Positions 1 to 64,000 of a stretch of DNA of 64,000 bases are shown piece after piece (the first letter of the stretch is position 1; each line of letters opens with the position of its first letter). The notes beneath the pieces are model-generated. The model had not been told where the DNA came from, made no database searches, and worked only from the letters and a program-made list of their open reading frames with translations. The translations under genes were made by a program, and so were the position numbers. The stretch is from Bacteroidota bacterium. Lineage in GTDB: Bacteria > Bacteroidota > Bacteroidia > Bacteroidales > Lentimicrobiaceae. The DNA lies in contig WSXX01000002.1 of assembly GCA_009773515.1 (NCBI GenBank), positions 186,001-250,000 on the forward strand. Reading direction: 5' to 3'.

Positions 1-414
1 GAACTTTATGATAACAATGCAGATAAAGTGAAGGCTTATAACATTCTGGCCAACATAAATTTTAACCAACGCAACTATGCACAGGCAAGGTCAAATGCGC
101 TGAAAATACTTCAGATAGACCCCAATTACGGCAAAGCTTATCTGCTTATCGGCGACCTATATTCATCAAGTGCATCAATGTGTGCAGAAGATGATCTTGG
201 AGGAAAATCAGTTTTCTGGGCGGCAGTTGATAAATACATAAGAGCCAAAAGTGTTGATCCTTCTGTTGAATCAGATGCCAATGCTAAAATTGCTCAGTTT
301 TCTAAATTCTATCCTGCTGCAAGTGACCTGTTCTTCCGCGATATGCAGGAAGGAAGTTCTTACACCGTAGGATGCTGGATTAATGAAAGTACTACTGTCA
401 GGGCTGCTAAATAA
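1..414 (+). CDS. TPR-repeat protein, C-terminal part
   Basis: The reading frame is open from the first base of the window, so this is the 3' end of a longer gene; 137 codons are visible. The visible part contains one clear tetratricopeptide-like unit (residues about 10-50, with the ALKILQIDPNYGKAYLLIGDLY pattern split over two helices) and ends in a conserved-looking GCWIN...TTVR tail. In other Bacteroidota a TPR protein sits directly upstream of lptC, which fits the next gene here. Its exact role is not known; a periplasmic or membrane-associated scaffold is an inference. It is followed without any gap by the lptC reading frame. Confidence 0.75.
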   Translation, partial: ELYDNNADKVKAYNILANINFNQRNYAQARSNALKILQIDPNYGKAYLLIGDLYSSSASMCAEDDLGGKSVFWAAVDKYIRAKSVDPSVESDANAKIAQFSKFYPAASDLFFRDMQEGSSYTVGCWINESTTVRAAK

Positions 415-1011
415 TTGGCTCGGGTGAAAATTAAAAGAGGATATCATTTTCTGACTAAAGTGCTTCAAAGCGTTGCTGTAATTTTGATTACAGCAACGCT
501 TTATAGTTGCAGCAATTCGCTTGAAGAGATTGCAAGACTCAATCAACCCGATACCATACCTGTTATGTACGCCCGTGATGTAAAAATTTCGGAAAGTGAA
601 TCGGGCCGGTTGAAATATACACTTACGGCTCCATTGCTGAATCAATACGATGAACAGGGCGGTTCTGTGCTTAAATTTCCTGAAGGTTTTCGGGTGGTTT
701 TCTACGATTCACTTAATCCATCAGCAATCAGAACAGAAATAACTGCCGATTATGGTGTAAACAACGAGGGTCGCCGCATTATGGAGGCTTCACACAATGT
801 TGTTATTATTAATTACCTGAAGGATGAAAAACTCAACACCGAATATCTTGTCTGGGACCAGAACACCAAAAAAGTTTCGTCAGATAAAATGGTAACCATT
901 ACAACAAAAGATAAAATACTGTATGGCGAAGGAATGGTATCTGATGAAACCTTTTACAACTGGACCATCAAAAAACCCAGAGGCGAAATGTACATTAATG
1001 ACAGCGAATAG
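415..1011 (+). CDS. lptC: LPS export periplasmic protein LptC (lipoprotein-like)
   Basis: LptC is the bitopic or anchored periplasmic component of the Lpt bridge that moves lipopolysaccharide from the inner to the outer membrane. The protein has a basic N-terminus, a hydrophobic stretch and a lipobox-like TLYSC (Cys32 when counted from a TTG start), followed by a beta-rich region with PVMYARDVKISESESGR and later DNAxYL-like strands typical of the LptC/DUF1239 fold. The frame begins with TTG directly after the upstream stop; a GTG nine bases later is an equally plausible start. The tight junction with the TPR gene suggests co-transcription. About 198 residues is normal for Bacteroidota LptC. 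Confidence 0.72.
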   Translation: MARVKIKRGYHFLTKVLQSVAVILITATLYSCSNSLEEIARLNQPDTIPVMYARDVKISESESGRLKYTLTAPLLNQYDEQGGSVLKFPEGFRVVFYDSLNPSAIRTEITADYGVNNEGRRIMEASHNVVIINYLKDEKLNTEYLVWDQNTKKVSSDKMVTITTKDKILYGEGMVSDETFYNWTIKKPRGEMYINDSE

Positions 1012-1022
1012 TTTGCGAAAGG

Positions 1023-1030
1023 TATCTTTG
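1023..1030 (+). promoter_or_regulatory. Bacteroidetes -7 box TATCTTTG
   Basis: This is an exact match to TAnnTTTG just after the lptC stop, upstream of the CorC-like gene. No convincing -33 element is seen. A second box lies nearer the gene. Confidence 0.35.
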
Positions 1031-1106
1031 CCAACTATCCGTCATTTTAATTCAATTGAATGCACTTTGCCAAAGCATCATTTATGCAACAGGAAAGCAT
1101 AAACAA

Positions 1107-1120
1107 GCTTCCCGGGAAGC
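1107..1120. repeat. 14-bp perfect palindrome GCTTCCCGGGAAGC
   Basis: This perfect dyad lies in the 199-bp spacer between lptC and the CorC-like gene, between the two candidate -7 boxes. It could be an operator or an RNA hairpin; nothing in the sequence decides between these. Confidence 0.5.
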
Positions 1121-1179
1121 ATGAAACCCTGGCGGGAAACCTCTTTTCAATCAAACATGCAAATCCTCAACTAATTCAC

Positions 1180-1187
1180 TAAATTTG
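1180..1187 (+). promoter_or_regulatory. Bacteroidetes -7 box TAAATTTG
   Basis: Exact match to TAnnTTTG, 23 bp before the start codon of the CorC-like gene, so a short leader is predicted. Confidence 0.5.
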
Positions 1188-1210
1188 CATTCATATTACC
1201 AGTCATCTAA

Positions 1211-2479
1211 ATGGAATTAATTGTTCCCATCATTATTGCCCTTCTGTTTTCAGCCTTCTTCTCGGGCATGGAGATCGCATTCGTTACAGCGAACAAACTC
1301 AGGATTGAAGTCGAAAAAAACAAAGCTCTTCTGCCTGCCAGGCTCCTGTCAGGACTGCTGAAAAAGCCATCACGTTTTATTGCTGCATTGCTTTTGGGCA
1401 ACAATATTGCACTGGTTGTTTATGGAATCTATATTGCTGTTCTGCTTGAGCCTATTTTGCTGAGAGTATTGCCTGAAAGTCCTGCAGCTATTGCTCTGCT
1501 TCTTATTTCACAGACCATTATTTCTACACTTATTGTGCTGCTTTTTGCTGAATTCCTGCCTAAAGTCCTTTTCAGGATAAATCCCAACAGGATTCTCAAT
1601 TTTTCTGCTGTCCCGTTAAATCTGTTTTACTTTGTATTTTATCCTGTCGTCATTGTTTTTATCGGAGTATCCGAATTCCTTCTGAAATATATTTTCAAAG
1701 CAAGAATTTCTCACCCGGAATATTCTTTTGGAGTGGTTGATCTGGATCATTATCTGAGAGATTCATCGTCGCAACAACCTGAAGAAAGTGAAGACTATCA
1801 GGAATTTAAAATGTTTCAGAATGCACGTGATTTGGGCAACATCAAATTGCGTGAATGCATGGTTCCCCGAAACGAAATCATAGCAGTTAGCAAAGATGAA
1901 AATCTTGAAATACTCCGGGAGTTATTTATTTCATCGGGGCACTCGAAAGTACTGATTTATCAGGAAAGCATCGACAACATCATCGGCTACACCCATTCAC
2001 ATGATCTTTTCCGGAAACCCGGTTCAATTGATGAAATAACCAAACCGGTTATGATTGTCCCGGAAACCATGCCGGCAAATAAGCTTCTCAGTATGTTCAT
2101 GAGCGAAAGGAAAAGTGTTGCGCTGGTGGTTGATGAATTTGGGGGAACTGCCGGAATGCTGACCATCGAAGACATTATTGAAGAGATATTCGGAGAAATT
2201 GACGACGAATACGACATCGAAGATTCTGAGGAGGTACAAATCAGCGAAGATGAGTATGTGTTCTCTGCCAGACTTGAAATTGATTATCTCAATCAAAAAT
2301 ATAAGCTTGACCTTCCGGTATCAGATGAATATGAAACACTCGCCGGCCTGATAATTTCGCACTATGAAGACATTCCTTCGGAGCAGGAAGAAATTCAGAT
2401 TGATGACTTTCTATTTGTAATAACCCGCGCCAGCGAAAGCCGGATTGAAGAAGTCAGGCTCATATTTAATCCAACCTGA
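1211..2479 (+). CDS. CorC/HlyC-family membrane protein (DUF21-CBS-transporter-associated)
   Basis: This is an inner-membrane protein of the hemolysin C/CorC family, linked in characterised members to divalent-metal (Mg/Co) homeostasis. The N-terminal 150 residues are strongly hydrophobic (DUF21/CNNM-type, starting with an FFSGMEIAF motif). They are followed by a CBS pair (about residues 215-320, entered through the family signature MVPRNEI at 217-223 and containing VVDEFGGTAGMLTIEDIIEEIFGEI). A C-terminal CorC_HlyC domain (about 335-420) completes it. 422 residues is a usual length. In Bacteroidota a paralogue of this family is GldE; the neighbours (lptC, ppiD-like) give no reason to prefer that name. 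Substrate is unproven. Confidence 0.82.
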   Translation: MELIVPIIIALLFSAFFSGMEIAFVTANKLRIEVEKNKALLPARLLSGLLKKPSRFIAALLLGNNIALVVYGIYIAVLLEPILLRVLPESPAAIALLLISQTIISTLIVLLFAEFLPKVLFRINPNRILNFSAVPLNLFYFVFYPVVIVFIGVSEFLLKYIFKARISHPEYSFGVVDLDHYLRDSSSQQPEESEDYQEFKMFQNARDLGNIKLRECMVPRNEIIAVSKDENLEILRELFISSGHSKVLIYQESIDNIIGYTHSHDLFRKPGSIDEITKPVMIVPETMPANKLLSMFMSERKSVALVVDEFGGTAGMLTIEDIIEEIFGEIDDEYDIEDSEEVQISEDEYVFSARLEIDYLNQKYKLDLPVSDEYETLAGLIISHYEDIPSEQEEIQIDDFLFVITRASESRIEEVRLIFNPT

Positions 2480-2583
2480 GGTTTTAAACTACTTTTTAAG
2501 GCCTTACAGCAACATAATTTCGCTGTTTATCCACAAATTTACAGGCAGTTGCCATTTTTATTTTTATCCTTAAACAATTATTG

Positions 2584-2591
2584 TAAATTTG
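2584..2591 (+). promoter_or_regulatory. Bacteroidetes -7 box TAAATTTG
   Basis: Exact TAnnTTTG match 25 bp before the foldase start codon, within a very AT-rich tract. Confidence 0.5.
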
Positions 2592-2616
2592 CACCCACTT
2601 TAAAAATACTTACAAA

Positions 2617-4737
2617 ATGGCATTAATTGGTGATATTCGCAAAAGATCAGGACTGCTCGTCGCTATAATTGGTATTGCGCTGGCAGCCTTTATTCTTGGA
2701 GACTTGCTGGCAAACCGTAGCCCGCGTCAAGGTGTAAATACCATTGGCAATATTAACGGTGAACCGATACTGGCTACAACCTTCAATCAAAAGGTAGATG
2801 AAAATATCGAGGCTCAAAAAATGAATACCGGCAAAGAGAATCTTTCAGCCGAAGAGCAGTTTCAAATCAGACAATCAACTTGGGAACAACTTGTTAATGA
2901 AAGTATCCTTTTTGATGAAGTCAGCAAACTGGGCTTAACAGTTTCGAAACAAGAGCTTGACGATCAGATTCGTGGCAAAAACCCACATTCCTATATTCAG
3001 CAGAGTTTCCGCGATCCGGAAACCGGTGCTTTCGACCCTGCCAATGTTCTGAGTTTCCTTCAGAACCTCGACAATGTTGATCCTCAAATGAAACAGAGGT
3101 ATCTCACCATTGAAAAAGCCATTAAAGACGACAGGTTGAACACCAAGTATAACAATCTGGTTTCTAAAGGATTTTATGTGCCTGCCGCTTTCGCAAAACG
3201 TGACTACGAAGCACGCACAGCAAAAATAAGTGCCCGCTATTATGGCGCTGCTTATACCAGCATTGCCGATAGTGTAGTAAAAATTACCGACGCTGACTAC
3301 GAAAAGTTCTACAATGAGAACAAGCACAAATATCAGCAGGAAGCCTCCAGAGATATTGAGTATGTTACTTTTGATATTGTGGCTTCACCAGAAGACCGCG
3401 AAAGAATTTCACGCGATGTTCAGAAACTCTATACTGAGTTTGCTACAACTGAAAATATCGTTTCATTTGTAAATACTACTTCTGACGTAAGATACGACAG
3501 TACCTGGATGAAAAAGGGATCCATTCCTTACCAGTTGGATTCAATTATGTTTAATTCAGCGCCCGGTGCAACTTTTGGACCGTATATCGAAAACAATATG
3601 TACACCATGGCCCGACTGGTTGATGTTCAAACCCGCCCCGACTCATTAAAGGCAAGTCACATCCTGGTTACTTACGCTGGTACTAATGTAAATCCTGCTG
3701 TTACAATAACTAAAATTCAGGCTTCAGCCAAAGCTGACAGCATACTGAATGTTGTAAAATCAAATGCGGCCAAATTTGATGAACTTGCTTCAAGCATGAA
3801 CGATGATCAGACTGCTGCCAAAACAAACGGAGACCTTAACTGGTTTGTTGATGGAGCAATGGTTCCGGCTTTCAACAGTGCTGTTCTCAATGGAAAAATT
3901 GGTGATATTGTTAAAGTCGAAACTCAGTTTGGCTACCATATCATTAAGATTACCGGCAAAACCACACCTGTTAAGAAAGTACGCATTGCAATGGTTAAAA
4001 TCGGTATAGAACCAAGTTCAAGAACCATTCAGGATGTTTATACTCTTGCAAGTCAGTTTGCCATAGAATCAAAAGATGCCGAAGGTTTCGAGAAAAAAAT
4101 TGAAGAGAAAGGCTATACCAAAAGGCTGGCAGAAAGAATAAACATTGAGCAGAATAACCTTCCGGGAATTCCTCAGGGAAGAGAAGTTATCAGATGGTCG
4201 TTTGATGAAAATAACGATATCGGAGCCATTTCTCCTGTTTTTGATATTGAAGGACGCTATATGGTTGCCCTGCTTAAAGAAAAACGCGAAAAAGGTTTAC
4301 CAACCATGGATCAATTAAAAGAGTTTATCGAACCATTGGTTAAACGCGACAAAAAAGCTGAAACACTGATTGCTGAAATCAACAAGAACATAACTTCCCT
4401 TTCTGATCTGGATATGGGTTACAGATCTCTTGGCATGAAAGCCGACACCAGCGATATCTCGTTTGCAGCTTCAAACCTGCCCGGATATGGTAAAGAAGAT
4501 CAGGTAATAGGTATTTTATTTACTATGAAAGAAGGCGAGTTATCGAAACCTATAAAAGGCAATCAGGCTGTTTTTGTAATTGTTGCTGATAAAATAACTC
4601 CAGCACCACTTAAAGATGATCTGACTACTGAAAAAAGGATGATTTCAAATGCTTTCCGCACAAGAGCACAACGTGAAACCACTGAAGCGCTTAAACGTAA
4701 AGCAGAAATTGAAGACAATCGTTTGATGTTCTATTAG
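2617..4737 (+). CDS. PpiD/SurA-like periplasmic peptidyl-prolyl isomerase
   Basis: This is a membrane-anchored foldase that would act on proteins emerging into the periplasm. An uncleaved N-terminal anchor spans roughly residues 12-32 and is followed by a SurA_N-like helical region. A parvulin-type rotamase domain lies at about 345-447 (ASHILV, FDELASSMNDD, NGDLNWF, FGYHIIKI). A long C-terminal extension follows. At 706 residues it matches the large Bacteroidota SurA N-terminal domain proteins, which are PpiD-like in layout. The order TPR-lptC-corC-foldase is a known conserved arrangement in the phylum. Transcription appears to end at the hairpin just downstream. Confidence 0.85.
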   Translation: MALIGDIRKRSGLLVAIIGIALAAFILGDLLANRSPRQGVNTIGNINGEPILATTFNQKVDENIEAQKMNTGKENLSAEEQFQIRQSTWEQLVNESILFDEVSKLGLTVSKQELDDQIRGKNPHSYIQQSFRDPETGAFDPANVLSFLQNLDNVDPQMKQRYLTIEKAIKDDRLNTKYNNLVSKGFYVPAAFAKRDYEARTAKISARYYGAAYTSIADSVVKITDADYEKFYNENKHKYQQEASRDIEYVTFDIVASPEDRERISRDVQKLYTEFATTENIVSFVNTTSDVRYDSTWMKKGSIPYQLDSIMFNSAPGATFGPYIENNMYTMARLVDVQTRPDSLKASHILVTYAGTNVNPAVTITKIQASAKADSILNVVKSNAAKFDELASSMNDDQTAAKTNGDLNWFVDGAMVPAFNSAVLNGKIGDIVKVETQFGYHIIKITGKTTPVKKVRIAMVKIGIEPSSRTIQDVYTLASQFAIESKDAEGFEKKIEEKGYTKRLAERINIEQNNLPGIPQGREVIRWSFDENNDIGAISPVFDIEGRYMVALLKEKREKGLPTMDQLKEFIEPLVKRDKKAETLIAEINKNITSLSDLDMGYRSLGMKADTSDISFAASNLPGYGKEDQVIGILFTMKEGELSKPIKGNQAVFVIVADKITPAPLKDDLTTEKRMISNAFRTRAQRETTEALKRKAEIEDNRLMFY

Positions 4738-4775
4738 AACATAGAATTTAGCCTCTGGCAGGCTTAATTTCCTAT

Positions 4776-4812
4776 AAAAAAGAAAGGTCTTTACGGACCT
4801 TTCTTTTTTTTT
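4776..4812 (+). terminator. Rho-independent terminator after the foldase gene
   Basis: AGAAAGGTC and GACCTTTCT form a perfect 9-bp stem (extendable by A-T pairs) with the 6-base loop TTTACG, followed by an unbroken run of T. The A-run on the 5' side makes it potentially bidirectional. Confidence 0.9.
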
Positions 4813-4928
4813 AGCAATGTGCTTCCCTGTATTGCAGTAACTGAAAATCAGATGGGAGCCAATAATGTTTTTTTGTGCTTAATATTTTATAAAAATATCC
4901 ATACCTTTATTCGATAATATATCAATAT

Positions 4929-5624
4929 ATGCTAAAAGATTATTTCCAGGATCTGATATCATTATTTTATCCCAGAGTTTGCCTGGCATGCGGAAATACA
5001 CTTTACAAAAACGAGCACATGCTCTGTTTTTCATGTCATTATCATTTACCAAAAACCAATTTTCATCTTCAGGAAGATAATGCTGTAGCCCGTCAGTTCT
5101 GGGGGAAGATTAATTTTTCATCGGCAGCCTCCTTTTATTATTTTACCAAAGGAAGCAAAGTTCAGCATCTGGTGCACCAACTCAAATACAAGGGCAATAA
5201 GGAGATTGGTTCTCATGTTGGCAAACTTTATGGAATTGAGTTGAAAAAATCACCCTTATTCAGCACCATTTCAGTAGTAATACCTGTACCGTTGCACCCG
5301 AAGAAAGAGGCAAAACGCGGATATAATCAGGCTGAATGGTTTGCCATAGGACTGGCTGAATCAATGAACATCAAGCTTGATATTACCACACTTCTGAGGG
5401 TACATGCATCAGAAACCCAAACCCGAAAAACCAGATTCAAACGATGGGAAAACGTGAAGGAGATCTTCCAGCTCAACGACCCGGAGCAACTTACAGGAAA
5501 GCATATCCTTCTTGTGGACGATGTAATCACCACCGGCTCAACACTTGAAGCTGCCGGCCATGAGCTGATGAAGATTCCGGATGTTAAAATCAGCGTTGCT
5601 TCAATCGCTTGTGCAGTTCGCTGA
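4929..5624 (+). CDS. comF: ComF family phosphoribosyltransferase-like protein
   Basis: ComF proteins take part in DNA uptake in competent bacteria and carry a phosphoribosyltransferase fold. Here an N-terminal zinc-knuckle with Cys18, Cys21, Cys33 and Cys36 is followed by the PRPP-binding loop ILLVDDVITTGST near residue 195-207. The central IPVPLHPKKEAKRGYNQ stretch is characteristic. 231 residues is normal. It stands alone between the foldase terminator and the convergent pyruvate kinase gene, so its regulation is not evident. Biological use in this organism is inferred only from family membership. Confidence 0.88.
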   Translation: MLKDYFQDLISLFYPRVCLACGNTLYKNEHMLCFSCHYHLPKTNFHLQEDNAVARQFWGKINFSSAASFYYFTKGSKVQHLVHQLKYKGNKEIGSHVGKLYGIELKKSPLFSTISVVIPVPLHPKKEAKRGYNQAEWFAIGLAESMNIKLDITTLLRVHASETQTRKTRFKRWENVKEIFQLNDPEQLTGKHILLVDDVITTGSTLEAAGHELMKIPDVKISVASIACAVR

Positions 5625-5643
5625 TCAGCAAACCTGAAGTGTA

Positions 5644-7062
5644 TCAGACCGTACTCAGCTTTAACATATTGGTTTTACCCGGCTGGCCAATCGGGATACT
5701 TGAGATATAAATAATGTAATCTCCTTTGCTCACAAATCCACGCGAAAGCAGCGATTTGCGCATATCGAACATGGCTGTATCGGTATTGATAAATCTGGCA
5801 AAGTGCGTTCCGGTAACTCCCCATACCAGGCTTAGCGATTTAAGCAGTTTTTGGTTGTCAGAGAATATGAAAATTCCTGATGCGGTTCTGTGGCTCGCTA
5901 TTCTGAATGCTGAATAACCTGTGTTGGTCATTGCAATAAGGGCCCGGGCATTTACCTTTCGGGCAAGATCACAGGCTGCCATAATGATGGCATCGGAAAT
6001 ACGCCGGTCCTGATTTTCGAGATGGGAAATATCATGATACGATACTTCACTGTTTTCGACATCCGAAATAATCCGGCTCATGGTCTCAACCGTCTGCACC
6101 GGATAAAGCCCAACGGATGTTTCTCCGCTCAGCATAAGTGCATCTGCACCATCGAGTACCGAGTTGGCAACATCACTCACCTCAGCGCGCGTGGGGCGCA
6201 TTCCGGTAATCATACCTTCCATCATCTGCGTGGCCACTATTATTGGTTTAGATGCCGCCACAGACAATCGCACAAGCTTTTTCTGAACCACCGGCACCTG
6301 CTCCTGAGGAATTTCAACACCAAGATCGCCACGGGCAATCATTATGGCATCACTTGCCCTGATGATTTCTTCAGCTTGCAGAACAGCTTCCGGTTTCTCA
6401 ATTTTGGCAATTATACGGGGAGGATTTTTAACTGAATAGTCCGAAATGAGCTTTCTCAACTGTTCTATATCTTCAGCTGAGCGAACAAACGACAATGCAA
6501 CCCACTGAATATTGCGGGTCATGATAAAATCAAGGTCTTTCAGATCTTTTTCAGATAAGCTTGGGAGCCGGAGAACGGTTTTTGGAAGATTAACTCCTTT
6601 GCGCGAAGTCAGTAAACCGCCTTGTACCACCCTGGCAATGACCTCATCGGTTTGGTTGGATGAAATCACTTTTAAAAGTAACTTGCCATCATCAATCAAT
6701 ATATCCTCACCGGGTTTTATATCAGTTGCGAATCCCTGATAATTCACACTTATTGTCCGGTGGGCACACAATTCTTTGTGTGTGGTAAAGGTAATTTCCT
6801 CGCCGGGAATGAGCATCATGGAATCACCTTCAACCACTCCTGTGCGGATTTTTGGCCCTGATAAATCGGCCAGCGTTGCCACGTGCATGCCAAGTTCATC
6901 ATTCAACTTGTCAATTAAACCTATGGAAGCCTCGTGAATATCATGAGATCCATGCGAAAAGTTAAGTCTGAAAACATTTACACCTGCCAGCATAAGATTT
7001 CTCATGGTGACTTCGTTGGCACTTGCCGGCCCAAGTGTGGCGATAATTTTGGTTTTTCGCAT
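5644..7062 (-). CDS. pyk: Pyruvate kinase
   Basis: Catalyses phosphoenolpyruvate + ADP to pyruvate + ATP in glycolysis. The beta/alpha barrel shows the substrate residues Arg32, Asn34, Ser36 and His37 (FRLNFSHG), the catalytic Lys220 with Glu222 (IIAKIEKPE), and Asp246 in IARGDLGVEIP. The ATQMMEGM segment starts at about 277. A PK_C domain follows from about 350. 472 residues is the typical length for the short bacterial enzyme. It converges with comF at its 3' end and lies downstream of the RNase H gene on the same strand (34-bp gap), possibly sharing its promoter. Confidence 0.96.
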   Translation of the reverse strand: MRKTKIIATLGPASANEVTMRNLMLAGVNVFRLNFSHGSHDIHEASIGLIDKLNDELGMHVATLADLSGPKIRTGVVEGDSMMLIPGEEITFTTHKELCAHRTISVNYQGFATDIKPGEDILIDDGKLLLKVISSNQTDEVIARVVQGGLLTSRKGVNLPKTVLRLPSLSEKDLKDLDFIMTRNIQWVALSFVRSAEDIEQLRKLISDYSVKNPPRIIAKIEKPEAVLQAEEIIRASDAIMIARGDLGVEIPQEQVPVVQKKLVRLSVAASKPIIVATQMMEGMITGMRPTRAEVSDVANSVLDGADALMLSGETSVGLYPVQTVETMSRIISDVENSEVSYHDISHLENQDRRISDAIIMAACDLARKVNARALIAMTNTGYSAFRIASHRTASGIFIFSDNQKLLKSLSLVWGVTGTHFARFINTDTAMFDMRKSLLSRGFVSKGDYIIYISSIPIGQPGKTNMLKLSTV

Positions 7063-7096
7063 TTTACAATTAATTTTTATGTGAAGTTATGAACCT

Positions 7097-7720
7097 TCAT
7101 TTTCTTCCAAAATCAGCAGGAATTTCTCCCCATACCGCTGTATCCCATTTTAAGACAGGGTTATTCCAGCTGTTTCGTTCAAGCCAGGCTTCTGCCCTGC
7201 CAAGCATCAGCATAAGATCAGCATTAATATCATTGGACTGAAGTTTGGTATTTGCCTTTTTTTTCTTAAGCCACGCCAGCGCAGTTTTAGAATCAGTATA
7301 AATGGGAATATCGATGTTTCGTTGTTTCAGATAACCCAGACCATGCACAATTGCGAGAAACTCGCCGATATTTACCGTGCCCTCAGGAAACGGCCCCTGA
7401 TGAAACAGCAACCGGCCCGTTGAAGTTTCAACGCCCTGATATTCCATTACACCCGGGTTTCCCGAGCAGGCTGCATCAACTGAAATGCTGTTCATAATGG
7501 GCTGATAATGCGGGTCGAAACTCTTTTTAACACTTGGCGCGACTTTTTTAAATGGAGGAACACCGGCATTAAAAGCTTCTATGGCCTCCCTTTCGGATTC
7601 AAAGGATTTAAATCGGGCAGTTTCAAACCCTTTTACCTGCCTTTCACAGTCATCCCACGAATAAAAAATACCTGTTTCTCTTCCTTTCCAGACTACATAA
7701 AACTTTTGCTTTTTCCCCAT
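7097..7720 (-). CDS. rnhA: Ribonuclease H with viroplasmin-like N-terminal domain
   Basis: Cleaves the RNA strand of RNA-DNA hybrids. Residues 1-50 are the small caulimovirus viroplasmin/Rnh1-N-type hybrid-binding domain (FYVVWKGRETGIFYSW, then the FKSFESEREA segment). The catalytic RNase H domain starts near residue 75, with acidic residues Asp82 (VDAACSGNPG), Glu120, Asp143 (YTDSKTALAW) and a late Asp193 (KWDTAVWGEIP). This two-domain form is common in Bacteroidota. It is transcribed divergently from gldH, with facing -7 boxes between them. Confidence 0.92.
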   Translation of the reverse strand: MGKKQKFYVVWKGRETGIFYSWDDCERQVKGFETARFKSFESEREAIEAFNAGVPPFKKVAPSVKKSFDPHYQPIMNSISVDAACSGNPGVMEYQGVETSTGRLLFHQGPFPEGTVNIGEFLAIVHGLGYLKQRNIDIPIYTDSKTALAWLKKKKANTKLQSNDINADLMLMLGRAEAWLERNSWNNPVLKWDTAVWGEIPADFGRK

Positions 7721-7749
7721 GTCAGTTTTTAGTGATGGCTGTGATGATG

Positions 7750-7757
7750 CAAAAGTA
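7750..7757 (-). promoter_or_regulatory. -7 box TACTTTTG for the RNase H gene
   Basis: Exact TAnnTTTG match on the minus strand, 30 bp upstream of the RNase H start codon; one half of a divergent promoter pair with gldH. Confidence 0.5.
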
Positions 7758-7778
7758 CGAAGTGATCTTCAATATCTG

Positions 7779-7786
7779 TATTTTTG
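7779..7786 (+). promoter_or_regulatory. -7 box TATTTTTG for gldH
   Basis: Exact TAnnTTTG match 20 bp before the gldH start codon, facing away from the RNase H promoter. Confidence 0.5.
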
Positions 7787-7806
7787 TGGCTTAAGCATCG
7801 CGAAAT

Positions 7807-8271
7807 ATGAAAATACTGCCCTTTTTTCTCTTTATCCTTTTTGTTTTGACTTCCTCCTGTCAAAGGGGTAAAATTTATCAGGAGCGTTACAAATTTGACA
7901 ATTACACCTGGCAAAGATTTGACAAGGTAAAGTTTGAAATTCCTGTTGAGGAAGATGGGATTACCGGTGATATTGTATTCACTGTCAGGCATATCACACA
8001 ATATCCTTATCCCAACCTTCCGGTTTATGTAATTCTTAATACACCTTCGGGCGAAGAAAGAATTATTGAAAAAGACATCAAACTCAAGGATTCAGAAGGT
8101 AAGTTTAAAGGAAGCGGTGCCGGTGATCTTTGGGACTTTGAAGAGGTGTTGTGGCCTTCTTTTTATTTTACTGAAAAAGGTACTTACACCATTGAAATTG
8201 AAAATCTCATCCCCAAAATGGGCATTGCCGGACTGATGGATATTGGGGTGTATGTAGAGAAACGGGATTAG
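7807..8271 (+). CDS. gldH: GldH-family gliding-motility lipoprotein
   Basis: GldH is an outer-membrane or periplasmic lipoprotein needed for gliding in Flavobacterium; homologues are widespread in non-gliding Bacteroidota, so gliding here is not implied. A lipoprotein signal peptide ends in the lipobox LTSSC (Cys18). The mature part is a beta-sandwich-like sequence with DIVFTVRHITQYPYPNLPVYV and a late GSGAGDLWDFEE segment, typical of the family. 154 residues is the expected size. It is flanked by divergent rnhA and convergent ribF. Confidence 0.8.
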   Translation: MKILPFFLFILFVLTSSCQRGKIYQERYKFDNYTWQRFDKVKFEIPVEEDGITGDIVFTVRHITQYPYPNLPVYVILNTPSGEERIIEKDIKLKDSEGKFKGSGAGDLWDFEEVLWPSFYFTEKGTYTIEIENLIPKMGIAGLMDIGVYVEKRD

Positions 8272-8314
8272 ACTTATGGCCGGAGACGTTCTGTATGCCC
8301 GACCAGAGAAAAGA

Positions 8315-9253
8315 TTAATGGCTCTTTAAATCAGTGTTATCATTTAAGAATTGTACTGCTCTTTCGCGGTCGCTGCCTAATTGTTTTTTGAGCATTTCTA
8401 GGTTCCCGAACTTCTTTTCGTTTCTGATTCTCTTAACCAATTCAACCGTAATACTTTCGTAATAAATATCTTCGTCAAAATCGAATATATTGGTTTCTAT
8501 GGTAAGTTTATGCGCATTGATGGTGGGTCGCATGCCAATATTTGTCATGCTGTTGTATAATTTTCCGTTGTAAGTAAGTCTTGAAGCATAAACACCCATT
8601 GCAGGGATAAGCTTGTTTGGGTCTTCGATATAAAGGTTGGCGGTTGGATAACCGATAAGTTTGCCTATCTGATTTCCTCTGACCACCTTTCCGCTGATGC
8701 TGTAATATCTTCCGAGCAGTGCAGTGGCCATTACAGCATCACCTTCCTGCAAAAGCCAGCGTAAAACAGAGGAACTTACGTGGTGGTTTCCCAACTCAAG
8801 TTCGGCAATTTCCACAACTCTGAACCCAAAATCCTTTCCATAACGATAAAGATGTTCAATGCTACCGCTTCTGTTTTGCCCGAAACCATGATCATAGCCA
8901 ATTACAATGATCTCAGGTTTAAGATTACCGGCAATAAATTCTACAAATTCTGCAGCGCTTATTCCGGCAAATTCTTTTGTAAAGGGGATTTCGATCAGAT
9001 GAGAAATTCCGGCATTTCTGAGGGCATCCCGTTTTTCGTCGCGGGTGCTTAGCAGATAAACGTGGCTGCCCAGAACCATTCGAGGATGCGGATGGAAAGT
9101 AACCACCACAGAATCTCCTCCGGTTTCTGAAGCCAATTGTTTTACTGAGCTGAGGATTGACTGGTGCCCGATGTGTACACCATCAAAAGTGCCAACAGTA
9201 ATAACCGGGCGGCTAAGCTTTATCGGATTCGAAAGATCAGTAATTATTTCCAC
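8315..9253 (-). CDS. ribF: Bifunctional riboflavin kinase / FMN adenylyltransferase
   Basis: Converts riboflavin to FMN and then FAD. The N-terminal FAD synthetase domain has the nucleotidyltransferase HxGH motif at His27-His30 (TFDGVHIGHQS). The C-terminal flavokinase domain starts near 186 and contains GKLIGYPTANL with the PTAN motif at 203-206. 312 residues is normal. The gene begins 9 bp after the stop of asd and probably forms an operon with it. Confidence 0.95.
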   Translation of the reverse strand: MEIITDLSNPIKLSRPVITVGTFDGVHIGHQSILSSVKQLASETGGDSVVVTFHPHPRMVLGSHVYLLSTRDEKRDALRNAGISHLIEIPFTKEFAGISAAEFVEFIAGNLKPEIIVIGYDHGFGQNRSGSIEHLYRYGKDFGFRVVEIAELELGNHHVSSSVLRWLLQEGDAVMATALLGRYYSISGKVVRGNQIGKLIGYPTANLYIEDPNKLIPAMGVYASRLTYNGKLYNSMTNIGMRPTINAHKLTIETNIFDFDEDIYYESITVELVKRIRNEKKFGNLEMLKKQLGSDRERAVQFLNDNTDLKSH

Positions 9254-9262
9254 TACTTAGCC

Positions 9263-10270
9263 TCAGGCGTTAATAAATTCTTTCTGCATCAATAAAGCGG
9301 CAATCTGCACTGCATTTGTAGCAGCACCTTTTCGGAGGTTATCGGCCACTATCCAGAGATTTATGCCATGATCAACTGAAAAGTCACGCCTTACCCGGCC
9401 AACAAAAACTTCATCGCGGCCTTCAGCATACTTTGGCATCGGATAAACAGCCTTGTCGATATCGTCCTGCAGCACAATTCCTTTGGTGGCCGAAATGATA
9501 CGGAGCATATCATCCATTTCGAATTGATTTGCAAACTCAACATTAACCGATTCAGAGTGGCCTCCATAAACCGGAACCCTTACCACTGTGGAAGTAATCC
9601 TGATTTCAGGAGCCTGCATAATTTTATGCGATTCCTCTTCAAGCTTCATCTCTTCGGATGTGTATCCGTTAGGCATAAAAACGCCGCCGTGAGGGAATAT
9701 ATTCAGGTCAATCGGGTGCGGATAAACCCTGCTGCCACTGATGCCCTGCCTTTCATTTTCGAGCTGGCGCACTGCTTTGGCGCCGGTGCCCGTAACACTT
9801 TGGTAGGTAGAAATGACCAGACGTTTAATGTTGTATTTTTTGTGAAGCGGAGCGAGTACAGCAACCATCTGAATGGTTGAACAATTTGGGTTTGCAATAA
9901 TCCGCTGACTGCCAGAGACAACATGTCCGTTAACTTCGGGAACAACCAAAGGGATATTGGCATCTTTTCTCCAGGCAGAAGAATTGTCGATTACAAAACA
10001 GTTTTGTGCTGCAAAAAGCGGGGCCCATTCACGGGAAACGTCTGCACCTGCTGAAAAAAGAGCCAGATCCGGCTTTTGTTCAAGCGCTTCAGCAAGGGTA
10101 TGTATTCTGTACTTCCGGTTATTAAAAATAACCTCTGTGCCAAGCGATTTTTCAGATGCAACCGGAATAAAACCCGAGATAGAGGAAATAGGAACATACT
10201 TGCTTTCTTCAAGCACCCGCATCATAACATTTCCTACCAAACCTGTGGCTCCGATTAAGGCTATCTTCAT
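9263..10270 (-). CDS. asd: Aspartate-semialdehyde dehydrogenase
   Basis: Reduces aspartyl phosphate to aspartate semialdehyde for lysine/DAP, threonine and methionine synthesis. The ATG at the MKIALIGATGLVG start is chosen over an in-frame codon 90 bp upstream. It places the Rossmann glycine motif at residues 7-13, and a consensus -7 box lies between the two candidates. The active-site Cys130 (NPNCSTIQ) and catalytic His238 (YGGHSESV) are present. 335 residues is typical. It is the first gene of a likely asd-ribF operon. Confidence 0.95.
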   Translation of the reverse strand: MKIALIGATGLVGNVMMRVLEESKYVPISSISGFIPVASEKSLGTEVIFNNRKYRIHTLAEALEQKPDLALFSAGADVSREWAPLFAAQNCFVIDNSSAWRKDANIPLVVPEVNGHVVSGSQRIIANPNCSTIQMVAVLAPLHKKYNIKRLVISTYQSVTGTGAKAVRQLENERQGISGSRVYPHPIDLNIFPHGGVFMPNGYTSEEMKLEEESHKIMQAPEIRITSTVVRVPVYGGHSESVNVEFANQFEMDDMLRIISATKGIVLQDDIDKAVYPMPKYAEGRDEVFVGRVRRDFSVDHGINLWIVADNLRKGAATNAVQIAALLMQKEFINA

Positions 10271-10349
10271 ATTATGTTGATTAAAATTCAGCTTATCATC
10301 TGATTCTGTGATGATTGACACATATTGTAAATGCAAGAACCAGGGATGG

Positions 10350-10357
10350 CAAAAGTA
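10350..10357 (-). promoter_or_regulatory. -7 box TACTTTTG for asd-ribF
   Basis: Exact TAnnTTTG match on the minus strand, 80 bp upstream of the chosen asd start. It overlaps the longer reading frame's first codons and so argues against that longer start. Confidence 0.5.
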
Positions 10358-10566
10358 CAACTAATTTGCTTCATCAGATTGCAATAATTAAAATCCAAGC
10401 CATCAGGCAATGCAATCAATGGTGCTGTTTCACAAAAGCATGCCGGAAACCAGCATTCAGAATGAAAGGAAAATAAAGGACAGAAACCCGTGAAGTATCT
10501 GATAAGTCATCTGTGCTTTGCCAGCAAATAAAATACGCAGGTAAAAGGCATAGAAAAATGCGGCTT

Positions 10567-11229
10567 TCAGTCTTTTTTCAGCTCAAGTTCTGCCAGAATG
10601 GTTTTGATCAGATTTTCTGCGCCTTCGGCAATCTGCACAATATCTGCATCAAGCATATAGCAAGGAGTGGTAAAAATGGCCTGATGCGGGTCGCGCACAA
10701 CTTCGCCATGTGTGGTTCTTATGTGCTTTGCTCCGGTTTTTTCAAGTGCAGCTGCATCGTTATCATCGTTGCCAAGGGTAACATCTACATTACCAAGTAC
10801 TTTGGCAAGTAAAACCGGCGAAATGCAAAGCGCTCCAATGGGTTTTCGTAATGAAACCATATCTTTGATTGCCTTTTCAACATCTGCATTCACCGTACAA
10901 TCCGGCCCGTGAAATGCCCAGGAAGACAGGTTTTTGGCTACACCAAAACCACCCGGAAAAATCAATGCATCAAAATCACGGGCTTTGAAAGTATTCAGAT
11001 TGCTGATTTTGCCACGTGCAATTCTTGCCGATTCAACCAATACATTCCGGGTTTCAGGCATTTCGTTTCCCGTAAGGTGGTTAATAACATGGTGTTGCTG
11101 AATGTCTGGGGCAAAAATTGTATAATCCGCGCCGTTTCTTTTAATCGACAATAATGTCAGGGTTGCTTCATGGATTTCAGCTCCATCGTAAACACCGCTG
11201 CCTGAAAGGACTACTGCAAACTTTTTCAT
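10567..11229 (-). CDS. elbB: ElbB-type DJ-1/PfpI glyoxalase-like protein
   Basis: This is a member of the DJ-1/PfpI superfamily annotated as isoprenoid-biosynthesis-associated glyoxalase ElbB. The flavodoxin-like fold begins MKKFAVVLSGSGVYDGAEIHE. The nucleophile elbow has Cys135 in IGALCISPVL, with the acidic partner Glu18 in GAEIHE. FPGGFGVAKNLS near 91-102 is another family hallmark. 220 residues matches ElbB. Glyoxalase activity is reported for the E. coli protein, but the physiological substrate is unsettled. It stands alone with its own -7 box. Confidence 0.9.
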   Translation of the reverse strand: MKKFAVVLSGSGVYDGAEIHEATLTLLSIKRNGADYTIFAPDIQQHHVINHLTGNEMPETRNVLVESARIARGKISNLNTFKARDFDALIFPGGFGVAKNLSSWAFHGPDCTVNADVEKAIKDMVSLRKPIGALCISPVLLAKVLGNVDVTLGNDDNDAAALEKTGAKHIRTTHGEVVRDPHQAIFTTPCYMLDADIVQIAEGAENLIKTILAELELKKD

Positions 11230-11313
11230 ATGTCGGTTGTATTTGGTTTTAAATTAATACTCAAAGCATTCCGGCATTCAGCAGATAAATACATTTGATG
11301 CCTGCCATATGGG

Positions 11314-11321
11314 CAAAAATA
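11314..11321 (-). promoter_or_regulatory. -7 box TATTTTTG for elbB
   Basis: Exact TAnnTTTG match on the minus strand, about 85 bp upstream of the elbB start codon. Confidence 0.4.
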
Positions 11322-11478
11322 GTCATTTGGCAGCAAAGATGCGAGAAGCTTTTTTCAAATAATTGTTAAAAGGGAAGCAGTGTTTTGGCTTAAGAATTTC
11401 AATATTGCTTTTATGGAATACCTATTCCATTTCTTTGTGTTTACAAGGGTATGCGACTTTGCGGAATTAACTTTGGCG

Positions 11479-11781
11479 TCAAAGTTTTATTGAAAGTTCC
11501 AGGTGTCCACCAAGTCCAAGTTCTACAATTTTTTGAAGTGTTGAAATACGTACTTCTTTAATGTTGTTCTCAATCTTTGAAATGTAACCTTTATTCGTCC
11601 CGCATTTTTGCGCAAGTTCTTCTTGTGTCAATCCTTTTTCAAGTCGGGCTTGTTGAATAAGGAACCCAAGTTTAAAATCTTCATAACCATTCTCAAACTT
11701 GTTACGTTTGGAAGTTCCTTTCTTGCCATATTGTTCGTCAACAAATTGGTCAAGTGTCTTTATATTACTTTTCTGATTCAT
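11479..11781 (-). CDS. HigA-like XRE-family antitoxin (orphan)
   Basis: This small DNA-binding protein has a lambda-repressor-type helix-turn-helix at about residues 36-92 (LGFLIQQARLEKGLTQEELAQKCGTN split by KGYISKIEN). Its N-terminus is charged and probably toxin-binding (LDQFVDEQYGKKGT). The layout matches antitoxins encoded downstream of HigB/RelE-type toxins. The upstream partner is only a fragment that overlaps the first 17 bases of this gene in another frame, which is the usual HigBA junction. It may therefore be an orphan repressor left after toxin decay. 100 residues is typical. Confidence 0.85.
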   Translation of the reverse strand: MNQKSNIKTLDQFVDEQYGKKGTSKRNKFENGYEDFKLGFLIQQARLEKGLTQEELAQKCGTNKGYISKIENNIKEVRISTLQKIVELGLGGHLELSIKL

Positions 11782-11950
11782 ATTCTTGTCTGATTTTTAA
11801 TGCTTTTTCAATTTCATACTTTGGTGTCTTCTGTGACTTCTTATGAAAACCGTTTGCCAAAACAACAAGTTTGCCCTTGTCAAAGAAACAGAAAATGCGA
11901 AAAATGTCGCTGCCCAGAATGAACAACTTTATTAATAGAACAAATAGGAA
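11765..11950 (-). pseudogene. 5'-truncated HigB/RelE-type toxin remnant
   Basis: Reading upstream of the antitoxin on the same strand gives an open stretch whose last 50 residues look like the C-terminus of a HigB-type toxin: SDIFRIFCFFDKGKLVVL, then NGFHKKSQKTPKYEIEKA and a short charged tail. The frame meets a stop upstream of FLFVLLIKLF, and no start codon or N-terminal half (LTGTDGLYEIR-like region) is found before the Fic gene. The fragment therefore lacks about half of the toxin. The 17-bp overlap with the antitoxin start is preserved. Confidence 0.72.
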
Positions 11951-12001
11951 TTATCGCTGGGTGCTGCATTCCGCTCATATTCCGATTATAAAAGCCAGTG
12001 T

Positions 12002-13108
12002 TTAGTCTGAGATAAAATCTACTAATATGTAGTTAGCGTTTCGTCCTCTTTCGTCTGTTTGTTGCAAAATGCCCTTTTCTACCAGGTCTTTTATGTCCCG
12101 TAAAGCAGTATCGGTAGAGGTTTTGGTAATTTTTGCCCATTTTGAGGTTTGTAGTTTTCCTTCAAAATCGTCAAAGAGTTTGTTGAGTATTAAGCGTTGG
12201 CGTTCGTTGATGGGGGTATGTTCATGTATTTTCCAAAATTCAGCTTTACGCATTATTTTTTGTGTGGTGTTTTCTGTGGCAAGCATCGCATTTTTGAGGC
12301 AATGCAAAAACCAGTCGAGCCATTCGGTTATGTCGCCTGAACTATGTTGCACTTTTTGCAATACTTCGTAATAGCGTTTACATTCGGCCAATATTTGACT
12401 GGACATGCTGTAAAATCGCTCTCCACTGCCTTCAGCACGTGCAAGCAACATATCGGTTATGGCTCTTCCAATTCTTCCGTTTCCATCATCAAAGGGGTGA
12501 ATGATGATAAACCAAAAGTGTGCGATGGCGGCTTTTAAAACAAGGTCAAGACTGTTATCGGTGTTGATCCAATTCAGGAACTTGTCCATTTCCGTTTTCA
12601 CCCATTCAGGCTTTACGGCTTCGTAATGCACTTTTTCTTTGCCCATTGCGCCAGAAACTACTTGCATTTCGCCTGTGCGGTATCGTCCCACTTCAATTGA
12701 GTATGGTCCACTGTACCCTGTTGGGAAAAGTGCTGCATGCCAGCCAAACAAACGTTTTTCGTTTAAAGGCAAGGCGAAGCGTTGGGTGGCATCAAGCATC
12801 ATTTCTACCACTCCTTCGATGTGGCGACTGCTCTGTACGAGTCCTGCAGTGTTAATGCCCAAACGCCTTGCAATAGACGAACGAACTTGTTCATAATTGA
12901 GCAATTCGCCTTCTATTTCTGATGATTTTACTACGTCTAAGGTTAAGGCGGTAAGTGTGGCTTCTTCTTTAGCCGAAAAACCCAAAGCATTCATTTGCCC
13001 TATTATTTTTCCTTGCATAATCCGTACCTCGCCAAATACGACATTTATGGCTTTATCATGCCAGGAAAAGGCTGTCCAGTTTTTACGCTCGTAAATGTAT
13101 TTTGCCAT
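12002..13108 (-). CDS. Fic-family protein (DUF4172-Fic-wHTH), class II-type inhibited
   Basis: Fic proteins transfer AMP or related groups from nucleotides to protein hydroxyls. The catalytic loop HPFDDGNGRIGR starts at His204. An N-terminal helix carries SSEIEG (Ser62, Glu66, Gly67), matching the autoinhibitory [S/T]xxxE[G/N] motif of class II enzymes. The N-terminal DUF4172-like domain (MAKYIYERKNW) and a C-terminal winged-helix segment (about 310-368) complete the usual architecture. I start at the ATG giving MAKYIYERKNW, ten codons inside the longest frame, because the family begins there. A perfect inverted repeat just upstream may be its own operator. The target protein is unknown. Confidence 0.9.
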   Translation of the reverse strand: MAKYIYERKNWTAFSWHDKAINVVFGEVRIMQGKIIGQMNALGFSAKEEATLTALTLDVVKSSEIEGELLNYEQVRSSIARRLGINTAGLVQSSRHIEGVVEMMLDATQRFALPLNEKRLFGWHAALFPTGYSGPYSIEVGRYRTGEMQVVSGAMGKEKVHYEAVKPEWVKTEMDKFLNWINTDNSLDLVLKAAIAHFWFIIIHPFDDGNGRIGRAITDMLLARAEGSGERFYSMSSQILAECKRYYEVLQKVQHSSGDITEWLDWFLHCLKNAMLATENTTQKIMRKAEFWKIHEHTPINERQRLILNKLFDDFEGKLQTSKWAKITKTSTDTALRDIKDLVEKGILQQTDERGRNANYILVDFISD

Positions 13109-13122
13109 ACTTAAAGCATTTT

Positions 13123-13149
13123 GCGGTAAATATACCAATTATTTACCGC
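13123..13149. promoter_or_regulatory. 10-bp inverted repeat upstream of fic (putative operator)
   Basis: GCGGTAAATA and TATTTACCGC form a perfect dyad separated by 7 bp, 15-41 bp upstream of the fic start codon. A third GCGGT follows at 13156. The Fic protein has its own winged helix, so autoregulation is plausible but inferred. Confidence 0.55.
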
Positions 13150-13265
13150 ATATGTGCGGTGATTAATGTGTTTTTTCGCCGCAGGAGACATCTTTTTTCA
13201 AATTTTCTACCAAAAGCCATATTATTTGTTTAATGTTTAATTTTAAACGCTTAACCCTTAAAATT

Positions 13266-13940
13266 ATGTGCGGACGATTTTCACTTACTGCCGAAGAGCA
13301 ACGCCTGAACGAATTTTTTAACCTTGCAGGCGGAAAATCACCTTATGTGCCTCGTTACAACGGAGCACCGACTCAAAATATGGCGGTTATTACCAATCAA
13401 AATCCCGGGCAGCTTCAGTTTTTTCGATGGGGGCTTATCCCTTTCTGGTCGAAGGAATTACCCCGGAGTATGCCATTGATTAACGCACGGGCCGAAGGAA
13501 TTGAGATAAAACCAGCTTTCAGACAGGTTTTTAAAACCAAAAGATGTCTGGTTCCGGCCGATGGATTTTATGAATGGGTAAGGCAAGTGAAAAAAATCCC
13601 CATGCGGTTCACCCTGTTTGATGATTCACTCTTTGCAATGGCCGGACTCTGGGACACCTGGCAAAACGAAAAGGGTCAGACATTAAATTCATTCACCATC
13701 ATCACCACCGAACCCAATGAGCTGATGGCCCCCATTCATAACCGTATGCCGGTAATCCTCGACAAAAACGGATCTGAAGCATGGCTCAAAACTACTGACG
13801 AAAACAGCCTGAAAAACCTGCTGAAACCTTACCCGTCAGAAAAAATGAAAGCATACCGCGTTTCTGAAAAAGTAAACGCAGTGAAAAACGAAGGCCCGGA
13901 TCTTATATTACCCGTTGGTGAGCACGATCTTTTTTCGTAA
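13266..13940 (+). CDS. SRAP-domain protein (YedK/HMCES-like abasic-site protein)
   Basis: SRAP proteins form a thiazolidine crosslink with abasic sites in single-stranded DNA through the N-terminal cysteine. I use the ATG that puts Cys at position 2 (MCGRFSLTAEEQ), because that residue must become N-terminal after Met removal. The upstream in-frame ATG would add 11 residues and abolish this. NARAEGIEIKPAF, the RCLVPADGFYEW stretch and the late IHNRMPVIL histidine motif are all present. 224 residues is normal. It is divergent from fic. Confidence 0.93.
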   Translation: MCGRFSLTAEEQRLNEFFNLAGGKSPYVPRYNGAPTQNMAVITNQNPGQLQFFRWGLIPFWSKELPRSMPLINARAEGIEIKPAFRQVFKTKRCLVPADGFYEWVRQVKKIPMRFTLFDDSLFAMAGLWDTWQNEKGQTLNSFTIITTEPNELMAPIHNRMPVILDKNGSEAWLKTTDENSLKNLLKPYPSEKMKAYRVSEKVNAVKNEGPDLILPVGEHDLFS

Positions 13941-13977
13941 TTTAGCGGTGTTCCGGATTATAGCCACCAACGCACAA

Positions 13978-13995
13978 TCCCGATAGCTATCGGGA
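13978..13995. repeat. 18-bp perfect palindrome TCCCGATAGCTATCGGGA
   Basis: A self-complementary 18-mer in the spacer after the SRAP gene. It resembles the short dispersed palindromes seen in many Bacteroidota genomes; only this copy was noticed in the window. Confidence 0.7.
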
Positions 13996-14147
13996 CACTA
14001 AAACTCACCAACTTATTTTATTGATACTATGTGAAATTGGTATTTTGGAAATTTGGTGGCATGGAATTTTTCAATTTTAATCGTATAATAATTCATCAAA
14101 ATATAATGCGGCACAGCTTTTGCGCGTTATTGTTCCAAAAGTCAAAA

Positions 14148-14675
14148 ATGAGAAAACCGGCAGTATTTCTTTTCGTCATCCTCATAATTGCTGCAATTTC
14201 ATGCAAAAAATATGAGGAATACCCACCCGAACCCCGTATTGAGTTTATGGATTTTGTTTTACTGAGAGATGCTCAGGGCATCGATCAGCGCGGGGTGCTC
14301 AGGTTTTCGTTTACCGATGGCGACGGAAATATCGGGCTTTACGATTACGACTCAGTGCCTCCTTTCGATTACAATCTTTTTATCCGGTATTTCGAACAAA
14401 AAAACGGCACCTTTGAGGAAGTATTTTTAATAACCTCCCGCTATGAAGACGATTCCACATTGGTTTATGATACCGCAACATTCAACGGACGAATTCCGAT
14501 TTTAATGCCTGCCGGGAAAAACAAATCAATAAGCGGTGAAATTGAGGACACCCTGTTTGTGAATAATCCGCTTTCTTCTTTCGATACAATAATGTTTGAA
14601 TTATTTATCAGGGACAGAGATCTGAATGAAAGCAATGTGATACAAACGCCACCCATAGTCGTTAAAAAACGATAA
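14148..14675 (+). CDS. Conserved lipoprotein of unknown function
   Basis: The start giving MRKPAVFLFVILIIAAISC is chosen because it yields a proper lipoprotein signal with Cys19 in the lipobox AAISC. The longest frame would put about 39 unlikely residues in front. The 156-residue mature part is rich in Asp and aromatic residues (VLRFSFTDGDGNIGLYDYDS, then FIRDRDLNES), suggesting a beta-sandwich with calcium-like DxDxD loops. I do not recognise a named family. The DUF218 gene follows 55 bp downstream on the same strand. Confidence 0.72.
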   Translation: MRKPAVFLFVILIIAAISCKKYEEYPPEPRIEFMDFVLLRDAQGIDQRGVLRFSFTDGDGNIGLYDYDSVPPFDYNLFIRYFEQKNGTFEEVFLITSRYEDDSTLVYDTATFNGRIPILMPAGKNKSISGEIEDTLFVNNPLSSFDTIMFELFIRDRDLNESNVIQTPPIVVKKR

Positions 14676-14730
14676 GATGAGTGGTACTGATCCAATAATC
14701 AGTTCAAGGTCAATTTAAACCATGTGAGCA

Positions 14731-15450
14731 ATGCGTAGATTTTTCCGGAAAGTGGTTCAGGTTGCGAAGTGGTTTCTGGCAATTTCGGGAGGTGCATTCA
14801 TAATTTTATGCATTCTTGCTTTTACAACGCTTCCCTTCCATATGTATCATAAGCTTGCCACTTATTCCATGCCGGGGAAATTACCACCAAAGGCAATTGT
14901 AATGCTTTCGGGTGCAGGGATTCCCAGCGAGAACGGACTCATCAGGGCATATTTTACAGCAACAATGGCCACTAAGTATCCCGATGCCATTGTGATAATT
15001 GCAGCGCCAGGCGACACCTCTGATACCAACAGCGATCCTGTAAGAATAGCAAAGGAGCTGGAACTCAGGGGAGTTGATCCGCTCAGAATCTTTTATGAGC
15101 CTGATGGCAAAAATACACGCGGTCAGGCCCTTAATCTTGCCAATAAATCAGGAATTGACTTAAAAAACGCCTATATTATTCTGGTGACCTCTCCCGAACA
15201 TATCACCAGAGCAGTAAAAACCTTTAACAGAGCAGGTTTTTCATGGGTCAGCGGATTGCCGACTTTCGAAACTTCGTTGTCAGAAGATCTGACTTTTGTT
15301 GACGAAGAGCTGAAAGGCAATAAAATTGCCCCATCTATCGGAGGAAATCTTCAGTTCCGATACCAATTCTGGAACCACCTGAAATATGAAATTCTGGTGA
15401 TAAGGGAATATATTGCATTGGGTTTTTATAAACTGAAGGGCTGGATTTAA
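14731..15450 (+). CDS. DUF218/YdcF-SanA-ElyC family membrane protein
   Basis: This is a single-span inner-membrane protein (hydrophobic residues about 13-35) with a periplasmic DUF218 domain. Visible family features are AIVMLSGAGIPSENG, YPDAIVIIAAPGDT, the NTRGQALNLA box and LVTSPEHITRAV. Relatives SanA and ElyC of enteric bacteria affect envelope integrity and peptidoglycan or enterobacterial common antigen metabolism. The molecular activity is unknown. The location upstream of the PBP2-RodA pair is compatible with an envelope role but proves nothing. Confidence 0.78.
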   Translation: MRRFFRKVVQVAKWFLAISGGAFIILCILAFTTLPFHMYHKLATYSMPGKLPPKAIVMLSGAGIPSENGLIRAYFTATMATKYPDAIVIIAAPGDTSDTNSDPVRIAKELELRGVDPLRIFYEPDGKNTRGQALNLANKSGIDLKNAYIILVTSPEHITRAVKTFNRAGFSWVSGLPTFETSLSEDLTFVDEELKGNKIAPSIGGNLQFRYQFWNHLKYEILVIREYIALGFYKLKGWI

Positions 15451-15545
15451 ACCAGTTGCTGAAGCCTCTGCCCCGGATTTTCAGTTAGTACCTTCTCTTC
15501 AAAATTGATCTATTTTTACCACGATATTTTCCCTGAGGCTGGCGG

Positions 15546-15635
15546 ACCCCTGACAGGGTTACGAGCCATTTCAAATAGGACAGCCAGACAGATGCACGCT
15601 AACATCCTGATAGGTAGCTAAACCCTGTCAGGGGT
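15546..15635. repeat. Inverted repeat, 15-nt arms, 60-nt loop
   Basis: ACCCCTGACAGGGTT is repeated as its exact reverse complement AACCCTGTCAGGGGT after 60 bases. Each arm contains the near-palindrome CCCTGACAGGG, so either a long cruciform or two small hairpins could form. Confidence 0.8.
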
Positions 15636-15733
15636 TAGTTGGTAAAAACCTCTTTGGTTCTGGCTTGTCCGAATTAGACGAAAAAGATTAACTATATGTT
15701 TTCTCAGCCTGTGCAGTGAACCTTGTTAATCTG

Positions 15734-15741
15734 TAAATTTG
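15734..15741 (+). promoter_or_regulatory. -7 box TAAATTTG for mrdA-rodA
   Basis: Exact TAnnTTTG match 31 bp before the PBP2 start codon; no clear -33 partner. Confidence 0.5.
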
Positions 15742-15772
15742 TGACAATTATAAAAACAGTTCAAGTTACCTG

Positions 15773-17575
15773 ATGGCCAATAAATCCCTGTCTTCGCGCA
15801 AAGAATCAGTCATTGCCATATTTATGGTTGTCGGGGTAATTTTTTTGATGCGCCTGTTCTGGCTTCAGGTAATTGACAGCTCCTATAAAAATTCAGCCAA
15901 GAGCAACGTACTCAGATATGTAACCCAATATCCGGCGCGTGGTTTGGTTTATGACAGAAAAGGAAAGTTGTTGGTTTACAATGAGGCTGTTTATGATCTG
16001 ATGGTAATTCCCAATCAGGTGAAACGCATGGATACCCTTGAATTTTGCCGGTTGCTCGAGATATCGCCTGAGGGATTCAGAGAAAGATTTAATAAAGCCA
16101 GAAAATACAGCCGCTTTAAACCCAGCCTTTTCGAAAAACAGATATCAAAGGAAGCCTTTGGATTTATTGAAGAAAAGCTATACCGATACCCGGGATTTTA
16201 CGTTCAGCCGCGTACTTTAAGAAAGTATCCAAAGCCAATTGCAGCACATCTGCTGGGATATGTTGGCGAAGTAAATCAGCGCACCATTGATAAAAATCCG
16301 TATTACAAATCAGGCGATTACATTGGAATAAGCGGGATAGAGAAATCTTACGAAGAGCAACTACGTGGGATTAAAGGAATAAAAGTGAAAATGGTTGATG
16401 TTCATAACAGAGAAGTCGGGAGCTATCAGGATGGAGTTCTTGACACAACCGCTGTAATGGGAAACGACCTTTATCTGACTATTGATGCTGATCTTCAGGA
16501 ATATGGCGAACAACTTATGCAAGGCAAGATGGGAAGTGTTGTGGCCATTGAACCTTCAACCGGCGAAGTGCTGGCATTTTTGTCAAGTCCGGGGTATGAT
16601 CCGAATTTACTGGTTGGAAGGGTGAGGGGCAAAAACTTTGGCCTGCTGTCGGAAGATCCGGTTAAGCCGTTGCTAAACAGGGCCATGATGGGTCTGTACC
16701 CTCCGGGATCAACTTTCAAGATGCTTAATGACCTTGTCGGACTTCAGGAAGGCGTTTTGAAACCATCTACACGTTACAGTTGCCAGGGTGCAGGCTCAAC
16801 TCCAATCCGGTGTACACACTCGCATCAGTCACCACTTGATGTTTATGTAGCCATCCAGCAATCGTGCAACCCTTTTCACTGGAATGTTTTCCGCTCTATT
16901 CTTACCAGTTCCGGACATGGCAGCCTGCGTGAGAATTACATTTCATGGCGTAAACATATAATGAGCATGGGATTTGGGCACAAGCTGGGCACCGATATCG
17001 GCAGCGAACTCAGTGGCAATATTCCTACTGCTGAAAGTTTTGATGCCATATACGGCAAAGGCAGGTGGAATGCAATGACGGTAAGATCATTGTCCATCGG
17101 ACAAGGTGAAATTCTGGCTACCCCGCTGCAGATTGCCAACTCTGCGGCTGTTATATCGAACCGTGGCTTTTATTATGTTCCTCACATCGTAAAGTCAACC
17201 GGAGACAGCAGTATTGTTGACGACAGATATAAAAAGGTAATATCAACAATTAATCCTGCCCATTTTGAAGTTGCAATTGAAGGAATGCGACAGGTAGCAA
17301 CCATGGGAACAGCGCGCTGGTATCAGCCCGATGGAATAACCATGTGTGGGAAAACCGGAACTGTCGAAAATCCACATGGAAAGGATCACTCACTCTTTAT
17401 GGCTTTTGCTCCTGATGTGAACCCGGTGATAGCCATAGCAGTAGTTATCGAAAATTCAGGGTTTGGATCAACCTGGGCATTACCCATTGCCTCACTGATG
17501 ATTGAAAAATACATCAACGGAGAAGTTAAACGAAAAGAGCTGGAAGAAAGAATGATCAACACAAAACTATACTAA
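15773..17575 (+). CDS. mrdA: Penicillin-binding protein 2 (elongasome transpeptidase)
   Basis: Cross-links peptidoglycan during lateral wall growth together with RodA. A single N-terminal membrane anchor (about residues 15-33) is followed by the dimerisation/pedestal region (YPARGLVYDRKGKLLVYN). The transpeptidase domain has the active-site Ser313-Thr-Phe-Lys316, a QSCN motif (SxN equivalent) near 365 and the Lys527-Thr-Gly triad. 600 residues is normal for PBP2. rodA starts 3 bp after its stop, so the two are translationally linked. MreBCD are not in the window. Confidence 0.95.
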   Translation: MANKSLSSRKESVIAIFMVVGVIFLMRLFWLQVIDSSYKNSAKSNVLRYVTQYPARGLVYDRKGKLLVYNEAVYDLMVIPNQVKRMDTLEFCRLLEISPEGFRERFNKARKYSRFKPSLFEKQISKEAFGFIEEKLYRYPGFYVQPRTLRKYPKPIAAHLLGYVGEVNQRTIDKNPYYKSGDYIGISGIEKSYEEQLRGIKGIKVKMVDVHNREVGSYQDGVLDTTAVMGNDLYLTIDADLQEYGEQLMQGKMGSVVAIEPSTGEVLAFLSSPGYDPNLLVGRVRGKNFGLLSEDPVKPLLNRAMMGLYPPGSTFKMLNDLVGLQEGVLKPSTRYSCQGAGSTPIRCTHSHQSPLDVYVAIQQSCNPFHWNVFRSILTSSGHGSLRENYISWRKHIMSMGFGHKLGTDIGSELSGNIPTAESFDAIYGKGRWNAMTVRSLSIGQGEILATPLQIANSAAVISNRGFYYVPHIVKSTGDSSIVDDRYKKVISTINPAHFEVAIEGMRQVATMGTARWYQPDGITMCGKTGTVENPHGKDHSLFMAFAPDVNPVIAIAVVIENSGFGSTWALPIASLMIEKYINGEVKRKELEERMINTKLY

Positions 17576-17578
17576 CCG

Positions 17579-18838
17579 GTGCGCGAACGAAACCAAATAT
17601 TCGGCGATATTGACTGGACACTCATCCTGCTTTACCTTGCATTGGTGATTATAGGATGGGTAAATATTTATGCAGCGGTTTATAATGAAGATCACAGCAG
17701 CATAATGGATCTTTCGCAGAGTTATGGCAAGCAGATGATCTGGATATTAACCTCGCTCTTCATCGGGTTGGTTATTCTACTTACCGATGCTCGTTTTTTC
17801 AGCACTTTTGCTTTTTTAATTTATGGGTTTACCATTCTGATGCTGATTGGAGTGTTGTTGTTTGGCGGCACAGTATCTGGTTCAAAATCATGGTTTCAGA
17901 TTGGCAGTTTTGGTCTTCAGCCTGCCGAATTTGCGAAATTTGCCACAAATCTGGCGCTGGCAAAGTTTTTCAGCGGCCAGCACATAAATATTAAAGACTT
18001 CAAAACCAGATTTCTCCCGTTGGTTTTTTTCGGAACGCCTGCACTGCTTATTCTTTTACAGAACGATACCGGCTCTGCATTGGTTTATTCATCTTTTGTA
18101 CTTGTGCTTTACCGCATGGGATTGTCAGGGAATTTCCTGCTGGCGGGTGTAATGATTGGCGTTATCGCTTTATCAACCTTAATGGTCGGGCAATACTGGG
18201 TTATGGGATTTGTCGGACTTCTGGCAGGTGCATTGTTATTCTTTATCAAACGCAACAGATCCAATATCATCAGCCTCGTTGGTTTGTTGCTGCTGACTGT
18301 AGGTTTTATATATTCAGTAGATTATGCTTTCGACAATTTCCTTGGAGATCATCAAAAGTCACGTATAGATGTGTTGCTTGGTAAAGAACTGGATCTGAAA
18401 GGCGCCGGATATAATGTAAATCAATCAAAAATTGCCATTGGCTCCGGTGGATTTATCGGAAAAGGATTCTTACAGGGAACTCAGACCAAATACAATTTTG
18501 TCCCCGAACAAAGCACCGATTTTATTTTTTGCACAGTTGGCGAAGAGTGGGGATTTGTGGGAACCACAACCGTGATTGTTCTGTTTGTTTTGCTGCTGAT
18601 CAGAATAATTAAACTGGCAGAAAGGCAGCGTTCAACCTTTGGACTTATTTATGGATATGGAGTAGCTTCCATTCTGTTTTTCCATTTTGCCATTAATATC
18701 GGCATGACCATCGGACTGGTTCCGGTGATTGGGATTCCGCTCCCGTTTATCAGCTACGGCGGATCGTCATTGTGGGCTTTTACAATATTGCTTTTTATCT
18801 TTATCAAGCTCGACACCCGGCGTGCAGCTTTGCTCTAA
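17579..18838 (+). CDS. rodA: RodA SEDS peptidoglycan glycosyltransferase
   Basis: This polytopic glycosyltransferase polymerises lipid II in complex with PBP2. A GTG start immediately follows the PBP2 stop. About ten membrane spans are visible, with the SEDS hallmarks LQNDTGSALVY, FVPEQSTDFIFCTVGEEWGF and GIPLPFISYGGSSLW near the C-terminus. The 419-residue length fits RodA rather than the longer FtsW proteins, as does the PBP2 neighbour. Confidence 0.94.
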   Translation: MRERNQIFGDIDWTLILLYLALVIIGWVNIYAAVYNEDHSSIMDLSQSYGKQMIWILTSLFIGLVILLTDARFFSTFAFLIYGFTILMLIGVLLFGGTVSGSKSWFQIGSFGLQPAEFAKFATNLALAKFFSGQHINIKDFKTRFLPLVFFGTPALLILLQNDTGSALVYSSFVLVLYRMGLSGNFLLAGVMIGVIALSTLMVGQYWVMGFVGLLAGALLFFIKRNRSNIISLVGLLLLTVGFIYSVDYAFDNFLGDHQKSRIDVLLGKELDLKGAGYNVNQSKIAIGSGGFIGKGFLQGTQTKYNFVPEQSTDFIFCTVGEEWGFVGTTTVIVLFVLLLIRIIKLAERQRSTFGLIYGYGVASILFFHFAINIGMTIGLVPVIGIPLPFISYGGSSLWAFTILLFIFIKLDTRRAALL

Positions 18839-18875
18839 CCCTGTAACTTTTTGCAAACAGACAGCAACAATTCAT

Positions 18876-20591
18876 ATGTCCGACCCGATTCTCGTTGTTA
18901 ACAATCTCAGCATTTCGTTCCGAAACGAAGATGAATGGGTAACAGCTGTTGACAACGTAAGTTTTTCTCTCAACAGAAAAGAAACTTTGGGAATTGTCGG
19001 CGAAAGCGGTTCCGGAAAATCGGTTACCTCACTGGCTATCATGCAATTGCTTCCAAAAGGTTACAGCCGCATACACCAGGGAGAAATCCTCTATTCAGGC
19101 ACTGAGCAAGCGCAGGTTTCAATCCATAACCTGAGCGAAAAATACATGCGAAAAATCAGGGGACGGCTTATCAGTATGATTTTTCAGGAGCCAATGACCT
19201 CACTTAATCCGGTGATGCGCTGCGGCCGCCAGATTACAGAATCGGTAAAACTTCATCTGGGTTACGACAACGCCAAAGCAAAAAAATATGTACTTGGTTT
19301 GTTTGCTGAAGTTATGCTTCCCGATCCCCTGAGAATTTATCTTTCTTATCCGCATCAATTGTCAGGCGGTCAAAAACAAAGAGTTATGATTGCGATGGCC
19401 ATTGCGTGCCGTCCTGATATTCTCATTGCTGACGAGCCAACCACAGCGCTTGATGTTACGGTTCAGAAAAACATTCTCCTGCTGCTGAAATCGCTTCAGC
19501 AAAAGCACAACATGAGCCTCATCTTTATCAGTCATGATCTGGGGGTAATTTCTGAAATTGCGGATAATGTGGTTGTTATGAACCGCGGTAAAATAGTTGA
19601 ACAAGGCGCTGTTAATGATGTATTTCTGCATCCTCAGAATCCATACACCCAGGGACTGATTGCCTGCCGTCCACCGCTTGACCGGCGTTTGAAGCGCTTG
19701 CCTGTTGTCAGCGACTTTATAAATGGGAAAAATCAGGCAATAGATGCTGTTGAAATCATATCACCGGAAGAAAGAAAGCTGGCACACATTAAACTTTATG
19801 AAGGTAATCCACTGCTTAGTGTTGATGGCCTTAAGGTTTATTATAAAACCAGATCCGGCTTTCTGAATCGTAATCCTCAGTATTTTAAAGCTGTTGATGA
19901 TGTAAGTCTGCAGGTATACAAAGGAGAAACACTTGGATTGGTTGGTGAATCGGGGTGTGGAAAAACCACGCTTGGCCGGGCCATACTCCGGTTACTAGAA
20001 CCCACCGAAGGAAAAGTGATTTACGATGGCAAAGATCTTTCTGCACTTAATCAGGAGCAGCTCAGAAAAATGCGTCAGCGTATCCAGATCATTTTTCAGG
20101 ATCCTTATTCGGCACTCAACCCAAGAATTACCATTGGAGATGCCATTATGGAGCCCATGATTGCACATGGCTTGCTTTCCGATAATAATGCACGACGGAC
20201 CAGGGTAATGCATCTACTGAGCCGGGTTGGATTGGAGGAAAATAGTTTTGAACGGTTTCCTCATCAGTTTTCGGGAGGTCAAAGGCAAAGAATCAGTATT
20301 GCACGTGCTTTGGCGCTTGATCCGGAATTTATTATTTGCGACGAATCCGTTTCTGCGCTGGATGTATCGGTTCAGGCTCAGGTTCTTAACCTGCTGAATG
20401 ATTTAAAGAAAGATTTTGGATTTACTTACATATTCATTTCGCATGACCTTTCTGTTGTGCGATTTATGTCGGACAGAATATTGGTGATGAGGAATGGAAA
20501 AATTGTTGAATCGGGTGAAGCTGATGATTTATATAATAATCCGAAGGAGATTTATACCCGTGAGTTAATCAGAGCAATTCCAGGAATTTAA
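18876..20591 (+). CDS. Fused dual-ATPase peptide/nickel-type ABC transporter protein (DppDF/OppDF-like)
   Basis: Two ABC ATPase domains in one chain would power an oligopeptide or related uptake system. The ATG giving [10 protein letters not shown] is used; the longest frame starts far inside rodA. Domain 1 has Walker A GESGSGKS at 42-49 and signature LSGGQKQR. Domain 2 has Walker A GESGCGKT (about residue 354) and signature FSGGQRQR. Both keep DEPTTALD or DESVSALD Walker B. Oligo_HPY-type extensions ([10 protein letters not shown]) follow the nucleotide domains. No permease or binding protein is adjacent, so substrate and partners are encoded elsewhere. Confidence 0.92.
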
Positions 20592-20592
20592 A

Positions 20593-20961
20593 TTAAGAAA
20601 GTGCCTTCATAACTTCTTCCGGTTTAAATGGTTTTGAAATGTAACCATTCATACCTACCTGATAACATCTTTCGCTTTCGTCGCTGATGGAACTTGCCGT
20701 CATGGCAAATATTTTTACTTTCTTTATTCTGTTTTCGCTTTCTTCTATTTCTCTGATTTTTAGTGTTGCTTCGAAACCGTCTAATTCCGGCATATGCAAA
20801 TCCATTAAAACCAGATCGTAATCATGAATCAAAAATTTCTCAACCGCAATGCGACCATTGTCAGCTATGTCAATGGTTTGCTCGTACTTCTGGAGCAACA
20901 ACAAAGCAACTTTCTGGTTGATTGCATTGTCTTCGGCTATTAATATTCTTTTCTTTTCCAT
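20593..20961 (-). CDS. Stand-alone CheY-like response regulator
   Basis: A single receiver domain. From the ATG giving MEKKRILIAEDN, the acidic pocket is Glu10-Asp11, the phosphoacceptor is Asp54 (LVLMDLHMPELDG), and Thr (MTAS) and Lys (SKPF) of the switch are present. The alternative TTG start adds three residues. There is no output domain, so it probably acts by protein interaction or as a phosphate shuttle. GFEATLKIREIEE and NGYISKPFKPEE resemble receivers of hybrid kinases. It converges with the ABC gene with 1 bp between stops. No kinase is adjacent. Confidence 0.88.
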   Translation of the reverse strand: MEKKRILIAEDNAINQKVALLLLQKYEQTIDIADNGRIAVEKFLIHDYDLVLMDLHMPELDGFEATLKIREIEESENRIKKVKIFAMTASSISDESERCYQVGMNGYISKPFKPEEVMKALS

Positions 20962-21153
20962 GATTTTCAAGGTGTTAGAGCATACAGTAAACCTTAAATT
21001 GTGTTTACCTGTCAGATCGAACGGAGCAGGCTATTCTAGGCATTCTTATATACATCAACGATTTTACAAAAAGTAACTTCAAATGATGCATTATTTTCAT
21101 CAATACTATTCTGATGTATAATTCAATGTCGTTTATTTAAGAAAATTTGTCTT

Positions 21154-21169
21154 TCCCGCACGTGCGGGA
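21154..21169. repeat. Palindrome TCCCGCACGTGCGGGA, copy 1
   Basis: A perfect 16-bp palindrome inside the interrupted element. The following ACTCAG..TGACA matches the sequence after copy 2, giving a direct repeat of about 27 bp. Confidence 0.85.
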
Positions 21170-21302
21170 CTCAGATTGACAGTCATCCTGAGTTGAAACT
21201 CAAAAAATAATTTGAGCATAATGCGAAGATAACAATAGGAAACAGCATCCTTAACAATTTTCAGAAAGTTTGAAAGTACTTTCCCACTTTATAGTGAACA
21301 GG

Positions 21303-21527
21303 ATCAACCTTAATTTATCTTCCAAACCTTAGTAACAGGCAACCCACCAAACACCTTCAACCTTATTTTTTTCTTCCTAACCTTATTATTGTTCAATTTG
21401 AAAAGGTTGCCAGCTTATTGAGGTTTTCAAGAATGAATAAGCCTGCCTGTGTGCCGCCGGCAGACAGGGTTCAAAATCGTTGGGGTCAGTTTTGTTACTA
21501 AGGTTATTAAGAGTTACTAAGGTTGAT
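21303..21527. repeat. Imperfect 225-bp inverted repeat
   Basis: The outer arms ATCAACCTTA / TAAGGTTGAT and inner arms AACCTTAGTAAC (21325-21336) / GTTACTAAGGTT (21494-21505) are exact reverse complements. GTTACTAAGGTT recurs at 21513-21524. This lies within the extra segment of the interrupted element. Confidence 0.75.
21446..21468. repeat. Short hairpin CCTGTGTGCCG / CGGCAGACAGG
   Basis: 11-bp arms with one mismatch and a single-base spacer, located at the centre of the larger inverted repeat. Confidence 0.7.
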
Positions 21528-21573
21528 TTTTACTTTGATCAGCATTTGTTTGAATTCTAATCTGTCATTGGTA

Positions 21574-21591
21574 GTCCCGCACGTGCGGGAC
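21574..21591. repeat. Palindrome GTCCCGCACGTGCGGGAC, copy 2
   Basis: A perfect 18-bp palindrome sharing its 16-bp core with copy 1 about 420 bp away. Confidence 0.85.
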
Positions 21592-21798
21592 TCAGTGTGA
21601 CATTCGTGTTAGTGGAGCATTACATCACTTAATAAACTCATATTCAAACCTGTACGATGTCATCCTGAGCGGAGTCGAAGGATATTTTTTTTTCTGTTCA
21701 CAATCCTTACCTAAACGACATTGATTTCTAATTGTTATTCTGCTTAAAAGCTGGTTCGGGGTTAATTTATTATCTTTACCAGATAATATCTACGCAAG

Positions 21799-23976
21799 AT
21801 GGCAAAGAAAAAGCAAGGGTCAGTAGTCGCCCACTCTAAAAACGACGCATTTATCAAAACAGTTGAAACATTGTTTTCAACCAATTCATTCAAAGCATTC
21901 AATTTCAGACAAGTTGCAAAGCTTTTAGGCATTTCCGACAAAGTAAGCAAGGAGCACGTCAGGGTAATTCTTGAAAAGCTGGCGGCAAAAGAAATTATCA
22001 TTGAACTAAACCGCGGCAAATACAAATATAATCCTGATTTATTGAACGACAGAATTTTAACCGCAACTGTTATTGGTTTGGTTGACATGAAGCAGACCGG
22101 TAAGGCATATGTATCGGTAGCTGATCTGGATGAAGATGTTTTTGTAGGAGCCGGTCATACAGGCCATGCGCTTCATGGAGATACGGTGAAGGTTCATCTT
22201 TTCCCGCTCAGAAAAGGGCGTAAGGTTGAAGGGCAGATTGTTGAAGTGCTTAAACGTGGTCGTTCTCAGTATGTCGGAACCGTTCAGGTAACCGGCAAAT
22301 TTGCATTTTTAATCCCCGACGATGTTTCAATTCCCATTGATATTTTCATTCCGAAAGAATCGCTCAATAAAGCAACACACGGGCAAAAAGCCATAGCTCG
22401 GATTACTGAATGGCCGGAACGGTCGAAAAATCCCTATGGCGAAATAACTGATGTGCTGGGCAAACCCGGTGATAACAATGTGGAGATGAACTCCATACTT
22501 GCATCGTTCGAGTTTCCGTTGCAGTTCAGGCCTGAAACGCTGAAAGAAGCCGAAAAAATTCCCGAAAAAATCAGCGATGAAGAAATTGCAAAACGAAGAG
22601 ATTTCCGGAATATCTGGACATGCACCATTGACCCACCGGATGCAAAAGACTTTGATGATGCATTATCACTAAGGAAACTTGATTCGGGAGAATGGGAAGT
22701 GGGCGTTCATATTGCTGATGTTTCGCATTATGTAAAACCTCAGACTGCGCTGGATAAGGAAGCTTATGACAGAGGAACATCCATTTACCTGGTTGACAGA
22801 ACCATTCCGATGTTGCCTGAAAAATTGTCGAATATGGTTTGTTCGCTTCGCCCCAACGAAGACAAACTCTGTTTTTCGGCGGTTTTTACCCTTGACGATA
22901 AGGCAAAAATCAGCAGCGAGTGGTTTGGAAAAACCATCATAAACAGCGACCGTCGATATAGCTACGAGGAAGTTCAGGTGATGATTGAAGGCGCTGATGG
23001 CCAATACAAAGATGAACTTCTGATACTGAATCAACTGGCTGAGCAACTGAGAGAAGAGCGATTTAAAAAGGGATCGATTGCTTTTCACACCACAGAAGTG
23101 AAGTTCATTCTTGATGAAAACGGCAAACCTCTCGACACTTACGTTAAAGAACAAAAAGAAGCCAATATGCTGATTGAGGATTTCATGCTATTGGCTAACC
23201 GGCGTGTTGCTGAAAAAATCGGGCAAAAGAAAGGACAATCCACCCCTAAAACATTTGTTTATAGAGTTCATGACGAACCGAACCCCGATAAACTTGCCAA
23301 ATTTTCAGAGTTTCTAACCAAGCTCGGGTATAAACTAAATTTAGGATCGCATAAAAGCGTTGCCAATTCATTCAACCACCTGTTTGAACAGATTGCAGGC
23401 AAAGGCGAAAAAACAATGATTGAAACCATCGCCATCCGCACCATGTCAAAAGCCGAATATTCAACGGTAAACATTGGCCATTACGGACTATCATTCCCGT
23501 TTTACACACACTTTACTTCGCCTATCCGCAGGTATCCCGATCTGATGGTACATCGGCTTCTGGAATGGTATTTAGAAGGAAAGGGCTCTGCAAGCAAGGA
23601 AGAGTATGAAGAATATTGTGTGCACAGTTCGGAAATGGAGCGCAAAGCAGCAGAGGCTGAAAGAGCTTCGGTAAAATACAAACAGGCAGAGTTTCTTCAG
23701 GATAAAATCGGGCAATCGTTTAATGGCCTTATTTCGGGTGTCAGCAAGTATGGTATTTTTGTGGAACTGGAAGGCAGCAAATGTGAGGGAATGGTTTCAA
23801 TGAAGTACATGGACGACGATTTCTATTACCTTGATGAAGACAATTACCGTGTTATCGGACAACATCATGGCCGCGAATTTAAGCTGGGAGCTCCGATAAA
23901 GATCCGTGTAAAACGTGTTGATCTTCAACGCAAACAAATGGATTTTGTGCTTGACGATTCAATGTCGTTTAGTTAA
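21799..23976 (+). CDS. rnr: Ribonuclease R
   Basis: A processive 3'-5' exoribonuclease of the RNB family that degrades structured RNA. An N-terminal winged-helix/cold-shock region is followed by the RNB catalytic domain with the acidic cluster in IDPPDAKDFDDA (Asp278, Asp281, Asp284, Asp286, Asp287). A C-terminal S1 domain starts near 639 (FNGLISGVSKYGIFVELEG). 725 residues is typical of Bacteroidota RNase R. The last codons (SMSFS-stop) lie inside the left terminal repeat of the downstream palindromic element, and another copy of the element sits upstream. Confidence 0.95.
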   Translation: MAKKKQGSVVAHSKNDAFIKTVETLFSTNSFKAFNFRQVAKLLGISDKVSKEHVRVILEKLAAKEIIIELNRGKYKYNPDLLNDRILTATVIGLVDMKQTGKAYVSVADLDEDVFVGAGHTGHALHGDTVKVHLFPLRKGRKVEGQIVEVLKRGRSQYVGTVQVTGKFAFLIPDDVSIPIDIFIPKESLNKATHGQKAIARITEWPERSKNPYGEITDVLGKPGDNNVEMNSILASFEFPLQFRPETLKEAEKIPEKISDEEIAKRRDFRNIWTCTIDPPDAKDFDDALSLRKLDSGEWEVGVHIADVSHYVKPQTALDKEAYDRGTSIYLVDRTIPMLPEKLSNMVCSLRPNEDKLCFSAVFTLDDKAKISSEWFGKTIINSDRRYSYEEVQVMIEGADGQYKDELLILNQLAEQLREERFKKGSIAFHTTEVKFILDENGKPLDTYVKEQKEANMLIEDFMLLANRRVAEKIGQKKGQSTPKTFVYRVHDEPNPDKLAKFSEFLTKLGYKLNLGSHKSVANSFNHLFEQIAGKGEKTMIETIAIRTMSKAEYSTVNIGHYGLSFPFYTHFTSPIRRYPDLMVHRLLEWYLEGKGSASKEEYEEYCVHSSEMERKAAEAERASVKYKQAEFLQDKIGQSFNGLISGVSKYGIFVELEGSKCEGMVSMKYMDDDFYYLDEDNYRVIGQHHGREFKLGAPIKIRVKRVDLQRKQMDFVLDDSMSFS

Positions 23977-24082
23977 GGAATATTGTCTTCGACTCCGCTC
24001 AGACTGACAGTCATCCTGAGCGGAGTCGAAGGATATTTGATTCACTTATCTGAAATTTCGAAACCTTAACTAAACGACATTG
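23960..24082. mobile_element. 123-bp MITE-like nested-palindrome element, compact copy
   Basis: Perfect 19-bp terminal inverted repeats CAATGTCGTTTAGTTAAGG (23960-23978) and CCTTAACTAAACGACATTG (24064-24082) enclose a 16-bp perfect stem, CTTCGACTCCGCTCAG (23987-24002) / CTGAGCGGAGTCGAAG (24016-24031). Its left end overlaps the last codons and stop of rnr. As RNA the inner stem would fold into a strong hairpin and could protect or terminate the rnr transcript. No transposase is present nearby. Confidence 0.75.
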
Positions 24083-24149
24083 CTTGACAATTCTTTACAG
24101 TAAGAAAAGCTCCTCAAAAAAAATGTTTTAAAAACAACAATCAATAATT

Positions 24150-25292
24150 ATGGAAAATTTTGTTGCATATAATCCCACAAGCCTTCACTTTGGCAAAGAT
24201 GTACTCAATGGACTCGGGCAGGTTATCAACCGATTTGGCAAAAAGGTTTTGCTGGTTTATGGAACAGGTTCAATAAAGCAAAACGGACTTTACGATCTGG
24301 TTATCAAACAACTGGAATTAATTGGTGCCGAAGTATTTGAATATGGCGGAATCCGCTCTAATCCGATTGTTGAAGATGTTGATGCAGCAGCAGCACTCGG
24401 CCGTGAACACGGTGTGGATGTTGTGCTTGCTGTTGGCGGTGGAAGTGTGATTGACTCAGCAAAAATCATTTCAATCACCATTCCTGTTGAAACCCCGGCC
24501 TGGAATTTCTTTGTCAGAAGGGCGCTTCCACGCACTGCTGTTCCTTTGATTTCGGTACTCACACTGGCAGCAACCGGAACTGAAATGAATCCATTTGCAG
24601 TGATTTCAAATCATGCAGCCGAAAATAAAGGAAGTTTCAGTAGCCCGCTGATGTATCCCAAACACTCATTTTTAGATCCGCAGTTTACAATGTCAGTCCC
24701 CCGGGACTATACTGCGTTTGGTGTTGCCGATCTTATTGCTCATTCGCTGGAAGCTTTTTTTGGCAAAGGTGAAGAGGCAACATTGTCTGACAGGTTTGTA
24801 TATTCCATCATTCTTGAAGCAATGGAATACGGACCTGAACTGATTAATGATCTTTCAAATTACAAGCTGCGTGCAAAAATAATGTACGCAGCCACCATGG
24901 CACTCAATGGAATGACCATGAACGGCCGGGTTTCGGGTGAATGGGGCGTTCACAGCATCGGACATGTACTTTCGCTTTTATATGATGTGCCGCACGGGGC
25001 TTCACTTACAATCGTTTATCCTGCATGGCTGCGGCTGCAAAAAGATCGTATTGGCAAACGGATTTCACTTTTGGGCGAAAACCTCTTTGGCACTTCAGAT
25101 GTTGATGAAACCATAAATCAACTGGAAGGATTTTTCAAAAGCCTCGACTGCCCGGTAAGACTGAACGATATACAAGGAATAAAGCCGGATGCAGATGAAA
25201 TATTCAGAATAATGGAGCTGAATAAAGCAGCTACCTTTGTTCACAAACTCGATCATGACGACTACAGGCGAATCATTCAGCTAATGATGTAG
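24150..25292 (+). CDS. Iron-type (group III) NAD(P)H-dependent alcohol dehydrogenase, YqhD-like
   Basis: Reduces aldehydes or ketones to alcohols with a divalent metal. The nucleotide site has VGGGSVIDSAK (96-105). The metal ligands Asp194, His198, His268 and His282 sit almost exactly where they do in E. coli YqhD (194, 198, 267, 281). ATGTEMNPFAVI and DVPHGASL are further family signatures. 380 residues is typical. Its substrate cannot be read from sequence. It follows the palindromic element by about 70 bp and precedes an unrecognised membrane protein on the same strand. Confidence 0.9.
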   Translation: MENFVAYNPTSLHFGKDVLNGLGQVINRFGKKVLLVYGTGSIKQNGLYDLVIKQLELIGAEVFEYGGIRSNPIVEDVDAAAALGREHGVDVVLAVGGGSVIDSAKIISITIPVETPAWNFFVRRALPRTAVPLISVLTLAATGTEMNPFAVISNHAAENKGSFSSPLMYPKHSFLDPQFTMSVPRDYTAFGVADLIAHSLEAFFGKGEEATLSDRFVYSIILEAMEYGPELINDLSNYKLRAKIMYAATMALNGMTMNGRVSGEWGVHSIGHVLSLLYDVPHGASLTIVYPAWLRLQKDRIGKRISLLGENLFGTSDVDETINQLEGFFKSLDCPVRLNDIQGIKPDADEIFRIMELNKAATFVHKLDHDDYRRIIQLMM

Positions 25293-25310
25293 CATACCAA
25301 CCATAACAAG

Positions 25311-26876
25311 ATGGGAATGAACGGGAAAAAGTCAGGAAGGCCGTCATCTTTAAGCTCTTTGGTCAGGCGTTTTTTTAGAAAACCTGGCAAAAAGCGCAAA
25401 TCTCTTCATTCCATAAGGGTCATATCTTCAAATATACCTCAAGCCCGGAAACGCAGAAACAAAATCAAAACAAGATGGCTTTACAAGATTAAGAGGCTTT
25501 TTCGCAAAACAGAGGAAGTCCGATTTATTAATCCGAAAAAGCTTGCTGCCAATATTGCCAACAGAAATCTGAATACAAATCCGGGAACAATTCATACAGC
25601 GCCTGTTATCAGTTCTGTTGATACGAGCACACTTCAGGATCAAACTTTAAAGCAGGAACCCGGAAAAAATGAAATAACTGAGGTTGTCAGCATAATCCGT
25701 AAACCGGCCCGACGTTCCAAGCCTTTACAGAAGTGGCTTCGCAGAATTAAAAAAACATTCCGGAAAAAGAAGTCAGTAAGGATTATCAAACCTGAAAGTC
25801 TTGCTGCCAATGCAATAAATAAAAATCTGAATCCGGCATCAGGCATGGATTCAGAAGACAACAGGCTGTTACGGGTTTCCTCTCCCCGCAGACATGCACA
25901 CAGGCACGTCCGCAGGAAAATCAGTCTGATACAGTTTGAATCAGAAGGAAGCCCATTGAAAAAACAAGTGGTTGAAGACAATACGCTACCTGGTGTCAGG
26001 CTAAAAAAAATATTAAGCAGTATTGATCTCAGGGCAATCCTTAACTCTCTCGGTCTTTTTATTCTTTCTTATCTGTTTATATATCTGGTGTATCAGGCAG
26101 CTACCATTGCTGTGGCTTCTGTTTATGGAATTGATGCTGTTCTGTATTATTACGAAGTATATTTTCCTATCGGCAATACAAGCAGCTTATGGACTAAAAC
26201 CAACATCATTGCCATCACGCTTATTGGTCCATTGGTATGTGGCTCACTTTCCGTATTGCTTTTCAGGATAATACAGGCTAAACAAATTGACAATCACATA
26301 CTACGGTTGTTTCTGCTGTGGGTTGCATTTCAGGGAGCAGCGCATTTTCTGGGGGCTTTTGTTGCAGGCATCATTACCAATCTTGGATTTGGCTATGTTG
26401 CCAACTGGATGTTTATGAATGTATTCTTCAAGATTCTGGTTTCACTGGTATTTCTGTTTGTTTTGAGCCTGAGCGGTTATTATTCCACCAATGCAGCCAT
26501 GAGCAACCTTCCTCACGGGAAACGCAAATACGAAAACCGGGTCGGCGCCATGCTTTCAACCTACATTATACCCTGGCTGCTGGGTACATTGATGCTGTTT
26601 CTGGTCAGAAGTCCCGACAGGGCTCCGCAACATGAATATATAAATGCATACGACACCATTATTCTGGCATCCATAGTTTTTGCAATTATGCCTATGATTT
26701 TCAGAAGGCATTTGTTGAAATATTCAGGAAAGATAAGAGGGAAAACGGTTTCATTTACCAAAGGATTGCTGGTGCTGTTGATGGCAGTAATTATTCTGAT
26801 TGCATTCAGATTGGCGCTTTCTCCTGGAATTCATTTTGTGATAAACCTGGATTTCGGAGCCGGATTTTATAATTAA
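25311..26876 (+). CDS. Membrane protein of unknown function with duplicated basic N-terminus
   Basis: I do not recognise the family. The first 225 residues are very rich in Arg and Lys, with two copies of a module of about 38 residues. One copy has KTRWLYKIKRLFRK, VRFINPKKLAANIANRNLN; the other has KWLRRIKKTFRK, VRIIKPESLAANAINKNLN. The C-terminal 290 residues hold about six or seven hydrophobic spans and resemble no transporter I can name. An in-frame ATG two codons later could be the true start. It begins 18 bp after the alcohol dehydrogenase stop. The basic tail would lie in the cytoplasm and might bind nucleic acid or phospholipid; this is a guess. Confidence 0.75.
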   Translation: MGMNGKKSGRPSSLSSLVRRFFRKPGKKRKSLHSIRVISSNIPQARKRRNKIKTRWLYKIKRLFRKTEEVRFINPKKLAANIANRNLNTNPGTIHTAPVISSVDTSTLQDQTLKQEPGKNEITEVVSIIRKPARRSKPLQKWLRRIKKTFRKKKSVRIIKPESLAANAINKNLNPASGMDSEDNRLLRVSSPRRHAHRHVRRKISLIQFESEGSPLKKQVVEDNTLPGVRLKKILSSIDLRAILNSLGLFILSYLFIYLVYQAATIAVASVYGIDAVLYYYEVYFPIGNTSSLWTKTNIIAITLIGPLVCGSLSVLLFRIIQAKQIDNHILRLFLLWVAFQGAAHFLGAFVAGIITNLGFGYVANWMFMNVFFKILVSLVFLFVLSLSGYYSTNAAMSNLPHGKRKYENRVGAMLSTYIIPWLLGTLMLFLVRSPDRAPQHEYINAYDTIILASIVFAIMPMIFRRHLLKYSGKIRGKTVSFTKGLLVLLMAVIILIAFRLALSPGIHFVINLDFGAGFYN

Positions 26877-26909
26877 TCACGGCAATCACTTCATTAAATG
26901 TTGCACAAC

Positions 26910-26951
26910 CAAGCAGTTTAATCTTTTCAACATCAAAGATTTAACTGCTTG
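26910..26951. terminator. Long hairpin after the membrane-protein gene (possible terminator)
   Basis: CAAGCAGTTTAATCTTT pairs with AAAGATTTAACTGCTTG (17 bp, one mismatch) across an 8-base loop, 34 bp after the stop. There is no T-run directly after either arm, so intrinsic termination is uncertain. Confidence 0.45.
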
Positions 26952-27030
26952 ATTCGTATCAGGAGGAATGTCAAATTAACTTCCATAAAGTAAGACAGTT
27001 TTTATATCCCCCTCTTCTCCCCCTTTTGTG

Positions 27031-27046
27031 CTTCGACTCCGCTCAG
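27031..27046. repeat. Solo repeat arm CTTCGACTCCGCTCAG
   Basis: Identical over 16 bp to the inner left arm of the compact element downstream of rnr. The partner arm is absent here. Confidence 0.8.
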
Positions 27047-27176
27047 CATGACAGGGGGGCGATTACTTTCGTTTTTTTAGACACATTCGTTTTCGAAAAG
27101 TCCAATTAGATGGGGTACTCAAGTGGGTAAGTTATTTCGACAGTTTCACTTAGAAAGGACAACCGTAAAGAATGTT

Positions 27177-28451
27177 TCAGACAACCATTCCAACACCTAC
27201 CGTGCGGTTGGTTGCTTCGTCAATGATAATGAGAGAGCCTGTTCTTCTGTTTTTTGAATATGAATCTACAAACAGCGGTTTGGTGGTTCTTATTGAAACA
27301 GAAGCAATGTCATTTAACCCAACATTTGAGCCATCGTGTATGTGCTCAAGTGTGCTGACATTAACCTTGTAATTCACAGATTTAATAACACAGCGAACAT
27401 CGCGGGTTGTGTGTTTAATGGCATATTTACCATTGAGCTGCATGGGTTGTTCGCTCATCCAGCACATCATCATATCAACATCCTGAGTGGCGATTGGAAG
27501 GTTATCTGCTTTTGCCAGCATATCACCGCGGCTGATGTCAATATCATCTTCAAGCGTAAAAGTCACTGACATTGGGGCCCAGGCTTCTTCGCAGGGGCCA
27601 TTGTACCGGTCAATTGACTTGATGCGGGTTTTGAGCATTGAAGGAAGCGCTACCACTTCATCCCCGGGTTTAAACAAGCCACCGGCAACTCTTCCGGCAT
27701 AACCGCGGTAATCATGAAACTCATCAGATAAGGGTCTGATAACGTATTGAACCGGGAATCTCGGGTCAACCAGATTATTGTCGTTGCCAATTTCGAGGGT
27801 TTCAAGCACATGCCTTAAAGTGCCGCCATTGTACCATTCCATATTTGTGGAAGCATCAACAACATTATCGCCAAGAAGCGCACTGATGGGCACAAATGTA
27901 AAGTCGGCCAGCTGAATGATTCCTGCAAAATCGATAAAATCAGCTTTAATTTCGTTAAATCGTTGTTCGCTGAAATCCACAAGGTCCATTTTATTGATGC
28001 AAATGATAACATGCGGAATTCTGAGCAGGGAAGCAATATAGGAATGGCGTCTTGTTTGTTCGGTTAATCCGTTGCGGGCGTCAATAAGGATTATGGCAGC
28101 ATTTGCAGTAGATGCGCCGGTTACCATATTGCGTGTATATTGAATATGCCCGGGAGTATCGGCAATAATGAACTTGCGTTTGGGGGTAGCAAAATATCGG
28201 TAAGCCACATCAATGGTAATTCCCTGCTCGCGTTCAGCCCTGAGTCCGTCGGTGAGTAATGCCAGATCAATATGCTCATTTCCCCGGCGAATGCTGGCGC
28301 GTTTTACGGCTTCAAGCTGATCTTCAAAAATGGATTTACTGTCGTAAAGCAAGCGACCAATCAATGTGCTTTTGCCATCATCCACGCTGCCCGCGGTTGT
28401 GAAGCGAAGCAATTCCATATCGAGGTATCCGTTTGTTGAGAACTCACTCAT
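27177..28451 (-). CDS. cysN: Sulfate adenylyltransferase subunit 1 (GTPase)
   Basis: The regulatory GTPase of ATP sulfurylase; GTP hydrolysis drives APS formation by CysD. P-loop GSVDDGKST, DTPGHIQYTRNM (G3) and NKMDL (G4) are intact, followed by EF-Tu-like beta-barrel domains. The ATG at MSEFSTNGYL is used instead of a TTG two codons earlier. There is no fused APS kinase domain; that activity is the separate cysC gene. Last gene of the cysC-cysD-cysN operon, about 69 bp after cysD. Confidence 0.95.
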   Translation of the reverse strand: MSEFSTNGYLDMELLRFTTAGSVDDGKSTLIGRLLYDSKSIFEDQLEAVKRASIRRGNEHIDLALLTDGLRAEREQGITIDVAYRYFATPKRKFIIADTPGHIQYTRNMVTGASTANAAIILIDARNGLTEQTRRHSYIASLLRIPHVIICINKMDLVDFSEQRFNEIKADFIDFAGIIQLADFTFVPISALLGDNVVDASTNMEWYNGGTLRHVLETLEIGNDNNLVDPRFPVQYVIRPLSDEFHDYRGYAGRVAGGLFKPGDEVVALPSMLKTRIKSIDRYNGPCEEAWAPMSVTFTLEDDIDISRGDMLAKADNLPIATQDVDMMMCWMSEQPMQLNGKYAIKHTTRDVRCVIKSVNYKVNVSTLEHIHDGSNVGLNDIASVSIRTTKPLFVDSYSKNRRTGSLIIIDEATNRTVGVGMVV

Positions 28452-28519
28452 AATCAAATCTTAACTTTAATGAAAATTAGTTTTCCGTTGCTACACTTAA
28501 TGTCCGGCTGTTTTGAGGA

Positions 28520-29428
28520 CTAGAAATATCCTTCTTTTTTACGGTCCTCCATAGCAGCTTCTGACCTCATATCGTCAGCTCTTCCACCCCTTTCAGTTAC
28601 ACGGGTTGCAGCGATTTCCGCAATAATATCTTCAAGCGAATTGGCTTCGGAAAGGGTAAGTCCGGTACAACTTATATCGCCGATGGTTCTGCAGCGAACA
28701 GTTTTTACTTCGAAATTTTCACCGTCTTTGAGAGTCATAAAAGGCGCTTTGGCAAGCCACACTCCATCGCGGTTAAATACTTCGCGCTGATGGGTAAAAT
28801 AGATTTCAGGGAGCTCAATATTCTCTTTCAGAATATATTGCCATACATCCATTTCTGTCCAGTTGCTGATTGGAAATACCCTGAAATGTTCTCCTTGATT
28901 TTTACGACCGTTAAAGATGTTCCAGAGTTCAGGGCGTTGATTTTTGGGATCCCATTGTCCGAATTCGTCACGGTGAGAGAAAAATCGTTCTTTGGCGCGG
29001 GCTTTTTCTTCGTCGCGGCGACCACCACCCATTGCAGCATCAAATTTATACTTCTCAAGGGTGTCAAGCAGTGTGGTGGTTTGCAGCAGATTACGGCTGG
29101 CTGTAGGGCCACGTTCTTCAACCACTCTTCCATTATCAATGCTTTCCTGAACCGAACCAACAATAAGTGTTGCCCCTAATTTTTTTACCATATTATCTCT
29201 GTACACCATTGTCTCAATGAAATTATGGCCGGTGTCAATATGAAGTAAGGGGAAAGGCAATTTAGCCGGCCAGAATGCTTTCATAGCCAGATGGGTCATG
29301 ATTATGGAATCTTTTCCTCCCGAAAATAAAAGCACAGGTCTCTCAAACTGCGCAGCTACTTCGCGGATTACATAAATGGATTCATACTCCAGCTCATCAA
29401 GGTGACTCAGTATTCGATTCTTGGTCAT
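28520..29428 (-). CDS. cysD: Sulfate adenylyltransferase subunit 2
   Basis: The catalytic ATP-sulfurylase subunit of the PP-loop family; makes adenosine 5'-phosphosulfate from ATP and sulfate. The PP-loop SGGKDS is near residue 36, and the conserved GGRRDEEKARAKER and LDTLEKYKFDAAMGGGRR regions are visible. The C-terminus ends in AMEDRKKEGYF as in the family. 302 residues is the standard size. The start codon overlaps the cysC stop by 4 bp, indicating translational coupling. Confidence 0.97.
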   Translation of the reverse strand: MTKNRILSHLDELEYESIYVIREVAAQFERPVLLFSGGKDSIIMTHLAMKAFWPAKLPFPLLHIDTGHNFIETMVYRDNMVKKLGATLIVGSVQESIDNGRVVEERGPTASRNLLQTTTLLDTLEKYKFDAAMGGGRRDEEKARAKERFFSHRDEFGQWDPKNQRPELWNIFNGRKNQGEHFRVFPISNWTEMDVWQYILKENIELPEIYFTHQREVFNRDGVWLAKAPFMTLKDGENFEVKTVRCRTIGDISCTGLTLSEANSLEDIIAEIAATRVTERGGRADDMRSEAAMEDRKKEGYF

Positions 29429-30006
29429 GGCATGTAATTAATTTGGGGTAATATAAACCGCAGCAACTCCTGAATATTTTCATCGGGTGTTGATTCGGCA
29501 GTATTGATGGTAAAATCTGAATTTGCGGGTGGATCAAAAGGTGAGCTTACTCCTGTAAAATCAGGCAATTGCCCCAGTCTGGCCTTTCGATACATTCCCT
29601 TTACATCGCGTTCTTCGCAAATGTGAAGAGGTGCGTTTATGTAGATACCTACAAAAGTTTCCCTTCCGATGATATCGGCAGCCATTTGTCTCAGATCCTC
29701 TGTTGGTGTAATAAATGCATTTATGGTAATGATGCCTGAATCGGCAAGCAAACGGGAAACTTCGGCTACCCGACGGATATTTTCAGTGCGATCGGCTGCA
29801 TTAAAACCCAGATCGCTGCATAAACCTTTGCGCGTAATGTCACCATCAAGCATACGGACAGAGAATCCTTTTTCGCGAAGCAAAGATTCAAGACCCAGAC
29901 CAAGGGTGGTTTTGCCCGAACAGGGTAGTCCTGTAAGCCAAAACACCTTAGCCTGCTGGCCAAGCCTGCGCTCCATTGATTTACGAAAGGTTTCAGGATT
30001 ATTCAT
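29425..30006 (-). CDS. cysC: Adenylylsulfate (APS) kinase
   Basis: Phosphorylates APS to PAPS. Walker A GLPCSGKTT lies at 26-34 from the chosen ATG (MNNPETFRKS); a TTG four codons upstream is less likely. LDGDITRKGLCSDLGF and the phosphate-acceptor region AFITPTEDLR are present, and GMYRKARLG is typical. 193 residues. First gene of the operon, with a consensus -7 box close upstream. PAPS is either reduced for assimilation or used by sulfotransferases; no PAPS reductase or sulfite reductase is in the window. Confidence 0.95.
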   Translation of the reverse strand: MNNPETFRKSMERRLGQQAKVFWLTGLPCSGKTTLGLGLESLLREKGFSVRMLDGDITRKGLCSDLGFNAADRTENIRRVAEVSRLLADSGIITINAFITPTEDLRQMAADIIGRETFVGIYINAPLHICEERDVKGMYRKARLGQLPDFTGVSSPFDPPANSDFTINTAESTPDENIQELLRFILPQINYMP

Positions 30007-30031
30007 AATACATTCCAAAGGAAAGCAATTG

Positions 30032-30039
30032 CAAAACTA
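30032..30039 (-). promoter_or_regulatory. -7 box TAGTTTTG for cysC-cysD-cysN
   Basis: Exact TAnnTTTG match on the minus strand, 26 bp upstream of the cysC start codon. Confidence 0.5.
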
Positions 30040-30082
30040 ACACTATTTTTTTGATTCAGGGACAGTTCAATCCATGCAAGAA

Positions 30083-30101
30083 AGCCACAAAAACTGTGGC
30101 T
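30083..30101. terminator. Small hairpin after wzc (weak terminator candidate)
   Basis: AGCCACA and TGTGGCT form a 7-bp stem with a 5-base loop, about 20 bp after the wzc stop and in front of the cys promoter. On the minus strand it is followed by TTTCTTG, a poor T-run. Confidence 0.4.
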
Positions 30102-30122
30102 CCTGATAACAAAAGAATGTCA

Positions 30123-32582
30123 CTAAGATTTTCCGAAAAGGTTGTCGATTACTCCCTTTTTCTGAGGCTCCTGATCGTCGGTGTAATAACCATAGCCGTA
30201 ACCGTAGCCATAGCCGTAGCCATAACCATAACCATAGCCATAACCATAACCATAGCCATCTGAACCCCTGTCCATTTTCACATCATTAACCAATATAGCC
30301 ATATTGGGAATGTTGCGTTTCTCAATATCAGAAATAATAGATCCAAAGATTTTTTTGTTTGTATAGTTCTGGCGAACCACAAAAACGTTTACATCGGTAT
30401 ATTTCATCAGAAGGAATGCATCAGTAACCAGACCAACCGGAGGCGTGTCAATTACAATAAAATCATACATTCCTTTCAGGGTTTCAATTAACTCATCATT
30501 ACGTTCCGAAGCTATGAGTTCTGCCGGGTTTGGAGGAATCGGCCCTGCCATCATAACATCAAGATTGTCGAGCGGAGATTTCTGAATCACACTTCTTACA
30601 TCGCTGTGGCTGATCAGGAATGAACTTATCCCTTCGGTATTTGAAAGCCCGAAGTCCTGATAGATTTTAGGTTTACGAAGGTCATAACCCATCAGCAGCG
30701 TTTTCTTGCCATAAAGCGCAAAAATTGATGCCAGATTTATCGAAGTAAAGGTTTTTCCTTCGCTCACCATGGTTGAAGTTACCAGAATCACCTGTTTATC
30801 CTTCCCCTTCGCAAAATAGCCCAGATTGGTTCTAACAGATCTGAACGACTCGGCAATTGAAGATTTCGGAAATTCAGCAACTACAATATTGCTGTCTTTA
30901 TTGTTGTGTATAATGTGACCTGCCAAAGGTATAGAGGTAAGCTGCTCCAGATCTTTTTTGTCGAGGATTTTATCGTTGAGATAGTCTTTACCCATTACAT
31001 AAACTACCGGAAAAACCAGCCCAAGCAATAGCGCAATGGTATAATTGAGTGTCTTTTTGGGAAATACCGGTTGAATTTTATCAATTACAGCATCGTCGAT
31101 AACTTCATTATCGGCCAGATTTGATGCACGTGTTATCTGCGCTTCTGATCTTTTCTCGAGCAGATATGTGTAAATGGCATCATTTAGCTTGAATTTCCGT
31201 TCAATACCAAACAAAGCGCGCTGGGTTCCAGGCAATTGATTGATTCTTGAGGATAATGAGTTGATGCGGCTGTCGATATCTCTGATTGCGATGGTGGAAG
31301 TTTTGATGATATTCTTTATGTTCTCTTCCAGTGTTTTCTTGTTAATCCTGATCCGGTCGTCAAATGATGCAATTATCGGATTTTTTTCACGGGCAGTCAT
31401 CAGGGCTTCGCCACGTTCGGCGTAGAGTCTGGTAAGTTCGTTGATCAATGATGTAAGCACCGGATCTTCGATTCCCATTGATGATGGAACAGTTAAACCG
31501 TCAATATCTCCACCGTCTTCAATAACATATTTCTGCAGATGAACATAATATTTGTTCTTAACTATCAGCTCTGCTTTCTTGTTTTCCAGTTCTTTCATCA
31601 TGGTAAAAACCTGCTCAGTCTGGAAATCGAAATTCATTACTTCGTTGGTGGTTCTGAATTGCTGAAGATTAGATTCAGCCAATTGCAATGAATCGGTAAT
31701 GCCAAGAAGCTGCTCATCAATAAAGTTGATTGTATTTGTAGCAATCTGGTTTTTCTTTTCAAGACTTCGCTGAAGATAAACACTGGTTAGCATATTCAGA
31801 AAATCGGCTGCCTTTTCAGGATTTGGATTTTTCATTGAAATCTCAACAATCGACGACTCCCGGTTTATAGGTTCTATGGTAAAACCAGAAAAAGCACTTA
31901 CAAGATCTGCAGTTTTATTGAATATAAATACCATTCTCTTGTTAAGGTGCTCTTTTGGAACATAATTGGTGTTTAACAGTACTTTAAAGTTGTGATTTTC
32001 GCTTTTGATCTCTTGCCCGAATTTGTAAGTACCGTTCAACTTAAGGTTAACTTCAGAACCTTCAATTACTTTATGTTGCGAGTAACTGTAAAGGCTTGCC
32101 AGTTCTCCTTCGGTAGTCAATGTAAATTTATTGTCAGGCAATATTACTATAGTAAACCTCACACCTGTTGGCTGAACACTGGCAGTATCAAACACCACCA
32201 CAAAAGGTGATTTGGTATATAATTCACGTGTTACGAAGTTATCTTCAAGAAAATACGAAATGTTAAAATCAAGCGCTTTTATTGATCTTGTAATCAAGGA
32301 TCTGGACTTCAGAACACCTATTTCGTTTTCGAGATTCTGCGCTCCGCGGAGGTTTCCGAGTCCAAGCATAGCCTGAGGATCGAAACCTGACTTATCATCT
32401 TTAATCATTACTGTTGTTGCAACCTTATAAATAGGTTCAGTATATTTATTAAAGAGGAAAGCTATGGTTAGCGCTGTAAAAATTGTGATGATAAACAGAT
32501 ACCAGAATCTGTAAAATTTAAAGAACAGTTGTTTAAAATCAACTGATTCTTCCTGATTTATTTCCTTTATGTAGTTTTCCAC
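30123..32582 (-). CDS. wzc: Wzc-type polysaccharide co-polymerase / tyrosine autokinase
   Basis: An inner-membrane protein that controls chain length and export of capsule or exopolysaccharide. A Wzz-type N-terminus with TM (about 30-50), a long periplasmic coiled-coil and GNVR-like region, and a second TM near 515 precede the BY-kinase domain. That domain has Walker A SEGKTF (Lys610), Walker A' LLMGYDLRKPK and Walker B FIVIDTPP. The tail is remarkable: twelve consecutive Gly-Tyr pairs (776-799), replacing the usual scattered tyrosine cluster that is autophosphorylated. It starts 9 bp after wza. 819 residues is normal. Confidence 0.93.
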   Translation of the reverse strand: MENYIKEINQEESVDFKQLFFKFYRFWYLFIITIFTALTIAFLFNKYTEPIYKVATTVMIKDDKSGFDPQAMLGLGNLRGAQNLENEIGVLKSRSLITRSIKALDFNISYFLEDNFVTRELYTKSPFVVVFDTASVQPTGVRFTIVILPDNKFTLTTEGELASLYSYSQHKVIEGSEVNLKLNGTYKFGQEIKSENHNFKVLLNTNYVPKEHLNKRMVFIFNKTADLVSAFSGFTIEPINRESSIVEISMKNPNPEKAADFLNMLTSVYLQRSLEKKNQIATNTINFIDEQLLGITDSLQLAESNLQQFRTTNEVMNFDFQTEQVFTMMKELENKKAELIVKNKYYVHLQKYVIEDGGDIDGLTVPSSMGIEDPVLTSLINELTRLYAERGEALMTAREKNPIIASFDDRIRINKKTLEENIKNIIKTSTIAIRDIDSRINSLSSRINQLPGTQRALFGIERKFKLNDAIYTYLLEKRSEAQITRASNLADNEVIDDAVIDKIQPVFPKKTLNYTIALLLGLVFPVVYVMGKDYLNDKILDKKDLEQLTSIPLAGHIIHNNKDSNIVVAEFPKSSIAESFRSVRTNLGYFAKGKDKQVILVTSTMVSEGKTFTSINLASIFALYGKKTLLMGYDLRKPKIYQDFGLSNTEGISSFLISHSDVRSVIQKSPLDNLDVMMAGPIPPNPAELIASERNDELIETLKGMYDFIVIDTPPVGLVTDAFLLMKYTDVNVFVVRQNYTNKKIFGSIISDIEKRNIPNMAILVNDVKMDRGSDGYGYGYGYGYGYGYGYGYGYGYGYYTDDQEPQKKGVIDNLFGKS
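30186..30257. repeat. Hexanucleotide microsatellite encoding (Gly-Tyr)12
   Basis: Twelve tandem in-frame copies of a 6-bp unit (RTAGCC/ATAACC on the plus strand, i.e. GGYTAY on the coding strand). Third-position variation shows it is not newly expanded throughout. Confidence 0.9.
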
Positions 32583-32591
32583 GGTTGTTGC

Positions 32592-33356
32592 TTATTTTAC
32601 AAAGTTCAGTATCAATAATGTTGTAGAAATTACTGAGAAAAGTATGGCATATGGGAATGCAGTAAAGGTGAAATTCTTACCACTCAGTGGCTCTACATAA
32701 ACGATATCGCCGGGTTGAAGGTAATAAACCGGAGAGTTCAGCAGCTCGGAGCTGAGGAGGTTAATTTTGTGAACGCTTGTTCCTTTATCAGTTTTTCTGA
32801 TAATATTAACTTCTTTACGGTTTGCATAATTGGTAAGGTCTCCCCCCATACTTATTGCCTGAAACACATTCAACTGATTTTGATAAACCATATAAGTGCC
32901 GGGTCGCTCAACCTCGCCCAAAAGGCTTATTCTGAAATTAATAAGTTTTACGCTTACGGTAGTCAGTTGAAAAAACTCATTCACTATTTGCTGAAGATTG
33001 CTCTGAACCTCGAAAACCGTTTTCCCCGCAACATCAACTTTGCCTACAAGCGGAAAATCAATATTCCCCGAATCACTTACCTGATAACTGTTAAGGTAAA
33101 CCCCTGCCTCTGATTGAGTCTGAATATTTACATTCGTATTTGACTGAAACGGGTTCATGCTTTTGGGATCAATATTCTTCACATCTATGTGCAGATGATC
33201 ACCAGGTTGTATTTTGTAATCGGGTGCTTTTGCCTGATAATATGTTGAATCGGTTTGCTCACTTGAGGCTATATCCTGAATGTATTTGACTTTTTTGAGC
33301 GATACACAGGAACCAAGAAGTAACAAAACAGATAGAAAAAGCAGGAGTTTTCTCAT
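32592..33356 (-). CDS. wza: Wza-type polysaccharide export outer-membrane lipoprotein
   Basis: Forms the outer-membrane channel for capsule or exopolysaccharide export with Wzc. The lipoprotein signal ends in LLGSC (Cys17). The Poly_export domain has YKIQPGDHLHIDVKN, and an SLBB domain follows (LLGEVERPGTYMVYQ, ISMGGDLTNYANRKEV). A hydrophobic C-terminal segment (about 228-252) is unusual compared with Wza's amphipathic barrel helix but is common in Bacteroidota homologues. 254 residues. First gene of the wza-wzc pair with a -7 box upstream. Confidence 0.9.
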   Translation of the reverse strand: MRKLLLFLSVLLLLGSCVSLKKVKYIQDIASSEQTDSTYYQAKAPDYKIQPGDHLHIDVKNIDPKSMNPFQSNTNVNIQTQSEAGVYLNSYQVSDSGNIDFPLVGKVDVAGKTVFEVQSNLQQIVNEFFQLTTVSVKLINFRISLLGEVERPGTYMVYQNQLNVFQAISMGGDLTNYANRKEVNIIRKTDKGTSVHKINLLSSELLNSPVYYLQPGDIVYVEPLSGKNFTFTAFPYAILFSVISTTLLILNFVK

Positions 33357-33502
33357 AAATCAATCGTTGAGGTAGGACAATTCAGGATAATTTTTCGCTT
33401 TGGTAAACACAATAAACGAATTAAGCCAAAAATAATATTTTTAATGTTTAAGTAAAAAAAATCATTAAAGATCTCTGAAACTCTCAGTTTCAGTTGACAA
33501 GG

Positions 33503-33510
33503 CAAAAATA
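33503..33510 (-). promoter_or_regulatory. -7 box TATTTTTG for wza-wzc
   Basis: Exact TAnnTTTG match on the minus strand, predicting a leader of about 140 nt before wza. Confidence 0.45.
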
Positions 33511-33615
33511 CGATTTGTTTTTGTTATGAAAAGGATAAAATTTCTGTTTGGCATTTAATTTCGGTCATCGTTAATGGCAATGTAGGTTTTAGCTTGCAGA
33601 AACAGAACAAAACCA

Positions 33616-33762
33616 GCGGATTTCAGCTTCGCAGTTTCTCTGTACCTATTCCTGAAATCCGCAAGTCAGGGCTTGACCAATTGAAAGTAAAGGTTTTGCA
33701 AAAACAAGCAAAAATCAAGTCAATCCCTGACTTTCAGCGAGGTATCGATATTCTTGCGGATG
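33616..33762. repeat. Interlocking inverted repeats (possible structured RNA)
   Basis: GCGGATTTCAG (33616-33626) pairs with CTGAAATCCGC (33652-33662). The same downstream strand can instead pair through ATCCGCAAG (33657-33665) with CTTGCGGAT (33754-33762). AAGTCAGGG (33663-33671) pairs with CCCTGACTT (33726-33734). Two alternative folds of similar strength are therefore possible. Confidence 0.6.
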
Positions 33763-33767
33763 TAAGG

Positions 33768-35090
33768 CTATTCAACAATTTTTCCTTTGAGTGTGGCTGT
33801 TGTACATGAATCCACCTTCACATTTACATAGTCACCGGGCTTATAGCTGCCTTTGGGAAATACCACAACTTTGTTCTGGCTGTTGCGACCGGCCAGTTCT
33901 TCGCCTGATTTGCGTGATATGCTTTCAACCAGCACTTCAAATGTTTTACCGATATCGGCTTTGTTGCTTTTCAGGGACAGCTTTTGCTGAAGGTCGATTA
34001 TTTGCTGCAATCGGCTACTTTTGACTTCTTCCGGAACATTGTCCTTATACTTTCGAGCAGCAAGGGTATCCGGTCTTTCGGAATATTTAAACATGTAGGC
34101 ATAATCATAGCCAACCTTTTCCATCAGCTGCATGGTTTCCATGTGATCTTCTTCAGTTTCGTTACAGAAACCTGCAATGATATCGGTTGAAAGTGCACAA
34201 TCCGGCAAATATTTTCTGATGGCTTCAATGCGCCCCAGATACCATTCTTTGGTGTATTTTCTGTTCATCAGTTTGAGCATGGCATCGCTTCCCGATTGAA
34301 CGGGCAAATGTATCGACCGGCAAATATTCGGATGGGCTGCCATAACTTTTAAAAGCTCATCAGATAAATCTTTGGGGTGTGAAGTTGCAAACCTCACCCT
34401 GAGTAACGGACTGATTGAAGCCACCAATCCCATCAGGCCCGGGAAATCAATACCTGCTTCATTTTTATAGGAATTCACATTTTGCCCGAGCAAGGTTACT
34501 TCGCGGTAGCCCTGGTCAAAAAGACCACGTGCTTCGTTTATGATGGTTTCAGGCTCACGGCTACGCTCTTTGCCGCGGGTAAAAGGCACCACACAGTAAG
34601 TGCAGAAATTTTCGCAGCCTCTCATTATCGAAATAAAAGCCGATACCCCATTGCTCTCGAGCCTCACCGGATCAATATCAGCATAGGTTTCGTCGGCCGA
34701 AAGTATGACATTTATGGCCTTCTGCCCTGATTCTGCCAGATTTAGCAAGCGCGGAAGATCGCGGTAAGCGTCAGGTCCGACAATCACATCAACCATTTTC
34801 TCCTCTTCAAGCAACTGCTCTTTCAATCTTTCAGCCATGCATCCCAGCACTCCTATGATAAGTCCAGGCTTTTTCTTTTTGTACCTGTTGAATTCCTTCA
34901 GCCTGGCTCTTATGCGTTTTTCAGCATTATCGCGAATGGAGCAGGTGTTGACAAAAATCAGGTCTGCTTCACCAATCTGATCGGTAGTTTCAAACTCATG
35001 ATCAGTCATAATGGAACCTACAATCTGGCTGTCAGAAAAGTTCATCTGGCAACCGTAGGTTTCTATATATAGTTTCTTTTTGATGTTCAT
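33768..35090 (-). CDS. miaB: tRNA-2-methylthio-N6-dimethylallyladenosine synthase
   Basis: A radical-SAM methylthiotransferase that modifies A37 of tRNAs reading UNN codons. The N-terminal MTTase domain has the second-cluster cysteines Cys14, Cys50 and Cys84. The radical-SAM motif is Cys159-x3-Cys163-x2-Cys166 (RGCENFCTYCVVPF). A TRAM domain lies at the C-terminus (ISRKSGEELAGRNSQNKVVVF, ending near residue 440). The length and all six cysteines fit MiaB rather than RimO or MtaB. Monocistronic, with a -7 box upstream. Confidence 0.96.
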   Translation of the reverse strand: MNIKKKLYIETYGCQMNFSDSQIVGSIMTDHEFETTDQIGEADLIFVNTCSIRDNAEKRIRARLKEFNRYKKKKPGLIIGVLGCMAERLKEQLLEEEKMVDVIVGPDAYRDLPRLLNLAESGQKAINVILSADETYADIDPVRLESNGVSAFISIMRGCENFCTYCVVPFTRGKERSREPETIINEARGLFDQGYREVTLLGQNVNSYKNEAGIDFPGLMGLVASISPLLRVRFATSHPKDLSDELLKVMAAHPNICRSIHLPVQSGSDAMLKLMNRKYTKEWYLGRIEAIRKYLPDCALSTDIIAGFCNETEEDHMETMQLMEKVGYDYAYMFKYSERPDTLAARKYKDNVPEEVKSSRLQQIIDLQQKLSLKSNKADIGKTFEVLVESISRKSGEELAGRNSQNKVVVFPKGSYKPGDYVNVKVDSCTTATLKGKIVE

Positions 35091-35141
35091 TGCTTAACTT
35101 TAAAAAACAGGAATAAAACTATCTGTTTTGCAACAGGGATG

Positions 35142-35149
35142 CAAAAATA
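35142..35149 (-). promoter_or_regulatory. -7 box TATTTTTG for miaB
   Basis: Exact TAnnTTTG match on the minus strand, 52 bp upstream of the miaB start codon. Confidence 0.45.
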
Positions 35150-35229
35150 CAGCATTTTTGAACCCCCTCATTTTTAATTTGTTGTAAATAATATATGAGT
35201 TTTTCCGACGTGGTTATTTTTTTATTGCG

Positions 35230-35237
35230 TTACTTTG
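35230..35237 (+). promoter_or_regulatory. -7-like box TTACTTTG for topA
   Basis: One mismatch to TAnnTTTG, 64 bp upstream of topA and preceded by a T-rich tract. Divergent from the miaB box. Confidence 0.35.
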
Positions 35238-35300
35238 CACCCATTTTTAACGGAAATACTCTGAAAAACATGTATTTCGGTAAGACAATATTGTAAAACT

Positions 35301-37631
35301 ATGATAAAAAATCTTGTTATTGTTGAGTCTCCGGCCAAAGCCAAAACCATTGAAGGCTTTTTGGGAAAGGATTATATTGTTAAATCAAGTTTCGGCCACG
35401 TTCGCGATCTTTCGAAGAAACAACTTGGCGTTGACATTGAAAATGATTTCAAACCCCAGTACGAAATTTCTGCAGATAAGGTAAAAATTATCAAGGAGTT
35501 GAAAAAACTGGCGCAGGAATCTGAGATGGTTTGGCTTGCTTCCGACGAGGACCGCGAGGGAGAAGCTATATCATGGCATTTGTCGGAAGCATTGGAATTG
35601 GATGAAAAGAAAACCAGGCGAATTGTTTTTCATGAAATCACCAAAACAGCCATTGCCGAAGCCATTAACAATCCTCGGAGCATCGATAAAAATCTGGTTG
35701 ACGCCCAGCAGGCCCGCAGGGTTCTGGATCGTTTGGTGGGTTTTGAAATCTCTCCGGTTTTGTGGCGGAAAGTAAAACCGTCGCTTTCTGCCGGCCGTGT
35801 GCAATCGGTTGCTGTAAGGCTGATTGTTGAGCGCGAAGACGAAATCAAAGCATTTGTAAGCAGCTATTCTTATCGCGTAACTGCAACTTTTACCATAAAA
35901 GGGGATGAAGGAAAATCTAAAATTGCCGCAGAACTAAACCGGCGTTTTCCTGAAAAGCCTGAGGCACTCAAATTTATGAATACCTGCATCGGTGCGCAGT
36001 ACGCTGTGACTGATGTTGAAACCAAGCCGGCAAAAAAGTCTCCCGCACCACCATTTACCACATCAACCCTTCAACAGGAGGCCAGCCGGAAACTTGGTTT
36101 TTCAGTTGCCAAAACCATGCTGGTTGCACAGCAGCTCTATGAAGCAGGTAAAATCACCTACATGCGTACCGATTCTGTGAATCTCTCCAAAATGGCTATT
36201 GACCTCGCTAAAGAGGAAATTATATCCACTTTTGGTGAAAAATATGTAAAATCCCGCCAATACGCAACCAAAACCAAAGGCGCTCAGGAAGCTCACGAAG
36301 CCATCAGGCCTACCTATATGAATCACCGCGAAGCCGGTGGTGATGCTTCACAAAAAAGGCTGTATGATCTCATCTGGAAAAGAACCATAGCTTCACAAAT
36401 GAGTGATGCCGAACTCGAACGGACAACGGTAACCATTGCCATTTCAACCACTTCAGAAAAATTCATTGCCAAAGGCGAAGTCATTAAGTTTGATGGTTTT
36501 CTTAAAGTTTACCTCGAATCAACCGACGATGAAATCAATGAGGACACCGAAGGAATGTTGCCTCCGATTAAATCGGGACAGATACTCGATCTTTCTGAAA
36601 TGCTTTCAACCCAGAAATTTTCGCAGCACCCTCCCCGATACACCGAAGCCAGTCTGGTAAAGAAACTCGAGGAACTCGGAATCGGCAGACCTTCTACTTA
36701 TGCTCCTACCATCTCTACAATTCAGAAAAGGGAATATGTGGTAAAAGAAGACCGCCCCGGAGTTCAACGCGATTTTACGCTTATCAAACTAAAAAGCAAC
36801 AAAATATCTGAAGTTGTAAAAACCGAAAACACAGGTCAGGAAAAATCAAAACTATTTCCAACCGATATAGGTTCGTTGGTAACCGGTTTTCTGGTACAGC
36901 ATTTTGAGAACATCCTCGACTATAACTTTACAGCCAGTGTTGAACTGGAATTTGACGAAATAGCGCAGGGGCAAAAAGTGTGGAATCAGATGATCAGAGA
37001 GTTTTATTCACCGTTTGCCAAACAGGTTAAAGAAACTCTTGAAAATTCAGAAAAGGTAAAAGGAGAAAGGCTTCTGGGTACGGATCCTGAATCAGGCAAA
37101 AATATGTATGTTAAAATTGGTCGTTTCGGGCCGATGGTGCAGATCGGCGAATCGGAGGATGAAGAAAAGCCACGTTTCGCAAGCCTGAAAAAGGGTCAGA
37201 GTATAGAAACCCTTTTACTGGAAGAAGCCCTGAAACTGTTTGATTTTCCAAGACTTATCGGTGAATATGAAGATGCAGAACTAACCGTTGCCATTGGTCG
37301 TTTCGGGCCTTATGTCAAACATAAATCGGCATTTTATTCATTGGCCAAAACCGATGATCCGGCAAGCATTGATGTTGAACGCGCCATTGAGCTGATCGAG
37401 GAAAAGAAGAAAAAAGAATCTGAAAGACTGATTAAAACCTTCCCTGAAAACGACAATATTCAGGTTTTGAATGGCAGATTCGGCCCATACTTTGCAATAG
37501 GAAAGTCCAACTATAAAATTCCTAAAGGCAAAGATCCTGCAGCGCTTACGCTCGAAGAATGCCTCGAAATTGCAAAGCAGGCCGATGCAAATCCAAAACC
37601 TGCAGGTAAAAGTAAGTTTCGGAAAAAATAG
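35301..37631 (+). CDS. topA: DNA topoisomerase I
   Basis: A type IA topoisomerase that relaxes negative supercoils. The TOPRIM domain opens with IVESPAKAKTIEGFLG (Glu9), and DEDREGEAISWH follows. The active-site tyrosine is Tyr287 in TYMRTDSVNLS. The C-terminal region carries Toprim_Crpt-type repeats (GRFGPMVQIG, GRFGPYVKH, GRFGPYFAIG), the Bacteroidota pattern, instead of Cys4 zinc fingers. 776 residues. A hairpin plus T-run follows the stop. Confidence 0.96.
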   Translation: MIKNLVIVESPAKAKTIEGFLGKDYIVKSSFGHVRDLSKKQLGVDIENDFKPQYEISADKVKIIKELKKLAQESEMVWLASDEDREGEAISWHLSEALELDEKKTRRIVFHEITKTAIAEAINNPRSIDKNLVDAQQARRVLDRLVGFEISPVLWRKVKPSLSAGRVQSVAVRLIVEREDEIKAFVSSYSYRVTATFTIKGDEGKSKIAAELNRRFPEKPEALKFMNTCIGAQYAVTDVETKPAKKSPAPPFTTSTLQQEASRKLGFSVAKTMLVAQQLYEAGKITYMRTDSVNLSKMAIDLAKEEIISTFGEKYVKSRQYATKTKGAQEAHEAIRPTYMNHREAGGDASQKRLYDLIWKRTIASQMSDAELERTTVTIAISTTSEKFIAKGEVIKFDGFLKVYLESTDDEINEDTEGMLPPIKSGQILDLSEMLSTQKFSQHPPRYTEASLVKKLEELGIGRPSTYAPTISTIQKREYVVKEDRPGVQRDFTLIKLKSNKISEVVKTENTGQEKSKLFPTDIGSLVTGFLVQHFENILDYNFTASVELEFDEIAQGQKVWNQMIREFYSPFAKQVKETLENSEKVKGERLLGTDPESGKNMYVKIGRFGPMVQIGESEDEEKPRFASLKKGQSIETLLLEEALKLFDFPRLIGEYEDAELTVAIGRFGPYVKHKSAFYSLAKTDDPASIDVERAIELIEEKKKKESERLIKTFPENDNIQVLNGRFGPYFAIGKSNYKIPKGKDPAALTLEECLEIAKQADANPKPAGKSKFRKK

Positions 37632-37652
37632 AAGGTTCAGCATTAAATTATT

Positions 37653-37683
37653 AAGCGGTTGTCAGTGGCAGCCGCTTTTTGTT
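37653..37683 (+). terminator. Rho-independent terminator after topA
   Basis: AAGCGGTTG pairs with CAGCCGCTT (9 bp with one G-T) around a 7-base loop, followed by TTTTTG. Confidence 0.82.
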
Positions 37684-37738
37684 TGCATATCTCCCGAAAA
37701 TACCATAGGTTTGAATCTTTAAAACGACTCCTTTTCTC

Positions 37739-38914
37739 ATGGAAATATCAATCTATTTTGATCCCATACCTGAAGAACTTTTCAGCGAGCAGGAAGCAAG
37801 TTTGCATCCTCGGATTCAACGCAGTATCGCCGTTCATACATTAAATTCAGGGTTTCCGGAAGCGCAGGAAATGGATATTGCCATAATTGGTGTGGCCGAA
37901 GACCGTGCTTCGATAAACAACCGGGGATGCGCAGCTGCCGCTGATGAAGTCAGGAAATACCTGTATAAACTTTTTCCGGGCTCATGGAGTTGCCGCATTG
38001 CCGATCTGGGAAATATAAGGCAGGGATTTACCATCGAAGACACCTATTTTGCACTGACTTCCACACTTGAGCATCTTATTGCAAACCGGATTCTGCCGGT
38101 AGTTATCGGAGGAGGACAGGATCTGACTTTTGCGATGTATAAATCTTACGAAAAGCTGGAACAAATAATCAACATGGCGGTGATAGACCCCATGTTTGAT
38201 CTTGGTGAAACACAAAAAGAGCTTAATTCGCAAACGTTTCTGAGCAAAATCATTATGCAGAAACCCAACTTCCTGTTTAATTACACCAATTTAGGGTTTC
38301 AGACTTATTTTGTTGATCAGCCAGCACTTGATCTGATGAAGAAACTGCTTTTCGATACATATCGTTTAGGAATGCTGACTTCAGACCTTAAAGAAACTGA
38401 GCCTTTGGTCCGGAATGCCGATCTGGTTTCTTTCGATATGGGCGCAATACGGGCTGCAGATGCTCCCGGCAACGGAAATGCATCGCCCAATGGATTCACC
38501 GGTGAACAGGCCTGCCAGATCGCAAGATACGCCGCAATGAGCGACAAATTATCATCCATCGGATTTTTCGAACTGAATCCATCCTTCGATCGGGGTGGAA
38601 CAACCGCACATTTATTGGCTCAGATGATATGGTACGTTTTTGAAGGCTATAATTCAAGAAAAAAAGATTTACCCGGCCTTGATAAAGATGCCTTTATAAA
38701 ATATACAGTGCCTACGGCCGACTTCAGCGATGGCATCGTATTTCTGAAAAGCCGAAAAACCGACCGTTGGTGGATGGAAGTTATTTGCGGAGCCGACAAC
38801 CAGAAAAAATACTCAAACCATTTTATAGTTCCCTGCACCTACCAGGATTACGAAACTGCCTGTAACAACGAAATGCCCGACAGATGGTGGCAGGTATATC
38901 AGAAATTGATGTAG
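37739..38914 (+). CDS. Arginase/formimidoylglutamase-fold protein with degenerate metal site
   Basis: The overall sequence follows the ureohydrolase fold and is the kind annotated as formimidoylglutamase next to topA in Bacteroidota. The canonical manganese ligands are altered. GGGHD is GGGQD (124-128), DAHxD is DPMFD (150-154), and the SxDxDxxDP motif is reduced to SFDMGAIRAAD (231-241). Binuclear metal hydrolysis is therefore unlikely and a structural or binding role is more probable. 391 residues is longer than arginases, with a divergent C-terminal 90 residues. It has its own transcriptional unit after the topA terminator. Confidence 0.75.
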   Translation: MEISIYFDPIPEELFSEQEASLHPRIQRSIAVHTLNSGFPEAQEMDIAIIGVAEDRASINNRGCAAAADEVRKYLYKLFPGSWSCRIADLGNIRQGFTIEDTYFALTSTLEHLIANRILPVVIGGGQDLTFAMYKSYEKLEQIINMAVIDPMFDLGETQKELNSQTFLSKIIMQKPNFLFNYTNLGFQTYFVDQPALDLMKKLLFDTYRLGMLTSDLKETEPLVRNADLVSFDMGAIRAADAPGNGNASPNGFTGEQACQIARYAAMSDKLSSIGFFELNPSFDRGGTTAHLLAQMIWYVFEGYNSRKKDLPGLDKDAFIKYTVPTADFSDGIVFLKSRKTDRWWMEVICGADNQKKYSNHFIVPCTYQDYETACNNEMPDRWWQVYQKLM

Positions 38915-39043
38915 TTTCAACGGAAGATATATCCTGAGGGGTATCAAACAGTATGTATATATTGACAAACAACCAATTATTTCGTAAATTGAAACTGTGA
39001 CTTTCAATTTACGAAGATTGAAAATTTTATCATTAAAATAAAA

Positions 39044-39529
39044 TCACAAACTCATCTCTTCAATTTCTGCCCTCAGGTGCGGATAGAGGGCAATAAGCTG
39101 CGCTCTGTTCCCCATCTCAAAATCGGCAAAATTGAAACCCGGAGCCACAACACAACTCACCAGCGAGAAACCATTACCACCCTTTACCCGCGATGCAAAC
39201 CAGGTACCGGCCCTTATGACCAGTTGCGGCACACCGCCCATATTATCATTCACCCCTAAAATACTGATGCTGAAATTTCCGGCTTCGTCTATTTTAAGTA
39301 TTTCCAATGGTTCTCCCTGATGGAAAAACCATAATTCATCTGAACTCAGACGATGAAAATGTGATTTGTCCTGATCATTCAGCAGATAATATATGGCTGT
39401 TGCTGTGTTTCTAAGCTTTCCACCGACAGAAATTTCATCCGGACTCCGGTATGTTTCACAGTAAAAACCTCCTTCGGGGTGAGGAAGCAGTTTATAGTTT
39501 CTGATGATGTTTTCTGCTGTTGTATTCAC
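39044..39529 (-). CDS. DUF985 cupin-like protein
   Basis: A small RmlC-like cupin. Family hallmarks are LLPHPEGGFYCETYRSP (about 15-31), the AIYYLLNDQDKSHFHRLSSDE stretch with SHFHR, ELWFFHQGEP, and the late GFNFADFEMG. The start is GTG (MNTTAENIIRNY) and agrees with the usual family N-terminus. 161 residues. Substrate unknown; relatives in yeast and bacteria have a nucleotide-sugar-epimerase-like barrel without a proven reaction. It is 38 bp downstream of the cysteate synthase gene on the same strand. Confidence 0.85.
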   Translation of the reverse strand: MNTTAENIIRNYKLLPHPEGGFYCETYRSPDEISVGGKLRNTATAIYYLLNDQDKSHFHRLSSDELWFFHQGEPLEILKIDEAGNFSISILGVNDNMGGVPQLVIRAGTWFASRVKGGNGFSLVSCVVAPGFNFADFEMGNRAQLIALYPHLRAEIEEMSL

Positions 39530-39567
39530 AGTCGGTTTATAAAATTTATACTATCGCCCGAAGGCAT

Positions 39568-40860
39568 TTACCAGTTTAATCCGGCAAGTTTCTCTTTTAC
39601 TTCACTGGCCTCGGGAGAAATTCCAAAATGCAGTGAAGGCTCCAGATAATACAATTTATGTTCTCTTTTAAACCGCTCTTCACCTGCCCCTGTGATGTTC
39701 AGCATAATAAGGGCATCTTTATCAACAATTCCGTCATTCAAAGCATTTATCAGTGAGGCCGTTGCAATGGCTGAAGCAGCATAAATATCAATTCCTTCTT
39801 TTTCCTGGAACAAATTCTTTGCGGAGACAGCTTCTGCATTGGTGGCTTTCAGCACATCGCCTCCGGCATCCATCATGGCATCGTAAAGTCCGCCGATTAT
39901 GGGATATGGAGGTTTCCGGTTCGATAAAACCTTGGCATCAATCTCCAGAACGTGTTCACGGGCAAGATCATCGTCGTATGGAAGCATGGCCCTGGAATTT
40001 GCTTTCCATGCATCATAAATCGGCAAAAACGGAGCATTCTGCGAAACCATCAGTTTCATTTTATTGCTCCCGAAACGACCATCAGCAATCAATCTGAGAT
40101 TGGCCTCCCAGGCTGCAATTGCTCCGGTACCGCTACCAACTGCCTGAAAATAGTAATCAGGAATACGTCCAATTGTTGTGACTGCTGACAGTACTGTGGT
40201 TCCCATGCCATCGCGACGGGCTACATTTTTAGCACCACCTTCAGCCATAAATCCATCGCACTGTGTTGCCAGATTCGACAGGTGTATGGCATCGAAATAA
40301 TCGCTTCCTGAAGCTGTAACGGCAAGCTTTACGCATGAATTCAAGGGTTTATCAAACCACAATGCGCTTATGTAATCGTGCGGAACACAAAGAAGCAAGG
40401 GAATGTTGTTATCGGAACAAACTTTGGCAAAAGCCCTGGCCGTATTGCCAGCAGAAGCCACAACCAGCACCTGCTGCTGATCGGGCGACATGCGTCCGCA
40501 CACCGTATAAGCTTCTGTTTCTTTGAACGAACAGGTGGTCATGCCGGCTTTGCGCTCGGGCCAGTATCCACTGTAAGTAATCCAGAGATTACTCAGACCC
40601 AGGGCAGCTGCCAGCCCCTCGCTTTTGTAAGTTACCGGAGCCGATGAGCCCTGCAGGGTGCGTTTTATTGGCAGCCAGTCGGCAAAAGTATAGAGTCCGG
40701 CATCAACTCCCTTTAAATGCAGTTGTTTTTTCTCGTAAATTGCCCGTATCAGGGAAGGTTTCTCTTCGCCCGGGGCATCGAGCATCCAGCCGCTGTCATC
40801 AAAAATGTTTCCGGTAGCTACCGACTGCAATTTATATTTTGTAGGTTCAAAAGCTGACAT
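39568..40860 (-). CDS. Cysteate synthase (threonine synthase-like PLP enzyme)
   Basis: A fold-type II PLP enzyme of the threonine-synthase group. The conserved start YKLQSVATGN, the PLP lysine Lys113 in TTCSFKETEAY, ASAGNTARAF, GGAKNVARRDGMGTT and QAVGSGTGAIAAWE fit the cysteate synthase branch known from Methanosarcina and Bacteroides better than classical threonine synthase, which would have an SHKD-type lysine motif. The reaction is O-phosphoserine + sulfite to cysteate. In Bacteroidota cysteate is the head-group precursor of sulfonolipids (capnine type). 430 residues. It has its own -7 box, and the cupin gene follows. Confidence 0.78.
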   Translation of the reverse strand: MSAFEPTKYKLQSVATGNIFDDSGWMLDAPGEEKPSLIRAIYEKKQLHLKGVDAGLYTFADWLPIKRTLQGSSAPVTYKSEGLAAALGLSNLWITYSGYWPERKAGMTTCSFKETEAYTVCGRMSPDQQQVLVVASAGNTARAFAKVCSDNNIPLLLCVPHDYISALWFDKPLNSCVKLAVTASGSDYFDAIHLSNLATQCDGFMAEGGAKNVARRDGMGTTVLSAVTTIGRIPDYYFQAVGSGTGAIAAWEANLRLIADGRFGSNKMKLMVSQNAPFLPIYDAWKANSRAMLPYDDDLAREHVLEIDAKVLSNRKPPYPIIGGLYDAMMDAGGDVLKATNAEAVSAKNLFQEKEGIDIYAASAIATASLINALNDGIVDKDALIMLNITGAGEERFKREHKLYYLEPSLHFGISPEASEVKEKLAGLNW

Positions 40861-40880
40861 AACAATTCCTTTAGAATCCG

Positions 40881-40888
40881 CAAAAGTA
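40881..40888 (-). promoter_or_regulatory. -7 box TACTTTTG for the cysteate synthase gene
   Basis: Exact TAnnTTTG match on the minus strand, 21 bp upstream of the start codon. Confidence 0.5.
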
Positions 40889-41012
40889 AGAAAAGAGAAT
40901 CAAAGGTCAAGTTGATAAAAGGGGGACAGGTAGTGGAAATACATGTCTGAGCTGATGCGTAATTATTGCGATTATATTTCCCCTTGAGGTAGATAACAAC
41001 AGATGTAACAAA

Positions 41013-42053
41013 TCAGTTTATTACCTCATAAATTGTCAGCAAGTTCTGTTTGTTTTTCATGTTGAATTCTCCGACTTTCCGGCAGGTGAATGACTCTTTA
41101 ATTTGCTGATAAGCAGTTTCCTGAATGATTATCTGACCCGGTTGTGCGGCTGACTGCAGGCGCTGGGCGGTGTTTACCACATCGCCGATCACGGTATAGT
41201 CCAGGCGGCGTAGGCTGGCCGATCCGATATTGCCTGAGATCATCTCACCACTGTTGATGCCAATGGATACATTGGGTTTAAAGGAAACATGGTCAGAAAT
41301 GGCGGGCAATGATTCCACCTTTGCAATAACAGCCAGACAGGCATCAATGGCTCTGTCGAGATGATAGTCGCCCCGGAAAACGGCCATGATGGCATCTCCT
41401 ATAAATTTGTCAACATAGCCGCCCTGTGCAATAATTTCTGTCACCATCACATCAAAGTAATTGTTGAGCAGTTTCACCACCATATCGGGCGGCTCATTTT
41501 CGCTGATGGTGGTGAAGCTACAGATATCAATAAAGGCGATGGTAGCCTCAATGGTTTCGTTCGCAATCAGTGAAGATTCGAACTCGCGGCTACCCATAAA
41601 ATTGAGCACTGTTTCGTCAACATACATTTTCAGAATGTTGTTTTCCTTGATCGCCTGCATGGTTTGTTTCAATTGCAGCACGTGCCTGTAGGTTTTATCA
41701 ATGGTCAGTTCCAGATCATCAAAATTGACAGGCTTTGTAACAAAATCAAATGCGCCCCGGTTCATGGCGGTTCGGATATTGTCCATATCACCATAGGCCG
41801 ATACAATAACGGATTTCAGGATGGAGTGCTGTTCATTTAGCCTGGAAAGCAGTGTAAGGCCATCCATTTCGGGCATGTTGATGTCGCTGAGCACCAGGTC
41901 AACATTGGTATGAAGCTGCAATTGTTCCAGGGCATGCCTGCCATTGATGGCGAATACAAATTCGTACTCCCCCTCCCTGATTTTCTTACGGAATTTCTGT
42001 CTGATCAGGATCTCGAGATCTGACTCATCGTCGACTACCAGAATTTTTGCCAT
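41013..42053 (-). CDS. Receiver - class III adenylate/guanylate cyclase response regulator
   Basis: The N-terminal receiver (1-120) has Asp8-Asp9, phosphoacceptor Asp57, Ser85 and Lys107. A helical linker (about 120-165) leads to a class III cyclase catalytic domain with metal-binding Asp176 (FIDICSF) and Asp220 (KFIGDAIMAVF), substrate residues Lys216 and Thr287 (DYTVIGD), and the transition-state pair Asn294/Arg298 (VNTAQRL). All catalytic residues are present, so it is probably an active, phosphorylation-controlled cyclase; Lys/Thr suggests ATP (class IIIb) but GTP cannot be excluded. Its start shares a TGATG with the upstream receiver gene. Confidence 0.92.
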   Translation of the reverse strand: MAKILVVDDESDLEILIRQKFRKKIREGEYEFVFAINGRHALEQLQLHTNVDLVLSDINMPEMDGLTLLSRLNEQHSILKSVIVSAYGDMDNIRTAMNRGAFDFVTKPVNFDDLELTIDKTYRHVLQLKQTMQAIKENNILKMYVDETVLNFMGSREFESSLIANETIEATIAFIDICSFTTISENEPPDMVVKLLNNYFDVMVTEIIAQGGYVDKFIGDAIMAVFRGDYHLDRAIDACLAVIAKVESLPAISDHVSFKPNVSIGINSGEMISGNIGSASLRRLDYTVIGDVVNTAQRLQSAAQPGQIIIQETAYQQIKESFTCRKVGEFNMKNKQNLLTIYEVIN

Positions 42054-42427
42054 CAGATTATAGATTTGATTTTTTCTTTCAATGCGATAAAGTCAACCGG
42101 CTTTACGATGAAATCATCGGCACCCAGTTCCATGGCTTTGTTATAATTTTCCGCATCGCCATAGGCCGTTATCATCATCACCACCGGAGGTGGTTCATGA
42201 TGAATCTGCTTTATCCGGCGAAGCAGTTCCAGTCCGCTCATGCCCGGCATATTGATATCAGAAAGTATGAGTACCGCTTCATGCTGACATTTTCCATAGC
42301 AGGTCAGGGCTTCTTCGCCTGAAAATGCAAATACAAATTCGATTTCGCCATTTCTGATCTCTTTGCGGAACCGCTGTTCAAAAAGTGACTGTATGTCTTT
42401 TTCGTCGTCAACAACTAATATTTTCAT
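42053..42427 (-). CDS. Single-domain response regulator
   Basis: A receiver without output domain: Asp7-Asp8 pocket, Asp57 acceptor (LILSDINMPGMSG), Thr87, Lys109. Its sequence resembles the receiver of the following cyclase gene (RFRKEIRNGEIEFVFAF versus KFRKKIREGEYEFVFAI), suggesting a tandem duplication. Stop and next start overlap as TGATG; the upstream kinase gene ends 8 bp before this start. Likely a phosphate acceptor or sink for the cassette's kinases. Confidence 0.92.
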   Translation of the reverse strand: MKILVVDDEKDIQSLFEQRFRKEIRNGEIEFVFAFSGEEALTCYGKCQHEAVLILSDINMPGMSGLELLRRIKQIHHEPPPVVMMITAYGDAENYNKAMELGADDFIVKPVDFIALKEKIKSII

Positions 42428-42435
42428 AATGTTAA

Positions 42436-45400
42436 TTAAACAGGTAAAACGATAATAAATTCAGTTCCCTCACCTTCTAGGGTTTCCACCTTCAACTCTC
42501 CCCCATGTCCTTTGGTGACGATTTCGTAACTCATGCTTAATCCCAGCCCGGTACCCTCGCCCGTGGGTTTGGTAGTGAAAAAAGGCTGGAATATCTTGTC
42601 AAGCACATTGGCCGGAATGCCATTCCCATTGTCTTTCACGCTCAATTCAACGACCCCCGGTCCCCCCGAAGTGGAGATGATCAGTCTGGTAGAAATTTTT
42701 ACCGTTGGTTCGTAAGCTTCTACGGCTTGTTTATTCTTTCCGGCAACAGTACTTCGACTTCGTTCAGTGCAGGCATAAAATGCATTGGTAATCAGGTTGA
42801 GAATAACCCTTCCCAGATCCTGCGGAATAACATTGATCTTTCCGATGGATGCATCAAAATCGGTTATCATGGTTGCATTGAACGATTTGTCCTTTGCCCT
42901 TAAACCATGGTAAGCAAGGCGCAGGTATTCATCAGCCAAAGCATTGATATCGGTGGGTTCCTTCGTGCCATTGCTCTTGCGGCTGTGTTGCAGCATTCCT
43001 TTTACAATGGCATCGGCCCGTTTGCCGTGATGGTTGATTTTCTGTTCGTTTTCTTTTATGTCATCTGCTATTTCTATTGCTGACTGTAACGAAACTTCGG
43101 TTCCAACAGCCAACTCTGCCTTCAATTCATCAATGAGTTCTGTATTTACTTCCGAGAAATTATTGACAAAGTTCAGCGGGTTTTGAATTTCATGGGCGAT
43201 ACCGGCGGTGAGTTCACCCAGGGAAGCCATTTTTTCGGATTGGATGAGCTGGGTTTGCGTGGTCTTTAGCGTATGATAGGCTTTCTCAATCTCCCGGGCA
43301 TGTTCAAGTTCTTTTTCTTTGGCCGCTGTGTGCTCTCTCATCAGCAGCCTGCGCCGCTGAAAGCGGTCAATAAGAAATACAACAGCAACGGCCAGTATTC
43401 CGTAAATGATGTAAGCCCACCAGGTTTTCCACCAGGGCGGCAAAACTGTAACGGCAATACTTGCACCTTTTTCGTTCCATACGCCGTCGCTATTGGCTGC
43501 TTTAACGCGGAAATTATAGCTTCCGGGTGAAAGATTGGTATAGGTGGCTGACCGCTGTATCCCCGCCTGTATCCAGTCTTTATCATAGCCTTCCAACATA
43601 TAAGCATAATGATTCGAACCAGGATCTGCATAATGAAACGCCACAAATTGAAAACTGATTCTATTCTCATTGTAATTCAGCTCTATCTGTTTCCTTCCAT
43701 ATGCCTGTAGCAAGGTATCCTTATTGTTTGCATCTGCATAACCAACTGTTTCAATCACCAGCTCAGGAGGAACAGCGCTGGTATTCATCCTTTCAGGATT
43801 AAACGAGATAAGACCACCTGCTGTGGCTATATTAAACCGGCCAGACTCTCCGGTATATAAAATATCATTGGATTCAACGTTCCCGATGGGAATAGCGTAA
43901 TTGACAACACGATTGCTTTTCGGATCAAGCCTGGATAAACCTCTCGCTGTCGCGATCCAGATATTGCCGGTGACATCTTCTTTTATTCCGAAAACGGAAT
44001 TAAAGAGTAACCCGTCTTTTTCTGAAAATCTTCTTTTTTTACCTGTTTTCTTATCAAACAAAAACAAACCTGAAAGGTAGGTACCTGCCCAAAACCTGCC
44101 ATGCTTATCCTCATATATGTTTATAATGCAATTGAAGCCAGCCTTCAGATCCAGAAAGGAGGTAAACTCCCCGGTTCTTGTGTCAAGCCTGTTAAGACCG
44201 CCCATGTTGGTGCCGACCCATAAAATTCCTTCTTTATCAAAAAACAGGGTATGCACCCGGCTATCATCCAACGTATTTTTTGCCACCATTGTACCGTTAT
44301 TCTGAATGAACGGATAGCGGGTAAATGTTCCACGTGTTTTATTAAGACTTCCAAGCCCCTGATCGTCGGTCCCAATCCACAGATTTCCTTTTTGGTCTTC
44401 CTTTAGAATACTAATATAATCACTGCTGAGGGATGTACTATCTTTAGGGTCGTTCCTGTAGTTTTTTACTGATTTATTTACCGGGTTATAACAAAACAGC
44501 CCGCTTCCGCCTGACCCTATCCATACCAGACCATCTTTTGAAGCGATAACAGCATTTATCTGCCGGTAAACATTGCTGTTATTAAGCTCTATTCTCTTAT
44601 AATTGTTAAGTTTATAATTCCAGGCAAAAAGACCCGATGTGTTTTTGACATAGAAAATACTGTCAGAAGCACGTCCAACGATCTGAAAGTCAGGTTGGTG
44701 ACCTGCGGCCGGTTCACCTGATAGCGGCGCAATTAACAATGGATTGAAAATTGACCTCCGTTCATCAAGACAAGCGATACCACTCCAGGGCATGCTGATC
44801 CACAAAGTGCCCGAACGGTCGTAAAACAGTTTATCAATCCCGGATCCGAAATCAGGCAGGCTCCCAGGTTCATTGCTGTGAGCATAGTAAGTAGCAACTG
44901 CAGTTTTCAGGTTGAGGTAATAAAGTTCTTTATAGCCTCCCAACCATAGGTTCCCTTCCTTATCGGAGGTAAGTGCATATACTGAGGTCTTGTTGCCGGT
45001 TGATGAAGCTGGAAATTTTATCGCATAATTGGTAAATGTTTCATTTTGTGGATTAAAGATTGAAATTCCTTTGTCTGTTAAATACCAGATGCGATTTAAT
45101 GAATCGGTTAAAATACCCATGCAGTTACCTGCGATGGAAGCCGGATCTTTGTCATTCTGAATAAATATTTTATATGCTTTAGTCCTGGTATTGATTTTTA
45201 AAACTTTTCTCTTGTAAGGATTCTTGTTTTCGTCAATGCCAGATATAAATGTATTTGCCCAGATGATATCCTGATCTAAAGGGTCGGCAACAAGATTAGC
45301 AAACTTTATTTTTTTTGTGCTGTCTGGAATCACAAACCAGGATTTGAATGATCTGGACGACGGGTCGAAAAGGCTTAACAGGCTATCAGTTGCCAGCCAG

Positions 45401-45990
45401 ATTTTTCCGGCAGCATCCTGAAGTAAATCAGCATTTTTATTCATTGGAATAAACTGATTGCCTTTGCTATCTGAGCTATATTTTTCAAACTGATTTCGAT
45501 TTGCGTCAAATGATGTCAGGCAGCTTCTAGACTTTTCAAAGTCATATAACAGTTGCCAATGTGTGCCACTGTTGCGGTCTTCGACCCATTTATAATGAGC
45601 TTTATTTTTAAAAATATTTATATCACCGGCATCAATTTTAAGCTTTATGAAAGCATCTTTCATCCTGTCGAAAAAATACAATCCCTCGTTGTCAACAGAA
45701 ACCCACAGTTTTCCATCCTTGTCCTGATGCAACTGCTTTATGCTGCAATATATCAGCGGAACTCCTTTATCGTCGGGTATGGCATATTGTTTCAGTTGAT
45801 AGCCATCGTAACGAACCAGTCCATTTTGCGTGCCGAACCACATGTAGCCCAGTTTATCCTGAATTGAAGCCAGCACATAGCCTTCGGGTAAGCCGTTTTC
45901 AATGGATAAAGTTTTGAAAAACGGTTTTATATACTGTGCTTTAGTACCAGTATAACAGAAGATCAGTGCAATAAAAAGTATTATTCGCAT
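42436..45990 (-). CDS. Periplasmic beta-propeller sensor histidine kinase
   Basis: The ATG giving MRIILFIALIFCYTGTKAQ provides a signal peptide and is preferred over a start 69 bp upstream. About 720 residues of Reg_prop repeats (LWVGTNMGGLNRLD-like units) and a Y_Y_Y domain (YANSDGVWNEKG-type strands, then PPWWKTWW) form the periplasmic sensor. A TM near 850 leads to HisKA with His933 ([12 protein letters not shown]) and HATPase_c with N, G1 (DNGNGIP), F and G2 (GTGLGLS) boxes. Unlike HTCS proteins it lacks a receiver and AraC domain. Between the N box and the G1 box lies an insertion ACTERSRSTVAGK encoded by a repeat arm. 1184 residues. Confidence 0.93.
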   Translation of the reverse strand: MRIILFIALIFCYTGTKAQYIKPFFKTLSIENGLPEGYVLASIQDKLGYMWFGTQNGLVRYDGYQLKQYAIPDDKGVPLIYCSIKQLHQDKDGKLWVSVDNEGLYFFDRMKDAFIKLKIDAGDINIFKNKAHYKWVEDRNSGTHWQLLYDFEKSRSCLTSFDANRNQFEKYSSDSKGNQFIPMNKNADLLQDAAGKIWLATDSLLSLFDPSSRSFKSWFVIPDSTKKIKFANLVADPLDQDIIWANTFISGIDENKNPYKRKVLKINTRTKAYKIFIQNDKDPASIAGNCMGILTDSLNRIWYLTDKGISIFNPQNETFTNYAIKFPASSTGNKTSVYALTSDKEGNLWLGGYKELYYLNLKTAVATYYAHSNEPGSLPDFGSGIDKLFYDRSGTLWISMPWSGIACLDERRSIFNPLLIAPLSGEPAAGHQPDFQIVGRASDSIFYVKNTSGLFAWNYKLNNYKRIELNNSNVYRQINAVIASKDGLVWIGSGGSGLFCYNPVNKSVKNYRNDPKDSTSLSSDYISILKEDQKGNLWIGTDDQGLGSLNKTRGTFTRYPFIQNNGTMVAKNTLDDSRVHTLFFDKEGILWVGTNMGGLNRLDTRTGEFTSFLDLKAGFNCIINIYEDKHGRFWAGTYLSGLFLFDKKTGKKRRFSEKDGLLFNSVFGIKEDVTGNIWIATARGLSRLDPKSNRVVNYAIPIGNVESNDILYTGESGRFNIATAGGLISFNPERMNTSAVPPELVIETVGYADANNKDTLLQAYGRKQIELNYNENRISFQFVAFHYADPGSNHYAYMLEGYDKDWIQAGIQRSATYTNLSPGSYNFRVKAANSDGVWNEKGASIAVTVLPPWWKTWWAYIIYGILAVAVVFLIDRFQRRRLLMREHTAAKEKELEHAREIEKAYHTLKTTQTQLIQSEKMASLGELTAGIAHEIQNPLNFVNNFSEVNTELIDELKAELAVGTEVSLQSAIEIADDIKENEQKINHHGKRADAIVKGMLQHSRKSNGTKEPTDINALADEYLRLAYHGLRAKDKSFNATMITDFDASIGKINVIPQDLGRVILNLITNAFYACTERSRSTVAGKNKQAVEAYEPTVKISTRLIISTSGGPGVVELSVKDNGNGIPANVLDKIFQPFFTTKPTGEGTGLGLSMSYEIVTKGHGGELKVETLEGEGTEFIIVLPV
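42752..42767. repeat. Palindromic-repeat arm inside a kinase coding sequence
   Basis: CTTCGACTTCGTTCAG matches CTTCGACTCCGCTCAG from the rnr-flanking element at 14 of 16 positions. In frame it encodes part of ACTERSRS, absent from the three sister kinases in this window. Confidence 0.75.
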
Positions 45991-46003
45991 AACCGCTTGA
46001 TTT

Positions 46004-47974
46004 TCAAATGGGAATTTGCATTTTAAATGTGGTTCCTTCACCTTCGGTCGAGTCAACACTCAATTCTCCGCCATGTCCTTTGGTAACAATATCATAACTG
46101 AGACTTAACCCCAGACCCGTTCCCTGCCCTGTGGGTTTGGTTGTAAAAAAGGGCTGGAAAATCTTGTCGAGATTTTTTTGCGGAATTCCATTGCCATTAT
46201 CCCTGACGGTAATTTCAACACCCTCGTCTGATCTTTTTGAACTTACTGAAACAACAGGTTCATATACCACATTGTTCGATTTCTGTTTTTCCTGCACAGC
46301 ATAAAAAGCATTGGTAATCAGGTTGAGAATCACCCGGCCAATATCTTGCGGAATGATATCAATTTTGCCAATGGTTTCATCAAAATCCGTTTTCAGAGTG
46401 GCATTGAAATCTTTGTCCTTTGCTCGCAAACCATGATAGGCAAGTCGCAGATATTCATCGGCCAAAGCATTGATATCGGTTGGCTCTTTTACACCGCTGC
46501 TGTTCCGGCTGTGTTGCAGCATGCCTTTCACAATGGCATCGGCGCGCTTGCCATGGTGATTTATCTTTTCGAGGTTTTTTTTGATGTCCCCGGCAATATC
46601 GTTTGCCAACTGAACCGAGACTTCGGTACCCTTTGCCAACTCTTCCCTCATTTCATCAATCAATTCATTACTTACCTCAGAAAAATTATTCACAAAATTG
46701 AGCGGGTTCTGTATTTCGTGGGCGATGCCTGCAGTGAGTTCGCCGAGGGAAGCCATTTTCTCTGATTGAATGAGTTGGGATTGGGTTGATTTTAATTTAG
46801 ATAAAGCATCCTCCGCTTTTTCCTTTTGCTCCTGCAAGAGGGTGTTTGCCTTATTCTTTTGCTTGTTGTTTCTGTATAGAAACAAGGCTATGATGATGAG
46901 AAGTCCAACACCGGCAAGATATCCATATTGTTTCAATCTGTTTTGGTAGGCAAGTTTACTGGCTTCGATTTCATCGTTGCGTTTTTGCTCCTGGTAAACC
47001 ATTGCCTGAATAGCTTCAATGTTGCCGGCACCATATAGTTTTTCTTTGGTATCAACCATTAGTTCCTGGTATTCAAGTGCTTTTCGGAAATCATCTTTAG
47101 ATTTGTATGCCTCCGCCAATAGTTTGCTCGATTCCAGAATCATGACCCGGAATGGTCCTTTTATCCCATACTTTAAGGCCTTTTCGGCGTAATAAATGCA
47201 AGAGTCTGCTTGCCTGTCTGTAAGAAACAACACAGCAATCTTATTATTAGTGGCCGCCAGATTCCTGTAATCTTCCTGGCCGCAGGCCTCAATACTCTTT
47301 AAATAATAGTTAAGTGCCTGTTTTTGATTCCCAAGCTTAACCTGCAGTTTTCCGAGATTTCTGTACATAAATATGCCTGAAATTCCGGATCCCGATCGAT
47401 TGAAAAGGAGAAAAGCCTTATTCAAATAATAGGAGGCTGAATCCAACTGGTTACTATCAGTATATACATTTCCAATATTCATAAGCAAACCCATTTCATC
47501 AAACTCTGTTTTAGTGATATCAGGAACTTGTCTGCTAAGCTGAAAAAAACTGATTGATTTTTGGTAATCCATCAGGTCGAGGTAAATATTGCCCAGGCCA
47601 TTGTAGCTCCTGCGGATTTCTCTGTTATTATTATATTTCTGGCCAATGCGCAATGAATGCAGGGTAAGTTCAATAGCCAAAGGTAAATTTCCGATTTCCC
47701 GATTGATTGAACCTTGCAACCTTAGTGCAGTAGGTTTCCATTTATCAGCTTTTTTATCCTGGATCAGATTAATTGCTTTTTCAACATATAAAAGCGCAGA
47801 GTCAGGCTTTGCATAAGTATACTGAGCAGCCAGTGAGAGCATAATTGAAATTCTGGAAGTATCCGATTTTGCAATAGCCAACTGATTGGTTATGCTATCT
47901 ATTGTTTTCTGTCTTTGGGCGAACCCTATCAGGCTGGTTAAAAGGAAAATAATAATTAGTGATCTGCTTATCAT
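46004..47974 (-). CDS. TPR sensor histidine kinase (1)
   Basis: A signal peptide ([20 protein letters not shown]) is followed by about 300 residues of tetratricopeptide repeats in the periplasm and a TM at about 350-367 ([16 protein letters not shown]). A short coiled coil leads to HisKA with His419 and a complete HATPase_c ([35 protein letters not shown]). 656 residues. Its start overlaps the upstream kinase stop by 4 bp, and the propeller kinase begins 13 bp after its stop, so all are in one operon. The ligand is unknown; TPRs suggest a protein or peptide partner. Confidence 0.93.
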
Positions 47975-50370
47975 TTTGTATTTTGTTGAATGGGTAAATG
48001 AAACATAAAAACTGAGCCAAGATCTACTTTCGTTTCCACCTTCAACTCCCCTCCATGCGCTTTTATAATATCATACGCCAGGCTCAAACCTAAACCAGTT
48101 CCCTGCCCGGTAGGCTTAGTGGTAAAGAAAGGCTGGAAGATTTTATCAAGTACTTTTTGAGGGATGCCGGGCCCGTTGTCTTTGACTGAGATTTGGACCC
48201 CCCGCGTTCCTCCGCCAGTGGGCGGAGGGAGGACGGCTTTCGAAGAAACTGTAACAGTTGGTTCGTATCCCTCAGGTTGTTGTTTTTTTCTTTCATCAAC
48301 CACATAAAACGCATTGGTAATCAGGTTTAAAATCACCCGGCCGATATCCTGGGGAATGATATCAATTTTTCCTATCGTTTCATCAAAATCGGTTTTAATA
48401 GTTGCATTGAACGATTTGTCCTTTGCCCTCAATCCATGATAAGCAAGGCGCAGATATTCGTCAGCCAATGCATTGATATCGGTAGGTTCTTTAACTCCAC
48501 TGCTGGTGCGGCTATGTTGCAACATGCCTTTTACGATGGCATCGGCGCGTTTGCCGTGATGGTTTATCTTTTCGAGGTTCTGTTCAATATCAATGGAAAT
48601 CTCTTTTGCCAACTGCCAATTGCCAACTGCCAATTCATCCTTCATTTCACCAATTAACTCCTTATTCACTTCACTAAAGTTGTTTACAAAATTCAGCGGA
48701 TTCTGAATTTCGTGGGCAATGCCTGCTGTGAGTTCTCCCAGACTGGCCATTTTTTCGGATTGGATAAGCTGGGCCTGGGTGGATTTGAGATCGGATAGCG
48801 TATCATTAAGCCGGGAGTTTGGTTTTTTCTTTTCTATGAACCGGACAAAAGCAATAACTGCCAGAATTACTGCCACAAACATTCCAAACAGGCTGAAATT
48901 CCGGGTTATTTTCCCGCGCTTTATCTCAGCCTGATTAATGGCCAGATTCTTTTTATAGTTTTCGCTTTCAAGGGCCTGCCTGTTTTCGAATTCCAGGCGA
49001 TTTGAAAGGGTCGTAATCTTTTCGAGGTTTTCAGAAACAATTATTGAATCTTTTACCCCATCATATTTCTTCAGGTTGATGTAGGCGTTTTTATAATCGC
49101 CCAGCTTAAAGTAAGTCTCCGCAATACTTTGATAGGTATCTCCCAGAAATACGATGGCCGATTCAGGGGCTGCTTTTTCTGCTTTCCGCAACCAGGTTAG
49201 CGCCCTGAGAGGTTCACCCTGGGCCAGCCAGACTTTGGCAATATAGAGATAGGCCTGGGCTTCGGAGGTTCTGTCTTTTATTTTGAGGCTTAACTCCAGA
49301 ACCGAACTAAAGGCATTCAAAGCTTTTTGATAATCAGATGACTTCATGTAAACAATGCCCAGGTTGAGCTGGGCATCAATACCGCTTACTAAATATTTGG
49401 AGAATTTTATATAACGCAAACCAGCCTCGTAGTTTGCGATGGCCTCGGGAAGCCTGTTCAACTTTTCATAAATGTTCCCAATGTATAAATATGATGCGAA
49501 GGTGTAATAATGCTCAGGCGATTTTAACCTTATTGACAATGCTTCCTGATGCTGCTTCAGAGCGACTCCCAGGTTGCCTGCTCTCATGTTTGTAACACCC
49601 ATGTCGTTATAAATTCTGGCAATCCCCAGCGAATCATTCATTTGCTGGTAAATTTTCAGGGCCTGCTGTTGATAATTAAGTGCATCCTTCCATTTTTCCA
49701 CATAACCATAAGTAAACCCTATCGCGAGAAGCGCTTCAATTATGGTGAGACTGTCACTGATTTCTCTGCTGACTTTCAGCGATTCCAGGAAATACTCCAT
49801 GGCATCACCGTAATTCCCCATATTACGGTGATTCAGACCAACAATGGTCAATTGCCAGGCCAATCCTTTCTTATTACCGGTTTCACGCAAAATTGCCAGG
49901 CTTCTGAGATTGTTCACCAACGAGGGCTGGTCCTGAGCCAGCATCGTGTATATTTCCCCGATGCCCGCATAAATTTCAGCTTCCTGATTTTTATTGCCGG
50001 TTTCCTTTACCAGTTTTAAAGCTGATAGCAAAGTGTCTGTTGCTTTGAGTGGATTACTAACTGATACACATTCTGCAACGAAAATCAGTGATTTGATTTT
50101 GTGATATTTACTTTGTTTTAGATAGGCTGGATTATTGATTACCGATTTTGACCTGATCAGGTTTTCAGTAATTGTCAACGCCTGCGAAGCATACTTCAGA
50201 CAACTGTCATATTGGTTTTGTTTCAGGAAATTTCCGGCAAGCGAATTCAGTTTATTGATCCGGGTGGTGTCATCAATGTTGTCCGCAAATCTACTGTTCT
50301 GCGCATACCCTTGCAGGCCGGGGAATCCGGCAGTTAAAATCAGCAACACGATGAATATGCCTGTTCTCAT
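47971..50370 (-). CDS. TPR sensor histidine kinase (2)
   Basis: First gene of the kinase cassette. Signal peptide (MRTGIFIVLLILTAGFPGLQGYAQ), about 440 residues of TPRs (ALKIYQQMNDSLGIARIYNDMGV-type units), a TM near 500, then HisKA with His553 and HATPase_c with all boxes. Two repeat-derived segments are visible: a 14-bp tandem duplication encoding LAVGNWQLA after the phosphoacceptor helix, and a palindrome encoding VLPPPTGGGTRG before the G1 box. 799 residues. Its kinase core is nearly identical to those of the two following kinases and of the one at 60 kb. Confidence 0.93.
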   Translation of the reverse strand: MRTGIFIVLLILTAGFPGLQGYAQNSRFADNIDDTTRINKLNSLAGNFLKQNQYDSCLKYASQALTITENLIRSKSVINNPAYLKQSKYHKIKSLIFVAECVSVSNPLKATDTLLSALKLVKETGNKNQEAEIYAGIGEIYTMLAQDQPSLVNNLRSLAILRETGNKKGLAWQLTIVGLNHRNMGNYGDAMEYFLESLKVSREISDSLTIIEALLAIGFTYGYVEKWKDALNYQQQALKIYQQMNDSLGIARIYNDMGVTNMRAGNLGVALKQHQEALSIRLKSPEHYYTFASYLYIGNIYEKLNRLPEAIANYEAGLRYIKFSKYLVSGIDAQLNLGIVYMKSSDYQKALNAFSSVLELSLKIKDRTSEAQAYLYIAKVWLAQGEPLRALTWLRKAEKAAPESAIVFLGDTYQSIAETYFKLGDYKNAYINLKKYDGVKDSIIVSENLEKITTLSNRLEFENRQALESENYKKNLAINQAEIKRGKITRNFSLFGMFVAVILAVIAFVRFIEKKKPNSRLNDTLSDLKSTQAQLIQSEKMASLGELTAGIAHEIQNPLNFVNNFSEVNKELIGEMKDELAVGNWQLAKEISIDIEQNLEKINHHGKRADAIVKGMLQHSRTSSGVKEPTDINALADEYLRLAYHGLRAKDKSFNATIKTDFDETIGKIDIIPQDIGRVILNLITNAFYVVDERKKQQPEGYEPTVTVSSKAVLPPPTGGGTRGVQISVKDNGPGIPQKVLDKIFQPFFTTKPTGQGTGLGLSLAYDIIKAHGGELKVETKVDLGSVFMFHLPIQQNTK
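48209..48228. repeat. In-frame palindrome CCTCCGCC-AGTG-GGCGGAGG
   Basis: A perfect 8-bp stem with a 4-base loop inside the kinase gene, encoding PPPTGGG in a loop where the sister kinases have shorter or different residues. Confidence 0.8.
48608..48635. repeat. Tandem duplication (GCCAACTGCCAATT)x2 in a kinase gene
   Basis: Two exact 14-bp units in tandem; each unit itself contains two GCCAAYT heptamers. Encodes AVGNWQLA between the DHp helices. Fourteen is not a multiple of three, but the pair (28 bp) plus flank keeps the frame. Confidence 0.85.
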
Positions 50371-50727
50371 AAAACTACACTGGTAAAAACAATAATAATT
50401 GTTGTGCTTTCCCCAGCCATGTCACCTGCCCGGAAGGTATGGTAACAGGGTGAGACTGGAAGGTTTTGCTTTCATAATCAGCGGTTAACCAAATATTTAA
50501 AAACCTACATATTACAAACAACATGAAGGCATTATAGTTTCTAACCTTTAGTTTTGCCTTTCATGCCTGAATAATCCCTTATGCCGGGTACTCTTTTGTT
50601 AGTGCAGGTTTCCACAATATGATTGGTTTTCAATAAGTCAGTTGCCTCCAAAGCCATTCCTCCGGAACAAAGCGACAGTCCCTGAGCCAGGAGGCGCTGA
50701 AAACCGAACATTTTTCAGGTTAATTTC
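50371..50727. other. 357-bp intergenic region upstream of the kinase cassette
   Basis: Must contain the cassette promoter, but no exact -7 box is seen on the minus strand. A plus-strand TAGTTTTG at 50549 has no gene behind it. No coding sequence or strong terminator was recognised. Confidence 0.5.
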
Positions 50728-52161
50728 TTAATAATTAATATAATGAGCCAATACCAGGATGAGTCCGCCAACAACAGATAAGACCAAAAACAGCAGCCAG
50801 ATAAATTTGAACCACTTCTCATACGGAACCCCTGCAATGGCAATGGAAGCCATTAAAACCCCATTCGTAGGTACGATGCTGTTTGAAAATCCATCGCCAA
50901 AAACAAAAGCCAGAACAGCCGTTTGGCGGGATATGCCAAGTATATCAGACAAAGGCACAATCAGCGGCATGGTGACCAACGCCTGGCCAGAAGCCGAGGG
51001 GATAAAAAAATTAAACAGGCTTTGAAATGTGAAAATGCCGGTCACTGCCGTGTATTGGCTCATGTTGCCCAATAATTCTGCTGTATTAAAAAGAATGGTG
51101 TCAATAATCTGACCTTCAACCATGATTACCTGAACACCCCGTGCAAAGCCAACGATAAGGGCAGGGACAATCATACCTTCGAGGCCAGTAATAAATGCTT
51201 TCATTGATTCGTCGCCCGACATCCTGCTGATCAGAATGGTGCACAATCCAACGGTAAAAAAGCCTCCTGACATTTCAATCAAACCCCAGCCCATGGTTTG
51301 TACTGCAAATAAAATGGCAGCAAACAGCACAAATGCAGTAATGGCAATAAAAATGTGTTTTTTGGATAGCGCAGCCCCGTTTAAAGCTATTGAACCATCA
51401 AGAACAAAAGGATCATCGGCCATAATTGACTTAGCGGGATTATTCTTTACTCTTTTTCCGTAGGCCATCAGGAATAAAAAGCCTATGATACTGCAAACAG
51501 CGAAGGAAAGAATTCTCATTCCCATTCCACTGCCGAGCGGCAATTCGGCAATTGATTGAGCTACCTGCACATTAAACGGATTGGTGATGGCTGTTGCCCA
51601 ACCGACAGTACTTCCCACTACCAGAATGCCGACACCAAAGATCCGGTCGTAGCCCAACTGTTTCGAAATAACGAGTAAAACAGGAATAAGCGGGATAAAT
51701 TCCGCTGTCATTCCTAAAAATGTTGCTGCAAACGCAAAAGTAAAGAACAAGATCAGCACCAGCAAAACCGGCGAATGACTGAACCGCTTGAGCAGCATGG
51801 AAATAAACACATCTATCGTCCCGGTGTGTTTGATGATGTTGACTACAGCACCGATAATAAGAACAAAAAATATCAGAGCGGCCGCCTGGTTCATGCCCTT
51901 TGGGATTGCTGTAAATAAGCCCAGCACACTGGTTGGGGACGCAAACGCCTCAACATTCTTTCCTAAAAGGGTTCCCTGTATTGAAAAATGTTTTGGAATT
52001 TCTTTGTAAGTGCCCGGAACAACAAATGTTTGCTCGGTATTACCTGTTTTTTTAACAACACGATCAAACATTCCGGAGGGCACAACATAGGTGAGCGCCC
52101 CTACAAAAAGAATGATGCCCGACAGAAAAATAAAGACATGGGGGATTTTGAAGTTTTTCAT
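50728..52161 (-). CDS. YfcC-family (DcuC/ion transporter superfamily) permease
   Basis: A polytopic inner-membrane transporter with 11-12 hydrophobic spans. It begins FKIPHVFIFLSGIILFVGALTYVVPSG, has the family GMTAEFIPLIPVL region and a NPFNVQVAQSIAELPLGSG loop, and ends in the symmetric FFIPSASGQALVTMPL...PTNGVLMA half. Members are predicted C4-dicarboxylate, basic amino acid or related antiporters; the substrate is not evident. 477 residues. Last gene of the putative HTCS target region on the minus strand, 72 bp after the small protein gene. Confidence 0.85.
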   Translation of the reverse strand: MKNFKIPHVFIFLSGIILFVGALTYVVPSGMFDRVVKKTGNTEQTFVVPGTYKEIPKHFSIQGTLLGKNVEAFASPTSVLGLFTAIPKGMNQAAALIFFVLIIGAVVNIIKHTGTIDVFISMLLKRFSHSPVLLVLILFFTFAFAATFLGMTAEFIPLIPVLLVISKQLGYDRIFGVGILVVGSTVGWATAITNPFNVQVAQSIAELPLGSGMGMRILSFAVCSIIGFLFLMAYGKRVKNNPAKSIMADDPFVLDGSIALNGAALSKKHIFIAITAFVLFAAILFAVQTMGWGLIEMSGGFFTVGLCTILISRMSGDESMKAFITGLEGMIVPALIVGFARGVQVIMVEGQIIDTILFNTAELLGNMSQYTAVTGIFTFQSLFNFFIPSASGQALVTMPLIVPLSDILGISRQTAVLAFVFGDGFSNSIVPTNGVLMASIAIAGVPYEKWFKFIWLLFLVLSVVGGLILVLAHYINY

Positions 52162-52233
52162 TTTTAGGCCCGGTTATATTTCATTCAGAATTATTTAATT
52201 GTTAAGGTGGATTATTTGTCTTTAAGCTGACCA

Positions 52234-52671
52234 CTATCCATTTAACCACTTTTCAAAGCTTTTGTTGGGCTCTCCGTCAGGGTAAGTCCAGTCGGGTTTT
52301 AACCTTAAGCCATCTTCCTTTCTCCAGATAAAATCCATGGCCTCAGCAACATCACTGATCTGGTGAATTTTGATGAGCAGAAGGACATTATCCTCTAATT
52401 CAACTCTCCCGATAGCAGATGTGATATTTTGCGCAAGCAATGCATTGGATATAACCTCAGCCTGTCGCATATTGTAGGTGGCCCAGACTATTCCGTGGTT
52501 ACCGGAAAGAAGGACTTTTTCATTCAGTGATACTTCTATATCAAGGGGAGTTCCAGGAGGAAGTTCCGGTATGTTTCTACTGCTTATTGACTTCCAGGAA
52601 ACAGAGACACCCGGATGGAGAATGATTTCTCCATCCGGATTGAATATCCCTGTTTTCTTTATCAGTTTCAA
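52234..52671 (-). CDS. Small conserved-looking protein of unknown function
   Basis: 145 residues without signal peptide or TM. The second half (VWATYNMRQAEVISNALLAQ, then VELEDNVLLLIKI) faintly resembles the DUF2007 signal-transducing fold, in which a beta strand is followed by a helix with AExIxxxLL; this is a weak call. Its start overlaps the preceding lipoprotein gene's stop by 4 bp, so the two are translationally coupled. Otherwise unrecognised. Confidence 0.65.
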   Translation of the reverse strand: MKLIKKTGIFNPDGEIILHPGVSVSWKSISSRNIPELPPGTPLDIEVSLNEKVLLSGNHGIVWATYNMRQAEVISNALLAQNITSAIGRVELEDNVLLLIKIHQISDVAEAMDFIWRKEDGLRLKPDWTYPDGEPNKSFEKWLNG

Positions 52672-53174
52672 GGTTCTTGAGATTGGATTTCCAGTTTGTA
52701 CAAAGCCAACTCAATATCGGAGTTGTTCCAATAACCATGCTCGCGCACCACTTTCTGATTTTCAAATCTCAGAGTGATATGAACAGGTAATTCATACTTT
52801 TCTCCTGTTGAACGCAATGTTCCAACCCAAAGTCCCCAGTAATTGACCCAGGTTTCGCCTTCATCAGTTAAAACCATCTCAAAAAAATCTTCCTCAGCAA
52901 CATAGCCAATAGCACTGAAAAGATCATGCTCCATAATGTAATCTGCAATTGCAGCATCTATCACAACCCCATTTTTGTCAGTCACATTGTTGCAGATTTT
53001 AGCTGTGTCGGCATAGTGAGACTTCATGGCATCCCACTTTGCATCAGTATAAGCCTTAAGGATTGATTTTGTGATTTCTATTTCAGGCGAAGCCGAAAAA
53101 TAGCGCACGGGTTCTTTTGTGTTGCAGGCTGTAAAAAGCACAACTGCAAAAAGGGAATAGAATATTTTTTTCAT
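52668..53174 (-). CDS. NTF2/SnoaL-like lipoprotein
   Basis: A lipoprotein signal ends in LFTAC (Cys17). The mature domain has the NTF2-like pattern: a first helix (ITKSILKAYTDAKWDAMKSHYAD), a curved sheet with WVNYWGLWVGTLRSTGEKYELPVHI, and a final strand ENQKVVREHGYW. NTF2-like folds bind small hydrophobic ligands or act as enzymes; no catalytic residue can be assigned. Coupled to the following small gene by a 4-bp overlap. Confidence 0.75.
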   Translation of the reverse strand: MKKIFYSLFAVVLFTACNTKEPVRYFSASPEIEITKSILKAYTDAKWDAMKSHYADTAKICNNVTDKNGVVIDAAIADYIMEHDLFSAIGYVAEEDFFEMVLTDEGETWVNYWGLWVGTLRSTGEKYELPVHITLRFENQKVVREHGYWNNSDIELALYKLEIQSQEP

Positions 53175-53193
53175 GATAATTTTAAGTTATTTG

Positions 53194-53231
53194 TTTGGTG
53201 ATGAATTTATTGTGAACTATTTCTCCGGTGG
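53194..53231. repeat. 3'-flank direct repeat, copy A
   Basis: A 38-bp segment with 33 identities to copy B. It lies just after the esterase stop, as copy B lies across the stop of the next upstream gene. Confidence 0.75.
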
Positions 53232-53232
53232 C

Positions 53233-54621
53233 TCAGGGCCGCACGAAACGGATGGGGCGAAGTGCGTCACCGCTTTTTCCAACCCAAACAAGGTAAATGC
53301 CGGCAGCCCATGAACCAACATTTATGGTTGCAGAGGTTGATGCGGAATTCAGCGGCAAAATCTCATGACCGTCGATAGAACTTACCCGGTAATCAAATTT
53401 TTCTTTTGACGAACTGAACAGATTTAAAACAGCATTGGACGGGTTAGGATAGATCCGGTAACTTTCTGTCAGCTGTATCTCATTTGTACTTAATGCGCTT
53501 GAAAACAGCCATTTATATGCGTCCGGAAATTCGCGACGCCAGAACCATTCACCGTGCGACCCGTCTACTTTGCCCTCCACCCACAGGTTGAAGCCCGTAA
53601 CACCTTGTTCGTCAATGATGTCGCGCATCTGGTAGATATCGGTCATTATTCCATTCCATTCCAGGGTGCCTGCGACAAAATAAATCCTGAGCCATTCGGG
53701 CAGGGAGAGCGTTTGCAACCAGGCCGGCAGTTCGTTGATGTTAAACCAGAACGAAGGCGAGAGTGCTCCGGCTTTCCCAAAGGTTTCAGGGTATTTTGCC
53801 GCTGCACAAAATGAAATCAATCCCCCCAGCGAGGAACCCATAATTGCGGTATGTTCTGCTTCGGGTTTTGTCCGGTAATTAAGGTCGATGTAAGGCTTAA
53901 GTGTGTTCCGGATGAAATCAATGTACTCATCCCCATCGCCACCTCCATAGGTGGAGTTTGCCCAAAGCGAATACTCAGCATCACGCAGGCCTCCGCCGTT
54001 ATCAATGCCAACAATGATTGCACCAGGATCTCCCGCCAGTTCAAGGTCGCGCATGGATTCATCAATGCCCCACTCTCCGTTATAGGCATGCAAGTCATCA
54101 AAAAGGCTCTGACCATCCTGCATGTAAACCACGCGATAACGTGTATCGGGTGATGAAGCGTAATTCTCGGGCAACCGAACCCAGATTCTCCTGCTGCGGT
54201 TCAACTGTGGCATAAAGAAATCTGCATCCATCAGGGTTACACTGGGCAGAGCCGTACCTGGACCTGCCGGGCCAAGGTCTTCCCATGAGAGAATTGAAAT
54301 GAGCAGGGTATCGAAAGGTTGCACTGTATATTGCCGGTTTGGTATAACGTTACCACTGGCATTCCCTTCCACCGTTGCCCAGGAGCCCCGGGTAAACTTA
54401 CATTGAATGGCGCCCTGAACAGGCAGGGTGATGGACGAATCCCCGTTGATTATTGTACTAAGCATAAAATCAGGATTTGCCGGATTCCAGTCGTTAAAGT
54501 TTCCTGCGAGGTAAATGGGCGCCCCGGGCGGTGAGTTGGCGGGCAGACTTACAATGCGAAAGGTAACCTGCGCTTGGAGCGCAGGTAAAAACCCAATCCA
54601 AAAAATAAGAATACGAAACAT
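53233..54621 (-). CDS. Secreted esterase-D-like hydrolase with N-terminal glycan-binding-like domain and T9SS signal
   Basis: The signal peptide (to about residue 18) is followed by a CBM20/E-set-like domain (IYLAGNFNDWNPANPDF, 36-52). An alpha/beta-hydrolase of the esterase D/enterochelin-esterase type follows, with nucleophile Ser264 in GSSLGG and His356 in DGSHGEWFWRR. The C-terminal 80 residues (from YRIYPNPSN, about 388) are a type A sorting domain for type IX secretion, so the enzyme should be exported to the surface. 462 residues. Likely acts on an ester of a plant or microbial polymer; the substrate is inferred only from architecture. It follows the ferredoxin-fold-like gene by 64 bp. 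Confidence 0.88.
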   Translation of the reverse strand: MFRILIFWIGFLPALQAQVTFRIVSLPANSPPGAPIYLAGNFNDWNPANPDFMLSTIINGDSSITLPVQGAIQCKFTRGSWATVEGNASGNVIPNRQYTVQPFDTLLISILSWEDLGPAGPGTALPSVTLMDADFFMPQLNRSRRIWVRLPENYASSPDTRYRVVYMQDGQSLFDDLHAYNGEWGIDESMRDLELAGDPGAIIVGIDNGGGLRDAEYSLWANSTYGGGDGDEYIDFIRNTLKPYIDLNYRTKPEAEHTAIMGSSLGGLISFCAAAKYPETFGKAGALSPSFWFNINELPAWLQTLSLPEWLRIYFVAGTLEWNGIMTDIYQMRDIIDEQGVTGFNLWVEGKVDGSHGEWFWRREFPDAYKWLFSSALSTNEIQLTESYRIYPNPSNAVLNLFSSSKEKFDYRVSSIDGHEILPLNSASTSATINVGSWAAGIYLVWVGKSGDALRPIRFVRP

Positions 54622-54662
54622 CGGCTTAGATTTAAAGTGGCGAAAATTGCATTTGTAAAGTA

Positions 54663-54700
54663 TTTGGTGATGAGTACATTGTGCACTATTTCGCCGGTGG
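54663..54700. repeat. 3'-flank direct repeat, copy B
   Basis: Overlaps the last five codons and stop of the 258-residue protein gene; 33 of 38 positions match copy A about 1.47 kb away in the same orientation. Confidence 0.75.
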
Positions 54701-55462
54701 ATTATGGCTCAGGTCTGCGTCACGTTTTAACAGATATGACCATGACTCTTTAATTGATTCGCGGAATTCGGCCTGGAGTTGATCTCTTTTTTCCTTACCG
54801 TTGGCTTTTTCGTAGAGATCCCAAACATTTTCCCTGTCCACATCCAGCGCGGCAAAGTTTGCAAAAGGAGTAGCTACGAAGAAATCAGCAACATCTTTAC
54901 TGCCTCCCATATAGCTATACCAGAAGCCACGTGATGATCCTTCTGCTTTGGCGGTAGCAGCTGTAACTTCTTTTACAATTTCTCTGAATCTCATTCCGTT
55001 GTTCACCTGCCATGAGGTTACCCATAAAACCGGGTCAGGATTGGGATACGCTTTGCTGTATTCCGGAATAAACCTGGCAAAATTGCTTTCGGCTGATTCG
55101 ATGTTCGGATTGATCAGATTCCTCACGAGATCACGACAGTTCTTCCCATCATCACTGGTATCATCCATTTCAGCCCAGTTGGCCATCCTGGAAGTCAAAA
55201 TATAAACATTTCCCTCACCATTCATCCTTTTCCAGATACTCCATGTCCATTCGCCTTTGTTTTCAATATAACATGCTTTCCAGGCTTTTACTCCCTCACG
55301 AAACTGCACATCGTGGCCAGGCTTTACGGTGAATTCAGTCATTGAAAGGATGAATCCTTTTTCGGTTGCCTGTGCATTAACTTCATTGCTGAATAATGTT
55401 GAAAAAGCAACAAGCAGTGTTGCAAACATGAATTTTGCAAAGTGTACTTTTATTGTTTTCAT
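54686..55462 (-). CDS. Secreted protein with tandem ABM/NIPSNAP-like halves
   Basis: A cleavable signal peptide (to about residue 31, FSNEVNAQA) precedes two related halves. Half 1 runs from GFILSMTEFTVKPGHDVQFREGVKAWK to about 115. Half 2 runs from LWVTSWQVNNGMRFREIVKEV to about 235. Each has the beta-strand / long-helix order of dimeric ferredoxin-like (ABM, NIPSNAP) domains, so one chain may form an internal barrel dimer. No enzymatic function can be assigned. First gene downstream of the HTCS regulator, behind a consensus -7 box and a direct-repeat site. Confidence 0.75.
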   Translation of the reverse strand: MKTIKVHFAKFMFATLLVAFSTLFSNEVNAQATEKGFILSMTEFTVKPGHDVQFREGVKAWKACYIENKGEWTWSIWKRMNGEGNVYILTSRMANWAEMDDTSDDGKNCRDLVRNLINPNIESAESNFARFIPEYSKAYPNPDPVLWVTSWQVNNGMRFREIVKEVTAATAKAEGSSRGFWYSYMGGSKDVADFFVATPFANFAALDVDRENVWDLYEKANGKEKRDQLQAEFRESIKESWSYLLKRDADLSHNPPAK

Positions 55463-55541
55463 AAGATGTAATGATTTGATTTTCTGCCTACTCTTTGTTA
55501 AAGGATTTTCGGCTTGCTCCCCATTTCGAACTGTACTGGAG

Positions 55542-55549
55542 CAAAGGTA
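55542..55549 (-). promoter_or_regulatory. -7 box TACCTTTG for the HTCS target operon
   Basis: Exact TAnnTTTG match on the minus strand, 80 bp upstream of the 258-residue protein start and directly downstream of two AGGACTTTT repeats. Confidence 0.6.
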
Positions 55550-55572
55550 ATTCGGGTGGCTGCGGAAGTGGT

Positions 55573-55602
55573 AGGACTTTTAACCCATAGTGCAGGACTT
55601 TT
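55573..55602 (-). promoter_or_regulatory. Putative AraC/HTCS operator: AAAAGTCCT direct repeat
   Basis: AAAAGTCCT (minus strand) occurs at 55594-55602 and 55573-55581, a 21-bp period equal to two helical turns, the spacing expected for an AraC-type dimer on direct repeats. It ends 23 bp upstream of the -7 box, covering the -33 region. Confidence 0.6.
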
Positions 55603-55696
55603 CTGGCAGACATGCAATGCATAAAGGTTGAAGCACCACCTGACTTAAGGCTGGTAAGTGAATCGTGGAGCAGAAAACCGGGAAAATTTGTGCTGC

Positions 55697-58600
55697 TTAG
55701 CCGGGCGTTGTGTATTCCGAAGGGCTGCATCCAAATTGTTTTTTGAATGCACGTGAAAAATAGGCATTGTCATTAAAGCCTACTTTATAGCAAATTTCGG
55801 AAACCGACCCGGCTTTTTGAACAAGCAGGTCTGCTGCCCTCTGAAGGCGGAAAGAACGGATCAGCTGACCGGGAGGTTGGTCAATCAGGGCATTGAGTTT
55901 ACGGTTGAGTTGTGTGACACTCATACTTACATTTTCTGCAAGCACTTCCACTGAGAATTTTTCATCTCCGAAATTTGACTCAATGGTTTGGATAATTTTT
56001 TCCAGAAACGCCTGATCAGCCGAAACAACGCTCACCTCAGACGGTTTGATAATCATCGACTTACTGAAACGTTTGCGCAATTGTGTGCGCTGAAGAATAA
56101 GGTTTTTGACTGTAGCCCTCAGTTCTTTTGCACTAAATGGTTTGGTAAGGTAGGCATCAACCCCTGATTCAAGGCCTTCAATTTTATCATCAAGTCCACC
56201 CCTGGCAGTTAACATGATTGTTGGGATATGGCTGGTTTTTTCATCCATCCTGAGGGCTTTACAAAACTGGTATCCATCCATTTTTGGCATCATAACATCA
56301 GTAATGATAAGATCAGGAACCAATTCCTGCGCCAGACTTAATCCCTGTTCGCCATGTAATGCCTCAACTGTTGTGTATTCGTCTTTAATTTGGTCGCGAA
56401 TGTAATTGCGCACATCATGGTTATCTTCAACAATGAGTATTATTTTTTTATCGCTCTCCGGTTGCTTGTCCTCATGAGCTCGTGTGTTAAATGGTTCTAC
56501 CACCTCAAATACTGTTTCCGCTTCGTCAGATAAAATTGGTTTAGTCTGCGGCGCCGAATCCGGAGACTTTATCATTTCTGCATTATCACAAGGAAGTGTA
56601 ACAATAAATTCAGCCCCGGAACCAAAGCTGCTGATCACTTTTATAGTTCCTTTGTGCAGCAGAACGAGTTCTTTAGCAAGAGCCAGACCTATTCCTGTTC
56701 CTTCGTGTTCGCGGGTGTTTGATCCATCAACCTGATAGAAGCGGTCAAAAATATTTTCAAGTTTGTCTTCCGGAATACCACAGCCAGTATCTTTTATGCT
56801 GATAACGACCTGATCGTTTTGCTCCAAAGCAATCGTAACCTTAATTTTTCCATTTTCAGGGGTAAATTTGAAAGCATTCGACATGAGATTGTAAAACACT
56901 TTTTCAATTTTATCAGGATCAAAAAGAACCGCGATGTGATTGGAAGTCGTTTCAAATCCGAGTTCAATCTTTTTTGTGGCAGCAAGCGATTCAAACGAGA
57001 AGAAAAGACTTTTCAGGAAAGAGACAATATTATAATTTGCTGCTTTGAGTTCCATGCTGCCAGCCTCTAGTTTTGATAAATCAAGCAACTCATTGATCAG
57101 CGTAAGCAACCTGCGGGCGTTGCGGTTGGCCACCTGAAGTTTTCCTTTTTCTTCTATTGCGATGCCGGACGACATCACACTTTCAATCTGTCCAAGGATA
57201 AGGGTGAGCGGAGTACGGAATTCATGCGAAATGTTGGCAAAAAAGTGTGATTTCATCTGGTCCAGATTCCGCAGCGTTTCTGTTTCAACTTTTTCAAGCT
57301 TGAGCTGGTTTCGGAGCAGAATTCTGGTCATTTCGTAGCGTCTTACCGCAAACAGCCCCAGAAAAAACAGCAGGATGTACAATGAAATTGCCCACCAGGT
57401 AAACCACCATGGCGGCAAAACCTGAAAACTATAGGTAACCGTCTCACTCCAGATGCCATCAGGACTTTTGGCCCTGAGTTTAAAGGTATAAGTTCCCTGC
57501 CTCAGGTTGCTGTATTCAGCCGAAGTCTTATGGCTTAATGGACTCCAATGCTTATCGCTTCCTTCGAGCATAAACTGGTACTGAACCATAAATGGCCTTG
57601 CTGTTTCGATGCCCACGAAATCGAAACTAATAATATTGTGTGTGTAAGGCAATACCAGGTTTTCCGGAATCGCATGGAATGGACTGATCTGGTCAAAACG
57701 GATTTTCCTGAATTTACTGATCAAAGTGTCACGTTCACTTTCACTCAGTTGCTTACCGAAAACACCTAATTCGTTATGCACGTAAGCAGGGATACTTTTT
57801 GGAGATTCTATGACATCACTATTAAAGGCTCGTGCTCTTTGAAGGCTGTGCCAGCTGATGTTTTCATGATTTATGCCTATGTTCTGAATAAAGATACGCG
57901 GAGCCCGGCTATTTCTGCGGACCTTTTTATAGTCAAAACGCACCAGTTTATCACCGGTTCCTGCCCAAACGAATCCACGATTGTCGATGAGCATACTGTA
58001 ATTGTTGCTGATATCCTTTATCGGGTAACCTGTTTTTTGGTTGAAATTTTCAATGCCCCCTTTTGCAAAATGGCTGACTGCAGAATCTAATCCACCTTTG
58101 AGGATTGTTAAGCCCAGGCTGGTACCAATGATTATATTGCCATCTGCATCTTCAAGAATGCCATAAACAACATCGTTTGCAAGGCCATTTGAAGTATTGA
58201 AGTTTTCAAAAATATTCTCAGTGATGGTTGAAACTCCACTTTTAGAAAGCGTATCAATCCATCTGTTGCGAATGATTGAAACACCCCCGCCCCAGCTACC
58301 TATCAGCAAATTGCCCGATTTATCTTCGGTTACGATAGATAATTTGTTGTCGGGAAGTCCCTGTTCTTTTGTGAAATTTATGAAATTTATGCCATCAAAC
58401 CTGCTCAGCCCGCCCCGGGTTGCAAGCCAGATCGCTCCTGTTTTATCTTCATGGATATTCCAGACCGTATTGTTTACAAGACCCTGATTAATGGTGTAAT
58501 TGGTAAATGATTTCCCATCAAATTTGCTTAATCCTCCTTCGTAAGTTCCTGTCCAGATGTTTCCTTTGCTGTCTTCTTTAAGACTTATTACGCCGGATGT

Positions 58601-60100
58601 GATCAGGCCTTGTGCTGTATCATAGGTGGTAACAGATTTACTGTCCCATTTACTTAATCCATAACCGGATCCGAACCACAGGTTTCCTTCCCGATCAACC
58701 AGCATTGTCATGGCATCACTTTCCTTGAGCTGCCCGGCTGTTAAAAAATTGATAAAGAATCCTTTATCCTTTTCTTGCCGGTCTCGCTGGTATTTTGTGA
58801 TTCCACCGTTCTCAGACCCTATCCAGATGTCACCGTTTTTATCTTCGGCAACCGAAAAAACGGTTTTGCCTGAAAGCCCCTCATTGGCCGTATACTCAAT
58901 TGTACTTCTGCCATCAAATCTGCTTAAACCATTGCCCTTGGTGCCAAACCAAATGCTGCCTGCATCGTCTTCAACCATGCAGATTACAACACTTCCAGCC
59001 AATCCCTGCCGGGTTGTGTAGTTTATAAATGAGGCATCCCTTTTCACAAATTCGGAAACACCTTCTTCTGAGGCAAACCAGATATTGCCTGCCCCGTCTT
59101 CCAGGATGGCAATAATCCGATTGCTTACAAGCCCGTCATTTTTGGTATAGTTGACAGTAGCTAAATTTCCGGAGCCAGCTTTTTCAGGATCGAAACATAC
59201 AACGCCATCGTCGGTTCCAAACCAAATCAACCCATCACGGTCTTCCGTCATGCAGTTAATAAAAATGTCATCCAGGCCTATTGATTGTGAATAATCGGTA
59301 AATAAAACCTTTCCCGTTGCATCATCCGAAGGATCATATTTCATAACACCTCGACCAGACGACACCCAGATGCTGCCTTTTTTGTCTTCGATGATAGCCC
59401 GGGTATGATTCTCTGTAAATCCATTCTTCTGATTGTATTGAACAAAGAATGCATCCGCTGTGTCACTGTTTGCGGGCAAATACCTGCACAATCCACGGGC
59501 TGTGGTAAACCATATATTTCCGCGGCTATCTTCAAGTGATTGAAGAACATCATTATCGGGAAGGCCATTTGCTGTGGTAAAGTTTTTAAATGATACACCA
59601 TCATATTTACTTACGCCGCCATAGGTGCTAAACCAGATGTTTCCCCGGCTGTCTTCGGTGATTGCATTGATAAGATTGTGAGGCAAACCATGCGATGAGT
59701 TGTAATTGGTAAAGGATTTCCCATCGTATTTGCTGACGCCGTTGCCGAAAGTTCCGAACCATAGATTCCCGGACTTGTCTTTAAATCCGCACAAAATGCT
59801 GCTTAAAGCCAGGCCGTGGTCGGTGTTGAAGTTCTGCATGGTGACAAAAAATCCGGCCGGTTGTTTAACAGGCATTGGTCTGTCCGATAAATCTAAGGTT
59901 TCAGGAGGAGGAGCGTTGGTTAATAAATGAACCTCCGGCTCTCCTGCTTTTATTACGACCGGAGGGCTGATGGGTTCGGTACGCGAAAATGCATTTTGGC
60001 TGATGGGTTCAGGTGCCGGATTGCAGGCAGCAAGGGAAATGAGCAGCATGCCTGCCCAATAGAAAAAGCCTGTCATTTTTTGCTTATTCAATTTTCCCAT
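55697..60100 (-). CDS. Hybrid two-component system regulator (HTCS): propeller sensor, kinase, receiver, AraC
   Basis: One polypeptide holds the whole pathway. The N-terminus is a lipoprotein-like signal (LISLAAC, Cys26). About 650 residues of Reg_prop repeats (KGNIWTGTYEGGLSKFDGKSF-like, split) and a Y_Y_Y domain form the periplasmic sensor, with a TM near 905. HisKA has His959 (ISHEFRTPLTL); a full HATPase_c, a receiver with Asp1268 (IITDVMMPKMDG) and a C-terminal AraC domain (CYKVGFNDNAYFSRAF, then GCSPSEY) follow. 1467 residues. It starts 37 bp after the upstream kinase gene and probably regulates the operon directly downstream. Confidence 0.95.
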   Translation of the reverse strand: MGKLNKQKMTGFFYWAGMLLISLAACNPAPEPISQNAFSRTEPISPPVVIKAGEPEVHLLTNAPPPETLDLSDRPMPVKQPAGFFVTMQNFNTDHGLALSSILCGFKDKSGNLWFGTFGNGVSKYDGKSFTNYNSSHGLPHNLINAITEDSRGNIWFSTYGGVSKYDGVSFKNFTTANGLPDNDVLQSLEDSRGNIWFTTARGLCRYLPANSDTADAFFVQYNQKNGFTENHTRAIIEDKKGSIWVSSGRGVMKYDPSDDATGKVLFTDYSQSIGLDDIFINCMTEDRDGLIWFGTDDGVVCFDPEKAGSGNLATVNYTKNDGLVSNRIIAILEDGAGNIWFASEEGVSEFVKRDASFINYTTRQGLAGSVVICMVEDDAGSIWFGTKGNGLSRFDGRSTIEYTANEGLSGKTVFSVAEDKNGDIWIGSENGGITKYQRDRQEKDKGFFINFLTAGQLKESDAMTMLVDREGNLWFGSGYGLSKWDSKSVTTYDTAQGLITSGVISLKEDSKGNIWTGTYEGGLSKFDGKSFTNYTINQGLVNNTVWNIHEDKTGAIWLATRGGLSRFDGINFINFTKEQGLPDNKLSIVTEDKSGNLLIGSWGGGVSIIRNRWIDTLSKSGVSTITENIFENFNTSNGLANDVVYGILEDADGNIIIGTSLGLTILKGGLDSAVSHFAKGGIENFNQKTGYPIKDISNNYSMLIDNRGFVWAGTGDKLVRFDYKKVRRNSRAPRIFIQNIGINHENISWHSLQRARAFNSDVIESPKSIPAYVHNELGVFGKQLSESERDTLISKFRKIRFDQISPFHAIPENLVLPYTHNIISFDFVGIETARPFMVQYQFMLEGSDKHWSPLSHKTSAEYSNLRQGTYTFKLRAKSPDGIWSETVTYSFQVLPPWWFTWWAISLYILLFFLGLFAVRRYEMTRILLRNQLKLEKVETETLRNLDQMKSHFFANISHEFRTPLTLILGQIESVMSSGIAIEEKGKLQVANRNARRLLTLINELLDLSKLEAGSMELKAANYNIVSFLKSLFFSFESLAATKKIELGFETTSNHIAVLFDPDKIEKVFYNLMSNAFKFTPENGKIKVTIALEQNDQVVISIKDTGCGIPEDKLENIFDRFYQVDGSNTREHEGTGIGLALAKELVLLHKGTIKVISSFGSGAEFIVTLPCDNAEMIKSPDSAPQTKPILSDEAETVFEVVEPFNTRAHEDKQPESDKKIILIVEDNHDVRNYIRDQIKDEYTTVEALHGEQGLSLAQELVPDLIITDVMMPKMDGYQFCKALRMDEKTSHIPTIMLTARGGLDDKIEGLESGVDAYLTKPFSAKELRATVKNLILQRTQLRKRFSKSMIIKPSEVSVVSADQAFLEKIIQTIESNFGDEKFSVEVLAENVSMSVTQLNRKLNALIDQPPGQLIRSFRLQRAADLLVQKAGSVSEICYKVGFNDNAYFSRAFKKQFGCSPSEYTTPG

Positions 60101-60137
60101 GGTTGATTCCTGTTCTTTTTACATCCTGCCCTGGCAA

Positions 60138-63100
60138 CTAAAAAGGCAACGATAAAATAAAGGTTGTTCCTTCACCTTCAGTAGAATTTACCTGAATCTC
60201 TCCTCCATGCGCCTTCACAATATCGTAGCTCAAACTCAAACCCAATCCGGTACCCTGCCCGGTCGGTTTGGTGGTGAAAAAGGGTTGGAAGATTTTGTCC
60301 ATCACATTTGCCGGAATCCCGCTTCCGTTGTCTTTTACAGAAATTTTTACCATTTTCTGTCCCCCATCAGCCGGCGAAGGGATGACAGCCTCGGTTGTAA
60401 CTGTTACAGTTGGTTCGTAAGCTTCTGATCCTGACAGGTTTTTCTGTTTTTCTGAAACTGCATAGAATGCATTGGTAATCAGATTGAGCAGCACCCGCCC
60501 TATATCCTGCGGAATGATATTGATGTTTCCTATTTTTTCGTCGAAACCGGTTTTCATAATTGCATTGAACGAGCTGTCTTTTGCCCGCAATCCATGAAAG
60601 GCCAGGCGCAAAAACTCATCAAACAAGGCATTGATATCGGTAGGTTCTTTAACTCCGCTGCTGCTGCGGCTGTGATGCAACATCCCTTTAACAATGGCAT
60701 CGGCACGCTTGCCGTGATGGTTGATTTTTTCGAGATTAAGTGCAATATCTTCTGCAATTTCCTTTGCAAACTGTATCGAAGCTTCGGTACCCTTAGCCAG
60801 CTCTTCATTCATTTCACCAATTAACTCTTTACTTACTTCACTGAAATTATTGACGAAGTTCAGTGGATTTTGTATTTCATGGGCAATTCCGGCTGTAAGT
60901 TCGCCCAACGATGCCATTTTTTCAGCATGTATAAGCTGTGCCTGGGTCGATTTCAGCTCAGTTAAAGTGGCTTCAATGCTTTCTTTTACTTTTTCGAGTT
61001 TATTGAAATCTTCATACCGGGCATACGCAATTGAAAAGGCATCGGCCAGTGATTTTATCAGTTGAATCAATTCCTCCGAAAGAGGGTAAGTATTCCCCAC
61101 ATAAAGCATCCCCTGCGTAAAGGGAACGAAATAAAGATCCAGTGCTTCCGGCGGATTTTCCGAACCCTGATAGGTTTCTTTGTTCTGAATCTGCCCCAGT
61201 TCAAGCATAGATTCTGTCCAACGCATAAATTGTTCCTTATTCCAATGCGCTGTAAAAACCAGCCCTTTACGCCAGTGATCAACTGCCTTTGCAGTTATGG
61301 TGCCCGTTTCGATTGGCAGACTCAGCACGCCCAGCGGTTTTACATCCGGAGTTGTGAGGTAAACCTGGACTTTAGACTGTTCTTTATCCACAAAGAAAAC
61401 ACCGCAGCGGATAAAAGGCACATCGAGTGCTTTGAGTTCATTCCAGATAATGGGAGTAATGTGTTCCAGATCGCGTGCGGTCCGCATGCTGGCTATCTGC
61501 CCGCGCACCCTGTCGAGCGACGACCGCTTTATCGCTTCCCGTGCCTGTGCTTCGGCTTTCTGAAGATCGAGAAAGCGCGTGTATGTCTGTCCAAATACCC
61601 CGGAAAACCGTTTAAAAATCTGTGATGTTTCAAGCTGCATTGGTTGTTCTGTAAATGCAAACAAGGCACCTTCCTCAAAAAAGAAAGCATTCTGAAACTG
61701 GCCCGATGGCAAGGATTCTATATCATACTGAATTGGGTAATCTTTCGAATTGTTGATGGCCCTGAAATAATCCTTTAAATCCTCACCTTTCAATTCGTAG
61801 GAATAGCTTTGATCACCGTTTATCCAGCTATGATAAACTTCATGTAACAGCGGGTGAATATTCAGGCCCAGTCGTCCGATAATCAGGGTAGCTTTTCCTT
61901 CACCACTGGATTTCGCAGTCCATGCCTCCATCTGCATCGATTCAAACAGGATTCCTATGCCGCACCTTACGGTTTCAATCCCCAGTTTAACCAATTCGTC
62001 GAACATTACGGCCACGGTATCGCCAACATCCCGGCTGCTGCGCATGGCCATTGTTTTACTGCGGACTCTTTCCAATGCCGCCTCAATCTGCGCTTCCCTG
62101 GCTTGCGCTTCGGCTTTCTGAATGTCCAGAAATCTGCGATAGGCTAAATCAAATACATTGCGGAAACGTTTGAATAAATTGATTTCTTCTTCACTCAGGG
62201 GAGCATAAGTTGAAATGCCCAGCACAACAGGGCCCAATGAATAAAAATAATAATTGAGGGATTGGGCATTCTTCAAAAAACTATCAACATACTGATTGGT
62301 AGTTTTCTGGTATTCATACCAGTCTTGTACTTCTTTGCCTTTTAAGTTTTCCTGAAATAATTCCTCTGCTCCTTGCAGCATTTTATTGGCAAATGAACTC
62401 TGCAGCTCATGATTTTTAAAATCAACTTCAGTAGTCAGTAATTTATCATGCTTTGCATAATACTCGTAGTTGATATAGGTACCTTTGTCTTCGTAAAAGA
62501 TGGCTGTTTGCACATTGCGTATATCCCTGATTCCCAGCTTTTCAGATTCCTGAGAAATAGTAAGACACACTTCAAGCATATCATCGGGTTTTTTCATTCC
62601 AAGGGCTACGGCCCTGACCCTTTCAAGTGATGTTTCTATTTCCAGTTCACGGTTTTTGTTTTCCAGTTCAACTGTTCGTCTTTTTACCGCTTCGCGCAAC
62701 TCCAGATTTTCTTTGCTGATTTTTTCAAAAGCAATGGTTTCGCCTTCCTGCACCCGGGTATCGGGAAAAGAGCCATGCTGCTGCACCACTTTCCAGCCTG
62801 CTTCCGTTTCGCGCATAAAGGTTGATAATCTGATCCCGGAATAGAAATTCCAGTCATCCCCGACCAACAAATAAATATCAGCAAGTTCATTAAAAAGGAT
62901 AAGCCCATCAACCGGAACAGCCTTGATTTTTCTGTTTCTGAGTTCTGCTTTCCCGCCGATCTCCTCCACCTGAGTTCTCACAAAATCCAGACCTGCAGCC
63001 TTCCCGTGGGCAATTTCTGACTCGGAAGTGCCAATCATTTCAAATGCATCATCCAGGGTAGCCGCGAATGTTTTCTCATCCCCACTTAAGTAACTTTCCC

Positions 63101-63155
63101 AATATAATTCATATACTTTTCTGGCTTCAGCGTCCCTTTCTTTGCTCTGCTTCAT
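60138..63155 (-). CDS. Cytoplasmic histidine kinase with NTF2-like N-terminus and repeated sensor modules
   Basis: No signal peptide or TM. Residues 1-150 are a SnoaL/NTF2-like domain (YELYWESYLSGDEKTFAATL, HGKAAG, WKVVQQHGSF). Three sensor modules follow. Each begins with a helix LERVRAVALGM / LERVRSKTMAM / LDRVRGQIASM, and each has a GAF-like body with repeated FRNVFDLAYRRFLD / FSGVFGQTYTRFLD closings. The kinase core has His759 ([12 protein letters not shown]) and a complete HATPase_c. 1005 residues. It lacks a receiver. It is immediately upstream of the HTCS gene, and an NTF2-like lipoprotein gene precedes it, hinting at a shared ligand type. Confidence 0.9.
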   Translation of the reverse strand: MKQSKERDAEARKVYELYWESYLSGDEKTFAATLDDAFEMIGTSESEIAHGKAAGLDFVRTQVEEIGGKAELRNRKIKAVPVDGLILFNELADIYLLVGDDWNFYSGIRLSTFMRETEAGWKVVQQHGSFPDTRVQEGETIAFEKISKENLELREAVKRRTVELENKNRELEIETSLERVRAVALGMKKPDDMLEVCLTISQESEKLGIRDIRNVQTAIFYEDKGTYINYEYYAKHDKLLTTEVDFKNHELQSSFANKMLQGAEELFQENLKGKEVQDWYEYQKTTNQYVDSFLKNAQSLNYYFYSLGPVVLGISTYAPLSEEEINLFKRFRNVFDLAYRRFLDIQKAEAQAREAQIEAALERVRSKTMAMRSSRDVGDTVAVMFDELVKLGIETVRCGIGILFESMQMEAWTAKSSGEGKATLIIGRLGLNIHPLLHEVYHSWINGDQSYSYELKGEDLKDYFRAINNSKDYPIQYDIESLPSGQFQNAFFFEEGALFAFTEQPMQLETSQIFKRFSGVFGQTYTRFLDLQKAEAQAREAIKRSSLDRVRGQIASMRTARDLEHITPIIWNELKALDVPFIRCGVFFVDKEQSKVQVYLTTPDVKPLGVLSLPIETGTITAKAVDHWRKGLVFTAHWNKEQFMRWTESMLELGQIQNKETYQGSENPPEALDLYFVPFTQGMLYVGNTYPLSEELIQLIKSLADAFSIAYARYEDFNKLEKVKESIEATLTELKSTQAQLIHAEKMASLGELTAGIAHEIQNPLNFVNNFSEVSKELIGEMNEELAKGTEASIQFAKEIAEDIALNLEKINHHGKRADAIVKGMLHHSRSSSGVKEPTDINALFDEFLRLAFHGLRAKDSSFNAIMKTGFDEKIGNINIIPQDIGRVLLNLITNAFYAVSEKQKNLSGSEAYEPTVTVTTEAVIPSPADGGQKMVKISVKDNGSGIPANVMDKIFQPFFTTKPTGQGTGLGLSLSYDIVKAHGGEIQVNSTEGEGTTFILSLPF

Positions 63156-63266
63156 TGGTTATTCGTTAACAGTTTATTGAATTTTATGTGCTGATCCTTT
63201 GTCTTCTCTGTTTGTCGGGTTCGGTCTTTCTAAAAAGATAAAAAGAACAAGACTTTTTTATTCCAA

Positions 63267-63299
63267 TAAGGGATACCCGGCAAAACCAGATATCCCTTA
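63267..63299. repeat. Hairpin TAAGGGATA / TATCCCTTA
   Basis: A 9-bp perfect stem with a 15-base loop between the DUF4440 lipoprotein stop and the kinase start. There is no T-run after either arm; it could be a weak terminator or processing site. Confidence 0.4.
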
Positions 63300-63331
63300 A
63301 TCATTCCATTTGATTGTGCCTTCAGACTTTT

Positions 63332-63802
63332 TTACTTCTGATCGTCGTTGTAAATGTCCCTGATGCAGACGTATTTGCCGTTTCGCTTTTCGAACAGCGA
63401 CATGTATTTGCCGGTTTTTACAACATTCCCATACGCATCTTTGTTGGTGGCTTTCCCGGTTTCAACCACCAGGTCGCCCGCAGCGAAAATATCAACCACT
63501 TCAAAGGATTCTGTTGTATTGGTGGTGTCACTCGCGATATTCTTTTGTATCATGCTCAAAATGGCATCGCGGCCTGAAGCAACCGGCGCATTGTTGACCA
63601 TACTCACGGCATCATCAGCATAGTAAGCAAGAACGGCTTCGGCATCCTTGGCTTTCAGACCAGCTGCATAAGCATCTTCCAGGGCCTGGATTTCAGCTCT
63701 GATCTTTTCCATATCGGGTTTGACCGGCTGGCATGAAGCAAAAAATAATACAAAGGCCGCAAAAGCAGCAAAAAGGAAACTGTATTGTGTTGTTTTTTTC
63801 AT
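63332..63802 (-). CDS. SnoaL/DUF4440-like lipoprotein
   Basis: A lipoprotein signal ends in LFFASC (Cys24). The mature domain is a clear NTF2-like DUF4440 protein: LEDAYAAGLKAKDAEAVLAYYADDAVSMVNN split over helix and strand, GRDAILSMIQ, and the last strands TGKYMSLFEKRNGKYVCIRDIYNDD. Such proteins are periplasmic or surface ligand-binding or ketosteroid-isomerase-like folds with no assigned reaction. 156 residues. The kinase gene downstream begins after a 176-bp gap containing a 9-bp stem (TAAGGGATA/TATCCCTTA), so co-transcription is uncertain. Confidence 0.82.
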   Translation of the reverse strand: MKKTTQYSFLFAAFAAFVLFFASCQPVKPDMEKIRAEIQALEDAYAAGLKAKDAEAVLAYYADDAVSMVNNAPVASGRDAILSMIQKNIASDTTNTTESFEVVDIFAAGDLVVETGKATNKDAYGNVVKTGKYMSLFEKRNGKYVCIRDIYNDDQK

Positions 63803-64000
63803 GTTGTTTGGATTTGGTTAATGATTGAACACCTGATGCGGCAATGAAAATCTTATTCAAACAAAATTCCTGTTCAGGATCAGGCATTTTTCCTGTTCAG
63901 AAATGGTATTGCATTTATAATCTAATCCTTTGTTTCGATAGAAATAAATGCATAAAGAAGATGTTGATTATTAGAAGAGCTGGAAGAGCTGGATTGAGTG

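Follow-up and report, generated by a model that had tools for sequence, protein, structure and literature searches.

Two hairpin elements flanking a Bacteroidota ribonuclease R gene are very probably MITE copies with IS4-family ends

The ribonuclease R gene (rnr) of the Bacteroidota genome studied here is bracketed by two copies of one element bounded by terminal inverted repeats (TIRs), as a first-pass annotation made from sequence alone had described. On comparative sequence grounds we hold with high confidence that both are MITE copies with ends of the IS4 family, IS4 subgroup, placed around a hairpin body. The copy number in the home genome, the 10-bp target duplications, the relatives' loci that are free of the element and the presence of a parent insertion sequence (IS) in other genomes all argue for a non-autonomous MITE, which is one of the two assignments that the annotation had offered. 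The window, that is, the whole 64-kb stretch of DNA that was analyzed (C3:186001-250000), comes from a 5.03-Mb draft genome of 67 contigs that is 97% complete. Its relevant features are the following:

21114..21123, + strand: left target-site duplicate of the upstream copy, ATGTATAATT (8/10 match to 21724-21733)
21124..21723, + strand: upstream copy (predicted MITE), long form, 600 bp, with a TIR pair
21124..21142, + strand: left TIR of the upstream copy, CAATGTCGTTTATTTAAGA
21154..21169, no strand: palindromic tip cassette TCCCGCACGTGCGGGA replacing CGACTCCG in the first hairpin arm of the upstream copy
21575..21590, no strand: second TCCCGCACGTGCGGGA palindrome of the upstream copy, with CTCAG after it and no CTT before it (the lone exception of 18)
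21660..21683, + strand: dispersed hairpin core TCATCCTGAGCGGAGTCGAAGGAT in the upstream copy
21705..21723, - strand: right TIR of the upstream copy
21724..21733, + strand: right target-site duplicate of the upstream copy, ATTTCTAATT
21771..21779, + strand: TATCTTTAC, a putative -7 box of rnr that follows the upstream copy
21799..23976, + strand: rnr, ribonuclease R, 725 aa (TIGR02063, E 1.4e-224, residues 20-718)
23950..23959, + strand: left target-site duplicate of the compact copy, CTTGACGATT (9/10 match to 24083-24092)
23960..24082, + strand: compact copy (predicted MITE), 123 bp, one of 20 compact copies aligned
23960..23978, + strand: left TIR of the compact copy, which provides the rnr stop codon
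23987..24002, + strand: 5' arm of the inner stem of the compact copy, CTTCGACTCCGCTCAG
24016..24031, + strand: 3' arm of the inner stem of the compact copy, CTGAGCGGAGTCGAAG
24064..24082, - strand: right TIR of the compact copy
24083..24092, + strand: right target-site duplicate of the compact copy, CTTGACAATT
24101..24103, + strand: rnr stop codon that probably served before the insertion, being in frame once the flanks are joined (...FVLDDSLQ*)

The element family in the home genome

Inspection of the two copies verified the perfect 19-bp TIRs and the perfect inner 16-bp stem reported for the compact one, the identity of the ends of both over 12 bp (CAATGTCGTTTA), the 29-bp block that they share at 100% identity (21659-21687 and 24010-24038), and their lack of coding capacity (no ORF of at least 60 aa inside either). 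Within the window, the TIR 18-mer gave 4 matches with up to 3 mismatches, compared with a mean of 0.06 in shuffled sequence. Genome-wide, the TIR was matched 86 times and a reversed control 13 times. In total, 36 inverted TIR pairs were recognized in the home genome, including both window copies and two doubtful pairs. Twenty of them are compact (121-154 bp) and 16 are longer (274-600 bp, one probably false), the long forms besides the upstream window copy being 15 TIR-bounded pairs of 274-513 bp with C24:177553 as the probably false one. The motif is hence not confined to the rnr locus, as 34/36 pairs lie elsewhere in the genome.

The annotation had proposed aligning all copies to define their ends and target duplications, and this placed the ends at CAATG...CATTG with 10-bp target duplications directly outside. 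The duplicates agreed at 8 or more of the 10 positions in 28/36 pairs and perfectly in 14/36, compared with 45/1260 (8 or more positions) for mismatched flank pairs taken from different elements. Mean flank identity was 0.853 at exactly 10 bp versus 0.23-0.35 at 6-9 and 11-14 bp, and the flanks of the TIR pairs are 80% A+T. The duplication tally took all 36 pairs, including C24:177553, which is probably not an element, and C28:7681, with duplications of 2/10 each. Counting against the MITE reading are the weak duplications (at most 7/10) of 8/36 pairs and the duplication of the upstream window copy, which reaches 8/10 only.

IS4-type ends and a parent element in other genomes

In the related genome G024, two TIR-bounded copies surround the N-terminal part of a transposase, which matched DDE_Tnp_1 at the cut-off and stayed below the NCBIfam IS4 cut-off because it is incomplete. 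A pattern-based scan with this protein over 84,980 species' genomes yielded 12 loci, most of them labelled Bacteroidales or Bacteroidetes and one Chlorobiota. Both TIRs, with CAATGTCGTTTA(G/C)TTA ends, were found at 11/12 of these loci and neither TIR at the remaining one (L112). Nine of the 11 TIR-bearing loci, from other Bacteroidota MAGs, measure 1476-1500 bp and have a YREK motif and CAATGTCGTTTAGTTAAG-type ends, and the other two, L107 (956 bp) and L118 (756 bp) from isolate RS_7_37, fall short of this length. At one of the nine, L111, no D motifs were detected in the reading frame that carries YREK. Where the two D motifs and the E share a frame (8 loci), the second D motif starts 76-82 aa after the start of the first and 112 aa before the E. 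The parent element hence has both the Y(2)R(3)E(6)K motif and the D(60-110)D(100-150)E spacing of IS4 transposases, and the full transposases tested (3/3) scored above the NCBIfam IS4 cut-off. Parent duplications were scored at the TIR-bearing loci other than L113, L114, and L117, which begin at a contig end. They are perfect over 10 bp at L111, L115, and L116, and reach 8/10 at L118 and 7/10 at L107; those of the full-length copies L108-L110 are poor (4-5/10), which counts against the assignment.

In the excerpted account of PMC2266710, the IS4 subgroup has ends of the form -AATR--------WTW----, a length of 1400-1650 bp, and duplications of 10-13 bp. Compared by eye with the consensus in that excerpt, the TIRs fit at every conserved position (PMC2266710), and the family is also similar to the subgroup in its 10-bp duplications and in the length of the parent copies with their YREK transposase. 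It differs from the subgroup in that the window elements are without a transposase and share with the parent just 18-19 bp per end; the bodies of the MITE and the parent IS are unrelated and have only the ends in common, which counts against the assignment. The family thus shows IS4 ends, duplications of about 10 bp, sizes of 121-600 bp over 36 pairs, and element-free relatives, but the home genome yielded no autonomous partner. A query that did match in G024 detected nothing related to the parent transposase in the 67-contig draft, in whose assembly gaps a full IS4 parent is possibly hidden. The missing partner makes recent activity in the home genome less likely but does not bear on the descent of the ends, because partners exist in other genomes. 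The single PF01609 (DDE_Tnp_1) match of the home genome (C49, L031) was rejected as a parent, since the best TIR match at that locus has 6 mismatches.

From these data we infer mobilization in trans by a cut-and-paste mechanism. The element would be excised at CAATG...CATTG by an IS4 transposase supplied in trans and pasted into AT-rich DNA, with the 10-bp duplication as the outcome. On this view, the rnr locus received two independent insertions: the upstream one, with a response-regulator-like ORF on one side and the putative rnr promoter on the other, and the downstream one, which would have struck the last rnr codons and left the gene with a different stop codon and a slightly altered tail. 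With the repeat family now assigned to a defined IS4 parent, its movement becomes directly testable.

Consequences for rnr and meaning of the bracketing

The compact copy overlaps the rnr gene rather than sitting past its end: the rnr stop codon (TAA, 23974-23976) lies inside the element, into which the reading frame runs 17 nt. Because the TIR has stops in two of the three frames within 17 nt, rnr was given a new stop codon. Joining the flanks with one copy of the duplicate restores an open C-terminus that runs to the probable former stop codon. The insertion has altered only the rnr tail, and as the RNase R tails of relatives vary in sequence and length just beyond the conserved end, it is probably harmless for RNase R. 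Among the 36 pairs, rnr is the only ORF of at least 120 codons that stops at a TIR, and the only other ORF reading into a TIR belongs to the doubtful pair C24:177553. The compact copy offers a clean example of a MITE giving a gene a new stop codon.

We found rnr in 40/41 genomes, own included, and examined the loci of the best-matching 19 relatives (18 of the same genus and 1 of the same order) over approximately 1.5 kb around the gene (shorter at some loci, where the contig ended). The comparison of rnr loci for empty sites suggested in the annotation gave a uniform result: neither the TIR (up to 4 mismatches) nor the core (up to 2) was present in the stretch examined at 19/19 loci. A nucleotide-level empty site at rnr was not found among these relatives because their flanks have diverged. 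Between the upstream copy, which has the response-regulator-like ORF on its other side, and rnr lies the box TATCTTTAC, 47 nt from the end of the copy, the form of which we take to be that of a -7-type box. A box of this form precedes rnr in 18/19 relatives, and since the upstream copy ends before it, the rnr mRNA probably does not include this copy; of the two, only the compact one would be transcribed with the gene.

The first-pass annotation had left open whether the bracketing is chance or whether, RNase R acting on structured RNAs, the flanking hairpins affect the stability of its own mRNA. In a spacing test on 52 hand-listed places, taken without C24:177553 and five weak single TIR matches (C36:85769, C38:46590, C46:92370, C51:15844, and C64:25856), 2 pairs of neighbors lay less than 3.1 kb apart versus 1.6 expected (P 0.48). 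The bracketing is therefore unremarkable and its attribution to chance stands, while the proposed link to RNase R biology is left unsupported. That the hairpins are regulatory RNA structures tuning the rnr mRNA would agree with the very stable RNA fold of the compact copy (-61.6 kcal/mol, z -11.4) and with its place in what would be the 3'-terminal part of the rnr mRNA; the long upstream copy also folds strongly (-189.6 kcal/mol, z -9.6). However, the elements are missing from all 19 relatives' rnr loci examined, nearly all TIR pairs lie elsewhere in the genome, the close pairs are at chance level, and the upstream copy precedes the putative promoter. Moreover, no Rfam family matched the elements at the gathering threshold, and no intrinsic terminator (a GC-rich stem followed directly by a T run) was found in 23700-24300 in a scan covering loops of 3-8 only. 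We consider such tuning extremely improbable and rejected RNase R autoregulation as the main reading on account of the chance spacing and the absence in relatives.

Hairpin bodies, dispersed cores, and exchanged tips

The hairpin core TCATCCTGAGCGGAGTCGAAGGAT has 136 matches in the home genome, compared with 0 for the control, and many of the matches listed belong to a hairpin repeat for which no TIR pair was recognized. This dispersal of a hairpin body, together with seven Y1_Tnp (REP-type transposase) loci in the home genome, would fit movement of a REP/REPIN system by a RAYT-type Y1 transposase instead of an IS4 transposase. Against it, the element palindromes (up to 3 mismatches) were absent from approximately 1.5 kb on each side of all seven Y1_Tnp loci (inverted repeats were listed for 3/7), and to our knowledge neither 10-bp duplications nor IS4-type TIRs are expected of RAYTs. 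The REP-type assignment, the other one offered in the annotation, thus found no backing, and we regard a Y1 origin of the elements as very unlikely. Such an origin could still hold for those core copies that lack a TIR pair (L145-L184, 40 loci), which show no consistent target duplication. REPINs consist of two inverted palindromic units. The dispersed core resembles two such units approximately 70 nt apart, and the window family differs from REPINs as described in the excerpt of PMC3116915 in its IS4 ends, its 10-bp duplications, and the lack of a linked Y1 transposase gene among the loci searched.

The same ends occur with other bodies in other genomes. Allowing up to 1 mismatch, we found the TIR in 8/41 genomes among the relatives and in 5/395 genomes of a phylum sample (own included in both). 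Reading 18 loci from seven relatives gave 13 listed TIR pairs (of the two entries for L195, one simply encloses the other element), with duplications of at least 8/10 in 8 and below that in 5. Among the bodies compared, those of G004 and G012 share 51 and 24 identical bp, respectively, with the window element, and those of G015, G027, G034, and G401 have nothing in common with it at E 0.01. When 10 bodies were folded, five had z < -5 and the other five z -1.7 to -3.5; many, but not all, bodies thus form strong hairpins. Common ends around unrelated bodies suggest that IS4 ends and hairpin bodies move separately, the ends having captured host repeats between them on several independent occasions, to which we give slightly better than even chances. 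The five strongly folding bodies and the 42 core copies at 40 home-genome loci without a recognized TIR pair (among the matches listed) are in line with such capture. The search for dispersed bodies outside TIRs, however, covered the window's genome only, and half of the folded bodies exceed their shuffles only moderately. Repeat capture concerns the origin of the elements and is compatible with their explanation as IS4-type MITEs.

The TIR, arm, and core sequence words were not found in the open-access literature text searched, and parallels to the MITE itself are already known. As described in the excerpt of PMC5896051, QMITE2 of Coxiella burnetii is a small hairpin MITE with 7-11 nt duplications that contains a REP, has a palindromic tip that is more divergent in other species, and in one case has inserted in frame into the 3' end of a gene. 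The window family resembles this description in its small size, hairpin, duplications, divergent tip, and 3'-end gene insertion; it differs in that the QMITE2 REP is described there as an IS1111 target whereas its own parent is of the IS4 family, and in that its tips are swapped for other palindromes (PMC5896051). Closer in taxonomy, the MITEs BrickBuilt and 464/PgRS of Porphyromonas gingivalis have similar TIRs and a dissimilar remainder according to the excerpt of PMC4596501 (the two elements compared there being taken from context), and share with the window family a Bacteroidales host and common TIRs around differing bodies. Their interiors, in contrast, are tandem repeats (23 and 41 nt), their duplications vary in length, and one of their listed TIRs begins CCGAAAGG (PMC4596501).

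The oddest part of the hairpin body is the exchange of its arm tips. In the arm CTT-CGACTCCG-CTCAG, the 8-nt tip is sometimes another palindrome with fixed junctions. TCCCGCACGTGCGGGA occurs at 18 sites (up to 1 mismatch), 17 of which have the CTT/CTCAG flanks (at least 7/8 letters), and TTCCGATAGCTATCGGAA at 32 sites, 25 of them with CTTCG/CCGCT flanks (at least 9/10 letters). These site counts are cleaner than the 221 occurrences of a loose arm-tip pattern, some of which overlap or are chance fits. The same tips are found in arms that continue differently (ACTGAC, TGTGAC, GAGGAC, and GATGAC). The tip CGACTCCG thus appears to have been replaced or enlarged by at least two perfect palindromes and two imperfect inverted repeats in several arm contexts, and we tentatively propose, while thinking it the less probable outcome, that the hairpin arms are a docking site for interchangeable palindromic cassettes at recurrent junctions. 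Each cassette may have originated once and then been copied, or may have docked repeatedly. If docking were true, a process not known so far would edit repeat tips, either by site-specific insertion of tiny palindromes or by template switching at hairpins, and the IS4-type MITE would be one of its carriers. The exchange at recurrent junctions is in any case a countable puzzle on how bacterial hairpin repeats change their tips. In viral contigs, three cassette patterns gave 0 matches and the TIR gave 1. Among the genomes sampled, the congeners G004 and G012 carry another inverted-repeat insert at the very point used by a third cassette in the home genome, and the others had none of these cassettes save short tandem variants in G001 and G054.

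Hairpin copies dispersed without recognised TIR pairs

Many copies of a dispersed hairpin repeat, CACTTCGACTCCGCTCAGTGTGACATTCGT ... ACGATGTC(A/C)TCCTGAGCGGAGTCGAAGGAT, were present in the genome of the window at 40 loci carrying the hairpin core (L145-L184), at which neither recognised TIR pairs nor consistent target duplications were found. An arm pair resembling the arms of this repeat was present in another genome, G018 (locus L240). Two of the 40 loci, L153 and L179, are the ends of contigs C36 and C45, and approximately 60 nt adjoining the hairpin-repeat copies are common to both. Many repeats were also located at contig ends in genome G037, and the assemblies seem to be broken by the hairpin repeats.

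Weaker matches in and beside the window

The window contained three weaker matches:
27028-27051, minus strand, hairpin-core copy diverging by 3 mismatches
42752, weak match to the hairpin arm
13978, weak match to the GATAGCTATC palindrome

No TIR match was found near the divergent core copy. A further TIR match lies on the same contig 837 bp beyond the window end (G000:C3:250837), and no partner for it was found within the fetched stretch.

Possible remnants of IS4 transposases

At L112, one of 12 loci matching the IS4-family transposase related to the MITE parent, a TIR was not found at ≤5 mismatches. The N-terminal part of the ORF corresponds to the IS4 transposase and is followed by a different protein sequence, and this ORF is possibly a fusion or a truncated remnant. 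Read by eye, locus L195 (G027:C55:2600-4600) contains a 100-bp element whose TIRs are those of the window MITE and whose hairpin is unrelated to the MITE body; this element directly abuts an apparent C-terminal IS4 transposase remnant that retains its own TIR.
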